A DNA stretch of 64,000 bases. Origin: an uncultured bacterium. GTDB taxonomy: Bacteria > Nitrospirota > Thermodesulfovibrionia > Thermodesulfovibrionales > Dissulfurispiraceae. The stretch spans positions 1 through 64,000 of the forward strand of contig CALEDV010000063.1 in NCBI GenBank assembly GCA_937949555.1. Reading direction: 5' to 3'. Made by a program: the position numbers and the translations under genes. A model generated the notes under the pieces. The model had not been told where the DNA came from and ran no database searches. It saw only the letters and a list, made by a program, of their open reading frames with translations. Below are positions 1-64,000 of the stretch, one piece after another. Numbering within the stretch: the first letter of the stretch is position 1; each line of letters opens with the position of its first letter.

Positions 1-113
1 CGACCAGAAAAACAAGTTTTATGTCTTTTCATGCGATGGGGCAGACCTTTAGCTCTGCGTCAACCAGTCACAGAGTTGCTTGGGTGTTAAAGACTCTTAC
101 AATCTATAACCCA

Positions 114-307
114 AAGTTGCCCGATAGAAACCTGTAAGGAGCAAGAGGGCATGCCTCAAGGCCTTTATCGTGCCACAGGGCTTATTTATAACAACAGAAC
201 TTATTAAGTCACCAACGGGTGATTATATTAGTCTAATTTGTAAAGGTTGCGAGGCCTTCTATGGCAATAAAGCCTTTTCAGCACACCCTCTTTACTCCCA
301 TCGGCTT
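114..307. repeat. MITE-like inverted-repeat element, copy A
   Basis: This non-coding block has ends that resemble each other in inverted orientation (TTGCCCGATAG on the left, CCATCGGCTT on the right). Its left 60 bases match the reverse complement of the right end of the copy at 42321-42525 almost base for base. Shared pieces include CCTGTAAGGAG, AGAGGGCATGCCT and GCCACAGGG. An open reading frame of 79 codons runs across it but has no ribosome site or recognisable product. The rest of positions 1-467 holds no gene that I can see, apart from the terminator at 410-444. Confidence 0.7.
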
Positions 308-409
308 GTCAACATGACAAAAGGGGTCTCACCCCTCGCTACACCTGAGATCGCCATGAAGGTAGTATGTATTAGTATGTATATTGAGCAGCACACTTTA
401 GGCTTATAA

Positions 410-444
410 AAAAGGGGCAGTCCCTTTATGAGACCGCCCCTTTT
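410..444 (-). terminator. Rho-independent terminator of the dsrMKJOP operon
   Basis: A 13-bp stem containing AAAAGGGGC / GCCCCTTTT (one G-U pair) is followed on the minus strand by a run of T. It lies just beyond the dsrP stop codon, so it ends the dsr operon transcript. Confidence 0.85.
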
Positions 445-467
445 GTGATAGCTGTATTAGAAATGAA

Positions 468-1637
468 TTAGTGGATGGCGTCGCCGCCAGTGTCTTCTTT
501 TATGGAAACTGCAACCTTATAGAGCACGGTGAGTATAAGCGCGCCAACTGCCCATACTGCAAGGGAAATGGTTGCCTCTGGCACTGTGGGCCAATATTCG
601 GTTATCCTCTCAAAGGGATTTGGTACAAAACCACCTACGATGAGTCCAAAACCCTTATCTATCCAAAGGGAGAAGAAGACGCATATCGATGCCACAGCAA
701 GTATTGATTCATTCTTCCTTAATTGAGGGAATACCAACAGGATCAATGCTGCCACTGCAAGTATGGAGCTTAACCACATCAGTGGCACCAGCTTGTTATA
801 ACCCTCAAGCCCTGCATAGAGATAAACAAAGGGATGAGCGTGCCCTGGAATACCGCTGTAGAAGGCCGTGAAAAACTCCAATCCAAGGAAAAACACATTG
901 GTGATCATGAAGTATGTGACTATCTTACCAAGCGCCTGTATTGCCTCCTTGCCGGGGTCAAACCTTGTGAACTTCCTGACTATGAGGCAGAGCAGTATGA
1001 GCAGAGCAGGTCCGCTTGCGAAGGCCGATGCAAGGAATCGAGCTGCCATGATAGCGCTGAGCCAGAAATGTCTTCCTGGAAGACCCGCATACAGAAAGGC
1101 TGTAACCGTATGTATCGAGGGCGCCCAGGCTATGGACAGGTAAACAAAGGGCTTTACCCATTTAGGAGGGGCAATACCCTTCTTCTCTGCATGGAGCACA
1201 GTCCAGCCCACGAGGAGGTTCAAAAATAGGTAGCCACTAAGCACCATCATGTCATAAAACATGACCGAGTTAGGGGTCGGGTGTAGCAGGACATTTAGAA
1301 CCCTCAGTGGTTGCCCCATATCGACGAATATAAAGAGCATACACATGATAACTGCAGGTATGGCAAGAAATTCACCAAGGATGGTAATCTTGCCAAAGGC
1401 CTTATAGTTGTGCAGATAATATGGAAGCACTACCATAACACCTGATGCGGCTACCCCAACAAGGAATGTAAATTGGGATATATAAAATCCCCAGGATACA
1501 TCTCTGCTCATACCTGTCACTCCTAAACCGGTGGCAAACTGTTGGAGGTAAAATAAAAACCCTGCCCCGATTATGGCAAGGAGGAAGACTATCCACCCCC
1601 AATATGTCTTACTGCCTGTAAGGGCCTTATCCAGCAT
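468..1637 (-). CDS. dsrP: DsrP, NrfD-like membrane subunit of the Dsr complex
   Basis: This is a polytopic integral membrane protein of the NrfD/PsrC family, with about ten hydrophobic helices. In the DsrMKJOP complex it exchanges electrons between the quinone pool and the periplasmic DsrJ/DsrO subunits. It is the last gene of an unbroken dsrM-K-J-O-P set, and that order is the main reason for the name. The start at 1637 is preferred over the ATG six bases earlier because AGGAGG sits 8 bases from it, against only 2 for the earlier ATG. The gene overlaps the end of dsrO, suggesting translational coupling. The terminator at 410-444 follows. Confidence 0.93.
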
Positions 1638-2445
1638 GTTCATGACCTCCTGTCTTTTCTTTGCCTGAGACTATGTAAAATACACTTGGGAGGGTTCCCA
1701 GATCAGGCTTTCTTCTTATGGTAAAGTTAGTTGCAATGAGCTTACGAACCTCGGAATTCGGATCCTTCAGGTCGCCAAAGACTATTGCACCGTTGGATTG
1801 CTCCGCACAGGCAGGTGGCTTGCCAATGGCAAGCAGCTCATAGCAAAGGGTGCACTTCTCTACTACGCCCTTCATCCTTGTTGGAAACTCTGGGTTCTGC
1901 TCCTTGATGAAGGGTCTGGGATTTATAAAATTAAAGCTCCTTGCGCCATAGGGACATGCAGCCATACAGAATCTGCACCCTATGCAGCGGTGCATATCCA
2001 TCATCACAATCCCGTCAGCCCTCTTGAAGGTAGCCTTTGTGGGACACACCCTGACACAGGGAGGGTTATCGCAGTGGTTGCATAGCACCAGATAGGGCTG
2101 GTGCTTTATTTCATCACCCATGTATGGGCTCTCTTGCCCTGGGAAGGCGTGCTCAAAGGACTCGGTCCATATCCACTTTATCTCGTGTGAGGGGTTGCTA
2201 ATCTCCGGCACATTGTGCTTTTTGTGACATATAGCACTTATCTTCCTCATGGCCTCTTTGTCCTGGAATTTAGACATATCAATGACGAGACCCCATCTTG
2301 AAGCCTTTAGCTCCTTAGGATCTCTATTGTATTGAGATGCCTCAAGCAAGCCATTTTTGACCAGAGACAAGGCTGAAAAACCCCCTATGCCCGCTGCCGC
2401 AGAAAGACCAGCTATCTTTAAAAACTCTCTCCTTTTCATTGCCAT
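1627..2445 (-). CDS. dsrO: DsrO, periplasmic iron-sulfur subunit of the Dsr complex
   Basis: This is a 272-residue ferredoxin-type electron carrier. It starts with a twin-arginine signal (RREFLKIAG, residues 5-13), so it is exported folded to the periplasm. Three cysteine groups follow ([36 protein letters not shown]...C), the pattern of the DmsB/HybA-like 4Fe-4S family. It is expected to pass electrons between the haem protein DsrJ and the membrane subunit DsrP, its neighbours on each side. A good ribosome site (AAGGAG) lies 7 bases before the chosen ATG. Confidence 0.94.
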
Positions 2446-2447
2446 CG

Positions 2448-2843
2448 TTACGCTCCTTCCTTAGGCTGTATATGACAGTCCCAGCAATAGGGTTTGACAG
2501 CCATGTAATTGTGGCATTCATCACAGAACTTCTTTTTGTTGGAATGACAGTGCATACAGGTATTTTGGAGGCTCATGTTATATGACTTGCCATCGGTTGC
2601 CACATAAAGCCTCTGACCATCTCTCACTACCGCATCACGCCAATCATTTAGGAGCTGCATGTGCAGTGTCTTCATGGCCTGTTTTGACTCAATGCACTGT
2701 TTCTTCTCCATCTGTTTTATAACAGGCGTATCTACGCTTGGGTCAGGCTTTGCCACTGCCTTGCCCATATTGTAGTAAAAGGGAAATGTCACAAAGAGCA
2801 AAAAGATCACTATGCCAGCAATTATCTTTCCACTGTCATACAT
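2448..2843 (-). CDS. dsrJ: DsrJ, triheme cytochrome c of the Dsr complex
   Basis: This is a 131-residue protein with one N-terminal hydrophobic segment (about residues 7-25) that should anchor it facing the periplasm. Three CXXCH haem c motifs lie near the C terminus (CMHCH 96-100, CDECH 107-111, CWDCH 120-124). Three haems and this size are the hallmarks of DsrJ. It is packed two bases from dsrO and dsrK. The family links periplasmic redox chemistry to the cytoplasmic DsrK through the membrane subunits; its exact donor or acceptor is still debated. Confidence 0.94.
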   Translation of the reverse strand: MYDSGKIIAGIVIFLLFVTFPFYYNMGKAVAKPDPSVDTPVIKQMEKKQCIESKQAMKTLHMQLLNDWRDAVVRDGQRLYVATDGKSYNMSLQNTCMHCHSNKKKFCDECHNYMAVKPYCWDCHIQPKEGA

Positions 2844-2845
2844 AG

Positions 2846-4462
2846 TTATGCCTCCTCCTTTCCTGGAAGTGGTTCAGCGCGCAGGTTTGTTTCTCTGGGC
2901 TTTTCCCCTTTCATCACCAGGGCATTACCTACCATCTCGTGAACCCCTGTAACCCTTACCCCTTTATTGTAGTAATCCATAAGGGCGCTAAGGGTAGCCC
3001 TATCAATAGCACACACATTGGCGAGCATATTGACGCCGTGCTTTTCCTTGACGTGTTTCACTGCCATAGCCCTTGGCAGACCACCCCTCATCCTGAGTTC
3101 CATGTTTTCGCCTGCATTCAGCCCAGTGCCACTACCACAGCAGAAGGTCTTTTCCCTGATGGTATCCTCTGGCATCTCATAGAAGTGGTTGCACACATGC
3201 CTGATGATATACCTTGGCTCCTCAAGCAGTCCCATACCCCTTGCAGTATTGCAGGAGTCATGATAAGTGACTATGAGATTGTCATTTCTGGAGGGGTCTA
3301 ATTTTATCTTGTTATTTCTAATTAGGTCAGCGGTAAACTCGGTGATGTGGATCATCTTCGTGGTCTTTGCATTCTCAAAGACCGTGCCTGTTATTGGTGA
3401 TTTTGGCACCTCAAGAAAATCTGCAGGACCGTTCCATGTGTCCATATACTGATTAAGCACCCTCCACATGTGACCACACTCGCCTCCGAGGATCCACTTC
3501 ACCCCAAGCCTCTTTGCCTCGGCGTATATCTTTGCATTGAGCCTCTTTGCCATCTCGTTGGAGGTGAAGAAGCCAAAGTTACCACCCTCTGAGGCATAGG
3601 TGCTCCAGGTGTAATCAAGACCTATCTCATGGAACAGCATAAGATAACCCATTGCAGTGTATGTGCCTGGGTCTGCAAAGAGGTCGCCCGATGGTGTAAC
3701 GAACAGTACCTCAGCGCCCTTTCTGTTAAAGGTAGGCTCGATCCTGATGCCTGTTATAGTCTCAATGTCATCAAGGAAGAACTCTACGCTTGATTTGATG
3801 GTGTGAGGTTCAAGCCCTAAGTGATTGCCTTTCATGTAGCAGTTTGCCACAGGGCCTGAGATCCAGTCTGTATTGAGACCAAGTAGGTTTGTCAACTCCC
3901 TTACCATCATGGTTATCTCGGCGGTGTCTATCCCGTAGGGACAAAAGACAGAGCATCTCCTGCACTCTGTGCACTGATAGAAGTAATACCACCACTCCTT
4001 TAATACCTGAAGGGTAAGCTCCCTCGCCCCTGCGAGCCTGCCAAAGACCCTCCCAGGAGCCGTAAAATAGCGGCGATATATAGAACGGAAGAGCTCAGCC
4101 CTTAGGACAGGCATATTCTTTGGGTCGCCTGAACCTATGTAGAAATGGCACTTATCTGCACAGGCACCGCACCTAACGCATATGTCCATGAACAATTTGA
4201 AGGAGCGGTATTTACTGAGGCGGTCTTTAATGCCCTCCATAACGATGTTTTCCCAATCCTGTGGGAGCTTCCAGTCTTCTTCAGTTGGCGACCAGTCCCT
4301 CGCATTTGGGAAACCCACTACCTCTAAATTTTTACCCTTGGCGCCCCAACAGAAGGTGTGCTCCTTAAACTCCACAGGCGTATCCATCCACTCTGTCTGT
4401 GGGGTCTTGCTATAGTCGATATCTGCTATTAAATCCTGAGGTTTCTTCGAAAATTTTGCCAT
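2846..4462 (-). CDS. dsrK: DsrK, cytoplasmic HdrD-like iron-sulfur subunit
   Basis: This 538-residue catalytic subunit is related to heterodisulfide reductase HdrD. Two 4Fe-4S motifs are visible (CVRCGACADKCH and CTECRRCSVFCPYG), followed by the cysteine-rich CCG-type region (CHDSCN..., then FCCGSGTG) that binds the unusual cubane cluster. In sulfate reducers DsrK is thought to reduce the DsrC trisulfide made by sulfite reductase, with electrons from the quinone pool through DsrM. The dsrC gene lies 1.7 kb upstream on the same strand. Confidence 0.95.
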   Translation of the reverse strand: MAKFSKKPQDLIADIDYSKTPQTEWMDTPVEFKEHTFCWGAKGKNLEVVGFPNARDWSPTEEDWKLPQDWENIVMEGIKDRLSKYRSFKLFMDICVRCGACADKCHFYIGSGDPKNMPVLRAELFRSIYRRYFTAPGRVFGRLAGARELTLQVLKEWWYYFYQCTECRRCSVFCPYGIDTAEITMMVRELTNLLGLNTDWISGPVANCYMKGNHLGLEPHTIKSSVEFFLDDIETITGIRIEPTFNRKGAEVLFVTPSGDLFADPGTYTAMGYLMLFHEIGLDYTWSTYASEGGNFGFFTSNEMAKRLNAKIYAEAKRLGVKWILGGECGHMWRVLNQYMDTWNGPADFLEVPKSPITGTVFENAKTTKMIHITEFTADLIRNNKIKLDPSRNDNLIVTYHDSCNTARGMGLLEEPRYIIRHVCNHFYEMPEDTIREKTFCCGSGTGLNAGENMELRMRGGLPRAMAVKHVKEKHGVNMLANVCAIDRATLSALMDYYNKGVRVTGVHEMVGNALVMKGEKPRETNLRAEPLPGKEEA

Positions 4463-4464
4463 GG

Positions 4465-5454
4465 CTACTCCTTTTCTACTGGCAAGCCAGCTTTTTTCAT
4501 TTTATCCCTGAATTCATTCTCATACTCCTCATAGGTATGCACATGCACAGGATAGTTCCAAGGATTGATATGCCTCTCCATGCGGCTGTTGTTTGCAAGA
4601 TTCCTTGTAGGACTCAGGAACACACCGCCCATATGAACGAGTTTGCTGAAGGGGAAATAGGCAAAGAGGGTGCATACAAGGAAGAGGTGCACATAGAATA
4701 TAGATCCTATTCCTTCAGGCACAACGGGACTGAATGTTACGAGACCCATTGTAAGGTTTTTCACAGCTACCACATCTACCTTCGTGAAATAGCGCATGAT
4801 GATGCCTGTTATGGCAATGGCTATTACCAAAAAGAGGGGGAAGTAGTCTGCAGGCAGCGAGATATACCTGACCTGTGGGATTACAATCCTCCTTAAGAAC
4901 AGAAAGATAGCGCCAACTAAAAGGCCTAAGCCAGAGAGATATAAAAGCGGTACCCCTACCTGAAAGAACGAATCCAGTGCCTCTATAATCTCAATCGCAA
5001 AGGGCATGTCCACAACAAAGAACCTGATATGCCTGATAAGCACAACAAGAAAGGAGTAGTGAAAGACAAGCGCGAACAACCACAACCACTTGTCCGAGCC
5101 ATAGACGACCTTTCCGTCATTAAGCTCTGTCTTAAGGTTTCTAAAAAGGGATCTGAAAAGTAAAACCTCCAACACCATCCTTATAAAGGTGTGAAAACAA
5201 GTAGAAGGGTTTTCTATCTTGTTTTGTTTGATCCATGGAAGAGATTGCTGCTGACCGCAGGTTGTGGTAATCCTAAAAGGAACAGGGCTCTTAGCCCAGT
5301 TTATAACCTTTAAAACCATACCGATTACAAAGACCAAAAAGGCAATGTATGGAATTGCTATCCCAAAAAGGGCTTGCAAACCTGCCGCCTCAACTCCTGC
5401 GAGGGCGATGATAATCATTACAATAACAGCCGACAAAGGGACTAACATTTTCAT
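4465..5454 (-). CDS. dsrM: DsrM, NarI-like cytochrome b membrane subunit
   Basis: This 329-residue membrane protein has several hydrophobic helices and paired histidines within them (for example FHYSFLVVLIRHIRFF and YVHLFLV...KLVH). Such histidines bind two haems b in NarI-type subunits. It takes electrons from menaquinol and gives them to DsrK, encoded next with a two-base gap. It is the first gene of the dsrMKJOP set. Five bases separate it from the upstream RsbRD-domain gene, so the two are probably cotranscribed. Confidence 0.93.
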   Translation of the reverse strand: MKMLVPLSAVIVMIIIALAGVEAAGLQALFGIAIPYIAFLVFVIGMVLKVINWAKSPVPFRITTTCGQQQSLPWIKQNKIENPSTCFHTFIRMVLEVLLFRSLFRNLKTELNDGKVVYGSDKWLWLFALVFHYSFLVVLIRHIRFFVVDMPFAIEIIEALDSFFQVGVPLLYLSGLGLLVGAIFLFLRRIVIPQVRYISLPADYFPLFLVIAIAITGIIMRYFTKVDVVAVKNLTMGLVTFSPVVPEGIGSIFYVHLFLVCTLFAYFPFSKLVHMGGVFLSPTRNLANNSRMERHINPWNYPVHVHTYEEYENEFRDKMKKAGLPVEKE

Positions 5455-5460
5455 CGTGTA

Positions 5461-6015
5461 TTACCTCGTTTCTTTTTCTGTATGGCTATCTTCTTGGCAT
5501 TGGGATAGCGCCGCATCACCCCTTAGCTCAAAGAGCTGATTTGCCACTTGAAGAAGCCTAAAGTTTCTCTTTTCCACTTCCTTTACCCTGACTTCAAAAA
5601 GGTCCTCTCTGCATTGCATGTACACATCAAAGGCAATAAGGGCAATCCTGTCAATCTTATTATTAAATTCAAGCAACTCCTTGCCCTCAACCTGAGTGCC
5701 TAACTCCTGAGCAACAATTGACTTAATGAGAAATACAAAGTACACAGACTCCGAAGGGGTAAAATCCTGCACAGCCCTGATCCTGATGATGCTGTCAAGG
5801 ACATTCTTCAGGGTCTCATCATTGAAATCCCCGCTAAGGGCATCCAAAAGCCCCTCTAATCCCTTCTTGAGGGAATAGCCTACTGGATTTGAAAATTGAC
5901 CTTTGTTGTTTTTTAGAAATTCTGTTGTCTGGGAGGGATAGGATTGTGCAGTTTGATCAAACCACTTCTTGAGCAGCGAGTCTTTTTTTCCTTTCAGGAG
6001 CGATTGCAATGCCAT
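5461..6015 (-). CDS. RsbRD N-terminal domain protein preceding dsrM
   Basis: This mostly helical protein of about 184 residues resembles the RsbRD N-terminal domain, a globin-like sensor fold first seen in stressosome proteins. Such a gene directly before dsrMKJOP is common in sulfate reducers, but its function there is unknown. No kinase, STAS or DNA-binding domain is attached. An ATG at 6015 is used here. A TTG at 6030 lies closer to the GGGGG stretch and could be the real start. The gene sits between the dsrC terminator and dsrM. Confidence 0.75.
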   Translation of the reverse strand: MALQSLLKGKKDSLLKKWFDQTAQSYPSQTTEFLKNNKGQFSNPVGYSLKKGLEGLLDALSGDFNDETLKNVLDSIIRIRAVQDFTPSESVYFVFLIKSIVAQELGTQVEGKELLEFNNKIDRIALIAFDVYMQCREDLFEVRVKEVEKRNFRLLQVANQLFELRGDAALSQCQEDSHTEKETR

Positions 6016-6098
6016 AATGTCTGATTTCAATTACCCCCTTTCTTTAGCATTTAGATGCCTGTTGTGATGCTGTAGAGTTCTGTGAAAATTGAATAAAA

Positions 6099-6129
6099 AA
6101 ACGGCGTCTCTTATGCATAGACGCCGTTT
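6099..6129 (-). terminator. Rho-independent terminator after dsrC
   Basis: A perfect 11-bp stem (AAACGGCGTCT / AGACGCCGTTT) is followed on the minus strand by seven T residues. It begins six bases after the dsrC stop codon. It would make dsrC largely a separate transcript from the downstream dsrMKJOP genes, or limit read-through into them. Confidence 0.9.
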
Positions 6130-6134
6130 GAAAA

Positions 6135-6470
6135 CTATACGCAGCCTGTGGGCTTAGGCAGACCAGCATATCTACAGGCCTGCTTTGCAGGACCATCTGG
6201 AAAGAGCTCGTAAAGGTACTTTGTGTTGCCCTTCTCGGGACCCATAACCTTGCCGATCTCCTTGACGAGGATCTTGATCATGGGGGCAATCTGATACTTT
6301 TGATAATAATCCCTTAGAAAGTTGATGACCTCCCAATGGTTCTCTGTGAGTGTGAGCCCGTCTCCTGATGCAAGTTGAGTTGCGAGATCAGGCTGCCAAT
6401 CGTCGAGATTAACTAAGTAACCATCCTCATCGACTTCAAGTTGCTTGCCCTGAAATTCAATTGTTGGCAT
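6135..6470 (-). CDS. dsrC: DsrC, sulfur-carrier partner of dissimilatory sulfite reductase
   Basis: This 111-residue protein of the DsrC/TusE family carries sulfur on its flexible C-terminal arm. Both key cysteines are present: C99 and the penultimate C110, eleven residues apart in the arm CRYAGLPKPTGCV. Two cysteines mark true DsrC, which forms the trisulfide product of DsrAB; TusE-type relatives have only the last. The start is firm, with AGGAG close to the ATG. The gene has its own promoter and terminator, fitting the very high expression usual for dsrC. No dsrAB is in the window. Confidence 0.96.
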   Translation of the reverse strand: MPTIEFQGKQLEVDEDGYLVNLDDWQPDLATQLASGDGLTLTENHWEVINFLRDYYQKYQIAPMIKILVKEIGKVMGPEKGNTKYLYELFPDGPAKQACRYAGLPKPTGCV

Positions 6471-6578
6471 TTTACTCCTCCTTTTTGATTGATTTAATGA
6501 GATTAGAAGCTAAGTTAATTATTTTTTGCTTTTATTTATTTTATTTTTAGACAACCAGTTGCGCCTTGTAATGATAAA

Positions 6579-6607
6579 CAATAATACAGGCAATATTTGA
6601 AGGTCAA
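6579..6607 (-). promoter_or_regulatory. Probable sigma-70 promoter of dsrC
   Basis: On the minus strand TTGACC is followed after 15 bases by TATTAT, or after 17 by TTATTG, in an AT-rich gap upstream of dsrC. This leaves a leader of roughly 100 bases. The match is by eye only. Confidence 0.55.
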
Positions 6608-6644
6608 ATAAAAAGAATTTATCGACTTATTAGTAAATATTTGT

Positions 6645-7646
6645 TTATGTCTTTTGTAGATGGCTAACAAAAGAGGCCACAGTCTTTTTGTTTAAGATCC
6701 CATTTTCGTAATACGTTACCTCATCAGTATCGGTAAATAGCGGCTTAAAAACCTCTCCAAGATCAAAAGGGCACCGAATGCGATACATGCAAAGGGCAAC
6801 GTTGGCCCTAACCATGGGGTCTTTGTCATTGAGATATGTTGGCAGCTCATTACATACAAAGGATACTGCCTTGGGATCTACCTCTGCTATCTGTGCCATC
6901 GCCCAGAAGGTGCCTGCCCTAAACATCTCCTCCTCCCTGCATGACCACAGCAATGGTATTACATCTTCATACTCAGATGGATTGGCGCTAATTATTGCAC
7001 CCAAAATCTCGCAGGCACTCCAGCCTATGCCGCCAGACTCATCGCTCATTGACCAGAGCAATCTCCTTATAGTGTCTCTCATTAAGGACTGCCTTGAGGC
7101 AGTTAGTCTTTCGGATATATATCTAAAGGATTCAATTGCCCGCCAAGAAAGGGTGTCTTCTTTATCATAGGTCATGGAAATTAGCTTGCTGATGACAGCC
7201 TGATTTTCCTCTGCCCTCTGAGCAATCCCCTGAAAGTCCATGCCCTCAAGCATAGTCCTAATAATTGGCTTTAGATTTCTCTCTGTCCTATTCACAGTAA
7301 CCTCACTCTTAATTTCTGTATCCTTGCTGTGTATAAAAATCAGCTTGCCCGCAGAGCGTATCTCTCCCTTTACAATTATGTGTCTATGATTCTTTAAATC
7401 GTAATCAAGTTCCCTGATAAAATAATCGTCCCCTTGAGATAGGTTGTCAAAATCCCAACCACCTGTGAATATGGCAAGGGCTTCAGAAAATGCCTCGCCC
7501 ATATTTCGTCCTGTAGGGTCGCATACATAAACTGCTCCGCAGGCGCAGTAATTCGCAATAACCTCGCCAAAGCCAGTCATCTTCTTTTCAGGTCTTTTGA
7601 TATATCTTGAGCAAAAGGGGCATTCGGGAGTGTATCTATTTTCCAT
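6645..7646 (-). CDS. HEAT-repeat protein with N-terminal cysteine pairs, dsr-linked
   Basis: This 333-residue protein has an N-terminal section with two cysteine pairs (CPFC at residues 9-12 and CAC near 34-36) that could bind a metal. A C-terminal half of helical repeats follows, with the SRAIE/WSACEILGA/RAGTFWAMAQ style of HEAT repeats. Its start overlaps the end of the upstream cbiA-like gene by 11 bases, so the two are one operon, and dsrC follows after 174 bases. HEAT proteins near dsr genes occur in sulfate reducers without a known function. A role in assembling or modifying Dsr proteins is only a guess. Confidence 0.7.
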   Translation of the reverse strand: MENRYTPECPFCSRYIKRPEKKMTGFGEVIANYCACGAVYVCDPTGRNMGEAFSEALAIFTGGWDFDNLSQGDDYFIRELDYDLKNHRHIIVKGEIRSAGKLIFIHSKDTEIKSEVTVNRTERNLKPIIRTMLEGMDFQGIAQRAEENQAVISKLISMTYDKEDTLSWRAIESFRYISERLTASRQSLMRDTIRRLLWSMSDESGGIGWSACEILGAIISANPSEYEDVIPLLWSCREEEMFRAGTFWAMAQIAEVDPKAVSFVCNELPTYLNDKDPMVRANVALCMYRIRCPFDLGEVFKPLFTDTDEVTYYENGILNKKTVASFVSHLQKT

Positions 7647-9027
7647 CTCTGTATTGTCTCGCCCTTTTGAGCATATTGTCAGCCCACAGGGGAACGCCTA
7701 ATGCGTGTATGTGGGTATATAAAGCCATGCAGTTTTTATACACTATACCATCCATCCTATTGGCAATCCCCTTCCCCCTCCGCATCTTGAGGGCAAGAGA
7801 TGTGCTATCAGCCCCGTCAATTGCCGAGGAGTAATGAAACTCATGCCCCCTCAGTATAGTCCCTACTGGATAGAAGGGATTTTCTTTGACCACTTCGGCC
7901 TCTGTGTACCCATGGGCCTCTGGTCGGCTGTTCATTGTAAAGCTCAAGGGCAAGACACCTGCCATATCATATAGTTTGTCATCTACTTTAATGGATTGAC
8001 CAAGAAACATCAAGCCTCCGCATTCGGCATACACAGGCATACCAGACTCAATGGCCTTATTCAGGTCTTGCCTAAAGGCAATGTTTTCAGCAAGCCTTAA
8101 GGCATTGGTCTCAGGGAAGCCCCCGCCAATGTATAGGCAGTCTATCCTTGGTAAAGAGGCATCCTCAAGGGCATCGATAAACACTATCTCTGCGCCTGCC
8201 CTTTGTAGTTCTTCAATGTTCTCAGGGTAATAAAACTGGAAGGCCTCATCCCTGATTACACCAATCCTTATTTTATCCTCAGGATGCCCCGTCTCTTTAT
8301 GATACTTAGCAGATTCAACATTACAATAGGGCAACTCAAGGCCTCCATGGGTGTGGGCAACCTGTAAGATACCCTCTATATCGAGGTGTCTCTGGGCAAG
8401 GTCTGCAAGCCTCTGTATGGCGCCATCCACTATTGCGTGTTCGTAAATTGGCACAAGCCCCATGTGGCGCTCAGGCAATTGATTATCAGCCAACCTTGGC
8501 ATCGCCCCTAACACTGGTATCCCACAGTAGTGGGCTATGGAATCAGTGGTGATCCTTTGGTGTCTCGGGCTTGATACCTGATTGAGTATGACACCCTTTA
8601 TCTTGACCTCCTTGTCAAACTCTATGGCGCCGAGCACTAAGGCAGCAGCGGTGCGGGTGATCTTTGTGCAGTCAATTACAAGTATCACCGGCGAGCGTAG
8701 TAACTTAGAGAGTTCGGCAGTGCTGTAGGAGCCCTTTACATCCATCCCATCGTAAAGGCCCCTATTGCCCTCTATAATGGCTATGTCTCCTGCAAATCTA
8801 TTTACAAAAGAGGCTAAGACCTGTTCAGCCCCAATCATATACGGATCGAGGTTGTAACAGGGAGACTTGGCGGCCGCAGACAACCAGCCAGCATCGATAT
8901 AATCAGGGCCTTTCTTAAAGGGTGTGACCTTTATCTCCCTGCTGAGGGCGGCAATAAGGCCCAAGGTAATAGTGGTCTTCCCACTACCACCTCTTAGGCC
9001 AGCAATTATGAGCCTTGGGTATCTCAT
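7636..9027 (-). CDS. cbiA: Cobyrinate a,c-diamide synthase family amidase (CbiA / DsrN)
   Basis: This protein of about 463 residues has two domains. The N terminus has a nucleotide-binding loop (GLRGGSGKTT) of the dethiobiotin-synthase type. The C terminus is a class I glutamine amidotransferase domain with the nucleophile motif YAECGG and a late HEFHYS histidine motif. CbiA amidates two side chains of cobyrinate in B12 synthesis. In dsr loci the homologue DsrN is thought to amidate sirohaem for DsrAB, and the position beside dsrC favours that role. The ATG at 9027 fits the family start; a TTG at 9042 is possible. Confidence 0.88.
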   Translation of the reverse strand: MRYPRLIIAGLRGGSGKTTITLGLIAALSREIKVTPFKKGPDYIDAGWLSAAAKSPCYNLDPYMIGAEQVLASFVNRFAGDIAIIEGNRGLYDGMDVKGSYSTAELSKLLRSPVILVIDCTKITRTAAALVLGAIEFDKEVKIKGVILNQVSSPRHQRITTDSIAHYCGIPVLGAMPRLADNQLPERHMGLVPIYEHAIVDGAIQRLADLAQRHLDIEGILQVAHTHGGLELPYCNVESAKYHKETGHPEDKIRIGVIRDEAFQFYYPENIEELQRAGAEIVFIDALEDASLPRIDCLYIGGGFPETNALRLAENIAFRQDLNKAIESGMPVYAECGGLMFLGQSIKVDDKLYDMAGVLPLSFTMNSRPEAHGYTEAEVVKENPFYPVGTILRGHEFHYSSAIDGADSTSLALKMRRGKGIANRMDGIVYKNCMALYTHIHALGVPLWADNMLKRARQYRDGK

Positions 9028-9132
9028 ATTTATGGCATTCAATTTATATCTCAGGTGGTCTTATCAATCGTCAATGTATGGCAATGTATTCTACAATATG
9101 TAACCTAAACTTTGCCCCCTAAACCATCACCC

Positions 9133-9338
9133 AAAATTGCCCTTAGGAATTGATAACAAAAAAGAAGAGTATGCCTCAAGGCCTTTATACTGCCACAGGA
9201 TTATCTAAAAAGGGCCTTGGTCTTAGGTTACCCTTGGGTGAATGCCTTCGCATTGTCTTTAGGGTGTAAGAGTTCTTTCAAATAGGTGTCGCAATAAAGC
9301 CTTTTCGGCATACTCCCCCTTTTTTCTATCGGCAATTT
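9133..9338. repeat. MITE-like inverted-repeat element, copy B
   Basis: The ends are AAAATTGCC on the left and CTATCGGCAATTT on the right. The inside has the family's GAGTATGCCTCAAGGCCTTTATACTG-type block near the left end and GCAATAAAGCCTTTTCGGCATAC near the right end. It fills most of the gap 9028-9398 between two divergent-facing operon ends. No gene is seen in the gap. Confidence 0.7.
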
Positions 9339-9398
9339 AGGGCCATCATTGAGGTGGCATACCAATGAGACCTCCATCCTATCGCCAATCTTGGACGA

Positions 9399-11255
9399 TC
9401 AAGGGTCTGCCTCTATGCCTTTCAAAAGGCCCTCAAAGTGGGCAGTCATCTCCTCCTTTTTATCCACAAGCCCCTGGAGTTCATCAAAGAGCAGCTCTAT
9501 CTTCTCTCTTCTGTCCTTTATGGAATCTGAAAGGGACTTACAGCGTTGCCATTGCCCCTCAGCGGAGCAATGAAGCAATTCATTGGTATGCTCTTTAATA
9601 GCCTGCTCGTGATCTACAATTGCCTCTTCTATCTCATCTATCCTTTGCTGAAGGGGAGTTAAGGCCCTTGATTTAGCATTTATCAGTTCGGCCCTTTTCC
9701 TTTTTAACTCCTTTCTGCCTATGCCTCTATTGTTATCTGTAGTGATAGTAGTACCTGTGGACTCCTCATCCTTCCAGCCGACCTTATCTATAAAATCCTC
9801 ATATCCACCCTCGAATACCCTCAACCCCTCCTGGTCAAATACCACGAGTCTCTCTGCCACAGACCTCAGTATCATTTCGCTGTGTGTCACAATGACCACA
9901 GCACCCTGGAAGGCATCTATGGCCTGCAAGAGCGAATCTATAGATTCCATATCCAGATGATTGGTTGGCTCATCCAATAACAGCAAATTGGATGGTCGGG
10001 CTATAATCTTGCCCAACAATACCCTGCTCTTTTCTCCGCCTGAGAGGACAGATATCTTCTTAAGGGATTGATCGCCTTCAAACATCATAATGCCAGCGAT
10101 GGTGCGTGCCCGGCCTATGTTTTTGTCCTCAAGGACCTTTAATATCTCCTCTGCTACAGTATTACTCGGATCGAGTCGGAGCACATTGGTCTGCCCAAAA
10201 TAGGACAACCTCAGGTTGGGATTGTGCACTACTTCACCCTTTGAGGGACTTAATTCCCCTGCAAGCAGTCTCAGCAAGGTCGTCTTACCTTTGCCATTTT
10301 TACCAATTATGCCGATTCGGTCCTTTGGGCCGATAGTCAGAGAAAGGCCTGAGATAATCTCTGGGGATCCAGGATATGAGAAGTGTAGGGCCTCAGCTTG
10401 AATCAGCCACTTGCCGTGAAAGGGGGCATAATTGAATGAAAGGTCCAAGTCCTTTATAACCCTTAATTCTTCTAAGGTCTCCATCCTCTGCAGGGACTTT
10501 ATCTTTGACTGTACCTGTCTTGCCTTTGTTGCCTTAGCCCTAAATCGGTTAATGAAATCCTCTGTCTCCAAGCGACGCCGTTCGTTGTTGACCCTTGTCC
10601 TCTCATAAACCTCTTCTTCGAGGATGATCTGCTCGTAAAACTTATGGGTGCTGCCCTCAACCTTTTTGATCCTCTGCCTATGTATGCCTGCAGTGTGGGT
10701 GCAGACACTGTCCATAAATTCCCTATCGTGAGTTATCAAGAGGAGCTCCTTTTTCCAGTTTCTGAGAAAACCCTGTAACCACCTTATAGAGAGGATATCG
10801 AGGAAGTTCGTTGGCTCATCCAACAGGATGAGGTCAGGGTTGCTAAGTAGGGTCTTTGCAATCTGTAGCCTTACCTGAAATCCCCCAGATAACAGATTAG
10901 GGTCTGTTTCAAGGGAAGACTGATCAAAGCCCAAACCATAAAGTATCTTTTTGGCTATATAAGAATCATCTGACAGGCCATCGCTAACAGGCATGGCACT
11001 CATAGCCTCTTGTAAGACCTTTGGTAAACTGAAGGATATGTGTTGCTGAAGGTGACCAATCTTATAAGAAGACGGCCTTGATATCTCACCCTCATCGGCG
11101 ACCTCTTCGCCGATAATAAGGCGAAAAAGGGTGCTTTTGCCTGAACCATTTCTGCCTACAAGACCAACCTTTTCACCAATGTTGACGGTGAAGGAGACAT
11201 CATCAAAGAGTAGTTGCCTGCCGTAGGACTTGCTAAGTTTATTAATCTGTATCAC
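9399..11255 (-). CDS. ABC-F family ATPase (Uup/EttA-like)
   Basis: This 618-residue soluble protein has two ABC ATPase domains and no membrane domain. The first has GRNGSGKST and LLDEPTNFLD, and the second has GKNGKGKTT, LSGGEKSRV and LLDEPTNHLD. The linker and C-terminal tail are charged coiled coil (about residues 530-600). This layout is that of ABC-F proteins, which act on ribosomes to resolve stalled or abnormal translation states; the C-terminal coiled coil is most like Uup. The start is a GTG (11255) that begins directly with the typical MIQINKLSKSYG sequence. It appears monocistronic. Confidence 0.9.
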   Translation of the reverse strand: MIQINKLSKSYGRQLLFDDVSFTVNIGEKVGLVGRNGSGKSTLFRLIIGEEVADEGEISRPSSYKIGHLQQHISFSLPKVLQEAMSAMPVSDGLSDDSYIAKKILYGLGFDQSSLETDPNLLSGGFQVRLQIAKTLLSNPDLILLDEPTNFLDILSIRWLQGFLRNWKKELLLITHDREFMDSVCTHTAGIHRQRIKKVEGSTHKFYEQIILEEEVYERTRVNNERRRLETEDFINRFRAKATKARQVQSKIKSLQRMETLEELRVIKDLDLSFNYAPFHGKWLIQAEALHFSYPGSPEIISGLSLTIGPKDRIGIIGKNGKGKTTLLRLLAGELSPSKGEVVHNPNLRLSYFGQTNVLRLDPSNTVAEEILKVLEDKNIGRARTIAGIMMFEGDQSLKKISVLSGGEKSRVLLGKIIARPSNLLLLDEPTNHLDMESIDSLLQAIDAFQGAVVIVTHSEMILRSVAERLVVFDQEGLRVFEGGYEDFIDKVGWKDEESTGTTITTDNNRGIGRKELKRKRAELINAKSRALTPLQQRIDEIEEAIVDHEQAIKEHTNELLHCSAEGQWQRCKSLSDSIKDRREKIELLFDELQGLVDKKEEMTAHFEGLLKGIEADP

Positions 11256-11384
11256 CGATAGTATGTGTTTTTTGTCTTAAAAGCGCCTATTGGTATTTTC
11301 AATACTGCATATTATAATACAAACCTCACAGGGCAACGAGACTATTTAAGATGGAGGGCCCTTTCAGTGGACATTGCAGCCCTT

Positions 11385-11525
11385 CAATTAGCGATAGGGT
11401 ACTATGCAATTTGGACAGTTCAATCTGTGTAGGGTTATAACCCTTAGAGATACCAATTACCGAAGGCCTGTTGTTAGGGTGTCGATACAAGGCCTTTTTG
11501 GCATACTACCTTTATCTGGTAATTT
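11385..11525. repeat. Degenerate MITE-like element, copy D
   Basis: This is a shorter, diverged relative of the other copies. The left end is CAATTAGCGATAG and the right end CTGGTAATTT. Before the right end the stretch GTCGATACAAGGCCTTTTTGG matches copy B's GTCGCAATAAAGCCTTTTCGG. The gap 11256-11585 contains nothing else recognisable. Confidence 0.5.
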
Positions 11526-11585
11526 AGCAGGCAAGGCATCCAATCCCTTTTATCGCCTTTTTTGTATAATAAAAGGCACACCAAT

Positions 11586-11965
11586 ATGAAAAAGAAACCC
11601 CCCATAGGCATACAGACCTTCAGGGAAATAAGCCAAGAGGGTTATTACTATGTGGACAAGACCCCTATAGTTAAAAGGCTTGCCGAGGGGGGAAAGTATT
11701 ACTTCCTCTCAAGGCCCCGCAGGTTTGGAAAGTCCCTGTTTTTAGACACCCTTGCTGAGGCATTCTCTGGCAACAGAGGGCTCTTTAAGGGGCTTTATCT
11801 TCAGGACCACTGGGACTGGGACAAGAGGCCACAGGGGAGGCAATTAAGCAGCTAATCTCAAAGGACTATGCTGCTAAATACAGGGATGGCAATGCTGAGA
11901 TTATACAGATAGGCATAGAGCTTTCGAGGGTCAAAGGTCAGATAGTGGGCTGGGATGTGGATTGA
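11586..11965 (+). pseudogene. Decayed AAA-ATPase-like / PD-(D/E)XK protein
   Basis: The first 80 codons encode the start of the 'AAA-ATPase-like' family: GIQTFREI, YYVDKT and a Walker A-like FLSRPRRFGKSLF. Intact members have about 500 residues and end in a nuclease-like domain. Here the frame stops at 11855. A second piece in another frame (about 11837-11965) reads as the family's usual C-terminal end, with DYAAKYRDG and IGIELS. About 400 codons between the two are missing. This is an internal deletion plus frame change, so the gene is dead. Confidence 0.75.
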
Positions 11966-12087
11966 CAGGGGTATGGCAAAAATGGTCAGAAATAGGGTCA
12001 AGGTAAAGATATTCGCAAAAGGCATAAGGCTAATGTCTCTGAAAAGTTCTTACAAAAGATTTTTGGGGCAAGATATTGGAGAGATAG

Positions 12088-15000
12088 ATGAATCTGATTG
12101 ATATATTCAATAGAAGGCTTAGACTGTGTTGTGCCCTTTTGGCAATATCTGCCCTTATCTTGCCCCTATTGTTCTTCATTATAATAAATAGTGCCTCAAG
12201 TGGTCATGGCATAGAACTGGATACAAGTCAATGGGCCCTTTTTGGGTCTCTTTATTTAATCTGCCACCTATTAGCTCTCTATCTAATCTGCCGCTGGATA
12301 GAGAGGGCAACAGCCAATCTAATCAAAAAAAATATACAGTCCCTGCAAGACAGGGTGACCAGAGATAGGGATGAGGAACTAAAATCTCAGCTCTCCTTTT
12401 TGGAGACCCTTATGGACACCATATCAAGCCCCATTTTTTACAAAGACAAAGACCTGATATACAGGGGGTGTAACAGGGCCTTTGAGGACTTTTTAGGTCT
12501 CAAGAAGGGGCAGATCCTTGGCAAGACTGTCTTTGACATCGCCCCTTTGGAGCTTGCGAGGATTTACCATGAGGCAGATAGTGCATTGCTTAACGGTGGC
12601 ACAGCGCAAAGGTATGAGGCAAAGGTGGTCTATGGCGATGGATCCACCCATGATGTGATATTTTACAAGTCTGTATATAGGGACAACGAAGGCAGGCCTG
12701 CTGGCATTATAGGTGTAATGCTGGACATTACCGAGAGAAAAAGGATGGAAGAGACCATTGCTGCCCAGGAGGCAATGTACAAAAAGATCTTTGACCAAAG
12801 TCCCCTTGGCAAGGCAATTGTGGATATCAAGACCTATAGGTTTTGCAAAGTCAACGAAGGCCTCTGTAAGATGCTTGGTTACACAAAAGAGGAACTCTTG
12901 AATCTATCTATTAATGAGGTCACCCATCCTGATGAGATAAGTATCACACCATCACAGATAAACAAGCTGCTTTTAGAAGGGCTTTCTTATGTTTCCTATG
13001 AGAAGAGATACATCAAAAAGTACGGAACCTTTATATGGGCAAGGGTTCATACCTCTTTGATTAAAGACCCTTATGAGCCTATAACCTACGCCCTTGGCGT
13101 GATAGAGGATATCACCCTTCAGAAAAGCTCGCAGGAAATGGCAAAAAGGAATGAGGAGTTGATGATGAGCCTCATCAATAAGAGCATCTTTGCAATTCTG
13201 GTTGTCAACCCAAAGGGCATCATACTCTTTGCTAACATTATGGCAGAGAGAATATTTATGAAATCTATTGATGAACTCATCGGCAGCCCCTTTGGGTATC
13301 CCATAGAAGCTTCAGAAGAAGCTAAGGAGATTGAGATACTTAGGAAAGACCATTCTGTAGTCTTGGCGAAGGTCTCTGTTACTGATTTTAAGTGGCGAGA
13401 GATGAAGGTTTCTCTTGTGTTTATAAATGACATAACAGAGGAAAAGGAGGCCACTGAAAACATCCGTCTCTTTAGAGAAGCCTTAAATAGGGCAGGAGAC
13501 AGCATCTTGATAGTGAACCCGATGAACATGCAAATTATAGACACAAACGAGACGGCATGCAAAGTGCACGGATATAGCAGAGAGGAGATGCTTTCTATGA
13601 ATTTAAATAATATCCATCCACAATTAGGGCCTGTCCAGTTATGGAAACACTTTGAGGCAGTAATTGAGAGGCAGGAAGTTGTCCTTATTGAGACCGTAAG
13701 CCTTAAAAAAGATGGCAGGGAGTTTCCTGTTGAGATATTCATGAGTTCCCTGATATTTGAAAAAAGACCAATTATAGTGTCTGTGATAAGGGACATTACC
13801 GAGCGCAATAGGATGCACCAAGAACTCATCAAGGCAAAGGAACAGGCCCTTGAGGCCTCGAGGCTCAAGTCAGAATTTGTTGCCAACATGAGCCATGAGA
13901 TAAGGACCCCCCTTAACGGCATAATTGGTATGGTCGATCTCCTCTTGCAGACAAACACCGATGAGAATATTAAAGACATGCTAAACACCCTAAAGGACTC
14001 TTCTAATGTGCTAATGGGCATCGTCAATGATATTCTCGATTTCTCGAAGATAGAGGCAGGCAAACTCCCAGTGGACCACACCCCCTTTAACCCCCTGGAG
14101 CTTGTGGAGAGTGTCGCAGACATTGTCTCCCCAAAGGCCTATGAAAAGGGACTTATGCTTGCAACCTATGTGGACAAAGGGGTGCCCACAAGCCTCTTGG
14201 GCGCCCCAATTAGATTAAAGCAGATACTGCTAAACCTACTTAACAATGCAGTGAAATTTACAGACAGTGGATATGTGACCTTACAGGTAAGCCCTGATAC
14301 AAGGGTTGATGAATTCCTTAAGTCCCTTGATATGACATCCTTCTGTTTTAAGATTACTGACACAGGCATAGGGATGGACGAAAAGACCCAATCAAGGTTG
14401 TTTGAGCCCTTTGTGCAGGCCGATGGCTCCTTTGCCCGTCAACATGCTGGCACAGGGCTGGGATTATACATCTCTAAGCGACTCATCGAACTCTTGGGGG
14501 GCGATATATACTGTGAGTCAAAAGAGGGTGTTGGCACCACATTTACCTGCACGATCCCTTTTACTATGCCCCAGGAGGTAGTCAATTGGGAACTGCCTCC
14601 CATGCTCCAAGAGAGGGATGTTAAGATAGCCCTTGTCTCTAACAGAGATTCTGAGGCAGAGGCAATAAGGAGATATTTAGATGATTACCACATCAAATAC
14701 AACAGCTTTATCTGCTGTAGTGAGGCCATAGAGGCTATAAATAAGGCTTTTGCTCAATGGGGTGAGGCCTTTGATATTGTTATCGTCAATGTAGATCACC
14801 AATGCGGGAATAAATGTAAGTTTTTACAAAAAAGCCAGAGACTCCCTGCCTTGGGCAATACCAAATATATCCTTGTCAGTTATGAAGATGGCAAGTCATC
14901 TATACCTGTTCACCTCTCAGACTTCAATGGGTTTATCAGACGGCCTGTCAAGAAGGGGCATCTGTTTTTTGTGATTGACGAGGTGTTGGCTGGCATACAA

Positions 15001-15459
15001 GAAAATAAAGATGCCCTTCAGCCTGAGGGTGCATACGACCATACAGAAGACACCACAATAGCAGCCCCACCTTCTCAAACCTTTAAGGAGGGGAGTCCCA
15101 TATTGCTTGTAGAAGACAACCTCATCAACCAGAAGGTTGCCCTAATGCAGCTAAAAAAACTCGGTTACACTGCAGATGTTGCAAACAATGGGGTTGAGGC
15201 CCTAAGGGCCCTTGAATCAAAGTCCTACAGATTAGTGCTTATGGACTGCCAGATGCCTGATTTGGATGGCTTTGAGACCACCAAAAGGATCAGGATAAAA
15301 GAGACCCTCACAGGAAAACGAGTACCAATCATAGCCATGACTGCCAATGCCTTAGAAGGCGACAAGGACAGATGTATCGAGTCTGGGATGGATGATTACA
15401 TAAGCAAACCTGTAAACATAGAATTGCTTAAGGAAAAAATACAAGGTTGGTTAAGATAA
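12088..15459 (+). CDS. Multi-PAS hybrid sensor histidine kinase
   Basis: This is a 1123-residue membrane-anchored sensor. Two hydrophobic helices (about 15-37 and 48-66) are followed by roughly four PAS domains (about 100-580), a HisKA dimerisation domain with phospho-acceptor H603 in SHEIRTPLNG, and an ATPase domain with DTGIGMD and GTGLGLYIS. A receiver-like region that looks degenerate (about 845-965) precedes a full C-terminal receiver with D1053 in MDCQMPDLDG. It should sense an unknown signal, autophosphorylate and relay phosphate through its receiver. A GGAGAG ribosome site precedes the ATG. The receiver-NuoE gene follows. Confidence 0.9.
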   Translation: MNLIDIFNRRLRLCCALLAISALILPLLFFIIINSASSGHGIELDTSQWALFGSLYLICHLLALYLICRWIERATANLIKKNIQSLQDRVTRDRDEELKSQLSFLETLMDTISSPIFYKDKDLIYRGCNRAFEDFLGLKKGQILGKTVFDIAPLELARIYHEADSALLNGGTAQRYEAKVVYGDGSTHDVIFYKSVYRDNEGRPAGIIGVMLDITERKRMEETIAAQEAMYKKIFDQSPLGKAIVDIKTYRFCKVNEGLCKMLGYTKEELLNLSINEVTHPDEISITPSQINKLLLEGLSYVSYEKRYIKKYGTFIWARVHTSLIKDPYEPITYALGVIEDITLQKSSQEMAKRNEELMMSLINKSIFAILVVNPKGIILFANIMAERIFMKSIDELIGSPFGYPIEASEEAKEIEILRKDHSVVLAKVSVTDFKWREMKVSLVFINDITEEKEATENIRLFREALNRAGDSILIVNPMNMQIIDTNETACKVHGYSREEMLSMNLNNIHPQLGPVQLWKHFEAVIERQEVVLIETVSLKKDGREFPVEIFMSSLIFEKRPIIVSVIRDITERNRMHQELIKAKEQALEASRLKSEFVANMSHEIRTPLNGIIGMVDLLLQTNTDENIKDMLNTLKDSSNVLMGIVNDILDFSKIEAGKLPVDHTPFNPLELVESVADIVSPKAYEKGLMLATYVDKGVPTSLLGAPIRLKQILLNLLNNAVKFTDSGYVTLQVSPDTRVDEFLKSLDMTSFCFKITDTGIGMDEKTQSRLFEPFVQADGSFARQHAGTGLGLYISKRLIELLGGDIYCESKEGVGTTFTCTIPFTMPQEVVNWELPPMLQERDVKIALVSNRDSEAEAIRRYLDDYHIKYNSFICCSEAIEAINKAFAQWGEAFDIVIVNVDHQCGNKCKFLQKSQRLPALGNTKYILVSYEDGKSSIPVHLSDFNGFIRRPVKKGHLFFVIDEVLAGIQENKDALQPEGAYDHTEDTTIAAPPSQTFKEGSPILLVEDNLINQKVALMQLKKLGYTADVANNGVEALRALESKSYRLVLMDCQMPDLDGFETTKRIRIKETLTGKRVPIIAMTANALEGDKDRCIESGMDDYISKPVNIELLKEKIQGWLR

Positions 15460-15590
15460 TAGTAGTCTTATATCTACCTGCCTCTATGTTTTAGGTTAGA
15501 TGCATTTTTTATTGCCTTTGGGTGTATAATATCCTTCAATTTCAATACCTGTTTAGAGATCGAGTTTCATCTGTAAGGAGGAAAAATAAT

Positions 15591-16451
15591 ATGGCAGGCA
15601 AGGTCCTTGTGCTTGACGATGACCTGATAATGCTTAAAAGCTGCGAAAAGATTCTCAACCATCAAGGATACGAGGTCTCAACTGCTTCCTTCGGAAAAGA
15701 GGCGTTGAGTATGCTTGAGAAGGCGCCCTTTGACCTTGTAGTGACTGATATAGTAATGCCCGAGATGGACGGCATAGAGTTTATAAAAAGGGCTCGGCAA
15801 ATCAACCCTGAATTACAAGTCATAGTTATAACTGGACATCCCTCACAGGATACGCTGCGGGAGGCCCTGAGCCTGAAGATAATAGACTATATTCCTAAAC
15901 CCTTTTCTCCTTCGCTTTTCATCGAGGTAGTTGAAAAGGGACTGGAGATAAAGAGAAAGGGCATTGAATTAAAACCCATGATAGATACGGACTTTGACTT
16001 GGCAAAAAACAGAATAGATGAGGTGATAAAAAGGCATAGACACAAGAGAGGCAGCCTCATTCCTGTGCTTCAAGAATCTCAGGATATTGTCGGATATTTA
16101 CCCCCTGCCCTTATAAGATATGTGGCTAAAAAGATGCGTCTGTCTGTGAGCGAGGTGCATGGGGTAGTCTCTTTTTATTCCTTCTTTAGCATGAAGCCCA
16201 AGGGCAAACACAACATTAAGGTGTGTCTTGGCACAGCCTGCTATGTAAAGGGCTCTGAGGAGATAGTCAACAAATACAAATCAAGTCTTGGCATAGAGAT
16301 GGGGGGGATCACCGAAGACAGGATGTATTCCCTTGAGAGCGTTAGATGTCTCGGTGCCTGTGGACTTGCCCCTGTGGTAGTGATTGATAAGGACACCCAT
16401 GGGTCAGTGACCCCGATGAATGCCTTGGAACTGCTGAAGCAGTATAATTAA
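15591..16451 (+). CDS. Response-regulator receiver fused to a NuoE-like [2Fe-2S] domain
   Basis: This 286-residue fusion has an N-terminal receiver domain (about 1-120) with phospho-acceptor D53 in VTDIVMPEMDG and a KPF lysine motif. The C-terminal part (about 145-286) is the thioredoxin-like [2Fe-2S] domain of NuoE/HndA, with all four cluster cysteines (C212, C217, C253, C257). No NuoF or hydrogenase gene is beside it. The start at 15591 has a perfect GGAGG ribosome site; an upstream in-frame start at 15522 does not. It may pair with the hybrid kinase just before it. Function unknown. Confidence 0.88.
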   Translation: MAGKVLVLDDDLIMLKSCEKILNHQGYEVSTASFGKEALSMLEKAPFDLVVTDIVMPEMDGIEFIKRARQINPELQVIVITGHPSQDTLREALSLKIIDYIPKPFSPSLFIEVVEKGLEIKRKGIELKPMIDTDFDLAKNRIDEVIKRHRHKRGSLIPVLQESQDIVGYLPPALIRYVAKKMRLSVSEVHGVVSFYSFFSMKPKGKHNIKVCLGTACYVKGSEEIVNKYKSSLGIEMGGITEDRMYSLESVRCLGACGLAPVVVIDKDTHGSVTPMNALELLKQYN

Positions 16452-16470
16452 ACAGATCGCTTTCATATCA

Positions 16471-17175
16471 TTGATAGTCGATAAATCCTATCAGGGAGTT
16501 GTAAAGCAGCCTCACTTTGACCAAATCCACAAAAGGTATGATCTGCTAAATCATATCCTTTCCTTTGGCAGGGACCATTATTGGAGACGCAGGATGTGGA
16601 GCGCCCTTAACAACGATGGCAACAAGGGTGTTATCCTCGACCTTGCCTCGGGCACAGGGGATAGCGCAAAAGGCTTGGTGCAAAAGGGTTCCCTGGTAAT
16701 CGGAGCAGATCTAAGCCTTCAAATGCTCAGGACAGCAGTCTTAAAGATAGCATCGCCTAATTATCATGCCATTGTTGCAAATGGGTATGCCCTTCCCTTC
16801 AGAGACGACACCTTTGAGGGGATGACTTGCGCCTTTGGCATAAGAAATATGCATGACACAAGAAGGGCTCTAAGGGAGATTCACAGGGTGCTGAAACCCA
16901 AAGGCATAGCAGTATTCCTTGAGTTTTCCCGACCAAAGGGCATGTTCTCACCCTTATACAATGTCTATCTTAAACACCTATTGCCCAAGATTGCATCGCT
17001 GTTTTCTTCTGCAGAGGCTTACAGATACCTTGCTGAATCCATAGCAAGGTTTCCTGACAAGGAGGAGTTTTGCAGCATGCTTGTTGAATCAGGATTTGAC
17101 TCCTGTGATTGTATGGATATGACCTTTGGGATAGTGACGATATATAGGGCTCAATTGAAAAATAAACCGATTTAA
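16471..17175 (+). CDS. UbiE/MenG-type quinone methyltransferase
   Basis: This 234-residue class I SAM methyltransferase has the binding motif LDLASGTGDSAKG and the UbiE family pieces FGIRNMHD and EIHRVLKP. The N-terminal FDQIHKRYDLLNHILSFGRD and the C-terminal FGIVTIY are also typical. Family members methylate demethylmenaquinone or the ubiquinone precursor; an anaerobe with a menaquinone-linked Dsr complex would need the menaquinone reaction. The start is uncertain: a TTG at 16471 without a clear ribosome site is used. Confidence 0.85.
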   Translation: MIVDKSYQGVVKQPHFDQIHKRYDLLNHILSFGRDHYWRRRMWSALNNDGNKGVILDLASGTGDSAKGLVQKGSLVIGADLSLQMLRTAVLKIASPNYHAIVANGYALPFRDDTFEGMTCAFGIRNMHDTRRALREIHRVLKPKGIAVFLEFSRPKGMFSPLYNVYLKHLLPKIASLFSSAEAYRYLAESIARFPDKEEFCSMLVESGFDSCDCMDMTFGIVTIYRAQLKNKPI

Positions 17176-17216
17176 GGCATGATACAGGGTTATAAAAGTT
17201 TTTTGGAGGGATTGAT

Positions 17217-17516
17217 ATGTTTGTTTTCAATAATCTGATGAATGCAGTTGCCTCGGTAATTGACATAGTGCTTGAGCTTTATAAATGGGCTGTTATTATA
17301 GCTGCTGTGATAAGCTGGGTTAATCCAGACCCTTATAATCCAATTGTCAGGTTTTTGTATTCAATTACGGAACCTGTGTTTAGGCCAATTAGAAGGGCAA
17401 TTGGCGGAAGACTTGGTCCAATAGATATTTCCCCTATTGTGGTAATACTGGCAATTATATTTTTGCAGAATTTTCTGGTCGCAACCCTCAGAGGCATAGG
17501 GATGCGGATGCACTAA
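17217..17516 (+). CDS. YggT family membrane protein
   Basis: This 99-residue protein has two hydrophobic segments and the family motif WVNPDPYNPIVRFLYSITEP followed by PIRR. YggT-family proteins are small inner-membrane proteins, often encoded next to divIVA or proC-yggS, and linked to cell-envelope or division functions in a poorly defined way. The neighbour here is divIVA, the usual partner. GGAGGG precedes the ATG at a good distance. Confidence 0.88.
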   Translation: MFVFNNLMNAVASVIDIVLELYKWAVIIAAVISWVNPDPYNPIVRFLYSITEPVFRPIRRAIGGRLGPIDISPIVVILAIIFLQNFLVATLRGIGMRMH

Positions 17517-17532
17517 AAGGAGGTAGATAAAC

Positions 17533-18006
17533 ATGAGAGTTTCACCCCTTGATATTCAACAGAAGCAGTTTAAAACAAGGTTTAGAGGCTTTGATATGGA
17601 TGAGGTATATGCCTTTCTTGAACTGATAAGAGAGGAGATTGAAGAACTGCTAAAAGAAAATGCCTCAATGAGGGAGCAGCTTAGGACCGCTGAAGATCAA
17701 CTCCAGGAATACAAGCGCATGGATGCAACCATGCGTGAGACCTTGATTACCATGCAGAAGATGGTTGAGGATTATGAAACCAACGCTAAAAGACAGGCTG
17801 AAATTATAATAAGGGACGCTGAGCTAAAGGCTGACAAGATAATAAGGGAGGCTCAAGACACCTTATGCAAGATCCATGAGGACATTACAGACCTAAAGGG
17901 GATAAGGAGGCATTTAAAGGAGGAGCTCAGGAGGCTCATTGAAAATCATGCCAGGATGCTAAATTTTGACAGAGACCGCGAGAGCGCAGGGACCGATGAA
18001 GGTTAA
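17533..18006 (+). CDS. divIVA: DivIVA-domain protein
   Basis: This 157-residue protein begins with the DivIVA membrane-binding motif (SPLDIQQKQFKTRFRGFDMDEVYAFL) and continues as a long coiled coil (about 30-150). DivIVA proteins gather at curved membranes at poles or septa and recruit division or wall factors. The AAGGAGG ribosome site is strong. The 3' end overlaps the hisS start by 11 bases. A polarity protein would be relevant in a cell that must position chains of organelles, but nothing in the sequence links it to the magnetosome locus. Confidence 0.9.
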   Translation: MRVSPLDIQQKQFKTRFRGFDMDEVYAFLELIREEIEELLKENASMREQLRTAEDQLQEYKRMDATMRETLITMQKMVEDYETNAKRQAEIIIRDAELKADKIIREAQDTLCKIHEDITDLKGIRRHLKEELRRLIENHARMLNFDRDRESAGTDEG

Positions 18007-19240
18007 TATCCTCAAGGGGTTTGCTGATGTATGCCCGCCTGAGATAACTTTGTGGCACCACATTGAAGAGACGGCAAAGAGGCATTTCTTCCTCTATGGC
18101 TATGAGGAAATCAGGCTCCCTATTGTTGAATCCACAGAACTTTTCTACAGAGGCATCGGCGAAGGGACAGATATTGTAGAGAAAGAGATGTACACCTTTG
18201 CTGACAAGGCAGGAAGGTCTCTCACCCTTAGGCCAGAGGGCACGGCTTCTGCTGTGCGCTGTTACATAGAAAACCAGTTGTATAACAGACCCTCACCTCA
18301 GAAATACTATTATCATGGGCCAATGTTTAGATATGAAAGACCCCAAAGGGGCAGGCAGAGACAGTTCTACCAAATTGGTTGTGAGGCCTTTGGTGTTGCC
18401 CATCCTGCCTTAGATGCAGAGATGATTGCAATGATAAATCGCATCCTCTTAGAACTGGGACTGGATAATCTTCAGATAGAGATTAACTCCATAGGATGCA
18501 GCAAATGTCGTCCCAACTATAAAAGCAATCTTATTGCCTTTTTCGGTGATAGGCTGTCCAGTTTGTGCTCAGATTGCAATCGCAGATATGTTACAAACCC
18601 TCTTAGAATAATGGACTGCAAGGTCCCTAAATGTATAGAAAACACAAAGGGGGCGCCTCTTATCAGAGACTACCTCTGCAGTGATTGTTCTGAACATTAC
18701 AGAGCCCTCAAGGGCATACTTGAACATTACCCTATAAATTTCATTGAAAACCCTAAGCTTGTAAGGGGGCTCGACTATTACACACGGACTATCTTTGAGA
18801 TCACTACCGAGAACTTAGGTGCCCAAAAAGCCGTAGCTGCAGGAGGCAGATATGATGGACTTGTAGAACAATTTGGAGGACCTCAGACGGCTGCCGTGGG
18901 TTTTGCTATGGGCATGGAAAGGCTTGTGGAACTCTTAAAGAACCAAAGCAACAATACCCCTCCTAAGGCAAGGATATTTGTGGCAACCCTTGGAGCGGAA
19001 GCAGAAAGGGCATCCTTTGGCATCTCAGAGGAGCTTAGATCTGCAGGCATACAGGTCTCGTTAAATTATGGGCACTCCTCCTTGAAAAACCAGTTGAGAA
19101 AGGCTGACAGACTAAATGCAACCCATGTGCTTATTATAGGTGAAGAGGAGGTTAGCTCAGGCATGTATAACTGGAAGGACTTGAGTAATGGACAACAGGG
19201 GCAGTCAAGGCTTCAAGACTTTATAAATTTAGTGAGGTAA
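17996..19240 (+). CDS. hisS: Histidyl-tRNA synthetase
   Basis: This class II aminoacyl-tRNA synthetase of about 414 residues charges tRNA-His. Motif 2 (FRYERPQRGRQRQFYQIG), the histidine-A element LVRGLDYYTRTIFE and motif 3 (GFAMGMERL) are all present, followed by an anticodon-binding domain. The start at 17996 (MKVNILKGF) matches the family; the longer frame from 17966 only adds sequence overlapping divIVA. Confidence 0.95.
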   Translation: MKVNILKGFADVCPPEITLWHHIEETAKRHFFLYGYEEIRLPIVESTELFYRGIGEGTDIVEKEMYTFADKAGRSLTLRPEGTASAVRCYIENQLYNRPSPQKYYYHGPMFRYERPQRGRQRQFYQIGCEAFGVAHPALDAEMIAMINRILLELGLDNLQIEINSIGCSKCRPNYKSNLIAFFGDRLSSLCSDCNRRYVTNPLRIMDCKVPKCIENTKGAPLIRDYLCSDCSEHYRALKGILEHYPINFIENPKLVRGLDYYTRTIFEITTENLGAQKAVAAGGRYDGLVEQFGGPQTAAVGFAMGMERLVELLKNQSNNTPPKARIFVATLGAEAERASFGISEELRSAGIQVSLNYGHSSLKNQLRKADRLNATHVLIIGEEEVSSGMYNWKDLSNGQQGQSRLQDFINLVR

Positions 19241-19248
19241 AAAGGATC

Positions 19249-20562
19249 ATGAAAAAAGATATGGTTAATGTGGGCATAATTGGATTCGGCACTGTCGGTT
19301 CTGGCACAGCGAGGATCTTGCTTGAAAATGCTGGAATCATCAGAGATAGGACAGGTCTAAAGGTAGCGCTTAAAAAGATAGCAGACCTTGACATAACCAG
19401 AGACAGAGGGTTTAAGGTGCCAGAGGGTATCCTTACCACTGATATAAGAGAGGTGCTCGATAATCCTGATATAGACATTGTAGTGGAACTGATTGGAGGC
19501 ATACACCCAGCTAAGGATTTCATACTTAGGGCATTGAATCATAAGAAGCACATAGTAACTGCCAACAAGGCGCTGCTTGCCACTGAGGGCAGGGAAATAT
19601 TCAAGGCAGCTTTTGACAACTCTGTAGATGTTGGGTTTGAAGCATCAGTAGCAGGAGGAATACCAATAATAAAGGCGCTTAGAGAGGGGCTTGTATCCAA
19701 CAATGTCAACGCCCTATACGGGATCATAAATGGGACATGCAATTACATACTTACTAAAATGACCAACGAAGGCGCTGAATTTGAGGATACCCTTAAAGAG
19801 GCGCAAAAACTTGGATATGCAGAGGCAGATCCAACCTTTGACATAGAAGGCATAGATACAGCCCACAAACTCACGATACTATCATCCCTTGCCTATGGCA
19901 TCCCCCTCTCATACGATAAGGTGTATAAGGAAGGCATTACACATATAACTGCACAGGATATTGGGTTTGCAAGGGAATTGGGTTATAAGATAAAGCTCCT
20001 TGCCATAGCAAAGAAGTCTGAAGGCGCTATAGAGATGAGGGTGCATCCAACGATGATACCCGATGAATATCTAATATCCAAGATTGATGGGGTCTTCAAT
20101 GCCGTTTATGTAGAGGGCGATGCTGTTGGGGCAACCCTGTATTATGGCAGAGGTGCAGGCGACATGCCCACTGGCAGCGCTGTGGTTGCGGATATTGTGG
20201 ATATTGGTCTTAAGGCAGGTTGCAGCTCTCCCTCAAGGTTATGCCTGAGCAATCTTTCAAAAGACGCCAGCTCAATTCCAATAAAGGATATGGGTGACAT
20301 AAAAAGCAATTACTACTTCAGATTTTCAGCTATGGACAAACCAGGGGTGCTTTCTAAAATATCGGGCATATTAGGACAGAACGACATAAGCATATCAGCA
20401 GTAATTCAAAAGGGGAGGCGCATTGGAGGCACTGTGCCACTGGTGGTTTTAACCCATAAGTCAGTGGAGCGAAATGTGATGAAAGCCCTTAAGGATATTG
20501 ACGCCCTCTCAGTGGTTTCAGCAAAGACACTTTTGATAAGGGTAGAAAACAGAGAGGATTAA
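19249..20562 (+). CDS. hom: Homoserine dehydrogenase
   Basis: This 437-residue NAD(P)H enzyme reduces aspartate semialdehyde to homoserine for threonine and methionine synthesis. It shows the Rossmann motif GFGTVGSGTA, the catalytic-domain signature GIINGTCNYILTKM, DPTFDIEGIDTAHKL, and a C-terminal ACT domain (about 350-430) for feedback control. It lies nine bases after hisS on the same strand. Confidence 0.95.
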   Translation: MKKDMVNVGIIGFGTVGSGTARILLENAGIIRDRTGLKVALKKIADLDITRDRGFKVPEGILTTDIREVLDNPDIDIVVELIGGIHPAKDFILRALNHKKHIVTANKALLATEGREIFKAAFDNSVDVGFEASVAGGIPIIKALREGLVSNNVNALYGIINGTCNYILTKMTNEGAEFEDTLKEAQKLGYAEADPTFDIEGIDTAHKLTILSSLAYGIPLSYDKVYKEGITHITAQDIGFARELGYKIKLLAIAKKSEGAIEMRVHPTMIPDEYLISKIDGVFNAVYVEGDAVGATLYYGRGAGDMPTGSAVVADIVDIGLKAGCSSPSRLCLSNLSKDASSIPIKDMGDIKSNYYFRFSAMDKPGVLSKISGILGQNDISISAVIQKGRRIGGTVPLVVLTHKSVERNVMKALKDIDALSVVSAKTLLIRVENRED

Positions 20563-20613
20563 TGATTGCCCCTAGGCATAACAAGGGGGGAGTGGGGGAT
20601 TTATCTAACCCCT

Positions 20614-21357
20614 TTAGAATATCTTTTTTGCCCTGTACAGCGCGTTGTGGCGTCTGAAGTCGTAGTAAAGCTCGTTTATCCTATCCTTAGACAGGAAGCC
20701 TTCTATGGCAAAGTATTCCCCTATCTTCTTTTGCCTCATCTTCTGATGAAGCACTATGGTCTTTACCTGAAGGTTTGTAAGCAGGGCTAACCTTATAGCA
20801 GTCTCTCCTATCTTCTCGCCTAATAGTTTCCCCTTTATCATCTTTCTTATCTGCTCATCATCCACATAGTTCCAGACCTTTGCTATATCGCCAAATCTGG
20901 GTCTTAACTTACGCTGCCATACTATAGCGTCAATAAAAGCCTTCCAGGGCACATTCCCTGAGTAGTAAAGAAACTCTGCAAATAGAAGCTCCCTTTTAGG
21001 AAGCTGACCCTTATAAAACCTATAGAGGTTATAGTTATTGTTGATGCCTGAATCGACATAGGCACTGTCGCTGCCTGCTATCTCAACCCTTTTATCGTCC
21101 CTTGCCTTAAGGAAGCTCATCAATTCCTGATAGGCTTCAGTTACAATAACGAAAAGTTCTTTGCTCTCCTGTTGAATCTTAGGGTTTAAATGGATCACTC
21201 TATCGGGGTGGGTGGTGAGTGCCTTTTGGCGGTAAGCGGTTTTTACTCCTGAATCTTGAATATATTCTAAAAACTGGCGATTTAAAAGGACCTCTTCACC
21301 AAAGAGGATGCGACATGCCTTAAAGAGGGAATCAATGTCAAACCTCACTAATTCCAT
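20614..21357 (-). CDS. DnaJ-domain-like protein
   Basis: This protein of about 247 residues has an N-terminal J-like region (about 10-85). It includes the HPD tripeptide (TTHPDRVIHLN) that stimulates Hsp70, and a downstream helix typical of J domains (ELFVIVTEAYQELMSFL). The rest has no recognised domain; it contains a region around KIGEYFAIEGFLS that may fold separately. It lacks the glycine-rich and zinc regions of classical DnaJ. The ATG at 21357 is chosen as the usual family start; a start five codons earlier is possible. Confidence 0.7.
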   Translation of the reverse strand: MELVRFDIDSLFKACRILFGEEVLLNRQFLEYIQDSGVKTAYRQKALTTHPDRVIHLNPKIQQESKELFVIVTEAYQELMSFLKARDDKRVEIAGSDSAYVDSGINNNYNLYRFYKGQLPKRELLFAEFLYYSGNVPWKAFIDAIVWQRKLRPRFGDIAKVWNYVDDEQIRKMIKGKLLGEKIGETAIRLALLTNLQVKTIVLHQKMRQKKIGEYFAIEGFLSKDRINELYYDFRRHNALYRAKKIF

Positions 21358-21481
21358 GCTATGTCCTTGCAAGGGATTATGTCAGTCTCCTCCTCAGAAG
21401 CATTATGTTATGATATTGTCTTTGAGGATGATGAATTTGTCAAGTATTTCCATAAAAAGGTTTATTTTACCGCATCCATAA

Positions 21482-23359
21482 ATGCCTATGTTTGAAGAGT
21501 CCACTTATGATGTAATAGTGATAGGCGCGGGACATGCGGGCTGTGAGGCTGCCCTTGCCTCCTCAAGGCTCGGCATGCGAACCTGCCTTTTTACAATCAA
21601 CATAGATTCTATTGGACACATGTCCTGTAATCCCGCCATTGGGGGGCTTGCAAAGGGACACATAGTCAGAGAGATAGACGCCCTTGGCGGAGAGATGGCA
21701 CGAGCTGCAGATTATGCAGGAATTCAATTCAGGATGCTCAATCTCTCAAAGGGGCCTGCTGTGTGGGCACTACGGGCTCAGGAGGACAGAAATCTATACA
21801 AGTCATACATGAGGGGATGTCTTGAAAACCAGCCAAACCTCACTATAAAACAGGGCATTATAGAAAGAATCATCGCTGAAGAGGGTTTTGTAAAAGGGGT
21901 TATAAACAATCTTGGCGTATTTTATAGCGCCTCTGCGGTAATTGTAACAACAGGCACATTTCTGAGAGGACTAATGCACATAGGGCTTGACCAATTTGTT
22001 GCTGGCAGGGCTGGCGAGTTTGCCTCTCTGGGGCTGTCAGACAGCCTTGCAGGACTGGGCATTGAGTTGGGACGCTTAAAGACAGGAACCCCTCCAAGAT
22101 TAGATGCCAAAAGCATAGATTTTGATGAAACTGAACCACAGTATGGAGACGACCCGCCTGTGCCCTTTTCATACTCCACAGGGGAGATAAAAAACCCACA
22201 GCTACCCTGCTTTATAACCTATACTAACTCCCAAACCCACAGTATCATTAAATCAAACCTCGACCGCTCCCCTCTGTATGGTGGAATAATCAAAGGCATT
22301 GGCCCTAGATATTGCCCTTCCATTGAGGACAAGGTGATGCGGTTTTCTGATAAGGAGCGGCATCAGGTATTTCTTGAGCCTGAAGGGCTTAATACAAGGG
22401 AATACTATGCAAACGGTATATCTACAAGCCTGCCCTATGACATACAACTTAAGATAGTAAGAAGCATACCGGGACTTCACAGGGCTGAGATAATGAGACC
22501 TGCCTATGCCATTGAGTATGACTTTGTCTATCCCACTCAGATTAAACACACCTTAGAGACAAAAAAGGTGCAGGGACTCTTTCTCGCAGGACAGATAAAC
22601 GGCACCTCTGGATATGAAGAGGCTGCAGGACAGGGGCTTATGGCAGGCATTAATGCTGCAAGAAAGATATCGGGCGATGAACCTGTAGTTCTAATGCGTG
22701 ATGAGGCTTATATAGGGGTGCTGATCGATGACCTCGTGACTAAGGGCACCCTGGAGCCTTACAGGATGTTTACCTCAAGGGCAGAGCACAGGTTGCTTTT
22801 ACGGCATGACAACGCCGATGTAAGACTAATGTCTAAAGGCAAAGAGATTGGCTTGTTGAGGGAAGATGTTTACATAGAATTTCTTTCAAGGAGACAGCAG
22901 GTAAAGGAGGAGATCCAAAGATTAAACACACTCAGGGTATTGCCTTCTCAGCAAATAAACGATGCCCTGCAGGGCATAGGGACATCTGCCATATCTGAGG
23001 CTGTTACTCTTGCAAAGCTCTTAAAACGTCCAGAGGTTACTTATGAATTTATACGAAACCTGTATCCCTCAGACCTCTCCAGAGAGGTTGCAAAACTGGT
23101 AGAGATAGAGGTCAAATACGAAGGCTACATACAAAAGCAGCTCGAGATGTCCCAGAGGATGAGGAAATTAGAATCAAGGAAGATACCGCAGGACTTTAAA
23201 TTTAAAGGTATTCCTGGATTGTCCAATGAAGTAGTAGAGAAGCTGCAGCAGATTAGACCTGACAACATAGGACAAGCAGGAAGGATACCAGGGATAACCC
23301 CTGCGGCGTTGTCTATTCTGCTTGTGGCAGTGGAAAGGCATTGCAGAGAGAGATCCTGA
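21482..23359 (+). CDS. mnmG: tRNA uridine 5-carboxymethylaminomethyl modification enzyme MnmG
   Basis: This 625-residue FAD protein works with MnmE to modify wobble uridine 34 of tRNAs. It has the FAD motif VIGAGHAGCEAA, the MnmG signatures GPRYCPSIEDKV and FLAGQINGTSGYEEAAGQG, and the C-terminal helical tRNA/MnmE-binding part. The length is normal for the family. It overlaps the start of rsmG, the common mnmG-rsmG (gidA-gidB) arrangement. Confidence 0.96.
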   Translation: MPMFEESTYDVIVIGAGHAGCEAALASSRLGMRTCLFTINIDSIGHMSCNPAIGGLAKGHIVREIDALGGEMARAADYAGIQFRMLNLSKGPAVWALRAQEDRNLYKSYMRGCLENQPNLTIKQGIIERIIAEEGFVKGVINNLGVFYSASAVIVTTGTFLRGLMHIGLDQFVAGRAGEFASLGLSDSLAGLGIELGRLKTGTPPRLDAKSIDFDETEPQYGDDPPVPFSYSTGEIKNPQLPCFITYTNSQTHSIIKSNLDRSPLYGGIIKGIGPRYCPSIEDKVMRFSDKERHQVFLEPEGLNTREYYANGISTSLPYDIQLKIVRSIPGLHRAEIMRPAYAIEYDFVYPTQIKHTLETKKVQGLFLAGQINGTSGYEEAAGQGLMAGINAARKISGDEPVVLMRDEAYIGVLIDDLVTKGTLEPYRMFTSRAEHRLLLRHDNADVRLMSKGKEIGLLREDVYIEFLSRRQQVKEEIQRLNTLRVLPSQQINDALQGIGTSAISEAVTLAKLLKRPEVTYEFIRNLYPSDLSREVAKLVEIEVKYEGYIQKQLEMSQRMRKLESRKIPQDFKFKGIPGLSNEVVEKLQQIRPDNIGQAGRIPGITPAALSILLVAVERHCRERS

Positions 23360-23991
23360 TAGAGGGCTTGAAGCATTTAGGCATATCTCCTGCAGAGCCT
23401 CAGCTTAAAGCCTTTGATATCTACTGTGAGGAACTGCTCCGGTGGAACAGGACCTACAATCTTACGGCAATAACCAATGAAAGGGATATAATCAACAAGC
23501 ACTTTCTGGATTCTCTGCTCTACCTATTGGCGATACCAAGGACGAGGTGCTCCCTTTGTGATGTAGGCAGTGGTGCAGGCTTTCCAGGGGTTCCAATCGC
23601 AATTATTAGGCCTGATATATTGGTTACCCCTGTTGAGTCCTCAAGAAAGAGGGCTGCCTTTTTGTACTACCTAAGACAAAAACTTGCCCTCAATAATCTT
23701 GAGATAGTCAATAAAAGGATTGAGGATATGCAGGACAGGACCTTTGATGTAATTACTACCAGGGCATTGTTTAGCCCTGAAGAATTGATCAGGAAAACCT
23801 GCAGACTGTTATCGCCTAAGGGGGTTTTGATATTGAGTCAGGGGCAGGGGTATAAAGAGGGTAGAGACAATAATTTAGGGCAGTTTAGCAGAGACATTAT
23901 AGAAACTTACATACCAAACACAAATATCAAAAGAATATTGATCATCATACAGAGGCAACCTGTGCAAACAGTTACTGATCAATTGCATTAA
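23341..23991 (+). CDS. rsmG: 16S rRNA (guanine-527-N7) methyltransferase RsmG
   Basis: This 216-residue SAM methyltransferase is of the GidB family. The N-terminal LLRWNRTYNLTAI and the SAM site CDVGSGAGFPGVPIAI are diagnostic. It methylates G527 of 16S rRNA. The start is a TTG inside the end of mnmG with GGAAAGG just upstream, giving a 19-base overlap. Confidence 0.94.
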   Translation: MQREILIEGLKHLGISPAEPQLKAFDIYCEELLRWNRTYNLTAITNERDIINKHFLDSLLYLLAIPRTRCSLCDVGSGAGFPGVPIAIIRPDILVTPVESSRKRAAFLYYLRQKLALNNLEIVNKRIEDMQDRTFDVITTRALFSPEELIRKTCRLLSPKGVLILSQGQGYKEGRDNNLGQFSRDIIETYIPNTNIKRILIIIQRQPVQTVTDQLH

Positions 23992-24009
23992 GTTGTGGGT
24001 AACCCTTAT

Positions 24010-25815
24010 TCAGATCCCTTCCTCCTTCCTATAGGGCGTCCCTATCTCTATGCCTGCAAACAGCCACCTGCCTGGCATAGGACGCCCTGAGATGCTCTGA
24101 TAATGTGTGTTTGTGAGATTTCTTGCCTCCATAAAGACATTAACCTCTAAGGGCAGCCTTTGTATCCCTTTGGTCAACTTAAAGTCAACAAGTCCATAGG
24201 AGCCATTGTCAATCCTATTCTGCAGGCTCAGAACTATGCTTGCCCTAAAGTTATCAGAGATTTCGGAGATTAAAAGAACATTTAGCTTATGCCTAAGATA
24301 GTTTAGATAATATGCAGGCATGCCCGCACTGTCCCTTTGACTCAAAAAGGTATAATCAATCTTCATGCGATGTCTTCCAACATAATAGGTAACCTGGGCT
24401 GTAATTCCCGAAGTGTCAACATCTTTAATGTTCTCTGACTGCCAGAATCCACCCCTATCGAGCCAGTCAATAATGTCCCTTCCCCATCTCTTAAACAGGG
24501 TAATTCCTCCGACGAAGGCATTGCCATAGAGATCCATGCCCCCCTCTGCCTGCCATGCCCTCTCTGGTTTTAGGGCTGGGTTGCTTATATGAACAGGGGA
24601 TGTATAGTAAAGTTCAGTATAGCTTGGAAGCCTAAAAGAACGGCCCCCTGCAAACCTCAATCTTATTGCCTCTGAAATATTGTAAGACAAGCTTGCAGAG
24701 GGCGAGAACTCAGACCCAATACCGCCAGAGTAATTATCCAGCCTGAGGTTTATGTTTGCATTGCACCCCTTAAGGTCAGTTTTAAATCCCGTAAAGATTC
24801 CCTGACTCAGACGTCTGTGACGCCCTAATCTTGAACTGTCAATATTCTCATAGGACATATCGTATCCTGAGACTATTCCTAAATCTCCTGCTGAAAAACT
24901 CAATGGTAAAGACAGATTGAAGACGTTGGTGCGATGGATATTGTTGTAGAAGGATTGGTTATTTCGATCAAGCACATAGTAGTCATAATGGTGTCTATAG
25001 AGAAACCCTGGCTTAAAGGATAGCTCACCGGCTTTTATATCAAGAGCGCCTGACATAAACCCGGACCTCGTGTGTTCCCATTGCATAGGATATTTAAGGG
25101 AATAAAAGCCCTTTGCCCCAAAACGTTTTTCAGATAATCCTCCATAGAGATTCACCACATCGGTTATCAAAGAGGCATTGTATAGGGTGTTGTGAAAGTC
25201 TGTATTTTGACTGTAACCGTTGCTCTTTTGATCAGAAAGGGCAATTCCGAGTTGTGTATCTCTGATAACAGGGCTTTTCAGAGACGCCTTCAGTTCATAA
25301 TATCCCTTGCCGCCAATGGTGTATCCTCCAGTAACATTGGGCTTTTCCTTTTTTTTGGTAACTATATTGATAACCCCCCCAAATCCGCCTGTACCGTAAA
25401 GTGCGCTCGCACCAACTGGCATTACCTCAACCCTCTCAATGTCACCAATGCTTACAGGCAGATCACTATGGAAATGACCGCTCTGAGGGTCATTGATCTT
25501 CAATCCATTTAGTAGAAATAGGGTTTGCTCAAAACTGGCCCCCCTCAATCTTATATCAGACTGCACACCAAAGGGGCCGCGCTGCATCACATCAATAGTG
25601 CTCAGAATGCTCAATATCTCATCAATAGAACGTGCGCCAAGCATCCTTATATCCTGAGCCTCAATTACATCAATATGCTGCCCCGCATCTCTCAGAGAGG
25701 TCTCAAATCTTGGGGCACTGACAATTATCTCAGGCAGATGGGAGTCAGAGGCATAGACAAGCTCAACAAACAAAAGGCAATATAAGATACAAAGGTATAA
25801 AAGAGGGCGTTTCAA
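24010..25815 (-). CDS. TonB-dependent outer-membrane receptor
   Basis: This 601-residue protein has a signal peptide (about 1-22) and a plug domain (about 30-150, with LRGASFEQTLFLLNGLKINDPQ and VEVMPVGASALYGTGGFGGVINIVTK). A 22-strand type beta-barrel follows, ending close to an aromatic residue. Its closest flavour is BtuB/vitamin B12 or siderophore receptors, but the substrate cannot be read from the sequence and no B12 riboswitch is seen upstream. It is encoded 18 bases after the BACON-domain surface protein and may be expressed with it. Confidence 0.88.
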   Translation of the reverse strand: MKRPLLYLCILYCLLFVELVYASDSHLPEIIVSAPRFETSLRDAGQHIDVIEAQDIRMLGARSIDEILSILSTIDVMQRGPFGVQSDIRLRGASFEQTLFLLNGLKINDPQSGHFHSDLPVSIGDIERVEVMPVGASALYGTGGFGGVINIVTKKKEKPNVTGGYTIGGKGYYELKASLKSPVIRDTQLGIALSDQKSNGYSQNTDFHNTLYNASLITDVVNLYGGLSEKRFGAKGFYSLKYPMQWEHTRSGFMSGALDIKAGELSFKPGFLYRHHYDYYVLDRNNQSFYNNIHRTNVFNLSLPLSFSAGDLGIVSGYDMSYENIDSSRLGRHRRLSQGIFTGFKTDLKGCNANINLRLDNYSGGIGSEFSPSASLSYNISEAIRLRFAGGRSFRLPSYTELYYTSPVHISNPALKPERAWQAEGGMDLYGNAFVGGITLFKRWGRDIIDWLDRGGFWQSENIKDVDTSGITAQVTYYVGRHRMKIDYTFLSQRDSAGMPAYYLNYLRHKLNVLLISEISDNFRASIVLSLQNRIDNGSYGLVDFKLTKGIQRLPLEVNVFMEARNLTNTHYQSISGRPMPGRWLFAGIEIGTPYRKEEGI

Positions 25816-25833
25816 TGGCTTCTCAGAATTATC

Positions 25834-27933
25834 TCAGGGACTGGCAAAATACGCTGTCCCCTCGTAGTTGAATTGTGGGAGTTTCCCCAGTATATGCTCC
25901 TTTTCAGACTCATCAATGGTGTAGAAGTGGGTGCCTGAGTCTTTGTTGAAAAAGCGATACACAGGCCTTTCTATGGCACCCTTTCGTTGTGAGCCATAAA
26001 AGGCTATGCCTTCAAATATAAAGTGAGGATACTGATTTAGCACCTCATCCTTTTCCTCTTCGCTAAGGGTATAAAAATGTACCGATGTTTTGGTGTTGAA
26101 GAATCTATACACCCCAGAGGTATCTGGGCGTTTTGTAAGGTACACCCTGTAAGCAATGCCTTCATATCGGAATTGAGGATAGGAATCGATTACCTTCTGC
26201 CTCTCTGACTCAGAGGCCGTAAAGAAGTGTGCCCCTGAATGGGTATTAAAAAACCTGTAAAGAGGCTTTGCTGTGCTATCTGATTCAACAGGCGCTGAGG
26301 ATCTGAATTCTACCTTATCGAGCCATCCTGCGTCTGCACCTGCCGATGCAGTTGAATCCTTACTGTAGGTCCACCTTAAGATATGGGAGCCGTCGGAAAG
26401 ATCGAAGGTCCTGTTTTGCCAGTCGGACTCTCCGGTTATCTCGCTGTACTTTACCCCATCTATAGTAAAACGCATGAAGTCAAATCCCTTCTCAGAAGAG
26501 ACCTTCCAGTAAAAAGAGAGGGTGCCAGGCCCTGTTACGGTACTCTGAAGCCAGGAACTCTGACTATCTGAAATAAGTCCGCTCCTTGCAGAGGAAGCGC
26601 CATAAATGTACTCAGAGGAATCTACGAAGAAGGGCAGGCTGCCTCCGGTTTGCCAGGTTAGAGAGGTGTTATCGAGTGCCTGTCCGATGCCTGAGGAGTC
26701 TATTGAAAGGGACGATTGGGTTATATCAATACTAACAGCAGTGCCAAGCAGAGTAATGCTGCCTGTCCTTTGGGAACCGCTTGTATTCTGAGCAACTGAA
26801 AACTTTACTACATTCGTCCCTGCCCCTTGTCCATTGACAGGCGATGTAATGGTCAACCAGCTTACATTGCTTATGGCAGTCCATTTGCATGCGCTTGGAT
26901 TGTTGGGATTGGAATCTACAATCACTACATTGTTTGAACTCGTATGATAACTAAGAGGAAGCTCAGGAGGTGGAGTCATAGTATAGGAGCAAACAGGGGC
27001 AACATATCCCTGCTGTGTTATAGCTACGGAGTTGCCACCTACAACTATATATGCACTGCGGGGATTGGAAGAGTTATTAGCCGCTACAGTGTAAACTATA
27101 AGCCCATTGCCTGTGCCAGAAGTTGGAGAAAGGGTGAGCCATGAGGTTGCAGAACTTGAGGCGCTCCAAGAGCATGAAGACAGAGCAGTGATGGTGATTG
27201 TGCCTTGTCCGCCTGCCGTTGAATAACTCGTAGGGGGTGTTGCAGTAATAGATATAGGGCACTGGGGTTTTGCCTCCTGGGTTATATTAAACTCAGAGCC
27301 TCCAATATATATCTTGCCTGTGCGAGTTGCTCCAGTAGTATTTTCTGAAAGGGTATATGTTGCGGTGCCGCTCCCTGTTGAAAAGCCTGTTGTAGGCGAA
27401 GCAACGCTAATCCAGGGCACAGAAGATACAGCGCTCCAGGTACAGGAAGGATGAGAAACAGTTACGCTAATCACGCCTCCAGTATAGGCATTGTAATCAT
27501 GGGTCATGCTGGAAGGGATAAGGGCTGTGGTGCAGGTATTGACACCCTGCTGGGTTATTGTTAAGGCAACGGCAGGTGCTGAGCCTGTGATAGTAATGGT
27601 GCCTGTTCTGGTAGAGTACGAATCATTTGCGGTTATAGATAGAGTTATTGTGGATGTCCCTGTACCTGCAAGGATATCCGCTGTAATCCATGGGACATCG
27701 CTCCCTATAGTCCAATCGCAGTTGGTGCCGGTGGTCTCGATGACAAAGGTTACTGTAACAGCGGAGGAGGATAAACTCAGTGATGTGGGGTTGATTTGAT
27801 AGGTGCAGAGCGGATTAAGCTTATCTGTCTGCTCCTCTATCAAGTCTTGGGCATACACATGGGTAATATGGAAGAATAAAACCGAAAGAAGCAACGAAAG
27901 GAGTAAAAATATTTTCTTCATGTTTTTATCCAT
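25834..27933 (-). CDS. Secreted protein with four BACON domains and DUF5648 repeats
   Basis: This 699-residue exported protein has a signal peptide (about 1-29, ending VYAQ). Four successive immunoglobulin-like BACON domains follow (about 40-410), each with the W(T/S)I...VPWI and TRTGTI...ITQQG pattern. Then comes a jelly-roll-like domain (about 415-560) and three C-terminal repeats of about 45 residues (YRFFNTHSGAHFFT and variants) of the DUF5648 type. BACON domains often bind glycans or mucins; the DUF5648 role is unknown. The start may be the second ATG, four codons in. It sits between clpA and the TonB receptor. Confidence 0.85.
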   Translation of the reverse strand: MDKNMKKIFLLLSLLLSVLFFHITHVYAQDLIEEQTDKLNPLCTYQINPTSLSLSSSAVTVTFVIETTGTNCDWTIGSDVPWITADILAGTGTSTITLSITANDSYSTRTGTITITGSAPAVALTITQQGVNTCTTALIPSSMTHDYNAYTGGVISVTVSHPSCTWSAVSSVPWISVASPTTGFSTGSGTATYTLSENTTGATRTGKIYIGGSEFNITQEAKPQCPISITATPPTSYSTAGGQGTITITALSSCSWSASSSATSWLTLSPTSGTGNGLIVYTVAANNSSNPRSAYIVVGGNSVAITQQGYVAPVCSYTMTPPPELPLSYHTSSNNVVIVDSNPNNPSACKWTAISNVSWLTITSPVNGQGAGTNVVKFSVAQNTSGSQRTGSITLLGTAVSIDITQSSLSIDSSGIGQALDNTSLTWQTGGSLPFFVDSSEYIYGASSARSGLISDSQSSWLQSTVTGPGTLSFYWKVSSEKGFDFMRFTIDGVKYSEITGESDWQNRTFDLSDGSHILRWTYSKDSTASAGADAGWLDKVEFRSSAPVESDSTAKPLYRFFNTHSGAHFFTASESERQKVIDSYPQFRYEGIAYRVYLTKRPDTSGVYRFFNTKTSVHFYTLSEEEKDEVLNQYPHFIFEGIAFYGSQRKGAIERPVYRFFNKDSGTHFYTIDESEKEHILGKLPQFNYEGTAYFASP

Positions 27934-27937
27934 CCCT

Positions 27938-30190
27938 TTAGAGGCATCCTTCGTTCATGCAAAGGACAACAAGCTCCCCCTCAGCCACATCAACCTTAAC
28001 AGCGCCTCCCTTTAGGAGATTTCCAAAGAGCATCTCCTCCGATATCCTGTCGGTTATCTTTTCCTGTATGAGTCTTGCAAGGGGCCTGGCGCCGTAAATA
28101 GGGTCAAACCCCCTTTGGGCAAACCAATCGCGGGCAGCCCCGGTCACCTCTAAAAGGACCCTCTTTACCTTTAATTTGTCGGCTATCTCCGATAGGAACT
28201 TATCAACAATAGAGAGCACTATCTCTTTGCTAAGGGCATTAAAGTTGACAATGGCATCGAGCCTGTTTCTAAATTCAGGGGAGAATATCCTTTTGACTGC
28301 CTCTTCTGACTTTGATACCCTGTCTGCATCCCTATCGCCAAATCCTACTACCCCCTTTACCACATCAGAGGCGCCGGCATTAGATGTCATGATGAGTATG
28401 ATGTTCTTGAAATCAGCCCTTTTGCCATTGTTGTCGGTCAAAGTGGCATAGTCCATTATCTGAAGCAGTATATTAAAAACATCCTGATGTGCCTTCTCTA
28501 TCTCATCCAAAAGCAGCACCGCATGGGGAGTTTTCCTGACAGCCTCTGTAAGGAGTCCGCCCTGATCAAAACCCACATATCCTGGAGGAGCTCCAATCAG
28601 CCTTGAAACGGTATGCCTTTCCATGTATTCGCTCATGTCAAAGCGTATAAACTTAATCCCCAGTATGGCTGCAAGCTGTTTTGAGAGTTCTGTCTTGCCC
28701 ACCCCTGTGGGGCCTGTAAATAAAAAGGAGCCAATAGGTCTATCGGCGTTTGAAAGTCCAGCCTTTGACCTGTTGACCGATCTCACTACCGCATCAATGG
28801 CGCTGTCTTGTCCAAATACCCTCCTGCGTAGTTCTGAGGATAAGGTTTTCAGCCTCTTGGTATCTGACCCCGTTAGATGTCTTTGAGGTATTTTGGCTAT
28901 TGATGCCACTATCCGTTCAATATCCTTTCCTGTAATAAGCCGAGGTGCCTTTGCCTTATCCTTGAGTTTGCGCAGTGCGCCTGCCTCATCAATAACATCA
29001 ATTGCCTTGTCGGGCAGATGTCTATCGTTGATATATTTGTCTGAAAGTTCAACAGCCTTTTTTAATGCCTCTGTGGTATAAAGAACGCCATGAAACTCCT
29101 CGTAATAATTCTTAATCCCCCTTATTATCTCTATAGTATCAGCCACTGAGGGCTCGGTTATGTCAAGCCTTTGAAAGCGCCTTGAAAGCGCCCTGTCTTT
29201 GTCAAAGTGATTTCTAAACTCCTCATAGGTAGTAGCTCCTATGCACCTTATTTTTCCATCCATAAGCACAGGCTTTAAGATGTTAGATGCGTCTAAGGAA
29301 CTCCCGCTTGCAGAGCCTGCGCCAACAATAGTATGTATTTCGTCAATGAAGAGTATGGGATTTTTTACCTCTCCTAATCTCTTGATGGTCTCCTTTAAGC
29401 GTGCCTCAAAATCTCCCCGATACTTTGTCCCAGCCAGAAGAGAACCCATATCAAGGGCATAGATACTACAGTCTTGCAAGAGTGATGGCACCTTGCGTTG
29501 AAATACCATCAGGGCAAAGCCCTCCACAATAGCGGTTTTGCCCACACCAGGCTCTCCCACGAGCACAATGTTGTTTTTTCGGCGTCTGGATAGCACCTGT
29601 ATTATTCTTTGCACCTCCTGTTGTCTGCTTATCAGGGGGTCAATCCCGCCCCTTGATGCACGTTCCAGTAGATTCACTGTGAAGTACTCAAGGGGATTTT
29701 TCTTGTCAGAGGTTCTTTGCTCGTCCTGCTCTGCCCCTTCAGGCATTACGCCGCCTGTCTTTGAAATCCCATGGGAGATGTAATCCAGTATGTCCATCCT
29801 TGTAATCCCTTCGCTCTCAAGAACATATTTTGCGTAGGATTCCTGTTCCATAAAGATGAAGGCAAGCATATCTCCGGCGTCGGCCTCTATCTTGTTCGAG
29901 GACTTTACATGATTTACAGCCCGTTGAATAACCCTCTGAAAACCGACGGTTACCTTTGGAATGCCTGTGGTATCCATCCCATGGATCCTTCTGACATTAT
30001 CAGAGATAAACTGCAGCAGCCTACGCTTCATCCTTTCTATATCGCCGCCACAGTTGATAATTATTTCAACACCCCTTGCATCATACAGAATAGACAGGAG
30101 TAAATGTTCAATAGTCAGGTATTCACATCGTTCCTTTTGAGCATTTTTTATAGTTGCCTCAATTATCAGTTCTAATTCTTTGTTAATCAT
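27938..30190 (-). CDS. clpA: ATP-dependent Clp protease ATP-binding subunit ClpA
   Basis: This AAA+ unfoldase of about 750 residues feeds proteins to ClpP. It has the ClpA N domain (about 1-150), AAA1 (GEPGVGKTAIVEG; FIDEIHTIVGAG) and AAA2 (TGPTGVGKTELSKQLA; LLDEIEKAH). It lacks the long middle coiled coil of ClpB. The start at 30190 (MINKELELIIEAT) fits the family and overlaps the clpS stop by four bases (ATGA). No clpP is in the window. Confidence 0.94.
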   Translation of the reverse strand: MINKELELIIEATIKNAQKERCEYLTIEHLLLSILYDARGVEIIINCGGDIERMKRRLLQFISDNVRRIHGMDTTGIPKVTVGFQRVIQRAVNHVKSSNKIEADAGDMLAFIFMEQESYAKYVLESEGITRMDILDYISHGISKTGGVMPEGAEQDEQRTSDKKNPLEYFTVNLLERASRGGIDPLISRQQEVQRIIQVLSRRRKNNIVLVGEPGVGKTAIVEGFALMVFQRKVPSLLQDCSIYALDMGSLLAGTKYRGDFEARLKETIKRLGEVKNPILFIDEIHTIVGAGSASGSSLDASNILKPVLMDGKIRCIGATTYEEFRNHFDKDRALSRRFQRLDITEPSVADTIEIIRGIKNYYEEFHGVLYTTEALKKAVELSDKYINDRHLPDKAIDVIDEAGALRKLKDKAKAPRLITGKDIERIVASIAKIPQRHLTGSDTKRLKTLSSELRRRVFGQDSAIDAVVRSVNRSKAGLSNADRPIGSFLFTGPTGVGKTELSKQLAAILGIKFIRFDMSEYMERHTVSRLIGAPPGYVGFDQGGLLTEAVRKTPHAVLLLDEIEKAHQDVFNILLQIMDYATLTDNNGKRADFKNIILIMTSNAGASDVVKGVVGFGDRDADRVSKSEEAVKRIFSPEFRNRLDAIVNFNALSKEIVLSIVDKFLSEIADKLKVKRVLLEVTGAARDWFAQRGFDPIYGARPLARLIQEKITDRISEEMLFGNLLKGGAVKVDVAEGELVVLCMNEGCL

Positions 30191-30501
30191 TCTGGCTCCA
30201 TAACGCATTTAAGGGGAAACCCGTTTTTTTTCGCAGCGCTAATAACCTCTTGCACCTTTGTCTCCGCAATCTCAAAGGTGTATAAACCTACTACCCCTCT
30301 GCCATTATTATGCACCTGCAGCATGATAGAAGTTGCCTCAAGGGTACTCTTGCCAAAGATGTGCTCCAGTATAAAAACCACAAAATCCATAGTTGTATAA
30401 TCATCGTTCAATAAAAGGACTTTGTATAGTTGAGGCTTTTTGACCCTTGAGGAGGTCTCATGCTCCGGTTGAATGCCCAAAGTGGATGCTGATCTTTCCA
30501 T
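30187..30501 (-). CDS. clpS: ATP-dependent Clp protease adaptor ClpS
   Basis: This adaptor of about 104 residues delivers N-degron substrates to ClpA. The core motif YKVLLLNDDYTTMDFVVFIL is the ClpS ligand-binding signature, and VHNNGRGVVGLYTFEIAE is also typical. The start at 30501 has GGGGAGG at a good distance; the frame extends further upstream but would run into the fmdB gene. It is translationally coupled to clpA. Confidence 0.93.
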   Translation of the reverse strand: MERSASTLGIQPEHETSSRVKKPQLYKVLLLNDDYTTMDFVVFILEHIFGKSTLEATSIMLQVHNNGRGVVGLYTFEIAETKVQEVISAAKKNGFPLKCVMEPE

Positions 30502-30517
30502 TGTTATTGCCTCCCCT

Positions 30518-30721
30518 CTACTTGCAGGAACTGCATGAACCCGATGAGCAGGAGGCACAGCCAGAGGAGGTCTGTTTTTCCACTCCACTCATGCCAAAGA
30601 GGGAAAACTTCTTGGTTACCTCCTCGGTGAAACACTTTGGACACTTAACCGATGTGTCCCCGTAAATTAGCTTCTCAAACTCCTCGTTGCATCTTTCGCA
30701 TTTGTACTCGTAAATAGGCAT
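30518..30721 (-). CDS. FmdB-type zinc-ribbon protein
   Basis: This 67-residue protein has the FmdB zinc ribbon MPIYEYKCERCNEEFEKL...VKCPKC. A serine/cysteine-rich tail (CASCSSGSCSSCK) is common in this family. FmdB proteins are putative regulators of unclear function. The gene lies between gspG and clpS. Confidence 0.9.
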   Translation of the reverse strand: MPIYEYKCERCNEEFEKLIYGDTSVKCPKCFTEEVTKKFSLFGMSGVEKQTSSGCASCSSGSCSSCK

Positions 30722-30732
30722 GGTTATTTCTC

Positions 30733-31158
30733 CTATTGCCAGCTAAGGATGTCCTCATCCTCGCCTTCTCCGCCAGGTTTTCCGTCTCTGCCATAGGAAT
30801 AAAGGTCATAATCTCCGTGGCTGCCTGGCTGCTGGTATATATAAGGTTTACCCCATGGGTCTAAGGGGAGACCCTTTTTGAGATAGGGTCCCTGCCACTT
30901 TTCAACGCCTGGGTTTGACATCAAGGCATTGAGTCCCTGATCAGTGGTAGGATAGAGTCCAGTATCCAATCTATAGTGGTCTAATGCCTGCCCAATAAGC
31001 TCAATCTGAGCCTTTGCCGCAGCCTGCTTGCCCTTGCCTAATTTGGGAAAGAGCTTAGGCGCCACGAGGGCAGCCAAGAGACCGATTATTACCATAACCA
31101 CAAGCAGTTCTACTAAGGTAAAACCCCTGCTTGACCTGAGCATTTTATTGAAAAGCAC
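30733..31158 (-). CDS. gspG: Type II secretion major pseudopilin GspG
   Basis: This 141-residue prepilin has a short basic leader, the cleavage site RG/FTLVELLVVMVIIGLLA, and the GspG globular domain with the calcium-site region near PGSHGDYDLYSYGRDG. It is the main building block of the type II secretion pseudopilus. The start is GTG at 31158 with GGGAGG seven bases before it. No other gsp gene is adjacent, so the rest of the system must be elsewhere. Confidence 0.92.
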   Translation of the reverse strand: MLFNKMLRSSRGFTLVELLVVMVIIGLLAALVAPKLFPKLGKGKQAAAKAQIELIGQALDHYRLDTGLYPTTDQGLNALMSNPGVEKWQGPYLKKGLPLDPWGKPYIYQQPGSHGDYDLYSYGRDGKPGGEGEDEDILSWQ

Positions 31159-31232
31159 TTCACTACCTCCCTATCGTTGTGTTATTTTTCTATATTATAG
31201 CAGATAGCTTTGAGGCGTCAATTTACAAAAAC

Positions 31233-33071
31233 ATGGATCCTCTTTTCCATAAAATAATATCTAAAGATTCTAAGGGTACGCCTGATCTGACAAAGGCTCC
31301 GCCTTTAGCCGGCGTTTATATATTTCGTGGGCAAAGGGGAAGGATACTTTACATTGGCAAGGCAAAGAACCTCAAGAATAGGCTCAAGGCTTATTTTGCC
31401 GATAATCCTTCATTAGATATAAGAAAGGCATCTATGGTTAAGCTCATTAGAGATACCCAATGGATTGTGACCGATTCAGAATTAGAGGCGCTTATATTAG
31501 AATCTAACCTAATTAAAGAGCACAGGCCCCCTTTTAACATAGTATTAAGGGATGACAAGCATTACCCATACCTCAGGATTACCCTAAAGGAGAGATGGCC
31601 CAGGATTGAGGTTGTAAGGAGGATTCAAGAGGACGGTAATTTATACTTTGGTCCCTATGTGCCCTCCCAGTCAATGTGGGAGGCCCTATCGGTTATAAGA
31701 AGACATTTTATGATAAGGAAGTGCCGGCATAACATTGACAAACCTACTCGTCCCTGTATACAGCATCAAATGCATCGCTGTCCTGCACCCTGTGCGGGTT
31801 TGATTACAGAAGAGCAATACCTGTCTAATGTGGAGGATGTAGTGCTCTTTCTGAATGGAAAAAGGACAGAGCTCTTAGAGAGATTCAAAGAAAAAATGGA
31901 ATTGCTCTCAGAGAATCTACTCTTTGAAGAGGCAGCCCTGATGCGGGATAAGATACAAAGACTGGAAAGGGCATTGGAACAGCAAAAGGTGTTGTCTCCT
32001 GAATTAGGTGATTTGGATGTCTTGGGATGGGACCTTGATAGGGAACTGAAAAATGCGGTCTTTAATGTGCTATTTATTAGAAAAGGACTGCTTATTGGGG
32101 CAAAAAACTTCTTCTTCCGAAGGCTTTCAACCTCAAATAAAGAGGAGATTGTGGAGTCCTTCATAAAGGGTTTTTATGGTAAAGATGCGCTTCCTCCTCC
32201 GGTGATCATTATGCAGTCTCTCTTTGAGGACATACAAATATATGAGCAATGGCTCAAACTAAAGCGTCAGGGCGATGTTGTAATCCGTGAAGCAATTACC
32301 AACAAAGAATTGGAGATTGTAGCAATGGCCGCTAACAATGCGCTCCTGCATAGAACCATGGAGACAAAGGATTTACCATTGCCGAAGGTTGTACAACTGA
32401 AGGAACGTCTCAACTTGAAGGCAGTACCACGCAAAATAGGGGTCTTTGATATATCTACCCTTAGCGGCAGCGAATCCTCAGGGGGATTCATTTATTGGGA
32501 ACAGGGAGAGTTCAAAAAGGACCTTTACCGTCACTTAAAAATCAAGACATTAAAGGGGATTGATGACTTGGCGATGATGGCAGAAACTATTCAGAGGGTA
32601 ATGGCTAAGATAGAGGCACCTGACAGACCCTCATTAATCATAATTGATGGCGGAAGGACCCATCTTGAGGTTGCCATAGACACATTAAATAGGATTGGTT
32701 TAAATAGCATTGATGTGGTCTCAATAGCAAAGAAACCTGACAGGGTATTTCTGCCCACAGGAGAGGTTGTTGATATAGAGGACAGACAGCAGTCATCACT
32801 GCTTTTGAAATCCTTAAGAAATGAGGCACACCGGTTTGTCATAACCTTCCATAGGGGTCAGAGAGACAGGAGGTTCTTGTCATCGCCCCTTGAAGGCATT
32901 CCTGGATTAGGGCCAAAGAGGAGGCTCGCCCTCTTAAGGCATTTTGGCAGCATTGGAGCGATAAAGAGTTCCTCTGTGGAGGAGATATCAAAGTTAAAGG
33001 GATTTAGCGAAAAAATGGCTGAAAAAGTATATAGCTCCATAAATAAATCTAATAATAACGCACCCCTTTGA
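31233..33071 (+). CDS. uvrC: UvrABC system protein C
   Basis: This nucleotide-excision-repair endonuclease of about 612 residues makes the two incisions around DNA damage. It has the N-terminal GIY-YIG domain (GVYIFRG...ILYIGKAKNLKNRL), a central UVR motif (LLFEEAALMRDKIQRLE), the RNase H-like C-terminal nuclease (FDISTLSGSESSGG; IIDGGRTHLEVA) and a helix-hairpin-helix end (IPGLGPKRRLALLRHFGS). The ATG at 31233 fits the family length; the frame opens 18 codons earlier. Confidence 0.94.
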   Translation: MDPLFHKIISKDSKGTPDLTKAPPLAGVYIFRGQRGRILYIGKAKNLKNRLKAYFADNPSLDIRKASMVKLIRDTQWIVTDSELEALILESNLIKEHRPPFNIVLRDDKHYPYLRITLKERWPRIEVVRRIQEDGNLYFGPYVPSQSMWEALSVIRRHFMIRKCRHNIDKPTRPCIQHQMHRCPAPCAGLITEEQYLSNVEDVVLFLNGKRTELLERFKEKMELLSENLLFEEAALMRDKIQRLERALEQQKVLSPELGDLDVLGWDLDRELKNAVFNVLFIRKGLLIGAKNFFFRRLSTSNKEEIVESFIKGFYGKDALPPPVIIMQSLFEDIQIYEQWLKLKRQGDVVIREAITNKELEIVAMAANNALLHRTMETKDLPLPKVVQLKERLNLKAVPRKIGVFDISTLSGSESSGGFIYWEQGEFKKDLYRHLKIKTLKGIDDLAMMAETIQRVMAKIEAPDRPSLIIIDGGRTHLEVAIDTLNRIGLNSIDVVSIAKKPDRVFLPTGEVVDIEDRQQSSLLLKSLRNEAHRFVITFHRGQRDRRFLSSPLEGIPGLGPKRRLALLRHFGSIGAIKSSSVEEISKLKGFSEKMAEKVYSSINKSNNNAPL

Positions 33072-33122
33072 TATGCTATGATTATCTTCAAATTTCACAA
33101 AAAATAGAGGGGGACGGACACT

Positions 33123-34484
33123 ATGCAATGTGCAAGACTTCAATTTACAGCAGCACTAATTGTAATGGCTGTAATGTTTATTATGGGCTCTATTACAACA
33201 GCCCATAGTTCAGGTTATGCTTTGATTGAGCAGGGGGTTAGCGGATTGGGTAATGCCTATGCGGGAGGCGCTGCAAGCGCCCTTGACGCTACCACGATAT
33301 TTTTCAATCCTGCTGGATTGACAAGACTGAACCAACCTCAGTTTGTGGGTGCAGGACACATAATTATACCCAGCGCCAAGTTTACCAATGAAGGCTCGAC
33401 TCATATACTACAACCGATGACAGGGGTTCCCCTCAGGGGAGATAACGGAAACGATGCAGGCATTACTGCACTGGTTCCTAACCTCTATGTATCCATGCCT
33501 ATAGGCAATAAGTTAGCCCTTGGCTTGGGAATCAACTCCCCCTTTGGTCTTGAGACAGACTATGGCAATACTTGGGTTGGAAGATACCATGCCATAAAAT
33601 CGGCGATGCTTACTATCAACATAAATCCATCAGTAGCCTATAAACTGACAGACCGACTCAGTTTAGGGGCAGGCGTAAGCATTCAATATATCAAGGCAGA
33701 ATTAACCAATGCCATAGACTTTGGGACTATGGATGCCCTTGGCGTATTCAGACCCATAACAATGGGGCTTATTCCTCAGGGTGCCGATGGTTTTGCGAAA
33801 CTCAAAGGCGATAGCTGGGGTGTAGGCTTCAATGTTGGAGCGCTCTATGAGTTTACTAAGGACACCAGGGTAGGTATTACCTACCGTTCAAGGATAAAAC
33901 AAAAATTAAAGGGCGATTCTGAGTTTTCAGGGGTCCCTTCAGCCCTTGGCATACTGCCTGTGTTTAAAAATGGCGGCATAAAGGCAGATGTAACCCTTCC
34001 AGACTCAGCCTCTGCGAGTATATATCACAATATAAATGACCAATGGGCAATAATGGCAGATGTTACCTGGACAGGATGGAAGTCCTTTGATGAGCTTCGT
34101 ATTAGATTTGATAACCCAGCACAGGCAGATTCAGTGGTTACCACAAGCTGGAAAAACTCAATGCGTTATTCCCTCGGCGCCTCATACAAGCCAATAGAAA
34201 AACTCACTTTACGCACAGGAGTTGCCTATGATGAGACCCCTATACCAGATGCCCAGCACAGGACTCCAAGGATACCAGACACAGACAGGACATGGATTGC
34301 CTTTGGGGCAGGATACAAAGTATCTGATAAGGTTACCATTGATGGCGGATATGTGCACATATTCTTTAAAGATGCCTATACTGCAAAGACACCTGTAGGA
34401 GAGGATGCAATAAGGGGAGGTCTCAATGGCTCCTATAAGGGTCATGTAAACATCCTTAGCCTACAGATGACTTACAATTTTTAA
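33123..34484 (+). CDS. OmpP1/FadL/TodX family outer-membrane transporter
   Basis: This 453-residue outer-membrane beta-barrel has a signal peptide (about 1-30). Directly after it stands the FadL-type N-terminal region GYALIEQGVSGLGNAYAGGAA...TIFFNPAGLTRL. Such proteins take up long-chain fatty acids or other hydrophobic molecules. The acyl-CoA ligase gene follows after two bases, which supports a fatty-acid uptake and activation pair. Confidence 0.93.
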   Translation: MQCARLQFTAALIVMAVMFIMGSITTAHSSGYALIEQGVSGLGNAYAGGAASALDATTIFFNPAGLTRLNQPQFVGAGHIIIPSAKFTNEGSTHILQPMTGVPLRGDNGNDAGITALVPNLYVSMPIGNKLALGLGINSPFGLETDYGNTWVGRYHAIKSAMLTININPSVAYKLTDRLSLGAGVSIQYIKAELTNAIDFGTMDALGVFRPITMGLIPQGADGFAKLKGDSWGVGFNVGALYEFTKDTRVGITYRSRIKQKLKGDSEFSGVPSALGILPVFKNGGIKADVTLPDSASASIYHNINDQWAIMADVTWTGWKSFDELRIRFDNPAQADSVVTTSWKNSMRYSLGASYKPIEKLTLRTGVAYDETPIPDAQHRTPRIPDTDRTWIAFGAGYKVSDKVTIDGGYVHIFFKDAYTAKTPVGEDAIRGGLNGSYKGHVNILSLQMTYNF

Positions 34485-34486
34485 AT

Positions 34487-36013
34487 ATGCAGCTCCAGGA
34501 ACGATTTATTAGGATAGCTCGTCAGTTTCAAGGCAAGCTTGCCTTTAACGACCGTTTCTCTGACAAAAAGGTTTCCTATGGAAAATCCTTAGTGGTGTCT
34601 CTTTTGTTTGCCCGCAAATTCAGGCAATTCAGAGACAATTTTATAGGCATAATGATCCCTACCTCAGCAGGCTGTGCCTTTTCAGTGCTTGGAGCACTGA
34701 TGGCAGGCAAAAGGCCCGTTATGATCAATTATTCCACTGGAGCGGCAAACAATGCCCGTTATGCCCAAAAAAAATGCGGTTTCCACAACATTATTACCTC
34801 TAAGGCACTCCTTGAAAAAATAAATTGTCCTGTTGTTGAAGGAATGGTCTTCATTGAAGACCTTGCGGAGACAATCACCACAAGGGATAAGCTAAGGGCA
34901 GCCCTCGCCTCAAGGATGCCCCTTAGATTTCTCTTAAGATATGCCCACTGCGGTAGTGAAGAGGAGACTGCCGCAGTGTTATTTACCAGCGGCAGTGAAA
35001 AGGACCCCAAGGCTGTAGAATTGACACACAAAAACATAAGGTCCAACATAGAGGCCTTTAGTGCTATTTTTAACCTCAACCATAAAGATGTAATGTTTGC
35101 TAATCTTCCCTATTTCCATGTCTTTGGTCTAACTGTAAATCTATGGACACCTCTCTATCACGGGATGACTATTGTTTCCTATGCAAATCCCTTAGACTTT
35201 CAGAAGGTCTGTCAGATAGTAAGGGAAGAGCAACCAACTGTAATGGCAGCCACACCGAGCTTCTGGTGGGGATATCTCAAGAAGTCCGAAAGGGGCGATT
35301 TTAAGAGCCTGAGGGTCATGATGAGCGGGGCAGACAAATGTCCCCAATCACTGCGTGATGGTTTTATGGAAAAGCACTCTATCAACCTTCTTGAAGGCTA
35401 TGGAGCCACAGAGACTTCTCCTGTGATCTCTGTTAATACCCCTGAGCACAACAAGCCTGGCAGTATAGGCAAACCACTGCCTGGGGTAGAGGTTAAGATT
35501 GAAAACTACGAGACAGGCGATGAATGCAAGAGGGGCGAGATTGGCAGGATACTCGTTAAGGGTGATCTAGTGATGAAGGGTTACTACAACGATATAGAAG
35601 AAACAGCCATGAGGGTTAGGCATGGCTGGTATGACACCGGAGATATGGGTTTTATTGATGAGGAGGGGTATCTCTGGCACTCAGGCAGGCTAAAAAGATT
35701 TATCAAGGTGGGTGGTGAAATGGTGTCCCTTGTGAAGGTTGAAGAGGAGTTAGAGAAACTCCTTCCACAGGGGGTAAGCTGCTGTGTAGTGGAGTCTGCA
35801 GATGAGATAAAGGGCGCAAGGGTGGTGGCAGCAGTAACAGAGAAGATAGATGAGCGGAAGATATTGAAGCAACTTGCCCACACACTTCCTAATATCGCTG
35901 TGCCTAAACACTTTGTGGTCCTCGAGGAGCTCCCTAAAATGGGTAGTGGCAAGATTGACTTCCGCCAGGTTACTGAAAAGGTCAGGGAGCTTTTAAGGAC
36001 CTCTAAGGGTTAA
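34487..36013 (+). CDS. AMP-binding long-chain acyl-CoA/ACP ligase
   Basis: This 508-residue adenylate-forming enzyme has the AMP-binding core AVLFTSGSEKDPKAVELTH, the A5 motif EGYGATETSPV, and the A7-A8 region WYDTGDMGFIDEEGYLWHSGRLKRFIKVGGE. The lysine of A10 lies near the end (MGSGKIDFRQ). It resembles the ligase half of Aas-type acyltransferase/synthetases more than classical FadD. It should activate a fatty acid with ATP, using substrate delivered by the FadL-like porin encoded just before it. Confidence 0.9.
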   Translation: MQLQERFIRIARQFQGKLAFNDRFSDKKVSYGKSLVVSLLFARKFRQFRDNFIGIMIPTSAGCAFSVLGALMAGKRPVMINYSTGAANNARYAQKKCGFHNIITSKALLEKINCPVVEGMVFIEDLAETITTRDKLRAALASRMPLRFLLRYAHCGSEEETAAVLFTSGSEKDPKAVELTHKNIRSNIEAFSAIFNLNHKDVMFANLPYFHVFGLTVNLWTPLYHGMTIVSYANPLDFQKVCQIVREEQPTVMAATPSFWWGYLKKSERGDFKSLRVMMSGADKCPQSLRDGFMEKHSINLLEGYGATETSPVISVNTPEHNKPGSIGKPLPGVEVKIENYETGDECKRGEIGRILVKGDLVMKGYYNDIEETAMRVRHGWYDTGDMGFIDEEGYLWHSGRLKRFIKVGGEMVSLVKVEEELEKLLPQGVSCCVVESADEIKGARVVAAVTEKIDERKILKQLAHTLPNIAVPKHFVVLEELPKMGSGKIDFRQVTEKVRELLRTSKG

Positions 36014-36018
36014 TCAAG

Positions 36019-36600
36019 ATGCCCTTTTGTTCCAATTGCGGCAATAACCTCCCTGCAGACAGCCGTTTCTGCCCGCACTGTGGTAAAGGCACTGAATCTG
36101 CTCAGTTGGCTTCTCGGTTCTTTGCACAGAGAGACAATGTTGTCACAGAAGAAGACCTCCGTGCCTTTATAGGTCCAAGGGCTGAAAAATATTTAGCAAA
36201 ATTTAGACTTTTTCAGGTCAACGGCATTGAAAACTTTGCCTTTACCTGGCACTGGCCTGCCTTCTTCTTTGGCTTCTGGTGGATGCTTTATAGGAAATTG
36301 TATCTATGGTCTCTTGCAGCCTTTATCATAGCCTTCATCCCCTATGCTGGTTTTGCGGGGATGATAGCATGGGGTATTACTGGAAACTACATATACTACA
36401 AACATGCCTCCTCAAAGATACTATCCCTCAGACAAAGGCATTCTTTCTCAGAACTCACCTCGACGATTTCTCAGATTGGAGGAGTCAACAGGTGGATTGT
36501 TGTAGTCGCTCTCACAATAACCCTATTGGGATTGATTTCAGGTATATTGTTTTCTCTTTTTGGAGGCCTTTCTACACTGGAGCGCATATATTGGATATAG
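36019..36600 (+). CDS. Zinc-ribbon protein with DUF2628 membrane domain
   Basis: This 193-residue protein has an N-terminal zinc ribbon (FCSNCGN...FCPHCGKG, residues 3-23). A middle region follows, with the DUF2628-like sequence WHWPAFFFGFWWMLYRKLY and about three membrane helices. Function is unknown. It starts five bases after the ligase gene and is likely cotranscribed with it. Confidence 0.82.
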   Translation: MPFCSNCGNNLPADSRFCPHCGKGTESAQLASRFFAQRDNVVTEEDLRAFIGPRAEKYLAKFRLFQVNGIENFAFTWHWPAFFFGFWWMLYRKLYLWSLAAFIIAFIPYAGFAGMIAWGITGNYIYYKHASSKILSLRQRHSFSELTSTISQIGGVNRWIVVVALTITLLGLISGILFSLFGGLSTLERIYWI

Positions 36601-36602
36601 TA

Positions 36603-36827
36603 ATGAGAGGTAAAAGCGGTGAAATAGATATTAAGCAAGACCTATGCAAGGGTTGTGGATACTGCATTGTAGCATGTCCTAATGGGTGCATAACGGAAGG
36701 TGCTGCATTAAATTCATCAGGATACATGGTCGTCCATTTCTCAAACCCTGCCAACTGCACTGGATGTGCTGCCTGTGCAGTTATGTGCCCTGAGGTAGCT
36801 ATTGAGGTATGGAAATATAAATCTTAA
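36603..36827 (+). CDS. Two-cluster 4Fe-4S ferredoxin
   Basis: This 74-residue protein has two complete cluster motifs (CKGCGYCIVACP and CTGCAACAVMCP). The layout is that of the delta subunit of 2-oxoacid:ferredoxin oxidoreductases (KorD/VorD). No alpha, beta or gamma subunit gene is next to it, so it may act as a free ferredoxin or serve an enzyme encoded elsewhere. The start at 36603 is two bases after the previous stop; a longer frame from 36306 overlaps that gene and is unlikely. Confidence 0.85.
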   Translation: MRGKSGEIDIKQDLCKGCGYCIVACPNGCITEGAALNSSGYMVVHFSNPANCTGCAACAVMCPEVAIEVWKYKS

Positions 36828-36919
36828 GGCTTTATTGGATGTAATCTTAAGAGCACATAAGCAAATTTGATCCCTTTAGCTTTGATATTCTTCAATCCTC
36901 TAAGAGGTGTTTTTATCCT

Positions 36920-38377
36920 ATGAAATATACAGATCTCTACAAAAAAATACCTTACGTAAACTCCCTCAACACAAGGCTTATTACAATAATGCTTTTCCTG
37001 AGTTTTATCATGATATCAGCATTGTTGCTCATATATTCAAGCTCTGAAAAGGCGCTGTCAAGGGAGATAGAGAAACAGACAAGTGACCTCACTAAGGCAA
37101 TACAGATTGGGGTAGAAGAGGTAACCTCCTCAGGTTTAACTGATGAGGCAAGGCTTGCAAATTACCTCAAGGAACTCAATACAAAGGGGATAAAAGAGAT
37201 CTCTATCATAAGCAATGCCGATGAGATTGTGGCAAGCACTATTCCATCAAAGATAGGCCAGCCCCTTACTCACAAGAGAAAGGAGCTAATAATAAAGGCA
37301 GAACTCGGGGAGCCAGTCTCAGAGGAAGGCAGTGCATATAATGTTATATTGCCTGTAATTGCAGGCAATACACAGTATGGATACATACATTTGAAGGTGA
37401 ACAAGGACGATCTCAATAAGCTTATGCAACAAAATACAATCAAGAGGATAACTGCAGCCTTGATTGTCTTTGGAATCGGGATAGTGCTCACAGTGATCCT
37501 TTCAAAACATTACACCAGGCCAATTAAACAGATAGCCAATGCCACTGTAAGGGTGGCAGCAGGGGATTTAAACCAGCACATTAATGTAATGGGTAATGAT
37601 GAAATTGCCTTGATGGCAGAGAACTTCAACCACATGGTAACAAAACTTAAAGAAATGAGGAGCCTTGAGGAAAGACTGAGAGAGGCAGAACACCTCTCAG
37701 CCCTTGGACAACTCTCCCGTACTATTGCCCATGAGATAAGAAATCCGCTGAACTTTATTAACCTAAGCATTGAGTATATGGAGACCAAATACCCCCCACA
37801 GGATGATGCCAACAGACAGAAATACCTCAGTTTGATCAGTGGCATTAAACAGGAGGTACAGAGGCTAAACAAGCTTGTGAGTGATTTTCTTGACTATAGC
37901 CGTCCTATGAAACTCCACCTCACTGATGTAAACATCAGATACATCCTTGATGACATTATAGCCTTAATCTGGGCAAAGGCAGAGGTAGAGCAGATCCAAA
38001 TCAAACGGGAAGATCTTGAAACAGCACAACTAAAAATTGATATTGAGTTGTTCAAATCATGCCTGATGAATGTCATAGCTAACTCCTTTCAGGCTATGTC
38101 AGAAAATCCGCCAGAGCGTAGAACCCTTACACTGAAGACTATTAAAGAGGGTGATTTCTTTGTGATATCTATTATAGATTCAGGGGTTGGCATTGGAGAT
38201 GATAGTATAGGCAAGGTATTTGAACCCTTCTTCTCTATGAAACAGGGCGGTTTAGGACTTGGTTTGTCGATGACAAAAAGGGTAATTGAGGAACACGATG
38301 GAAACATAGAGATTACAAGCAAGCTTGGCAAGGGCACCGAGGTGCGTCTAATGCTGCCAATGGCTTCAGATACATAA
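36920..38377 (+). CDS. Membrane sensor histidine kinase of an NtrC-type pair
   Basis: This 485-residue sensor has two membrane helices (about 20-42 and 175-195) around a 130-residue extracytoplasmic sensing domain. A HAMP domain (about 195-250), a HisKA domain with H271 in AHEIRNPLNFINLS, and an ATPase domain (DSGVGIG, GGLGLGLSMTKRV) follow. The sigma-54 response regulator encoded 63 bases downstream is its evident partner. The signal is unknown. Confidence 0.92.
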   Translation: MKYTDLYKKIPYVNSLNTRLITIMLFLSFIMISALLLIYSSSEKALSREIEKQTSDLTKAIQIGVEEVTSSGLTDEARLANYLKELNTKGIKEISIISNADEIVASTIPSKIGQPLTHKRKELIIKAELGEPVSEEGSAYNVILPVIAGNTQYGYIHLKVNKDDLNKLMQQNTIKRITAALIVFGIGIVLTVILSKHYTRPIKQIANATVRVAAGDLNQHINVMGNDEIALMAENFNHMVTKLKEMRSLEERLREAEHLSALGQLSRTIAHEIRNPLNFINLSIEYMETKYPPQDDANRQKYLSLISGIKQEVQRLNKLVSDFLDYSRPMKLHLTDVNIRYILDDIIALIWAKAEVEQIQIKREDLETAQLKIDIELFKSCLMNVIANSFQAMSENPPERRTLTLKTIKEGDFFVISIIDSGVGIGDDSIGKVFEPFFSMKQGGLGLGLSMTKRVIEEHDGNIEITSKLGKGTEVRLMLPMASDT

Positions 38378-38440
38378 CAGATGCTTGCTGTATAATAATA
38401 TGCTTTTGGACTTATTAAGGGTTAGAGAAAAGGGGAGGCA

Positions 38441-39826
38441 ATGTCGGTAATAATCGTAACCGATGACGAGCGGCCACAGAGGGAGATAATAAGGGACATC
38501 CTTCAGGACGAGGGGCATGAGGTGCACACCGCAGGTTCTGCTGAGGAGTGCCTCCAACTCAGCAGGAAACTCTTACCTGACATAGTCATTACAGACCTCA
38601 AGATGGGGAAGATGACAGGCATAGACCTTCTGGAGGAACTTCAAAGGCAGGAACCCGTTCCCTCCGTGATAATTATGACTGCCTATGGGACAATCAACTC
38701 GGCAGTTGAGGCAATGAAAAAGGGTGCCTTTGACTATTTGTCTAAACCCCTTGATAGGGATAGCATAATACTTACAGTTAAAAAGGCCGCAGAGAGGATG
38801 AGCCTTTTAAAGGAAAATATAAAGCTCAAAGAGGCGCTCATTGATCGCTTTAGAATGGACGGTATTGTTGGACGGTCAAAAAAGATGCAGTACCTCATTG
38901 ATATAGCTAAAAAGGCAGCCCCTACAAATGTGACAGTCTTAATTTACGGTGAAACTGGCACGGGCAAGGAATTGATGGCAAAGGCGATTCACTACAATAG
39001 CATGAGGAGTAAAGGGCCCTTTGTAGCGGTTAATTGTGCAGCCATACCAGAGAACCTCATAGAAAGTGAACTCTTTGGTTATGAGCCGGGGGCCTTTACA
39101 GGGGCAATGCACCGGAAGATAGGGCTTTTTGAATCATCCGACAAAGGGAGCCTGTTTCTCGATGAGATCGGAGACCTTCCTTTGATGATGCAGACCAAAT
39201 TACTAAGGGTACTGCAGGACAAAGAGATAAGAAGACTCGGGGGCAAGGAATCAATAAAGGTTGATAACAGGATCATTGCAGCAACAAACAAGGATTTATC
39301 TAAAGAGGTAGCTCAGGGGAGGTTTAGGGAAGATCTTTACTATAGGCTAAGGGTCGTTACTATTGCATTGCCTTCGCTTAGGGAAAGGATTGAAGATTTA
39401 TCGGCTTTGGCATCCTATTTTATAGATAAATACAACAGGGAATTCAACAAGTCAATCAAGGGACTGACCCAAGAAGCCCTGAAGACAATGCATAACTATG
39501 CCTGGCCTGGCAATATCAGACAACTGGAATTTATAATTGAAAGGGCTGTCTTGATGTCTGAAAATACAATGATAGGTATAGAGGACCTAAAGGAAGAACT
39601 CAAAGAAGAGCCTGTGTTTAAGGAACTTGACATCAACCTACCCTCAAAGGGTATCAATTTTGAAGCCCTTGAGAAAGAGCTCATTAGACAGGCGCTCGTA
39701 AAAAGCAACTATGTAGCAGCCAGGGCAGCTAAACTATTAGGCATGACCGATAAGACCTTCAGATACAGGTTGGAAAAGTATGAAATAACCCAATCTACAT
39801 CCTCAAATGGGGACACAAATACCTAA
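38441..39826 (+). CDS. NtrC-family sigma-54-dependent response regulator
   Basis: This 461-residue transcription activator has a receiver domain with D52 (VITDLKMGKMTG) and a sigma-54 AAA+ domain with GETGTGKE and the sigma-54 contact loop GAFTGA. A Fis-type helix-turn-helix (about 425-450; NYVAARAAKLLGMTDKTFRYRL) ends it. It should be phosphorylated by the preceding kinase and open sigma-54 promoters. A near-consensus sigma-54 site lies just downstream at 39922, before the lysine/alanine-rich protein gene, which is a candidate target. Confidence 0.93.
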   Translation: MSVIIVTDDERPQREIIRDILQDEGHEVHTAGSAEECLQLSRKLLPDIVITDLKMGKMTGIDLLEELQRQEPVPSVIIMTAYGTINSAVEAMKKGAFDYLSKPLDRDSIILTVKKAAERMSLLKENIKLKEALIDRFRMDGIVGRSKKMQYLIDIAKKAAPTNVTVLIYGETGTGKELMAKAIHYNSMRSKGPFVAVNCAAIPENLIESELFGYEPGAFTGAMHRKIGLFESSDKGSLFLDEIGDLPLMMQTKLLRVLQDKEIRRLGGKESIKVDNRIIAATNKDLSKEVAQGRFREDLYYRLRVVTIALPSLRERIEDLSALASYFIDKYNREFNKSIKGLTQEALKTMHNYAWPGNIRQLEFIIERAVLMSENTMIGIEDLKEELKEEPVFKELDINLPSKGINFEALEKELIRQALVKSNYVAARAAKLLGMTDKTFRYRLEKYEITQSTSSNGDTNT

Positions 39827-39833
39827 ATAGGGA

Positions 39834-39865
39834 AGTATCGTGCCACAGGGCATTGTTACGGTACT
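39834..39865. promoter_or_regulatory. Inverted repeat, possible activator site
   Basis: AGTATCGT and ACGGTACT form an imperfect inverted repeat 16 bases apart, about 90 bases upstream of the transcription start expected from the sigma-54-like site at 39922. That spacing suits an NtrC-type activator. However, TATCGTGCCACAGGGC also matches copy A of the MITE family, so this could be a repeat fragment. Confidence 0.3.
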
Positions 39866-39921
39866 ATTAAAAGTCAATGGAATCAGGCTCTTAAAAATAC
39901 TGAAGGAGGCGTTTCGTGATG

Positions 39922-39936
39922 TGGCACAGTTATTGA
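39922..39936 (+). promoter_or_regulatory. Near-consensus sigma-54 promoter
   Basis: TGGCAC, five bases, then TTGA matches the sigma-54 consensus TGGCAC-N5-TTGC except for the final C of the -12 box. It lies about 60 bases before the start of the lysine/alanine-rich protein and just after a sigma-54 activator gene. Confidence 0.45.
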
Positions 39937-39992
39937 CTGTATATAAGCATAAAAATTGGGGAATAAAATAAAAGATAAAGGAGGTGAAAAAA

Positions 39993-40256
39993 ATGAAGAG
40001 AATGATAGCACTTGTAGTTGCTCTCTTATTCGCTTTCGCACTTACTTCAGTGTCCTTTGCAGCAGATGCTCCTAAGGCAGATGCTCCTAAGGCTGATGCT
40101 CCTAAGGCTGATGCTCCTAAGGCTGATGCTAAGAAAGCAGATGCTCCTAAGGCTGATGCTAAGAAAGATGATGTAAAGAAAGAGAAGAAGGATAAGAAGG
40201 AAAAGAAGGATAAGAAAGAGAAGAAGGCTGAAGAGAAGAAAGAGGAAAAGAAATAA
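39993..40256 (+). CDS. Small secreted lysine/alanine-rich repeat protein
   Basis: This protein of about 87 residues has a clear signal peptide (MKRMIALVVALLFAFALTSV..FAA, cleavage about residue 24). The mature part consists only of ADAPK/ADAKK units and then KKEK/DKKEK units, so it is highly charged and disordered. The start is the ATG with AGGAGG eight bases upstream; a GTG three codons earlier overlaps that site. Such proteins are abundant in some anaerobes, but no function is known. A strong terminator follows. Confidence 0.8.
   Translation: MKRMIALVVALLFAFALTSVSFAADAPKADAPKADAPKADAPKADAKKADAPKADAKKDDVKKEKKDKKEKKDKKEKKAEEKKEEKK
40062..40167 (+). repeat. Tandem 15-bp coding repeat
   Basis: The unit GCTGATGCTCCTAAG, with a few single-base changes and an AAGAAA variant, is repeated in tandem within the lysine/alanine-rich protein gene. 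It encodes ADAPK or ADAKK. Confidence 0.85.
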
Positions 40257-40278
40257 TTATTCCTTTCCTGAATTTCAT

Positions 40279-40314
40279 AAAGGGGGCTGAACAAAATACT
40301 GTTAAGCCCCCTTT
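40279..40314 (+). terminator. Rho-independent terminator
   Basis: The stem AAAGGGGGCT / AGCCCCCTTT, extended by AACA/TGTT after one mismatch, lies 23 bases after the lysine/alanine-rich gene stop. The T-rich stretch after it is short. Confidence 0.75.
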
Positions 40315-40333
40315 GCATTTTATGGAGGTGCCA

Positions 40334-40669
40334 ATGAAAAGAACCCTATTTTTGTTGATATGTATCGCCTTGCTGGTGTCTTTAGCCCAAATAACCTGGG
40401 CTCAGGATAAGCAGCGGGTAAAGTTAAAGCATATAGCTGGTGAGGTGGCAGCTTACGATAACTCGATCAAGACCATGACCGTTAGGGGCAAAAGGATTGA
40501 GATATTGATAACCCTTGATGATAAGACCTCTATAAAGGCAAAAAGGGAATCAAGATCGGCTTCGGACATAAAAGTAGGTGATATGGTTGCAGTAAAATAC
40601 ATAGAATCAGAGGGCAGAAACATAGCAAGGATAATTGAGATAGAGATTGAAAATGCAGAAAAAAAGTAG
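40334..40669 (+). CDS. Small exported protein, DUF5666-like fold
   Basis: This protein of about 111 residues has a signal peptide (about 1-22, ending in ITWAQ). The mature domain reads as an OB-like barrel (AGEVAAYDNSIKTMTVRGKRIEILI...IKVGDMVAVKYIESEGRNIA), the pattern seen in DUF5666 and similar periplasmic proteins. Function unknown. GGAGG sits at a good distance before the ATG at 40334. Confidence 0.72.
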   Translation: MKRTLFLLICIALLVSLAQITWAQDKQRVKLKHIAGEVAAYDNSIKTMTVRGKRIEILITLDDKTSIKAKRESRSASDIKVGDMVAVKYIESEGRNIARIIEIEIENAEKK

Positions 40670-40855
40670 TTCTATTGCAGGGCAAACTAATAGTATAATT
40701 ATAAGAATGTGCATCCTTTTTTTAGTTAGCAAAGACAAAACCATAATATCAATGAATAAAAAGACCCTATTGGCATTTTACATCCCCCTTTTTTCTGTCT
40801 TCTTATCATTGCCAATATGTTTGCATATAAACCCCACTCTTAGAGGTGTCCTGCC

Positions 40856-42247
40856 TTGAAGAAACCCTGGGCTGGAAGGTTTCAAGAAAGAACCGCAAAG
40901 ATTGTAGAGACCTATACTGAATCCATATCCTTTGACCAAAGATTATGGAAATATGATATACAAGGCAGTATTGCCCATGCAAAGATGCTCGCTAAACAGG
41001 GAATTATTGACCCCACAGAGGGCAAAAAAATAGTCAGGGGGTTGAGAAAGATCTACAGGTCTATTGAGAAAGGCGAATTTGTATTCTCAAAGGAGCTTGA
41101 AGACATACACATGAATATTGAAGCAGCTCTCATCAGGGAAATAGGTGAGACAGGTGCCAAACTTCATACAGCAAGGTCCAGAAACGATCAGATAGCCCTT
41201 GACCTCAGGATGCTCCTCCGAGAGGAGACCAAAAATATAATCACCAAGCTGAGAGACCTAATCTCCCTTATTATTGACCTCTGTAATAGGCATATTGATG
41301 TAATTATGCCCGGTTATACTCATACTCAAAGGGCACAACCAGTGCTCCTGTCCCATCATCTACTATGCTATGCCAATATGTTTTTAAGGGACTCTGAAAG
41401 ATTCAAGGATTCCCTAAAGAGGATAAATGTCCTGCCCTTAGGTGCCTGTGCCCTTGCAGGCACCTCGCTTCCTATAGACCGCAAGTATGTCGCAAAGATA
41501 CTCGGATTTAGTTCCCTTTCAATAAACAGCATGGATTCTGTCTCTGACAGGGATTTTGTAGTTGAATTTATATCAAATGCCGCAATATTTATGATGCATA
41601 TCTCAAGGCTTGCCGAAGAGCTTATCCTTTGGTCAAGCACAGAGTTTGGGTTTATAGAAATCTCGGACTCCTTTACCACAGGCTCAAGCATAATGCCGCA
41701 AAAGAAGAATCCCGATGTTGCGGAACTGATGAGAGGTAAAACAGGCAGGATTTACGGTAATCTTGTGAATATACTTACGATGATGAAGGCGCTGCCAATG
41801 ACCTATAACAGAGACATGCAGGAAGATAAGATTCCACTTTTTGATACCCTTGATACAGTGAAAATGACCCTTGAGACACTTATTCAGATGCTGCCAGAGA
41901 TAACATTTAATTCTGCCAAGATGACCTCTGTGTCAGGGCAAGGCTTTGCTACTGCAACAGATATTGCGGAATATCTCGTTGGCAAAGGCATTGCTTTTAG
42001 AAGGGCCCATGAAATAACAGGCAGGATTGTGCATTATTGTATAAAAAACAAAAAGGACCTTTGTGAGCTCTCTATGGAGGAGTTTCATCAATTTGCGGAG
42101 GTCTTTGATGAGGAGATATTTAGACGTTTAAGCCCCGAGAGTTCTGTGTTAGGAAGATTATCTGAGGGAGGCGCATCTCCACAACAGGTGCGGTCACAAA
42201 TAGAACACTTCACAAGAAAACTCCTAAGAAAGAAACGAGCTGTCTGA
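40856..42247 (+). CDS. argH: Argininosuccinate lyase
   Basis: This 463-residue enzyme splits argininosuccinate into arginine and fumarate, the last step of arginine synthesis. The superfamily signature GSSIMPQKKNPDVAELMRG is intact, and LHTARSRNDQIALD and PGYTHTQRAQPV are ArgH-specific. The start is a TTG (40856), since the typical KKPWAGRF begins there. It is the last plus-strand gene before the magnetosome region. Confidence 0.95.
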   Translation: MKKPWAGRFQERTAKIVETYTESISFDQRLWKYDIQGSIAHAKMLAKQGIIDPTEGKKIVRGLRKIYRSIEKGEFVFSKELEDIHMNIEAALIREIGETGAKLHTARSRNDQIALDLRMLLREETKNIITKLRDLISLIIDLCNRHIDVIMPGYTHTQRAQPVLLSHHLLCYANMFLRDSERFKDSLKRINVLPLGACALAGTSLPIDRKYVAKILGFSSLSINSMDSVSDRDFVVEFISNAAIFMMHISRLAEELILWSSTEFGFIEISDSFTTGSSIMPQKKNPDVAELMRGKTGRIYGNLVNILTMMKALPMTYNRDMQEDKIPLFDTLDTVKMTLETLIQMLPEITFNSAKMTSVSGQGFATATDIAEYLVGKGIAFRRAHEITGRIVHYCIKNKKDLCELSMEEFHQFAEVFDEEIFRRLSPESSVLGRLSEGGASPQQVRSQIEHFTRKLLRKKRAV

Positions 42248-42320
42248 TTACTTATTCTCCTGCAACCTGTAAACACGATTACTGTTCAGGCAAATTAAAT
42301 AAACAGGGGACTAAGTCCTT

Positions 42321-42525
42321 AAATTGCCGATAGGAGTAAAGAGGGTGTGCTGAAAAGGCTTTATTGCCACACCTTTTTACAAGGCCTTTGGACCCTCACA
42401 AATAATGCTATTTCAATCACCTCTTGGTGACTGAATGAGTTATGGCCCTTTTTAATAAACCCTGTGGCAGTATAAAGGCTTTCAGGCATGCCCTCTTACT
42501 CCTTACAGGTTTCTATCGGCAATTT
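42321..42525. repeat. MITE-like inverted-repeat element, copy C (best preserved)
   Basis: It has perfect 13-bp terminal inverted repeats (AAATTGCCGATAG / CTATCGGCAATTT) and no coding capacity. GGACTAAGTC occurs on both sides, at 42308-42317 and 42526-42535, which may be a target-site duplication. Beneath the termini the two arms stay related for about 60 bases. It fills the 317-base gap between argH and the first gene of the magnetosome region, where I see nothing else. Confidence 0.75.
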
Positions 42526-42565
42526 GGACTAAGTCTAATGACTTGACTTAATCCCCTATTGTAAG

Positions 42566-42673
42566 TTACTCCTTATTGCTCAATGCCTTATCCAAAATCC
42601 AGAGCACAACAGGCACTACTACGAATCCCATAATACCGCCAAAACCCTTAAACCCGAATACCTTGCAACCCAT
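42566..42673 (-). CDS. 35-residue glycine-rich membrane peptide
   Basis: This very small gene has a strong ribosome site (AGGAGGTG) before its ATG. The product MGCKVFGFKGFGGIMGF is followed by a hydrophobic helix (VVVPVVLWIL) and a charged end (DKALSNKE), so it is a single-pass membrane peptide with a glycine/phenylalanine-rich N terminus. It lies 49 bases downstream of the 81-residue gene and probably shares its sigma-54 promoter. I recognise no family. Confidence 0.6.
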   Translation of the reverse strand: MGCKVFGFKGFGGIMGFVVVPVVLWILDKALSNKE

Positions 42674-42722
42674 CTTACACCTCCTTTCTTGTCCCTTTGG
42701 TAACTACCAAGTCTTTCTTTGA

Positions 42723-42968
42723 TTACTTTGTTTCTGCTGATAACTCCTTCAGGTGGTTGTTTATCATATCCAACTCCGACTGAAGGATTGCTGCCCTGTT
42801 TTGTAGTGCTTGCCTCTGCAACTCTTTATCAACTATGCCCTTTTGCATTGATGTGCCATACAGGACCTTGCAGATGCCGCCTCCTAATCCAATTCCTCTG
42901 TTATCAATGTCTGTCAGAGAGTCAATGGCTCCTCTTATTTTACCTGCCCTAAATCCTCCCCTTGGCAT
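42723..42968 (-). CDS. 81-residue protein, DUF5320-like
   Basis: The N terminus is glycine/arginine-rich (MPRGGFRAGKIRG). The C terminus is a short coiled coil (LQNRAAILQSELDMINNHLKELS). This two-part layout resembles DUF5320-type proteins, whose role is unknown. The ribosome site AAAGGAGG is strong. It is the first gene after a sigma-54 activator and is preceded by a good sigma-54 promoter at 43028-43043. Confidence 0.7.
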   Translation of the reverse strand: MPRGGFRAGKIRGAIDSLTDIDNRGIGLGGGICKVLYGTSMQKGIVDKELQRQALQNRAAILQSELDMINNHLKELSAETK

Positions 42969-43027
42969 ATCATCACCTCCTTTAAGTTTTTTCCTTTTAG
43001 TAGCCTCATCCTCTATGACATCATAAA

Positions 43028-43043
43028 AGCATATACTATGCCA
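43028..43043 (-). promoter_or_regulatory. Sigma-54 promoter of the small-protein pair
   Basis: On the minus strand TGGCATA, four bases, then ATGCT keeps both invariant doublets (GG and GC, ten bases apart) and most of TGGCACG-N4-TTGCW. The predicted leader is about 50 bases. The site lies between a sigma-54 activator gene and the two small genes. Confidence 0.65.
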
Positions 43044-43143
43044 AACAGGATTTGACTAAGAGAGATGTCAAGATGTAGCTTGTTGTTATAGAGGGTAAAA
43101 CTTTATAGCTTATTGTAAATCAGGGGGTTTGATATTGATAAAA

Positions 43144-43166
43144 GACAAAATTGTCCTTAGACAATT
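43144..43166. promoter_or_regulatory. GACAA/TTGTC inverted repeats, enhancer candidate
   Basis: GACAA-AA-TTGTC overlaps AATTGTC-CTTA-GACAATT, giving interlocked inverted repeats about 140 bases upstream of the expected sigma-54 start. This is a normal place for an activator site. On the minus strand it could instead be a weak terminator of the activator gene, because T-rich sequence follows. Confidence 0.4.
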
Positions 43167-43234
43167 ATCAAGGAAGGTGTAATTAGTATCAATAATGCAA
43201 CATATGGCTTACTGCCCTGTGCAAAATTGCAATG

Positions 43235-44590
43235 CTATTTTAAGATAGATTGCCCTTTGATGCCCAACTTTTGTAATTTTCTAAATAAAGTTGTTCTATG
43301 GATGCCAAGAGACCTTGCAGTATTGCTGAGGTTGTTGTCGTGTTTTTTGAGTGCCTGTAGTAGTGCATTTGCCTCTATTAAGTTTTTGAATGTCCTGTAG
43401 TCAGTAATTGTATCAGTAAAATCCCTCTTGCCTTTAAGTTTATCAGGCAGGTGATTTATTGCGATATTGCCTGCCTTGCATAGTATGAAGCAGTTTTCAA
43501 TCACATTTTCAAGCTCCCTGATATTGCCTGGCCAGTCATAGGCAAATAATAGAGAAAGCGCCTCTGGCTCAATACCTTGAATGGATCTATTGTGGGTTAT
43601 GTTGAATTTACCAATGAATTTCTCTACAAGCAAGGGTATGTCTTCTTTTCTGTTTCTCAAGGGAGGAAGCTCAACAGGCACTACATTTAGCCTGTAGTAG
43701 AGGTCTTCACGAAACTCTCCCTTTTTAATCATTTCAGTTAGATATCTTGATGTGGCTGATATGACCCTTACATCAGCAATCTCAGATTTCACAGCGCCTA
43801 AGGGTTCGTATGTGCGTTCTTGCAACACACGAAGTAATTTTACCTGTAGCGCTGGGCTAATATCTCCAATCTCATCAAGGAATAGTGTCCCTCCTCCAGC
43901 TAAGGCAAAGCGACCAGGCTTGTCTTTATTAGCGCCGGTAAATGCGCCTGCCTTGTATCCAAAGAGTTCTGATTCAAGGAGTGAGTCAGGTAGGGCAGCG
44001 CAGTTTACTGCGATAAAGGATTCCTTAGCTCTTGGGCTCATTGAGTGAATAGTCTTCGCCAAAAGTTCCTTGCCTGTACCTGTCTCTCCAAAGATTAATA
44101 CTGTGCTTGGACTTTCAGCAATTGCGGGCAATACATCAAAGAGCCTATGCATAAAGGGATTTCTACTCGCTATATCGCCAAAGCGAATAATGCCCATCAC
44201 TTGACCTCTTAGGGTCTCTATCTCAGAGATGTCCCTAAAGGTCTCTACGGCGCCAATCAGTGAATTATTAGCGTCAAACAGCTGGGCGGTTGTGAGGTTA
44301 ATAGGCACTCGGTCTCCCCTCACATTGATGATGAAGGCGGTCTTACCAATTATCGGCTTGCCCGTTTGAAGGGTCTCCTTTAAGGCACAATTATCATTGC
44401 ACAGACTTGATCGAAAGACCTCCGAGCATCGCTGATTAATTGCATTTTGCTTTGATATGCCTGTGATAATCTCAGCAGCACGGTTGAAAAAGGTAATCCT
44501 CCAGTTTAAATCCACCGTAAAGACACCTTCGGATATGCTCTCAAGGATTGCCTCAAAGAATGTCTTGTCAGACAGATGGAGATGGGTCAT
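43235..44590 (-). CDS. Sigma-54 activator with Cys-containing PAS sensor domain
   Basis: This 451-residue regulator has an N-terminal PAS domain (about 10-125) that holds a cysteine group (C55, C64, C68). A sigma-54 AAA+ domain with GETGTGKE and the GAFTGA loop, and a Fis-type helix-turn-helix near the end (NNLSNTARSLGIHRTTLFRKL) follow. There is no receiver, so it senses its signal directly; the cysteines could bind metal, an iron-sulfur cluster or react to redox change. It follows the DtxR gene and precedes a sigma-54 promoter, so it likely drives the two small genes downstream. Confidence 0.88.
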   Translation of the reverse strand: MTHLHLSDKTFFEAILESISEGVFTVDLNWRITFFNRAAEIITGISKQNAINQRCSEVFRSSLCNDNCALKETLQTGKPIIGKTAFIINVRGDRVPINLTTAQLFDANNSLIGAVETFRDISEIETLRGQVMGIIRFGDIASRNPFMHRLFDVLPAIAESPSTVLIFGETGTGKELLAKTIHSMSPRAKESFIAVNCAALPDSLLESELFGYKAGAFTGANKDKPGRFALAGGGTLFLDEIGDISPALQVKLLRVLQERTYEPLGAVKSEIADVRVISATSRYLTEMIKKGEFREDLYYRLNVVPVELPPLRNRKEDIPLLVEKFIGKFNITHNRSIQGIEPEALSLLFAYDWPGNIRELENVIENCFILCKAGNIAINHLPDKLKGKRDFTDTITDYRTFKNLIEANALLQALKKHDNNLSNTARSLGIHRTTLFRKLQKLGIKGQSILK

Positions 44591-44635
44591 TTTGTAAAGA
44601 AATAATTGGTTTTGTTAATTAGTGATAAGATTAGG

Positions 44636-45376
44636 CTATTTCCCCATAATCTTACACCAAAGACTTTTCTTTTGCTTTGTAAGAGAGGGCTCTGTCTTAT
44701 GTGCATCAGACTTACTTCCCTGTATCCGCCAAACAGTGATGTTTTTGGCAATATCCTCATCAATTGCCACATTAGCCCCCTCACATTCAACCACATAGGC
44801 AGGGTAGGTCTGATGAAGCTTGATAATTGCCCCTGGTCGCACCTGTAAGCCATTTAACTTGTGCATCTCCTCATCATTTCCACTGTTTATATAGGCAATA
44901 CGACCTGACTGACCAATCCTCATATCAGATAGATGCATCACAGAGCTCTCAACGGTCTTTACAGCCTTTAAACAGCAATCACCAGGTGGGATGGGTAGTC
45001 CATGGGGACATTCTTTGGGATGTCCAAGCATGGTGCAGATACTGTTTATCAACTCCTCAGTAAGGGTATGCTCAAACTCACAGGCACCCTTTTCGAAGTC
45101 CTTGCTCATTCCCATTGCATCAAAGAGGAGCCTTTCGGCTAACCTGTGTGCCCTTACTATCCTCCTTGCAAGCGCCTCGCCCTTTTCAGTGAAGGATACC
45201 TCTTTTTTGTCCTCTAAAAGGGTTATCAGCTCTTCGTTTATGAGCCTTTGAAGTATCTCCTCCTTATAATCATCGCCAAAGGCATCAACAAGCTTTGCCT
45301 TTGACATATTGTTGTTTTCTTTCATATACCACAGGGCTTCAAGGTATTCATCCATATCAACTTTATCTTTCATCAT
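44636..45376 (-). CDS. DtxR/MntR-type metal regulator with FeoA-like C-terminal domain
   Basis: This 246-residue protein has a winged-helix DNA-binding domain (about 1-65) and the DtxR dimerisation/metal-site region (about 70-145, with ARRIVRAHRLAERLL and FEHTLTEELINSIC...GHPKECPHG). A FeoA/SH3-like domain (about 155-230) follows. Such regulators repress iron- or manganese-uptake genes when the metal is plentiful. It lies 66 bases downstream of feoB on the same strand, so it probably controls iron import in this locus. Confidence 0.88.
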   Translation of the reverse strand: MMKDKVDMDEYLEALWYMKENNNMSKAKLVDAFGDDYKEEILQRLINEELITLLEDKKEVSFTEKGEALARRIVRAHRLAERLLFDAMGMSKDFEKGACEFEHTLTEELINSICTMLGHPKECPHGLPIPPGDCCLKAVKTVESSVMHLSDMRIGQSGRIAYINSGNDEEMHKLNGLQVRPGAIIKLHQTYPAYVVECEGANVAIDEDIAKNITVWRIQGSKSDAHKTEPSLTKQKKSLWCKIMGK

Positions 45377-45442
45377 TAAAGCCTCCCTTTTGTCATTTCT
45401 CCCTTATTGAAGATGGTCATGGGGTGTTTCCATGCTTTATTC

Positions 45443-47374
45443 CTAAAACACAAGCCTCAAGCACCAGTTTGCCACTGTCATTACAATAACTGAACTGATA
45501 GTGATAACTACGACTATTACAATTGCACTCCTTAGGCCGAGCATCCTTATGATGCTTCCTACATTTGCAACACAAGGGAAAAACATGGTAGTAAGCGTTA
45601 CGGCTACTATACTCTGCACATAGTCAAGCATATTTGCCTCAATCATTTTTGCAATTATTGCAACTGATGCCTCCCTTCTTGCAAGCAGGACAATAAGGGC
45701 ATCAACTATGTCAACGGGTAGTCCCAATGCGCCCTTTACCATTGGTTCAAGAAAGACCTTGAGGGCATCAAGGATGCCTGTCTTGTCAAGGGTAAATAAT
45801 ACAAGTGATGCCAAGATAAAAACCGGGAATGCCTCTTTGAGAAATTCAAGCAGTCGGTAATAGGTCTTTTTAGCGATGTTTTTTATATTGGGCATCCTGA
45901 TAGGAGGCAACATCTGAATGAATACCTGAGTTCTGTCTTCTTTTATTATCCTATTTAATATCAAGCCTGTGATTATCTCTACTAACACCAATATTGCAAA
46001 GGAGATGAAAAAGGCTGAAATACCAATCTTGCCGAGCAGACTCATACTTAGTCCAATCTGAGGTGCACAGGGTATTGCAAAGGCAATGAGAAAGATGGCA
46101 ATGTATCGCTCTTTCTTTGAGGCAAGGGTTTTTGTCGTAAGCGTTGCCATGGTCTTGCATCCAAAGCCAAGCACCATCGGCAGTATGGTTGCCCCACTAA
46201 GACCAATCTTGCTAAAAATCCTCTTTGACAGTACCGTTAGATTAGGTATATATCCCACATCCTCAAGGATATTATAAAGGATGTAAAAGACTGATAGTAT
46301 TGGCAACACTGTTAGTATTGCCCCAGCTACACCCATAGAAAGCACACCGTAATCCCCGATCAATAGATCATTCCAGAACCTGTCAATAACAACTGTCTTG
46401 ATGTAATCCTCCACAGGCTTCCAAGCCAGGTCCTCAAGAAACCCAGTCAATGCATCTGCCACTTCAACAACCAAAAAAAATACAGCTATGATTATGCCAA
46501 TCAGTATTGGAAAGCCTGTTATAGGCGTCCTACAATATTTGGCTAAGTTCTCTGAAAATGACTGCGGCGCAGAGGCCTGCTTTTTTACAATCTCATCATA
46601 CACACTGTCCACCCATCTGCTATAGGTATAGCTAAGCAGTTTAGCTGGATTCCACTGAAATCTATTTTTTAAATCGGCAATCGTATCCTTTATGTCCTGC
46701 AGAGTCTTTGCACCCGCAATCTTTTCAATATGCTCTTCAATATACTGGTCATTTAATAGTGTAAAAATAGCATTTGCCCGCCTATGACGCATACTATCGG
46801 GGAAAAAGGAAATTATTGAGCTAAGAGCAGACTCCATCACATCTCCGAATATAACTGGGGATTTTGGCAATCGCGCAGTTTCAATTGCCTGCTTAAGACG
46901 ATTTGTCCCCACTCCTTTGATTGCAATGGACTCAACCACAGGCACACCCACAATATAGGAAAGCTTTTTAGAGTCAATCCAGATGCCCTTCCTTGCGGTC
47001 TCATCAAGGGCATTAAGCACAAGCACTAAGGGGATAGAAAGTTGTGTGAGTTCAGCAGTCAAAGAGAGCGACTGCTTTAGGTGATTAGCATCAACACATT
47101 GCACGATAATATCCACATCACCAGAGAGAATCTTTTCTCTGACCATTGATGCCTCTTCAGATTGGATATGCAATGAGTAAATGCCGGGCGTGTCAATTAT
47201 GTTGTAACAATAACCCTCAACAGTGCAAAAAGCCCCCTTGATGTTGATTGTAGAAAGTGGATAGTTTGCAACTAATGTATATTCACCAGTTAGGTTTGAA
47301 AATATCTGGCTCTTGCCACAGTTTGGCAGTCCAAGGATGAGGACATTTTTGTCTGTCTTATCGGTTTGTTTCAT
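45443..47374 (-). CDS. feoB: Ferrous iron transporter FeoB
   Basis: This 643-residue membrane GTPase has G1 GLPNCGKS (15-22), G3 DTPG and G4 NALDE in the N-terminal G domain. A helical guanine-dissociation-inhibitor region (to about 270) and a membrane part with two Gate repeats follow. It imports Fe(II) across the inner membrane. FeoB genes are found in magnetosome gene clusters, and here it sits in one unbroken run with mam genes 13 kb upstream. No separate feoA gene is seen; the FeoA-like domain is attached to the next gene's regulator. Confidence 0.93.
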   Translation of the reverse strand: MKQTDKTDKNVLILGLPNCGKSQIFSNLTGEYTLVANYPLSTINIKGAFCTVEGYCYNIIDTPGIYSLHIQSEEASMVREKILSGDVDIIVQCVDANHLKQSLSLTAELTQLSIPLVLVLNALDETARKGIWIDSKKLSYIVGVPVVESIAIKGVGTNRLKQAIETARLPKSPVIFGDVMESALSSIISFFPDSMRHRRANAIFTLLNDQYIEEHIEKIAGAKTLQDIKDTIADLKNRFQWNPAKLLSYTYSRWVDSVYDEIVKKQASAPQSFSENLAKYCRTPITGFPILIGIIIAVFFLVVEVADALTGFLEDLAWKPVEDYIKTVVIDRFWNDLLIGDYGVLSMGVAGAILTVLPILSVFYILYNILEDVGYIPNLTVLSKRIFSKIGLSGATILPMVLGFGCKTMATLTTKTLASKKERYIAIFLIAFAIPCAPQIGLSMSLLGKIGISAFFISFAILVLVEIITGLILNRIIKEDRTQVFIQMLPPIRMPNIKNIAKKTYYRLLEFLKEAFPVFILASLVLFTLDKTGILDALKVFLEPMVKGALGLPVDIVDALIVLLARREASVAIIAKMIEANMLDYVQSIVAVTLTTMFFPCVANVGSIIRMLGLRSAIVIVVVITISSVIVMTVANWCLRLVF

Positions 47375-47422
47375 TGTCCTAAAATTTTCCTAATTGTTTT
47401 TATTGATTACACCAAATCTTGC

Positions 47423-48340
47423 TTACTCTGCAGTATCAAGCTGTTCGAAGACATCCTCTCTTAAATCAAGCAGATCATTAATATCAATGGACAAGGCTGA
47501 CATGGGTTGACGATGTAGCAGCGCCCACTCCTTAGTATCTTTGTTGTTAGATCTTGTCGATGATGACTCATAGCACTCCACAATGTATTCGCTTATGATC
47601 AGTAGAGAAATCAACTGCTCTACAGTGCTATTTTTTTGTATCTCTAAGTTTATGTAGTGATGATAGCATATAGCATCACATATTGTTTCATTCAAATGCC
47701 AGGACCTCGCTACCATATAACCTGCTATACAGTGATTTGTGCTATACCTTTGCTCTTCTAATCCAATAATTGATTTGTAATTACCCTTAAGGGCATCAAT
47801 CGGGACGGTCCCCATCGCCAATCCAGCAATTTCTTCATAATCTTTGTATTTCTTCACAAAGAGAGGCACTGCACAGTCATGAAAGAGTCCTGCCATATAG
47901 GCCATTTCGATAAGTGGTGATTTGATCTTCTTTGCAATGAACCTTGCAGTATGAGCAACCATTGAGGAGTGTTTGAGAAACTTGTCATTAAAAGCCTTAT
48001 TTGTGCTGTAGTTATCAACAGATTCACGAAGCGCGGCGGTTACAATGATGTTGTAAAAGTTAGTTATTCCAAGCACCAATAAAGCCTGCTCAATGGTGTC
48101 TGATTTCCTTGTTGAGAAAAATGGAGAGTTTGCTATCTTAAGAACCTTGGCAGAGAGCGCAACATCCTTTTCAACTAATTCTGCAATCACCTTAAAGTCA
48201 ATCTTTATCTTATTCATCTCATGGTTTATATCAAGGACTATTTTAGGATTAGATGGGATACCAATATTTTTGATGAGCTCTTCAGCCTTTTTAATGCTGT
48301 TGTCATCTTTGGTCCTGTTTAATTTCTGAATGTCTATCAT
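47423..48340 (-). CDS. HDOD-domain protein 1
   Basis: This 305-residue protein consists mainly of an HDOD domain (about 20-240): LVEKDVALSAKVLKIANSPFF near the start, then AGLFHDCAVPLF and a histidine-containing YHHY. HDOD domains resemble HD phosphohydrolases but usually lack full catalytic sites, and often act in signalling. It is a paralogue of the next upstream gene, with the same length and the same N-terminal GIP(S/P)xPxxxL layout, so the pair arose by duplication. Confidence 0.86.
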   Translation of the reverse strand: MIDIQKLNRTKDDNSIKKAEELIKNIGIPSNPKIVLDINHEMNKIKIDFKVIAELVEKDVALSAKVLKIANSPFFSTRKSDTIEQALLVLGITNFYNIIVTAALRESVDNYSTNKAFNDKFLKHSSMVAHTARFIAKKIKSPLIEMAYMAGLFHDCAVPLFVKKYKDYEEIAGLAMGTVPIDALKGNYKSIIGLEEQRYSTNHCIAGYMVARSWHLNETICDAICYHHYINLEIQKNSTVEQLISLLIISEYIVECYESSSTRSNNKDTKEWALLHRQPMSALSIDINDLLDLREDVFEQLDTAE

Positions 48341-48382
48341 CTTCTTTCCCCCAAGTGTCTTTTAGCCCCTAATATTTATCAG

Positions 48383-49303
48383 CTACATCCCTACTATGTC
48401 TCTTATATCCTCACTTATGTCTTCAATCTGCTCCTCTGATAGGTCTAAGTCTGCCTTGAGAATATTAATATCAACACTTGCAAAAACCTGTTGATTGTCA
48501 ATTGCATCATCCTTGTTGTCGGATAAATTTGTTTTGTATGTGTTGATTGTCTTATATGCCTTTATTGCCTTGTAAGTTGAGATTGTCTCTTCATAAACAA
48601 TCTTCTCAGCAAGTCTTAAGCAGTTTACAAAGAGCTTGACCTTATCGTTTTTTAAATACCTCAGTTCAGTGCTGTGATGCCACATTATCGAGTCATAGAT
48701 TTCTTGTGGTAATTGCCAGGATTTGGCAAGCACATATCCCACTACACAATGATTGGTGTTGAGTAACTTTTCCTCAACATTTACAGCATCAGTGCTTGGT
48801 CCTAGGGCATAGTCAACTACTTGTTGATAATCCTTGAATCTCTTGAGCATTATTGGCACTGAGCAGTCGTGAAACAACCCAGCAAGATATGCATCTTCCA
48901 TAAGCCTTTTATTAATTTCCTTCATCACAAGGCTACAAGCCTTAGCTATCTGAAGAGAGTGTCTCCAAAAGGTCTCAAAGACCTTGGGGTCTATCCCTTT
49001 AAATGAAAGTGTATCCCTTAGGGCCGATGCGACTATGAGATTATAAAAATTCTTAGTGCCAAGCAGATTAAGTGCTTGGTTAACAGAGGTTATCTTTCCG
49101 AGACCCACTAAAGGTGAGCTTGCAAGCTTCAGTGTAGTAGCGCTGATTCCCACATCTTGACTGACTAATTCAGCAATACGAAAAAGATTAGGACTCGCAC
49201 TTTCTATCTCTTTTTTTATCTTTAAAATAACCTCAGGCTGTGGGGGAATCCCCACGCTCTTTATTGTTTCTTCGGCGGTCTTTATTGCTTTACCAACGGG
49301 CAT
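48383..49303 (-). CDS. HDOD-domain protein 2
   Basis: This 306-residue paralogue of HDOD protein 1 carries ELVSQDVGISATTLKLASSPLVG, AGLFHDCSVPIMLKRFKDYQ, NTNHCVVGYVLAKSW and WHHS. The C-terminal tail differs and contains a threonine/lysine-rich YKAIKAYKTINTYKT stretch. The ribosome site AAGGAGG is strong. It lies after the stand-alone CZB gene. HDOD proteins often work next to receiver proteins, as here. Confidence 0.86.
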   Translation of the reverse strand: MPVGKAIKTAEETIKSVGIPPQPEVILKIKKEIESASPNLFRIAELVSQDVGISATTLKLASSPLVGLGKITSVNQALNLLGTKNFYNLIVASALRDTLSFKGIDPKVFETFWRHSLQIAKACSLVMKEINKRLMEDAYLAGLFHDCSVPIMLKRFKDYQQVVDYALGPSTDAVNVEEKLLNTNHCVVGYVLAKSWQLPQEIYDSIMWHHSTELRYLKNDKVKLFVNCLRLAEKIVYEETISTYKAIKAYKTINTYKTNLSDNKDDAIDNQQVFASVDINILKADLDLSEEQIEDISEDIRDIVGM

Positions 49304-49423
49304 TGGTTACCTCCTTAGGAATAAAACCTTCAGATACATTAAAAAACTGCTAACAAAACCTCTCTGTTATCTGAAAATATCCATGCATGTTAATCCCTAC
49401 TTTATGATTAATTAGAGAGAGCA

Positions 49424-49945
49424 TTACCCTTTACCCCTCAGATCATCCTTCAGAATATCCAAAGATACCTTTGTGATGCTCACCGTTGATGATTGATTTG
49501 GTTCGTTGCCGCCAAAGAGCTTTTTAAAGGGTTTAAAGAGTTTATTGGTAAGTCCTTGCGCTTGCTGTGGCTCTTTGACAGTTTGATAGTTTCTAAGCAT
49601 TTTATACTCAAGCATAGTCAAGAGATAGATAATCTCCTTGCTCATCCTTTGTGCCTCTTCAAAATCAATCTGTGCCTGTGCGTCTTGACGAGGGCTGAGC
49701 TTAGGACTATTGTGCCATCTGACAACCTTCTCGGCTGCAATGTGAAACTCCTTGTGATACCTTTCAAGAAATTCAATCTCTGGTATGTCACTGTATTCCT
49801 CCATTGCTCCACTATACAGCCATACACCCAAATCACATTCATTAAAAGACTTGACATTTAAAATCAAATCCCTCTTTTGCAAAGCCCTTTCAAGCTGATA
49901 AACCCATTCCACATGGGTAAGTCGAGCAATCATAATATCAAGCAT
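49424..49945 (-). CDS. Stand-alone CZB (chemoreceptor zinc-binding) domain protein
   Basis: This 173-residue soluble protein has the CZB pattern of one cysteine and three histidines: H11 (THVEW), C37 (CDLGVWL), H64 and H68 (YHKEFH). CZB domains bind zinc tightly in chemoreceptors and in DgcZ, and respond to zinc or oxidants such as HOCl. Here there is no chemoreceptor or cyclase attached, and the tail (about 125-173) is lysine-rich and probably disordered. The start is supported by GGAGG. It overlaps no other gene and lies directly after the receiver-GAF gene. Confidence 0.8.
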   Translation of the reverse strand: MLDIMIARLTHVEWVYQLERALQKRDLILNVKSFNECDLGVWLYSGAMEEYSDIPEIEFLERYHKEFHIAAEKVVRWHNSPKLSPRQDAQAQIDFEEAQRMSKEIIYLLTMLEYKMLRNYQTVKEPQQAQGLTNKLFKPFKKLFGGNEPNQSSTVSITKVSLDILKDDLRGKG

Positions 49946-49947
49946 TC

Positions 49948-50793
49948 CTAAGTCCTCCTTATTGCGTTTGCAATTACATCTGCAAAGGCATTGAGGATAT
50001 TTTCATCTGCCTCGTCTCTTTGGTGCCCTTCACGAACATATACATTTATAACCCCAAGTAATTTATCCTTTGCAACTATAGGCATACAGTAGTGTCCATG
50101 AGGCAAACCATCTTGCTGTCGTGTATGTTCTTTGTCAATGGCACTACTAAATACAACCCTCTTTGTCTCTGCTGCCTTACCACAGATACAACTACCCACA
50201 GGCACTGTCTTACATGGACCATCTCCAACCTGTGCCTTACAGACAAGCTGATTTGTTGACTCATCGTAAAGATAGATTGCAGCCTTTGTCTGAAGAAATA
50301 ACCTTGGGATCGAAAGGATCATCTGAAGGCTCTTTTGGAGCTTATCTTCAAGGCTAAGGTCCTCAAGAAAGATCTTGAGCATCCTCATCAAGACCTTGAG
50401 CTTCATCTCCATTTTGTGTTTGTAAAGTGCCATGCCAATGGTAATGAGCAAGTCTCGTTGAGTGAAAGGTTTGACAATATAGCCCTGAGGTTCAGTTATT
50501 TTTGCCCTGTGAAGGGTCATCAAATCAGTCTGTGCAGTGAGATAGACTATCGGTATGTCAAAGGACTTGCTTATCTTATCGGCTGCCTCTATGCCGTCCA
50601 TCTTGCCCTCAAGCTGGATGTCCATAAGTATTAAATCTGGTGAATACTCCTCTGCATACTTAATTGCCTCCTCTCCAGTAGCGGCAATCTCACATACCTC
50701 ATAGCCAATCTTCTGAAGCTTAGCCTCAATATCACGGGCCGTTATTATCTCGTCTTCAACGATGAGTATTGTTATCCTCCCTGCAATTCCCAT
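49948..50793 (-). CDS. Receiver-GAF response regulator
   Basis: This 281-residue protein has a complete receiver domain (about 7-120; D58 in LILMDIQ and the lysine in GYIVKPF). A linker and a C-terminal GAF domain (about 140-280) follow, with cysteines in the region QVGDGPCKTVPVGSCICGKAAE. There is no DNA-binding or enzymatic output. The GAF domain could bind a small molecule or metal. The histidine kinase encoded 130 bases upstream is the likely phosphate donor. Confidence 0.87.
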   Translation of the reverse strand: MGIAGRITILIVEDEIITARDIEAKLQKIGYEVCEIAATGEEAIKYAEEYSPDLILMDIQLEGKMDGIEAADKISKSFDIPIVYLTAQTDLMTLHRAKITEPQGYIVKPFTQRDLLITIGMALYKHKMEMKLKVLMRMLKIFLEDLSLEDKLQKSLQMILSIPRLFLQTKAAIYLYDESTNQLVCKAQVGDGPCKTVPVGSCICGKAAETKRVVFSSAIDKEHTRQQDGLPHGHYCMPIVAKDKLLGVINVYVREGHQRDEADENILNAFADVIANAIRRT

Positions 50794-50923
50794 AAGTACC
50801 TCCTTGTGATTTATAAAGTAATGTCAAAGGTTTTTAGGCTAAAAAACTTAAAAAACTTCCTCCGTAAAAATATCTGTTTTAAATAGGCTTACCTCACAAT
50901 ATAAGTGGATCAGTGAATGACCC

Positions 50924-52093
50924 CTATCCTCCAAATACAATCCTAATCCTTGTCCCCTTACTCCTGTCTATCTCCATAGTCCCTCTTATCTTTCTTTTAA
51001 CAAGGTCATTTATTAACTGCCAACCTAAGGACCTACTCTTTCTCAACTCCTCCTCTGGTGGCAGTCCTTTGCCATTGTCTGCGACAATTAGCTCATATTT
51101 ACCTTCTTTATTTTTATCAAAAGCCAGATATATCTCTCCTTTGGGTACATCATCAAAGGCATACTTCACCGCATTTGAGACGAGTTCGCAGACAATAAGC
51201 CCACAGGGAATCATAATGTCCACAGATAGTTTCTCTACCCTTACATCAATCTTGATATCTACTGTCTTGTATGTCCTCAATTGATAAGACTGCATGATGT
51301 CTGAAAGGAGCTCTTTGAGGTATTCATCGACCTGCAAAGTCGAGATGTCAGAGGACTGATAAAGCTTTTCATGCACCAACGCCATTGATCTGATTCTATT
51401 TAAAGTGTCTTTGAAGATGTTAATAATCTTTTTGTCTTCAAGGGTATTCATCTGCAGCGCAAGGAGGCTGCTGATGATTTGCATGTTGTTTTTAACCCTA
51501 TGATGCACCTCTTTTAGTAAGGTCTCTTTATCCTTCAGTGCCTCCTCAAGGGTGAGGCTCTTTTGGGTCATATCAAAGGCCTTTTTCTTCTCCTCAATTA
51601 TTAGCTGTGCCCTACGGTCAATCTCCTTTTGTAATTGCTCGTTATAGAGCATTAGGTGCTCTGTGAGCTCCGCCTGCTCTTTGAGCATCCTTTCATAGGC
51701 TGCCTTTAGACTTTCTAATTCTTGTTTTGTCTCAATAAGCTCCAACTGTTGTTTTATTACTAAAAAAAGCTGTGTCATTGTAAAGGGTGTAACAATATAA
51801 GTAGTTGCACCTGCCTTAAAAGAACTCGCCCTTTGTCCACTGCCATAGGGACCTATCACAATCTTAGGAGTGTTGTTATATGTATCAGAAAGAGACTTTA
51901 AAACATCTACTGCCTTCATATCAGGAAGGTCATATTGAATGATAATTATCTCATATTTAGATGAATTAGCCATTGTAATGGCATCTTCACCCTTTGTTGC
52001 CCTATCAAACAAAAGGGACATATCTGTTAGGACCGCCTCAATTTGCCGTAATATGTCTTGGTCATTAGATGCTATTAGTGCTTTTGCAGTCAA
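50924..52093 (-). CDS. Histidine kinase (HisKA_2) with inactive N-terminal receiver
   Basis: This is a 389-residue cytoplasmic kinase. The N-terminal receiver-like domain (about 1-120) has lost the key residues: the phospho-acceptor Asp is Q53, the conserved Thr/Ser is G81 and the Lys is T102. A coiled coil (about 120-190) leads to a HisKA_2 domain with LKEVHHRVKNN (H197/H198) and an ATPase domain (ELVSNAVKYAF, DNGKGLP). The start is a TTG preceded by GGAGG. It should donate phosphate to the receiver-GAF protein. No membrane segment is seen. Confidence 0.87.
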   Translation of the reverse strand: MTAKALIASNDQDILRQIEAVLTDMSLLFDRATKGEDAITMANSSKYEIIIIQYDLPDMKAVDVLKSLSDTYNNTPKIVIGPYGSGQRASSFKAGATTYIVTPFTMTQLFLVIKQQLELIETKQELESLKAAYERMLKEQAELTEHLMLYNEQLQKEIDRRAQLIIEEKKKAFDMTQKSLTLEEALKDKETLLKEVHHRVKNNMQIISSLLALQMNTLEDKKIINIFKDTLNRIRSMALVHEKLYQSSDISTLQVDEYLKELLSDIMQSYQLRTYKTVDIKIDVRVEKLSVDIMIPCGLIVCELVSNAVKYAFDDVPKGEIYLAFDKNKEGKYELIVADNGKGLPPEEELRKSRSLGWQLINDLVKRKIRGTMEIDRSKGTRIRIVFGG

Positions 52094-52254
52094 GATACCT
52101 CCTCCTCCTCCGCTAAATCTATAATCTCGTTAATTTTATGACTGGGGTAATGAATTGATATCTTTTATTGTCAAAATCTTGCATATTCAAAACCCCTGTT
52201 TTTTAAAGTCTTTTAAAATGCCCCTTGTGTAAACTCTCCATCCCCTTACTCCTA

Positions 52255-52644
52255 TCACAACACCTTTATATGACCAATGATAATCAGTCCAATCCAAATC
52301 CAAAAAAGTCCCTGTTGTGTATGAAGCATCCTGATATATCTACTATCCTCAGGCAATAACCTATAGTGCATAAGGACACCTTCCAGGGTTAGAAGGATTG
52401 TAACTACAAAGCTTATTCTTAATAGTGCTGTCTTTTCATCGGCATAGTGTCCGTGAATGAGCAAGAAAAATAGGGCAATGAGGTTAAAGGTAATATGAAT
52501 TTTTAAATACCGAGCAAAAAATTGGGCAATATCCTTTGACCAGCCAATAATGTGTCTTGCAATCAACTTGGCTGGATAATAGGCATTGGCAATAATAAAG
52601 AATATACCCGACAGATAACCCGCTGTATTGCTTAATTGCTCCAA
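52255..52644 (-). CDS. Small four-helix membrane protein with paired histidines
   Basis: This 129-residue protein has about four hydrophobic helices. Histidines fall at helix positions suited to haem b binding: KIHITFNLIALFFLLIHGHY, then VLMHYRLL and MLHTQQGLFWIW...IIGH. It may be a cytochrome b561- or ferric-reductase-like protein, but I do not recognise a family. The start is a TTG that overlaps the preceding gene's end within a few bases, so it is translationally linked to the coiled-coil gene. Its place inside the magnetosome run suggests a magnetosome-membrane role. Confidence 0.65.
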   Translation of the reverse strand: MEQLSNTAGYLSGIFFIIANAYYPAKLIARHIIGWSKDIAQFFARYLKIHITFNLIALFFLLIHGHYADEKTALLRISFVVTILLTLEGVLMHYRLLPEDSRYIRMLHTQQGLFWIWIGLIIIGHIKVL

Positions 52645-52647
52645 TCC

Positions 52648-53238
52648 TTAGTCCCTCATCTTGTTTGCAAACTTAATAGAAAGATCCATCTTGTTTTCTG
52701 CCTCTTTGAAGACCCTTGACAGTTGCCTCAAGACCATGTCGTACTGCTTAATCTCTGGCGCCTTTTGGTGTCTTTGCTCCGATAATATATTTACCCCTGT
52801 CTCCATATCCTTGAGTTTTTTGATGTAAACTGCCTTTTCATTGACAATGCTTAAAAGTTCATCCTCAAGATGGGAACGCATATTGAGGAAGTTTTTTATG
52901 TTCTTTGTGGCTGTCTTCATACTAACCTGACACTTGTTGATCTCATCAATGAGTTGCTCTTTGGTGTCTTCAAGGGCTTCCAAGGTTGACGGATACCTCT
53001 GAATCTTTTGTTTTGTGCTATCAATCTCCCTATTTAATGCCTCTGCAACAATGCAAGCGCCGTCGATCTCCGATTTGATTGAATCAAGCTTGTTTGTTAG
53101 CTTTGCGTTTTCACTAATAAGTTGATGCTTTTTTGCCCTTAGTTCTTTTAATTCATTAACGAGGTCCTTTATCTCCTGCGACTTTATTCTCTTTCCACGA
53201 GGCAAAAAGACCCCTGGTATGCTAAATACGCCTTCCAT
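52648..53238 (-). CDS. Coiled-coil protein, 196 residues
   Basis: The product starts MEGVFSIPGVFLPRGKR and is then nearly all coiled coil (about 20-190). The start at 53238 is chosen because the earlier in-frame ATGGAGGTG of the open frame is itself the ribosome site. I recognise no family; it resembles in type the Mad/Man coiled-coil proteins of magnetosome clusters. It is coupled to the small four-helix membrane protein. Confidence 0.72.
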   Translation of the reverse strand: MEGVFSIPGVFLPRGKRIKSQEIKDLVNELKELRAKKHQLISENAKLTNKLDSIKSEIDGACIVAEALNREIDSTKQKIQRYPSTLEALEDTKEQLIDEINKCQVSMKTATKNIKNFLNMRSHLEDELLSIVNEKAVYIKKLKDMETGVNILSEQRHQKAPEIKQYDMVLRQLSRVFKEAENKMDLSIKFANKMRD

Positions 53239-53311
53239 CTTACCAATCACCTCCATAATTGAAGTTTAATTTACTTCCCATCCAAAGGGGTTAGTCCTTT
53301 AAACTAACTCG

Positions 53312-53575
53312 CTATTTTTTCAACCCTCTTAAAAAACCCACTGCACCACCGGCAAAGCTAAAGGTCTTAAGGACTACAAGGGCAGGCAGGGTAACCTCTG
53401 CTGCAGCAATTGCAACTACTGCACCAATGCCTGTTACAGCACCAACTCCCACACCAACAGCGGTCTTGGCAGCAATGATACCTGTCCTATGGATGAGTCT
53501 GTTAATCCTTTGTCCTATACTTGTTTTTTCATCAGTCTTTTCTGCCTTTTCAAGTTGTTGTATTTGTTCGCTCAT
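53312..53575 (-). CDS. Small protein with a glycine/alanine-rich hydrophobic core
   Basis: This protein of about 87 residues has a charged N terminus (1-30). A long hydrophobic glycine/alanine-rich stretch follows (about 32-80: AAKTAVGVGVGAVTGIGAVV, then AAAEVTLPALVVL), and the end is basic (FLRGLKK). This fits one or two membrane helices with small residues that pack tightly, a general style seen in several small magnetosome-membrane proteins such as MamC or MamD. No homology to those is claimed. The second ATG (53575) has GAGGTG at the right distance. Confidence 0.7.
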   Translation of the reverse strand: MSEQIQQLEKAEKTDEKTSIGQRINRLIHRTGIIAAKTAVGVGVGAVTGIGAVVAIAAAEVTLPALVVLKTFSFAGGAVGFLRGLKK

Positions 53576-53592
53576 AATACACACCTCTTTTT

Positions 53593-54312
53593 TTAAATGC
53601 TAAGATTATAGTTTTGAAGTTTCTTTTTGTCTTCTAAACACTGTTTAAGTTGTTGATTTTGCCTTTCATATTTTTCTATAAGGCTCACTCTTTCACCCCT
53701 TAAGGTTGCAATCTCTTTTGAGTAAGTATTGAGTTTGTCAATGGCGGAATTGAGTTTGAGCTCTATATAGTGAATATCCCTCTGTAGATCAGCCTTTTCA
53801 TCCTCTAATTCCTTAATTCTGTCATTGAGCTCCTTTGTCTCTAATTTATGTTTGTCCATATAGTTCTTCATAGAGCGTAATGTGGCTTGTGCCTCACTTC
53901 TTTCTTCAATGAGTCTTTCAATTTCTGCCTTTAGTTCTCGCCTTGTGGGCAACTCTTCATTGATGAGATCAAGTCTTTGTTGAAGTTCACGGTTTTCTGC
54001 TTTTAGCCTTGTTATAACCTCTTTTGATGCCTCAAGGTCTTTCTCAAGGGCTTTATTGATTGTGATGACACTATTAAGCTGTGCATATATATTTTGCATG
54101 CTTGTAAATAAGTCCTTGATGGTCTTGCCAATGTCCATTGCCCCAGTTTCATTTTTAAGGTGCTCAAGGACCTTGAGTTCTGGCATATCTCGGACAACCA
54201 AAACCCCCTCAGATATGAAAGAGCAATCTTCTTTTTGCTCTGTGGAAGCCTCGTTGCATTCCTCTTGTGGTTCTATAATGTCCTCTTTTATCTCTTGTTG
54301 CTCCTTGTTCAT
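53593..54312 (-). CDS. Coiled-coil protein, 239 residues
   Basis: The N-terminal 35 residues are acidic (EEDIIEPQEE-like). The rest (about 60-235) is continuous coiled coil without cysteines or enzymatic motifs. The ATG is preceded by AAGGAG and lies two bases after the upstream coiled-coil gene, so the two are coupled. The likely role is structural, for example scaffolding or positioning; this is inference from context. Confidence 0.75.
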   Translation of the reverse strand: MNKEQQEIKEDIIEPQEECNEASTEQKEDCSFISEGVLVVRDMPELKVLEHLKNETGAMDIGKTIKDLFTSMQNIYAQLNSVITINKALEKDLEASKEVITRLKAENRELQQRLDLINEELPTRRELKAEIERLIEERSEAQATLRSMKNYMDKHKLETKELNDRIKELEDEKADLQRDIHYIELKLNSAIDKLNTYSKEIATLRGERVSLIEKYERQNQQLKQCLEDKKKLQNYNLSI

Positions 54313-54314
54313 GT

Positions 54315-54869
54315 TTACTCCTTCGTATAAAATTTGATCTTTAAGTCCTTTTCGATGCTTTTCATGTTCTCATAGAGACTATTGAAGGCCTTAGAGGACC
54401 ACGACAATTTCTCCTGCAATGCATCGATACCATTAAATTCCTCATTTGCTGACTTTTCAGTCACCTTAATCTTCGCCTTTAGAGACTCTATCTCTCCTTT
54501 GATGAAGTCAATCTTGAGTATTGTATTAGTCAAATTAGCTAAATTATCACCGCACTCCTGAGACATCTTGTTGTATTCAGTGATAATCTTCCCCTTTTCT
54601 GTCTCAAGCAGGCTTATCTCGGTGTTGAGATTGCTCTCTTCAGTTGTAAAGGTAATGAGTCTTTTTTTGAGGTCATGGAGCCTTGAGGAGAGTTCTTTTG
54701 TAATCTTATTCTTCTCAAGGAGATCGGTCTCAAGCTCCTTTATTTGACGCTCAATGTTGTAGTTCTCATTTTCAAGCCTCAGTATGTCTTCTTGTAGAGC
54801 TGCCCTATCGGCAAGAAGAGTCTCTCTGTAAGCCTCTATGTCGGTATCTTTTGACTTTTCGTCACTCAT
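54315..54869 (-). CDS. Coiled-coil protein, 184 residues
   Basis: The product is predicted coiled coil nearly throughout (about 15-175). The start MSDEKSKDTD at 54869 has AAGGAG at the right distance. The frame extends 12 codons further, but those codons lie in the terminator hairpin at 54899-54924, so the longer start is rejected. No family recognised. Confidence 0.75.
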   Translation of the reverse strand: MSDEKSKDTDIEAYRETLLADRAALQEDILRLENENYNIERQIKELETDLLEKNKITKELSSRLHDLKKRLITFTTEESNLNTEISLLETEKGKIITEYNKMSQECGDNLANLTNTILKIDFIKGEIESLKAKIKVTEKSANEEFNGIDALQEKLSWSSKAFNSLYENMKSIEKDLKIKFYTKE

Positions 54870-54898
54870 TGCTACTGTCTCCTTGTGCTTTGATGAAA

Positions 54899-54924
54899 AG
54901 GGCATGACTATGGAATCATGCCCT
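54899..54924 (-). terminator. Rho-independent terminator inside the magnetosome run
   Basis: A perfect 9-bp stem (AGGGCATGA / TCATGCCCT) is followed by TTTTCAT on the minus strand, five bases after the HEAT/coiled-coil gene. It would split the run into at least two transcripts or reduce expression of the downstream genes. Confidence 0.75.
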
Positions 54925-54929
54925 AATTA

Positions 54930-56573
54930 TTAAGCCTTCAAAAGCATTGAGATAAGCTCTGCCTTTGTGAATGACTCATCGCATTCAATGCCTTTGCTTT
55001 TACACATCGCAATCAGATCACTTTTGAGTTTTTTCTTAAGGGACTCTTCTGTCCACTCTGCATCAAAGGATTCTAAATCAGCATTAGTAGGTGTTTGAGG
55101 TTCTGATTTATCACTTTGAACTTGTTCATCTAAAGATGTAGCTGTCTCTTGCGAAGTACTTGTATCAACTTCTGTTGTGAGAGGCTCTTCTGTTGTATAA
55201 AGGGGCTGAGTAATCTCCTCTGGTGTAGTCTCTATAACATAAGAAACCCTGTCAGTTGGTTGTGTTTCTTCAACTGTTTTCTCTGTTTTCGCTTCACTAA
55301 TAGATTCATCTTGCTGTGTCATAGCTGGCTCTGGGGTCAAGACTTCACCAATCTTTGAGATCCTCTCTGACTGCCACCATTCTTTTAGTTTTTCAATTGA
55401 TTCAGTCAATGCCTTGCCCTTGAGGTTTGTGTCAAAGTCAATGCTCTCACCAGTTATTGAAACAAGGGCGTCGTAAGCCTTTTTGCGAATGTCAGTGTTA
55501 TCATCAGAGAGCACCCTCATTAGTGGCAATACAGAGGACTCGTCTTTGATATTGGCAAGGGCTGTTACTGCTGCCTTTCTAACCCCTTCATCTTTGTCTT
55601 GCAAGCATTGGATTATGCCTGGCACAGCGTCATTGATATCTTTCCAGCCAAGGAATGTGATTGCAGTGCGTCTGACCTCAGGATGCTCGTCATTGAGTGC
55701 CTCTATGAGATATGGCGCCACCTCTTCATTGGCCCCTATCTTGTAAAGACCCCTTAAGGAGCTAATTCTGCACCTGTGATTTGGGCTCTTTACATTTTCC
55801 TTACAGATACCCAACACCCTTGCATCGCCAATATTTGTGAGTGAATTAATAACCTCGGCAGTTAGATAAGGGTTGTCAAACTTGACAGCCTCTATAAGGA
55901 CATCAGAGGCAGGTGAAATACCCATTTTACCTAACTCTGCTGCTGCAAGTATCCTTACCTCCATCTCATCATCACAGAGGTCATGGGCAATCTTCTTGAA
56001 TATCTCCTTTTGGCTTTCTGAATCAAAAGCGCCTTGTTTCAAGGCATTTTCAATAGCGGATTTAATAGCCCCAATTGCTTGTTCATCGGAGACCTTTAAC
56101 TTTTTCTTTGCTGGTTTTTCCTTTTTAGCCTCTTCTGCCTTGAGCTTTTCAATCTCAGCCATTTCTGTTATCTGCTGATTTAATCTCTCAATCTCTTGCT
56201 CGTATTCCCTGACCTTTGCAATTAGCTCATTGACCTTTTCAGACTCCAACTTTTGGGCAGAGGAGCTCTCTTTGCCAATCTCATAGTAGAGCTTTTTAAT
56301 CTTGTCTTCATATTCGGCGATTTTTGCCTTAAGCTTCCCCTTTTGACCGCTGCTAACCTTTCCAAATAAACCCTTTACATCACCTAATACCTTTGGTGCG
56401 CCTGAACCAACAGCAGAGGCTGTCTTTCCGATTACATTGAATGCCTTTGAACCAACTTCTGTAACAATGTCGTAAGTCTTAACAATTGTCCTTCCACCAA
56501 AGTTCAATACCGATGCAATCCCTCCTAAAAGACCCGATGCCTTGACCGTTGATTGCACTCCTTCTTGTGACAT
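54930..56573 (-). CDS. Coiled-coil and HEAT-repeat scaffold-like protein
   Basis: This 547-residue multi-part protein has a glycine-rich, partly hydrophobic N terminus (about 1-70) that could touch membrane. A coiled coil (about 78-150) and HEAT repeats follow (about 190-400; EVRRTAITFLGW, GVRKAAVTALANI, DIRKKAYDALVSI). Then comes a threonine/glutamate-rich linker (about 410-505) and a C-terminal SAP/HeH-like helical motif (ESLKKKLKSDLIAMCKSKGI). The ribosome site GGAGG is strong. I recognise no named family. It is bracketed by a 170-base upstream gap and a terminator. Confidence 0.78.
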   Translation of the reverse strand: MSQEGVQSTVKASGLLGGIASVLNFGGRTIVKTYDIVTEVGSKAFNVIGKTASAVGSGAPKVLGDVKGLFGKVSSGQKGKLKAKIAEYEDKIKKLYYEIGKESSSAQKLESEKVNELIAKVREYEQEIERLNQQITEMAEIEKLKAEEAKKEKPAKKKLKVSDEQAIGAIKSAIENALKQGAFDSESQKEIFKKIAHDLCDDEMEVRILAAAELGKMGISPASDVLIEAVKFDNPYLTAEVINSLTNIGDARVLGICKENVKSPNHRCRISSLRGLYKIGANEEVAPYLIEALNDEHPEVRRTAITFLGWKDINDAVPGIIQCLQDKDEGVRKAAVTALANIKDESSVLPLMRVLSDDNTDIRKKAYDALVSITGESIDFDTNLKGKALTESIEKLKEWWQSERISKIGEVLTPEPAMTQQDESISEAKTEKTVEETQPTDRVSYVIETTPEEITQPLYTTEEPLTTEVDTSTSQETATSLDEQVQSDKSEPQTPTNADLESFDAEWTEESLKKKLKSDLIAMCKSKGIECDESFTKAELISMLLKA

Positions 56574-56743
56574 GTCTCCTACCTCCTTTTTTGATGATTA
56601 CAAATAATTCAATTTTTACAGACTTCTTGAAGATTCAAGACTCCCTTTGCCTATAAAAAATGAAGCACTAAAAACAGCTATCTAACCCTTCATACATAAG
56701 AGGGTAAAGCCTTAATTTTGCAGAGGATGCTCTCTCTACTTTT

Positions 56744-57655
56744 TTACAACAAGATTCCCCCGAGCAATCTTATTGCTACCAATATTAAAAGGCCTGCTAT
56801 GACCCTCTTTATAGTTTGCGATGATGTCATTATTGAGATTTTAGCACCATAGTAAGCGCCTATTATTACACCCACTCCCAAAAATATGGCATAGTCAAAG
56901 TCTATTGCCTTAAGCCCTATAAAAATCATAATTCCGAAAAGGCTTGTAATTGTTATGATGAAATGAGAGGTTGCTGACGCTATATGCACAGGGATACCGA
57001 TAAAGGTCATCATAGGCATATGTATTAATCCTCCACCAATACCAAATAATCCTGATATTAGACCTACCAAAAAACTCCCACCATAGCCAATTGACAAATC
57101 AGGTGAGTAGTTATGAACCTCCCCTGTGGAGTCTTTGATCATTCTTGTTTGCAGAGTATGTTCTGTAGATGTACAAACAAACTTCAAATTACCCAAAAAG
57201 ATGAGACTATATGCAAGGGCAATCAAGATCATTGCAAGTAAGAGTGAAAAAATTGTTATGTTGAAATACTGTGCTGTCAGCGAACCAATAAACACTCCTG
57301 GTATTGAAAAGACTGCAAAACGTAGCCCAAGGTCATAGTCAATCCTTTGCTGATGTATGTATGAAAATGTGCCCGACAGGGCATTGAGAAAGACCGCTAC
57401 AATGGATGTGCCAATGGCATGGATTGGAGAGAAATTGTAAAAGATTAAAAGTATAGGCACTATCAAAAAACCTCCTCCAGCACCTACTAAAGTCCCTACT
57501 GCACCTACTATCGCCCCTGTGATGATAACAACGAGGGCTTCTACGGAGTTGTCTATTGGCTCATGCCCTATCGTCTTATTAGGCTCAATGCCACAGCCTG
57601 ACAATAGGGATGTGATTAATAGGGCAACAATTAATATGTATATCTTCTTTGTCAT
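56744..57655 (-). CDS. TauE/SafE permease like the C-terminal half of MamO, with a lipobox
   Basis: This 303-residue protein has about eight membrane helices of the TauE/SafE family (GTLVGAGGGFLIVPILLIF and the repeated GLFGIGGGLIHMPMM). In MamO a TauE domain follows a protease-like domain, and free TauE genes occur in Nitrospirota and deltaproteobacterial magnetosome clusters. Here the N terminus is a lipoprotein-type signal (LITSLLSGC, C21) before the permease, which is unusual. The start has no clear ribosome site. The substrate is unknown; TauE relatives export sulfite or sulfonates. Confidence 0.8.
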   Translation of the reverse strand: MTKKIYILIVALLITSLLSGCGIEPNKTIGHEPIDNSVEALVVIITGAIVGAVGTLVGAGGGFLIVPILLIFYNFSPIHAIGTSIVAVFLNALSGTFSYIHQQRIDYDLGLRFAVFSIPGVFIGSLTAQYFNITIFSLLLAMILIALAYSLIFLGNLKFVCTSTEHTLQTRMIKDSTGEVHNYSPDLSIGYGGSFLVGLISGLFGIGGGLIHMPMMTFIGIPVHIASATSHFIITITSLFGIMIFIGLKAIDFDYAIFLGVGVIIGAYYGAKISIMTSSQTIKRVIAGLLILVAIRLLGGILL

Positions 57656-57784
57656 TTTTAAATTATTCTAACTGCTCACTCTCCTGCCCAGTCTTATATC
57701 AAGAAGGGGATTTCCCCTCGCATTACTTTTATGGGCAGATTAGGTAGCCTTAAGCCCTCCCCACTGCAGCCACGATAATGGCTA

Positions 57785-58990
57785 TTATTTAGCCTTTGAC
57801 TTTATCGCTGCTAATGCCTTTTCATAAGCGCCCTTGTATTCATCAAGAGCGCTGTAGAGTTTCTTGTTTGCCTTCATTAGATTTTCATTGATTGGTTCAA
57901 GCACCTCTGCAAAGGCTTTACTAAGTTCAATATTGACACTTAGCCTTTCTATCTGAACCTTTGCATCTTCTAACTCTTGTTTCTTTTTATTAAGTGCCCT
58001 GCTAAGTTCCTCTATCTTTGCCTTTGAGTTGTCTCTAAAGTCTGTCTCTTTCTTGAGTTCTTGCTCTTTTTGTGATAGTAACTTTTGTAGCCGGTCAACA
58101 CTCTCCTTTAATGCAGATAGTTCTTTTAACTGTGATTGCTTTGTATCATTGAGGCTTTCTACCTCTTTGCTGTATTTTGAATACAACCCTGAGATAACCC
58201 TGTCAAGTTTGTCTTTAAGTATCTTTGTGGTGTTGTCCTCTTTAATCTGCTTTAGTCCTTTTATTAATTTAAGGTCCTCATCACTTGCAGCACCCATTAC
58301 ACTTTCAATGTCATCTACTGCCCTCATAAAAATAAGGACAGTGTTTATGAAGTCTATCTCGCTCTTTACTGACACATCATAGGCGCCACCTGCAAAAAGG
58401 GCTTCTAACTCCTCTGTCTTTGTCTTGATGCCCTTTATATATCCTTCAATGTCAAAGCCTGCTATCTCTGAGATTAACCTTTCTTGCCTTTTTTCTAGGT
58501 CAATGATTTGCTCTTTTGTTGACTTTAGGGTATTTAGTGATGCTGATTTTTGTTGAATCAGTTGTTGATATTTTGGCAAGAGACTTTCTTTCTCTGACTT
58601 TGCAATGTCCTGTTTTGTCTGTAAGGAATAGATCTCTCCAAGTAACATTGATAGTTCTGTTGTCTTATCTTTAAGCTCCCTTGCTTTTTTTTGCATATCC
58701 TCAAGTCTTTCAATCTCACTTTGTAAAGACTCCCACTGAGCCCTTAGAGAGTGGTAGTTTTGTTGCAGTTCGTTAAGCCTTTTTTGAGCCTCTTTGAATT
58801 CGGGGTCAAGCTCAGAGAGTTTCATTTGAAGCCCTGTGAGTATGTCTTGTAGGTAATCCCTCTCTTCTTTTTGACGCTCTATTTTTGATTCAAGGGTAGT
58901 CTTCTTTTTACGCACAAGGAGGTTCATCCCCGCATTGTTGATAATCCTTAACATTTCTTTGGTTGAATAACCCTGTCCTTGCTTTTTCAT
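57785..58990 (-). CDS. Long coiled-coil protein, 401 residues
   Basis: The first 25 residues form a short globular-looking motif (YSTKEMLRIINNAGMNLL), and the rest is almost continuous coiled coil with a break near 195-270. No catalytic motif is seen. Start and upstream stop overlap in ATGA, so it is translated with the previous coiled-coil gene. It resembles in size and layout the Mad-type coiled-coil proteins of Nitrospirota magnetosome clusters, but no one-to-one match is claimed. Confidence 0.78.
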   Translation of the reverse strand: MKKQGQGYSTKEMLRIINNAGMNLLVRKKKTTLESKIERQKEERDYLQDILTGLQMKLSELDPEFKEAQKRLNELQQNYHSLRAQWESLQSEIERLEDMQKKARELKDKTTELSMLLGEIYSLQTKQDIAKSEKESLLPKYQQLIQQKSASLNTLKSTKEQIIDLEKRQERLISEIAGFDIEGYIKGIKTKTEELEALFAGGAYDVSVKSEIDFINTVLIFMRAVDDIESVMGAASDEDLKLIKGLKQIKEDNTTKILKDKLDRVISGLYSKYSKEVESLNDTKQSQLKELSALKESVDRLQKLLSQKEQELKKETDFRDNSKAKIEELSRALNKKKQELEDAKVQIERLSVNIELSKAFAEVLEPINENLMKANKKLYSALDEYKGAYEKALAAIKSKAK

Positions 58991-60054
58991 TGCATCTTCC
59001 TCACAATATCTTTGATCTTTCGGTAGTGTTTGTTGACACTCCTTAGGCCTTCACAGAAGGAGTAATTTTCAACTAATAGCCTCTTGAACCTCTCCTCTGC
59101 CTCGTCTTTCGTCTTTGTAAGCTCTTTAATCTTTGCTATTTCTTGAGTAAAATGCTGTATCTCCTTGAGTATGCCCTCTAACTCTGTTTCAAGGGCGAGA
59201 CTTTTTTCTTTATCAGAGGTCGTCTGACTTACGATCTCCTGAATCAACGCTGACTTTTCATGGATTCCCTCTTGAAGTTTTTGTATATGAGCCTTGGTCT
59301 GTTCAATCTCCTTTAAATTCCCATTGGTTTCTATGGATAATTGGCTTTTGTCTTTTATTGCATTGAAAAGCCCCTTTACATAACTTGAAAGGTCGCTGTA
59401 TTCGCTTATCAACTTACCGCATAACTCTGATAGGCTATTAATGTCTGATTGTAGAGCCTCAATATCCTGTTTATAAGGATTTTGCAGGCTTTCTGTCTTT
59501 TTAGATAATGAAGACTTAAGTCTCTCAAGCCCTTCCATCCTTGTCTTGAGGCTGTCTGTCTTTAAATTCAATTCATGCAATTCCTTTTCAACTACCCCTA
59601 TAGTTGCTAATGTCTCTTTGATGGTGTCCTTTAGGGCCTTTATCTCTTCGTTTAATAAAAGGGTTTGTCTGTTAAGGGCATCCTTTTTAGTTGCGGCCTC
59701 ATGGATCTCCATAACTATCTTTTGATACTGCTCCTGGAGAGTTGACACATCAAAGTCAAATTTATAGGACTCAGCCTTTGCCTTCATCTTTGGTAAGGCA
59801 ATTGTTAGTTCAGTGATAAGTCCTTCTATCCTTTCATGTTCTGAATAAATCTCATTAAGTCTGCTCTTTTTGTCTGCAAGGGCAAGTTGCTGCTTTGCCT
59901 TGTCAATCTCAATGAGCAGTTGTGCCTTTTGAGCCTCTAATGCCTCACTTTGGCACTTCAAATCGTCAATCTCTTTTGCAGTGCTTTCGTCATACCGTGA
60001 AAGCAAAGACACATTATCTTTGACACTATCATTAATAGTCTTTATCTCTTCCAT
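58987..60054 (-). CDS. Long coiled-coil protein, 355 residues
   Basis: The protein is coiled coil along most of its length, lysine- and glutamate-rich, with short breaks near 75 and 200. It is coupled to both neighbours: four bases of overlap with the following gene and three bases from the preceding stop. Likely a structural partner of the other coiled-coil proteins encoded with mamE. Confidence 0.78.
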   Translation of the reverse strand: MEEIKTINDSVKDNVSLLSRYDESTAKEIDDLKCQSEALEAQKAQLLIEIDKAKQQLALADKKSRLNEIYSEHERIEGLITELTIALPKMKAKAESYKFDFDVSTLQEQYQKIVMEIHEAATKKDALNRQTLLLNEEIKALKDTIKETLATIGVVEKELHELNLKTDSLKTRMEGLERLKSSLSKKTESLQNPYKQDIEALQSDINSLSELCGKLISEYSDLSSYVKGLFNAIKDKSQLSIETNGNLKEIEQTKAHIQKLQEGIHEKSALIQEIVSQTTSDKEKSLALETELEGILKEIQHFTQEIAKIKELTKTKDEAEERFKRLLVENYSFCEGLRSVNKHYRKIKDIVRKMQ

Positions 60055-60057
60055 AAG

Positions 60058-60432
60058 TTATTCACCTGAGGTAAATCTCTTCCAAAGCTCTTGAATCTTA
60101 TTTAGCTCTTCCTTTGCTTGGTCTCTTTCCTTTAAAGCTGAGTCCAATTGAACCTTCATCTTTTCAATCCTATCGTTGAGCGATGATACTGTCCTGCTTA
60201 ACTGTTGTGCCTCTTCAAGGTCTCTTTTGAGGGTGTTATTTTCACGCCTTATCTTAATTAACTCCTCTTCTCTTTTTGTCATCTCCTGTTGAAAATCACG
60301 CAAAAGGTCATCAGCGGTCCTTTGAGAATCTCTTAGTAACTGCGATGTCGCATCAGTCTTTAACTGCATAAATCCCTCTAACTCTCTGATGACACTGCCT
60401 ATTTCTTCCACAAAGGCATCTCTATCCGTCAT
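60058..60432 (-). CDS. Short coiled-coil protein, 124 residues
   Basis: The product is mostly one coiled coil (about 30-115), preceded by a short helix. GGGAGG precedes the ATG. It is the first gene after mamE, separated by 36 bases. No family recognised. Confidence 0.75.
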   Translation of the reverse strand: MTDRDAFVEEIGSVIRELEGFMQLKTDATSQLLRDSQRTADDLLRDFQQEMTKREEELIKIRRENNTLKRDLEEAQQLSRTVSSLNDRIEKMKVQLDSALKERDQAKEELNKIQELWKRFTSGE

Positions 60433-60468
60433 GTTTTATCCCTCCCTTTATTTCGAAGTTAAATCACA

Positions 60469-62226
60469 TTACCCCTTCACCGTTATGTACATAGGCTTAC
60501 CCCCTCTTAAAACATCCAGCAAGATACCGTCTTTGAGGTTTGCCTTTTTAGACAGTTTTATAAATGTAAGCATATCTGGTATGGGCTTGTTGTTCATGCC
60601 TTTGATAATATCGCCTTTCAAAACCCCTGCAGCCCCCATAATACCAGCAGCCTCTGCAACATAAACACCCCCGCCGCTAATACTTGCCTGTAATGCGGGG
60701 TTAAGAGGCGTAAACTCAGCACCAAACCACTCAAACTCTGCAGGTTGTTTCACCACAGGTGCCTGTGCTGTTGGCATCTGTCCTACAACAGGCTGACCAA
60801 GTGCCACTAATAATGTCTTTCTTGTGCCATTTCTAAAGATAATAATCTCAACCTTATCGCCTGCCTTTTTAGCGCCAACTACCTGTTGTACATCAGCTAC
60901 TGTGGCAACCTTTCTACCATCAACCCTGTAAATCACATCACCCCTTTGCAAGCCTGCTACTTCTGCTGGAGAACCATTTACTAAGCTGTCCACTAACACA
61001 CCGCCAGGGTGGTTAAGTTTTAGTTGCTTTGAGAGCACATCGTCTATATTCAACAAGTTAGCACCTAAGTATCCATCAGCCTGCGGTCCTGCTGCAGGGA
61101 TTACACCTCTGCCAATTCCCCAGCCTTGTCCTCTGCCACCTCCTTGACCTGGTGTCTGACAAAGTTGTGGATGACAATCAATGCACTTTCCACGATAAGG
61201 ATGGGGGGCAATTACTATCCTGCCATTTGGTTGTTTGTAAGAATTACCAGTCTGCCTACCCTGTCTTGCCCATGCGGCTAACTGACCACCAGCTACCTGT
61301 GGGGCATTGCCTTGAAAGTCAAGCACACCGCCAACCAATGGCATTGCCTGATTTATAGGTATGGCAAAACCAATGCCACTGAAGGCACCTGTCGGGGAAT
61401 AAATAGCCGTGTTTATGCCAATGACTTCTCCCTTGACATTTACAAGAGGACCACCACTGTTACCCCTGTTGATGGGTGTATCAGTTTGCAGTAATCCTTC
61501 AAATACCCTACCACCAACGCTCACAGTCCTATTTCTGCTGCTGATAATCCCAGTTGTAATTGTCTGGTCAAAACCGAAAGGACTTCCCATTGCAAGCACA
61601 ATATCTCCTGTCCTAACTACATCTGAATTTCCCAAGATCACATGGGCAAAGGGACCATCCCCCATAATCCTCAATAATGCGAGATCATTTGTCCTGTCAA
61701 CATTTACGAGCTTAAGTGGGTATTCCTTTGCGCCACCTGCACTATAAATTGTGCCTTTGACGCTCGTAGCTCCTTCTATCACATGCCAGCTTGAAAGCAC
61801 ATAGCCATTGTCCGATATGATTACTCCACTGCCTACCCTGCTATAATTCATCACAGGGCCATCAATAACTTCAGGCTGTTGTCCTATGCCTGTTAGGGCA
61901 ACATCAATACTTATTACCCCTGGCCTGACTGCCTCAATTATAGCGTGATAGCTGCCTTGCACAGCATTTGCAGTGGGTAAATCCACAGGGTTGTATCCAG
62001 TTGTTGAACCAACGGTTTTGTTAGTAAATGCCCTCCTTACATCATCGTGCTCTAAAAGTTTCCAGACAATGCCACCTTCGCGATAATTTTCAATAATCAC
62101 CCAGCCTAAGGTAATTAAAGCCAAGATTACTAAAGTAAAAATCCAAGGCTTGAAGCTCTTAGGACAAGTTAATTGACCTGTTCCCGAAGATGTGCTTGCT
62201 TTGCCTAAACCAGTCTTTTCTTCCAT
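60469..62226 (-). CDS. mamE: MamE-like magnetosome serine protease with magnetochrome and PDZ domains
   Basis: This 585-residue protein has one membrane helix (about 28-46) and a trypsin-like HtrA domain with a complete triad: H148 in SSWHVIEG, D181 in NDLALLRI and S257 in RGNSGGPL. A single CXXCH magnetochrome motif (CIDCH, 348-352) sits in the context PHPYRGKC. Two PDZ domains follow (about 380-475 and 490-585). In Magnetospirillum, MamE processes magnetosome proteins and controls crystal growth, and its c-type haems are thought to balance iron redox state. Two CXXCH motifs are usual there; only one is seen here. Confidence 0.92.
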   Translation of the reverse strand: MEEKTGLGKASTSSGTGQLTCPKSFKPWIFTLVILALITLGWVIIENYREGGIVWKLLEHDDVRRAFTNKTVGSTTGYNPVDLPTANAVQGSYHAIIEAVRPGVISIDVALTGIGQQPEVIDGPVMNYSRVGSGVIISDNGYVLSSWHVIEGATSVKGTIYSAGGAKEYPLKLVNVDRTNDLALLRIMGDGPFAHVILGNSDVVRTGDIVLAMGSPFGFDQTITTGIISSRNRTVSVGGRVFEGLLQTDTPINRGNSGGPLVNVKGEVIGINTAIYSPTGAFSGIGFAIPINQAMPLVGGVLDFQGNAPQVAGGQLAAWARQGRQTGNSYKQPNGRIVIAPHPYRGKCIDCHPQLCQTPGQGGGRGQGWGIGRGVIPAAGPQADGYLGANLLNIDDVLSKQLKLNHPGGVLVDSLVNGSPAEVAGLQRGDVIYRVDGRKVATVADVQQVVGAKKAGDKVEIIIFRNGTRKTLLVALGQPVVGQMPTAQAPVVKQPAEFEWFGAEFTPLNPALQASISGGGVYVAEAAGIMGAAGVLKGDIIKGMNNKPIPDMLTFIKLSKKANLKDGILLDVLRGGKPMYITVKG

Positions 62227-62271
62227 ATCCTATATCACCCCACTTTTTTAGTTTTATTGCAAGGGCAGATA

Positions 62272-62490
62272 TTACTTGTCTTGCGATGTAGAAACTTGCT
62301 TATCACCATTGAGGTTCATTTTAGCCCTCAAACCTGTCTTTTTAATGCCTGCCATGAGGGCTATGAAGCCTCCAAAGAGCAACACAATAGGCAGTATTGC
62401 CACAAAGACATCTACCACATACCACCAATAAGTTACTAAACCCCAAAGACCTAAACACATTGCAATTAACCCAAAGACGATGCTTGTCAT
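62272..62490 (-). CDS. mamI: MamI, magnetosome membrane protein
   Basis: This 72-residue protein has two membrane helices joined by WWYVVD (GLIAMCLGLWGLVTYWW, then AILPIVLLFGGFIALMAGIKKT). Size, the tandem helices and the LWGLVTYWW-type motif match MamI, which is needed for magnetosome vesicle formation in Magnetospirillum. AAGGAGG gives a strong start. It lies between mamA and mamE, a typical placing. Confidence 0.88.
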   Translation of the reverse strand: MTSIVFGLIAMCLGLWGLVTYWWYVVDVFVAILPIVLLFGGFIALMAGIKKTGLRAKMNLNGDKQVSTSQDK

Positions 62491-62505
62491 TTTGATTATC
62501 CTCCT

Positions 62506-63150
62506 TTATAGTTTTTTTTCTTCTTTTTCAAGTGCCTTTTTGAAGTATTTCACAGCCTCATCACGCATACCCTTGCTTTCATAACTTAGCCCTAAGCTCT
62601 GATATGCCTTTATGTGGTCAGGATTGAGACTTATCACTTTTTTATACAAATCAATCGCCTTGTCATGCTCGCCAATGCTGTCATATACAAGCCCTAACTT
62701 GTAGTAAGCCTCATAAAAATTGCTATCAATCCTGATTGCCTCTTCAAAGGACTTAATTGCCTGCATATTATTGTCGTTCATATAATAGGCAGAGGCGAGA
62801 TTAAAGTATGTCTGAGAGCTGTTGTCACCTACTGTGATCGCTTGCTCAAATACATCAATAGCCTCTCTTACAAGTCCTACCTTTAGATAAATCTTACCTA
62901 ACTCGTTTAATACAAAAGTGTCTCTGCTATCAAACTCAAGTATCTTTAAATAGATCTTGATAGCTGACTCATAATCACCCTTATCCCTGTGTTTGTTTGC
63001 ACTTTCAAGATAGACAGACTTTGTATCTTCAATGCTTGATTGAAAGAAGTTGTTGTAGCTATTTGTGAGATTATCAAGGGTGCGCTTGCTTTTTACTAAA
63101 ATCGTCCTTGCTAATAACTTAACCTCAGTTAAATCCAAGTTAAAACCCAT
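62506..63150 (-). CDS. mamA: MamA, TPR protein of the magnetosome surface
   Basis: This 214-residue protein has five consecutive TPR repeats (about 45-210; for example GDYESAIKIYLKILEFD and GEHDKAIDLYKKVISLNP). MamA coats the magnetosome membrane and forms a protein-binding scaffold. The second of two adjacent ATGs is chosen because GGAGG is six bases from it, against three for the first. By sequence alone many TPR proteins look alike; the position between mamB and mamI makes the name firm. Confidence 0.87.
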   Translation of the reverse strand: MGFNLDLTEVKLLARTILVKSKRTLDNLTNSYNNFFQSSIEDTKSVYLESANKHRDKGDYESAIKIYLKILEFDSRDTFVLNELGKIYLKVGLVREAIDVFEQAITVGDNSSQTYFNLASAYYMNDNNMQAIKSFEEAIRIDSNFYEAYYKLGLVYDSIGEHDKAIDLYKKVISLNPDHIKAYQSLGLSYESKGMRDEAVKYFKKALEKEEKKL

Positions 63151-63200
63151 CATCTACCTCCTTTTGATTTGTTTTTATTTAAGTAAAACTTATGCCCCTT

Positions 63201-64000
63201 CTACTTATCGCCTGTTTTAAATCCCCAAAACCTCAACCTCTCTACCGGAATAGTCCTGACAAAGACATCACTTACTTCATCTACATTGCTGATTATCGCT
63301 ATCTTTAGCCTTTGTGCTATTTTGTGAGTTTCATAAACCGTCCTTTCTTTAAGCACTTCAATATCCACATTTAGCCTACTCTTTTGCCCCATTTGTCTTG
63401 CAGCAATGCCCCTTACACCCTCCACGCCATCCACAGACATGCAAATCCGTCTAATTTCATCAATCTTCTCTGGTTCCAAAGAAGTATCCATTAGACCATT
63501 AATGCCACCCATCAACATCTCCAAGGCAATCCTAAAGATAAAAAAGGCAACGATTATTGCAGCTATAGTATCAGCACTCTCAAAGCCTATCTTTGTCCCT
63601 ATAAGTCCTAAAAGGACAGCCACAGAAGTGAGGCTGTCTGCCTTGCTTTCTGCAGCATCTGCAAGCATTGCAGGGCTATTTAACTGGGTGCCTGCACAGG
63701 TGTTTGAAGAATACATTACATAGCTAAAAAACAAAGAAAGTATAGTTGCAAAAATTGCTATAGCATCAGGGGCCTTGTGTGCGCCACTTTTTAGACTCTC
63801 AAGGGCATCTATGAAGACAGTAACTCCGCATAGGGAAATAAATAGGCTTGCAATGATGGTGCTTATGTATTCAACCTTGCCATAGCCATAAGGATATCTC
63901 TTATCCTTTGGTTTTTCAGCATACTTTAGGGCAACAAGGACAAAGATAGAAGAAATCATATCAGCTATTGAATGCAAGGCATCGGCTATAAGTCCTTTGC
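63201..64000 (-). CDS. mamB: MamB-type cation diffusion facilitator (5' end cut by the window)
   Basis: At least 266 residues are visible; the frame is open to the window edge (KGLIADALHSIADM). It is a CDF transporter with the TM2 metal residues in DALHSIAD, the KRYPYGYGKVEYI loop, NSPAMLADAAESKAD in TM5 and ADTIAA, plus a C-terminal cytoplasmic domain (about 190-260). MY...C.G...NSPA and ADTIAA are closer to MamB than to MamM. In TM5 the usual CDF histidine is a glutamate. MamB organises magnetosome membrane formation and is thought to carry iron. The downstream mamA start follows after 51 bases. Confidence 0.85.
   Translation of the reverse strand, partial: KGLIADALHSIADMISSIFVLVALKYAEKPKDKRYPYGYGKVEYISTIIASLFISLCGVTVFIDALESLKSGAHKAPDAIAIFATILSLFFSYVMYSSNTCAGTQLNSPAMLADAAESKADSLTSVAVLLGLIGTKIGFESADTIAAIIVAFFIFRIALEMLMGGINGLMDTSLEPEKIDEIRRICMSVDGVEGVRGIAARQMGQKSRLNVDIEVLKERTVYETHKIAQRLKIAIISNVDEVSDVFVRTIPVERLRFWGFKTGDK

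Follow-up and report, generated by a model that had tools for sequence, protein, structure and literature searches.

Does a run of signalling genes at the edge of a magnetosome cluster constitute a dedicated module for magnetotaxis, or is it an assembly of unrelated parts? The question is raised by five genes in a window of 64,000 nucleotides (contig CALEDV010000063.1, positions 1 to 64,000) from an uncultured bacterium of the Dissulfurispiraceae (Nitrospirota), which a preliminary description had placed inside a magnetosome run and interpreted as a sensory block. The placement is correct: the window holds a true magnetosome cluster, with mamE, mamA, mamB, mamM, mamO-C and the equivalents of mad23-26 and man4-6. 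The standard man/mad cluster spans the window and the remaining contig, in an order that matches that described for Nitrospirota (PMC8353452).

A signalling and iron zone beside the cluster

The 3' part of the cluster (52648..56573, minus strand) comprises the equivalents of mad26, a small Gly-rich open reading frame, mad25, mad24 and mad23. The small frame (53312-53584), which is Gly/Ala-rich and lies between the mad25- and mad26-type genes, has a similar counterpart in genome G398. A mad2-like small membrane protein (52255..52644, minus strand) is encoded after mad26, both here and in G398 (L119), rather than in its usual position between mamB and mamA. Elsewhere in the window (12088-16451), a hybrid PAS kinase precedes a protein in which a receiver is joined to a thioredoxin-like 2Fe-2S domain.

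The five genes lie between the mad2/mad26-type genes and feoB, all on the minus strand, and their positions and domains agree with the preliminary description. They encode a soluble histidine kinase (50924..52093), a receiver-GAF protein with an intact receiver (RR-GAF; 49948..50793), a stand-alone CZB protein that consists of this domain only (49424..49945) and two HDOD proteins, HDODa (48383..49303) and the more distant HDODb (47423..48340). Beyond them, on the same strand, follow the ferrous iron transporter FeoB (45443..47374), which is mad17-type by position, a protein that combines a DtxR-type metal-binding domain with a FeoA domain (44636..45376) and a PAS-sigma54-Fis transcription activator (43235..44590). 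Thus, the statement that the block lacks a DNA-binding output holds for the five genes, but not for the genes past feoB. Relatives of the activator (62-66%) occur near CZB or mam genes in Desulfuromonadales (L203, L198 and L194). The idea that it is confined to genomes with MamE was rejected, as one relative is found in the MamE-negative genome G144.

The gaps, previously described as short, are uneven: 161 nt between the mad2-like gene and the kinase, 130 nt between the kinase and RR-GAF, 2 nt between RR-GAF and CZB, 120 nt between CZB and HDODa, 42 nt between the HDOD genes and 48 nt between HDODb and feoB. A range of 2 to 161 nt does not imply a single transcript, and promoter and terminator scans of the region remained at chance level, with no excess over shuffles. 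The closest junction is that of RR-GAF and CZB, where the CZB start codon lies 2 nt past the RR-GAF stop and a ribosome-site-like AAGGAGG is found within the 3' end of RR-GAF.

Parts with different histories

The five-gene order, which had been expected to recur elsewhere and always with mam genes, was absent from the mapped neighbourhoods of CZB, receiver-GAF and HDOD relatives and from approximately 24 magnetosome clusters of MamE-positive Nitrospirota, several of which are cut by contig ends. Parts of it do recur. G230, a magnetotactic genome of the same family, carries a PAS-HisKA_2 kinase/receiver-GAF pair and a feoB-feoA-HDODa run on its magnetosome contig, without CZB, and G083 and G326 have a lone receiver-GAF gene at the opposite cluster edge. 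The same 3' flank is occupied elsewhere by a CHASE-PAS-SpoIIE protein (G398), a HisKA_3/LuxR pair (G116) or an HDOD gene (G174 and G310). Rather than a module conserved as a unit, the five genes are a set of parts that differ in history; the proposed link with magnetotaxis is supported for single parts rather than for the block.

The kinase has a degenerate N-terminal receiver, in which the phospho-acceptor Asp is replaced by Gln and the conserved Lys by Thr, followed by a coiled region and a HisKA_2/HWE-type kinase with HATPase_c. In magnetotactic Nitrospirota, a HisKA_2 kinase is usually encoded directly upstream of the receiver-GAF gene (many loci), with N-terminal domains that differ, such as PAS in G230. 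Full-length RR-GAF relatives were detected in 13 of 20 MamE-positive and none of 376 MamE-negative Nitrospirota genomes, at a cut-off (E < 1e-70) that was set after seeing the gap to the best match in other genomes (about 2e-45); the carriers are mostly Magnetobacteriaceae. On the magnetosome contig, the gene is found in G230, G083 and G326. Five residues of the GAF part (C194, C202, H223, H234 and C236) are invariant, and this part alone has matches in many other Nitrospirota proteins.

The pair recalls PhyK/PhyR, in that an HWE/HisKA_2 kinase adjoins a protein whose receiver domain has PhyR as its best-scoring model, and the closest named model of the kinase is PhyK, at a score below cut-off. 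RR-GAF differs from PhyR in carrying a GAF domain and no sigma-factor-like domain, and both proteins fall far below the cut-offs of the named models.

Both HDOD proteins are what they had been taken to be, with domain scores of 130.6 and 152.7 bits (cut-off, 22.9), and like other HDOD proteins they have no other output. They are not a recent tandem pair: duplication was rejected by the tree, in which only HDODa falls within a magnetotactic clade, together with the cluster-linked HDOD proteins of the magnetotactic genomes G230 and G336 (support 100/99). This link to Feo and magnetosome genes sets the HDODa clade apart from other HDOD proteins. HDODa follows feoB-feoA in G230; in G336 it stands at a contig start, followed by two genes like those upstream of the mamK-type gene of G230. 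A search with HDODa against genome contigs returned no relatives. HDODb has no cluster-linked group in the tree, has relatives in MamE-negative genomes as well and appears generic.

A CZB protein confined to genomes with MamE

The window CZB protein matches the Pfam CZB model at 38.7 bits (curated cut-off, 29.4). Its 3His/1Cys zinc site (H11/C37/H64/H68) is invariant across 19 sequences, and the motif CX(L/F)GXW(Y/L), here CDLGVWL, has invariant C, L, G, W and L. After a linker, the protein ends in the tail SLDILKDDL. The pattern S-L-D-x-L-K-x-D is common to the window protein, the M. casense lineage, nDJH5bin4 and the Desulfuromonadales proteins and is missing from other Nitrospirota members of the clade; among 4,048 open reading frames of the fetched loci, it was matched by the CZB clade alone. 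A suspected resemblance between this tail and the HDODa C terminus failed in a profile search and was rejected.

The core is predicted to be a helical bundle (pLDDT about 95), which fits the CZB fold and is not diagnostic: the model aligns with the four-helix bundle of the DgcZ CZB domain (3T9O; Z 9.3, 99 aligned), other helical bundles score equally or higher, and the best rows in Foldseek and VIA-align are generic helical bundles. No solved structure was matched when the CZB alignment was used for a profile search. Because the zinc site is intact and CZB domains of other proteins sense zinc or redox state (PMC8262984, PMC13370339, PMC6715182), metal or redox sensing by this protein is plausible.

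Every one of the 18 genomes that carry the CZB clade is MamE-positive, and the clade was found in none of the 508 MamE-negative genomes sampled. Among 396 sampled Nitrospirota genomes, 20 of them MamE-positive, relatives counted at E < 1e-40 occur in 9 of 20 MamE-positive and 0 of 376 MamE-negative genomes (P = 2.8e-13), a comparison in which Magnetobacteriaceae, being all magnetotactic, do not contribute independent genomes or counts. In the order Desulfuromonadales, the clade is present in 7 of 9 MamE-positive and 0 of 132 other genomes (P = 1.9e-10), with MamE as the sole marker searched genome-wide and some of the MamE matches in this order spanning the protease part only. When 84,980 species were scanned with the CZB alignment, a pattern-based search that can miss members, 14 loci were recovered, eight in Nitrospirota and six in metagenome-assembled genomes of Desulfuromonadales/Geobacteraceae, all 14 of them in MamE-positive genomes (those of loci L153 and L156 were equated with G403 and G406 by identical coordinates). 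Close relatives of CZB and RR-GAF were thus found in MamE-positive genomes only; the outcome that would have spoken against the proposed link, a frequent occurrence in non-magnetotactic genomes, was not seen for these two key parts.

Except for G332, which belongs to another order, the carriers fall into three man-containing groups, the Dissulfurispiraceae group, the Magnetobacteriaceae and man-containing Thermodesulfobacteriota, among which transfer of the magnetosome cluster has been proposed (PMC9376291). The CZB tree is weakly rooted and so does not settle the direction of transfer.

CZB adjoins mam genes in the window, as it does in six of the seven Desulfuromonadales carriers (G408, G410, G411, G412, G413 and G516); mamM-, mamB-, mamP-, mamE/O-, mad2- or mamA-type genes lie nearby in those six. 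In the seventh (G409; MAG_21600_9_004), named as magnetotactic (PMC9376291), CZB is preceded by the gene of a PAS-LuxR regulator and lies at the end of a contig. The Desulfuromonadales genome G516 has six copies of the clade, two sets of them as tandem pairs (L194, L195, L196 and L197). In G332, where CZB lies outside the magnetosome cluster, the genes before it encode a kinase, an NtrC-type regulator and a CDF transporter; this transporter, directly before CZB (L046, 10094-11365), has a C-terminal NifX-like domain. In Magnetobacteriaceae, CZB is solitary and far from mam genes. This, and its absence from 11 of the 20 MamE-positive Nitrospirota genomes, indicates that CZB is not essential to magnetosomes.

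CZB shares with the man/mad genes its occurrence in three man-containing groups (PMC8353452, PMC9376291). It differs in that the published list (man1-mad26) does not include it, in its frequent location outside the cluster (a man/mad gene would lie within it in most carriers) and in its presence in G332 as well. From the surveyed CZB-only proteins (PMC8262984), with which it shares the 3His/1Cys site, the CX(L/F)GXW(L/Y) motif and the lack of any further domain, the clade is distinguished by its confinement to MamE-positive genomes, its conserved C-terminal tail and a mam neighbourhood in several genomes. CheO was considered as a precedent for a stand-alone CZB protein and dropped, as it reportedly lacks both a known sensory domain and a conserved cysteine (PMC9665402). 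In the literature searched, we found no paper that links HDOD or CZB with magnetosomes or that names CZB as a magnetosome gene. CZB-only proteins as such are already known; what is new here, on this evidence, is the recruitment of one of them and of a kinase/receiver pair to magnetotaxis. Two of the five parts, CZB and receiver-GAF, are on the same evidence new magnetotaxis-associated signalling genes.

Possible roles of the CZB protein

The best overall explanation, to which we give a probability of roughly one half, is that an accessory signalling and iron zone, made of parts of separate origin, has been joined to a man/mad-type cluster at its 3' end and includes a magnetotaxis-restricted CZB sensor and its circuit. 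CZB would most likely be a soluble zinc/redox switch for magnetosome iron handling or magneto-aerotaxis, possibly acting via the kinase/receiver-GAF pair. The distribution of the CZB clade, its 3His/1Cys site, its tail and the 2-nt junction with the receiver-GAF gene are shown; the complete circuit is our hypothesis. Zinc occupancy of the CZB site would report the cytosolic zinc or redox state, and the tail could relay a change of shape to a partner, the simplest candidate here being the co-translated receiver-GAF protein together with its kinase. Uptake of ferrous iron (feoB is adjacent), magnetosome building or swimming behaviour might be adjusted as a result. HDODa, which follows feoB-feoA in G230, probably serves the iron branch as a hub for interactions. 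The receiver-GAF protein cannot be a general requirement of CZB, as CZB-carrying Desulfuromonadales lack it.

A more specific proposal, which we advance tentatively, is that CZB is an unrecognized sensor associated with magnetosomes, carried from one phylum to another along with magnetosome genes, its tail coupling cytosolic zinc or redox state to magnetosome building or magneto-aerotaxis, and that in this bacterium it has been wired to a dedicated kinase/receiver-GAF pair. Alternatively, CZB may serve magneto-aerotaxis by reporting redox state to chemotaxis arrays or flagella, its association with magnetosomes reflecting shared use in swimming rather than crystal making. This would suit the roles of most characterized CZB proteins, which lie in chemotaxis or c-di-GMP turnover (PMC8262984); in addition, 13 matches to the CheW domain were counted in the genome, and the CZB genes of Magnetobacteriaceae are remote from mam genes. 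However, no chemotaxis gene was seen in the block or beside the mapped CZB genes, and those of Desulfuromonadales sit beside mamM, mamB and mamP. This possibility seems to us somewhat unlikely.

We consider it unlikelier still that unrelated signalling genes have simply accumulated at the cluster edge and that their position next to the mam genes of this bacterium carries no functional meaning. Such a pile-up would account for a gene order seen in none of the other mapped neighbourhoods, for the unlike signalling genes on the same flank elsewhere and for the generic HDODb, but not for the restriction of CZB and RR-GAF to MamE-positive genomes, nor for a CZB clade that spans two phyla and has mam neighbourhoods in Desulfuromonadales. 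Least probable is a non-signalling role in which CZB buffers zinc or iron, or serves as a metallochaperone, for the cation transporters MamM and MamB: CZB adjoins CDF transporter genes in G408 and G516 (mamM) and in G332, whereas the window CZB has signalling genes and no CDF genes as neighbours, and characterized CZB domains are sensors.

It is largely an open question how crystal building is matched to redox state and iron in magnetotactic bacteria, particularly in the deep-branching groups that lack genetics. The CZB protein, small and soluble, with a sensor site of a known type and confined to magnetosome genomes of two phyla, offers a concrete and testable candidate.
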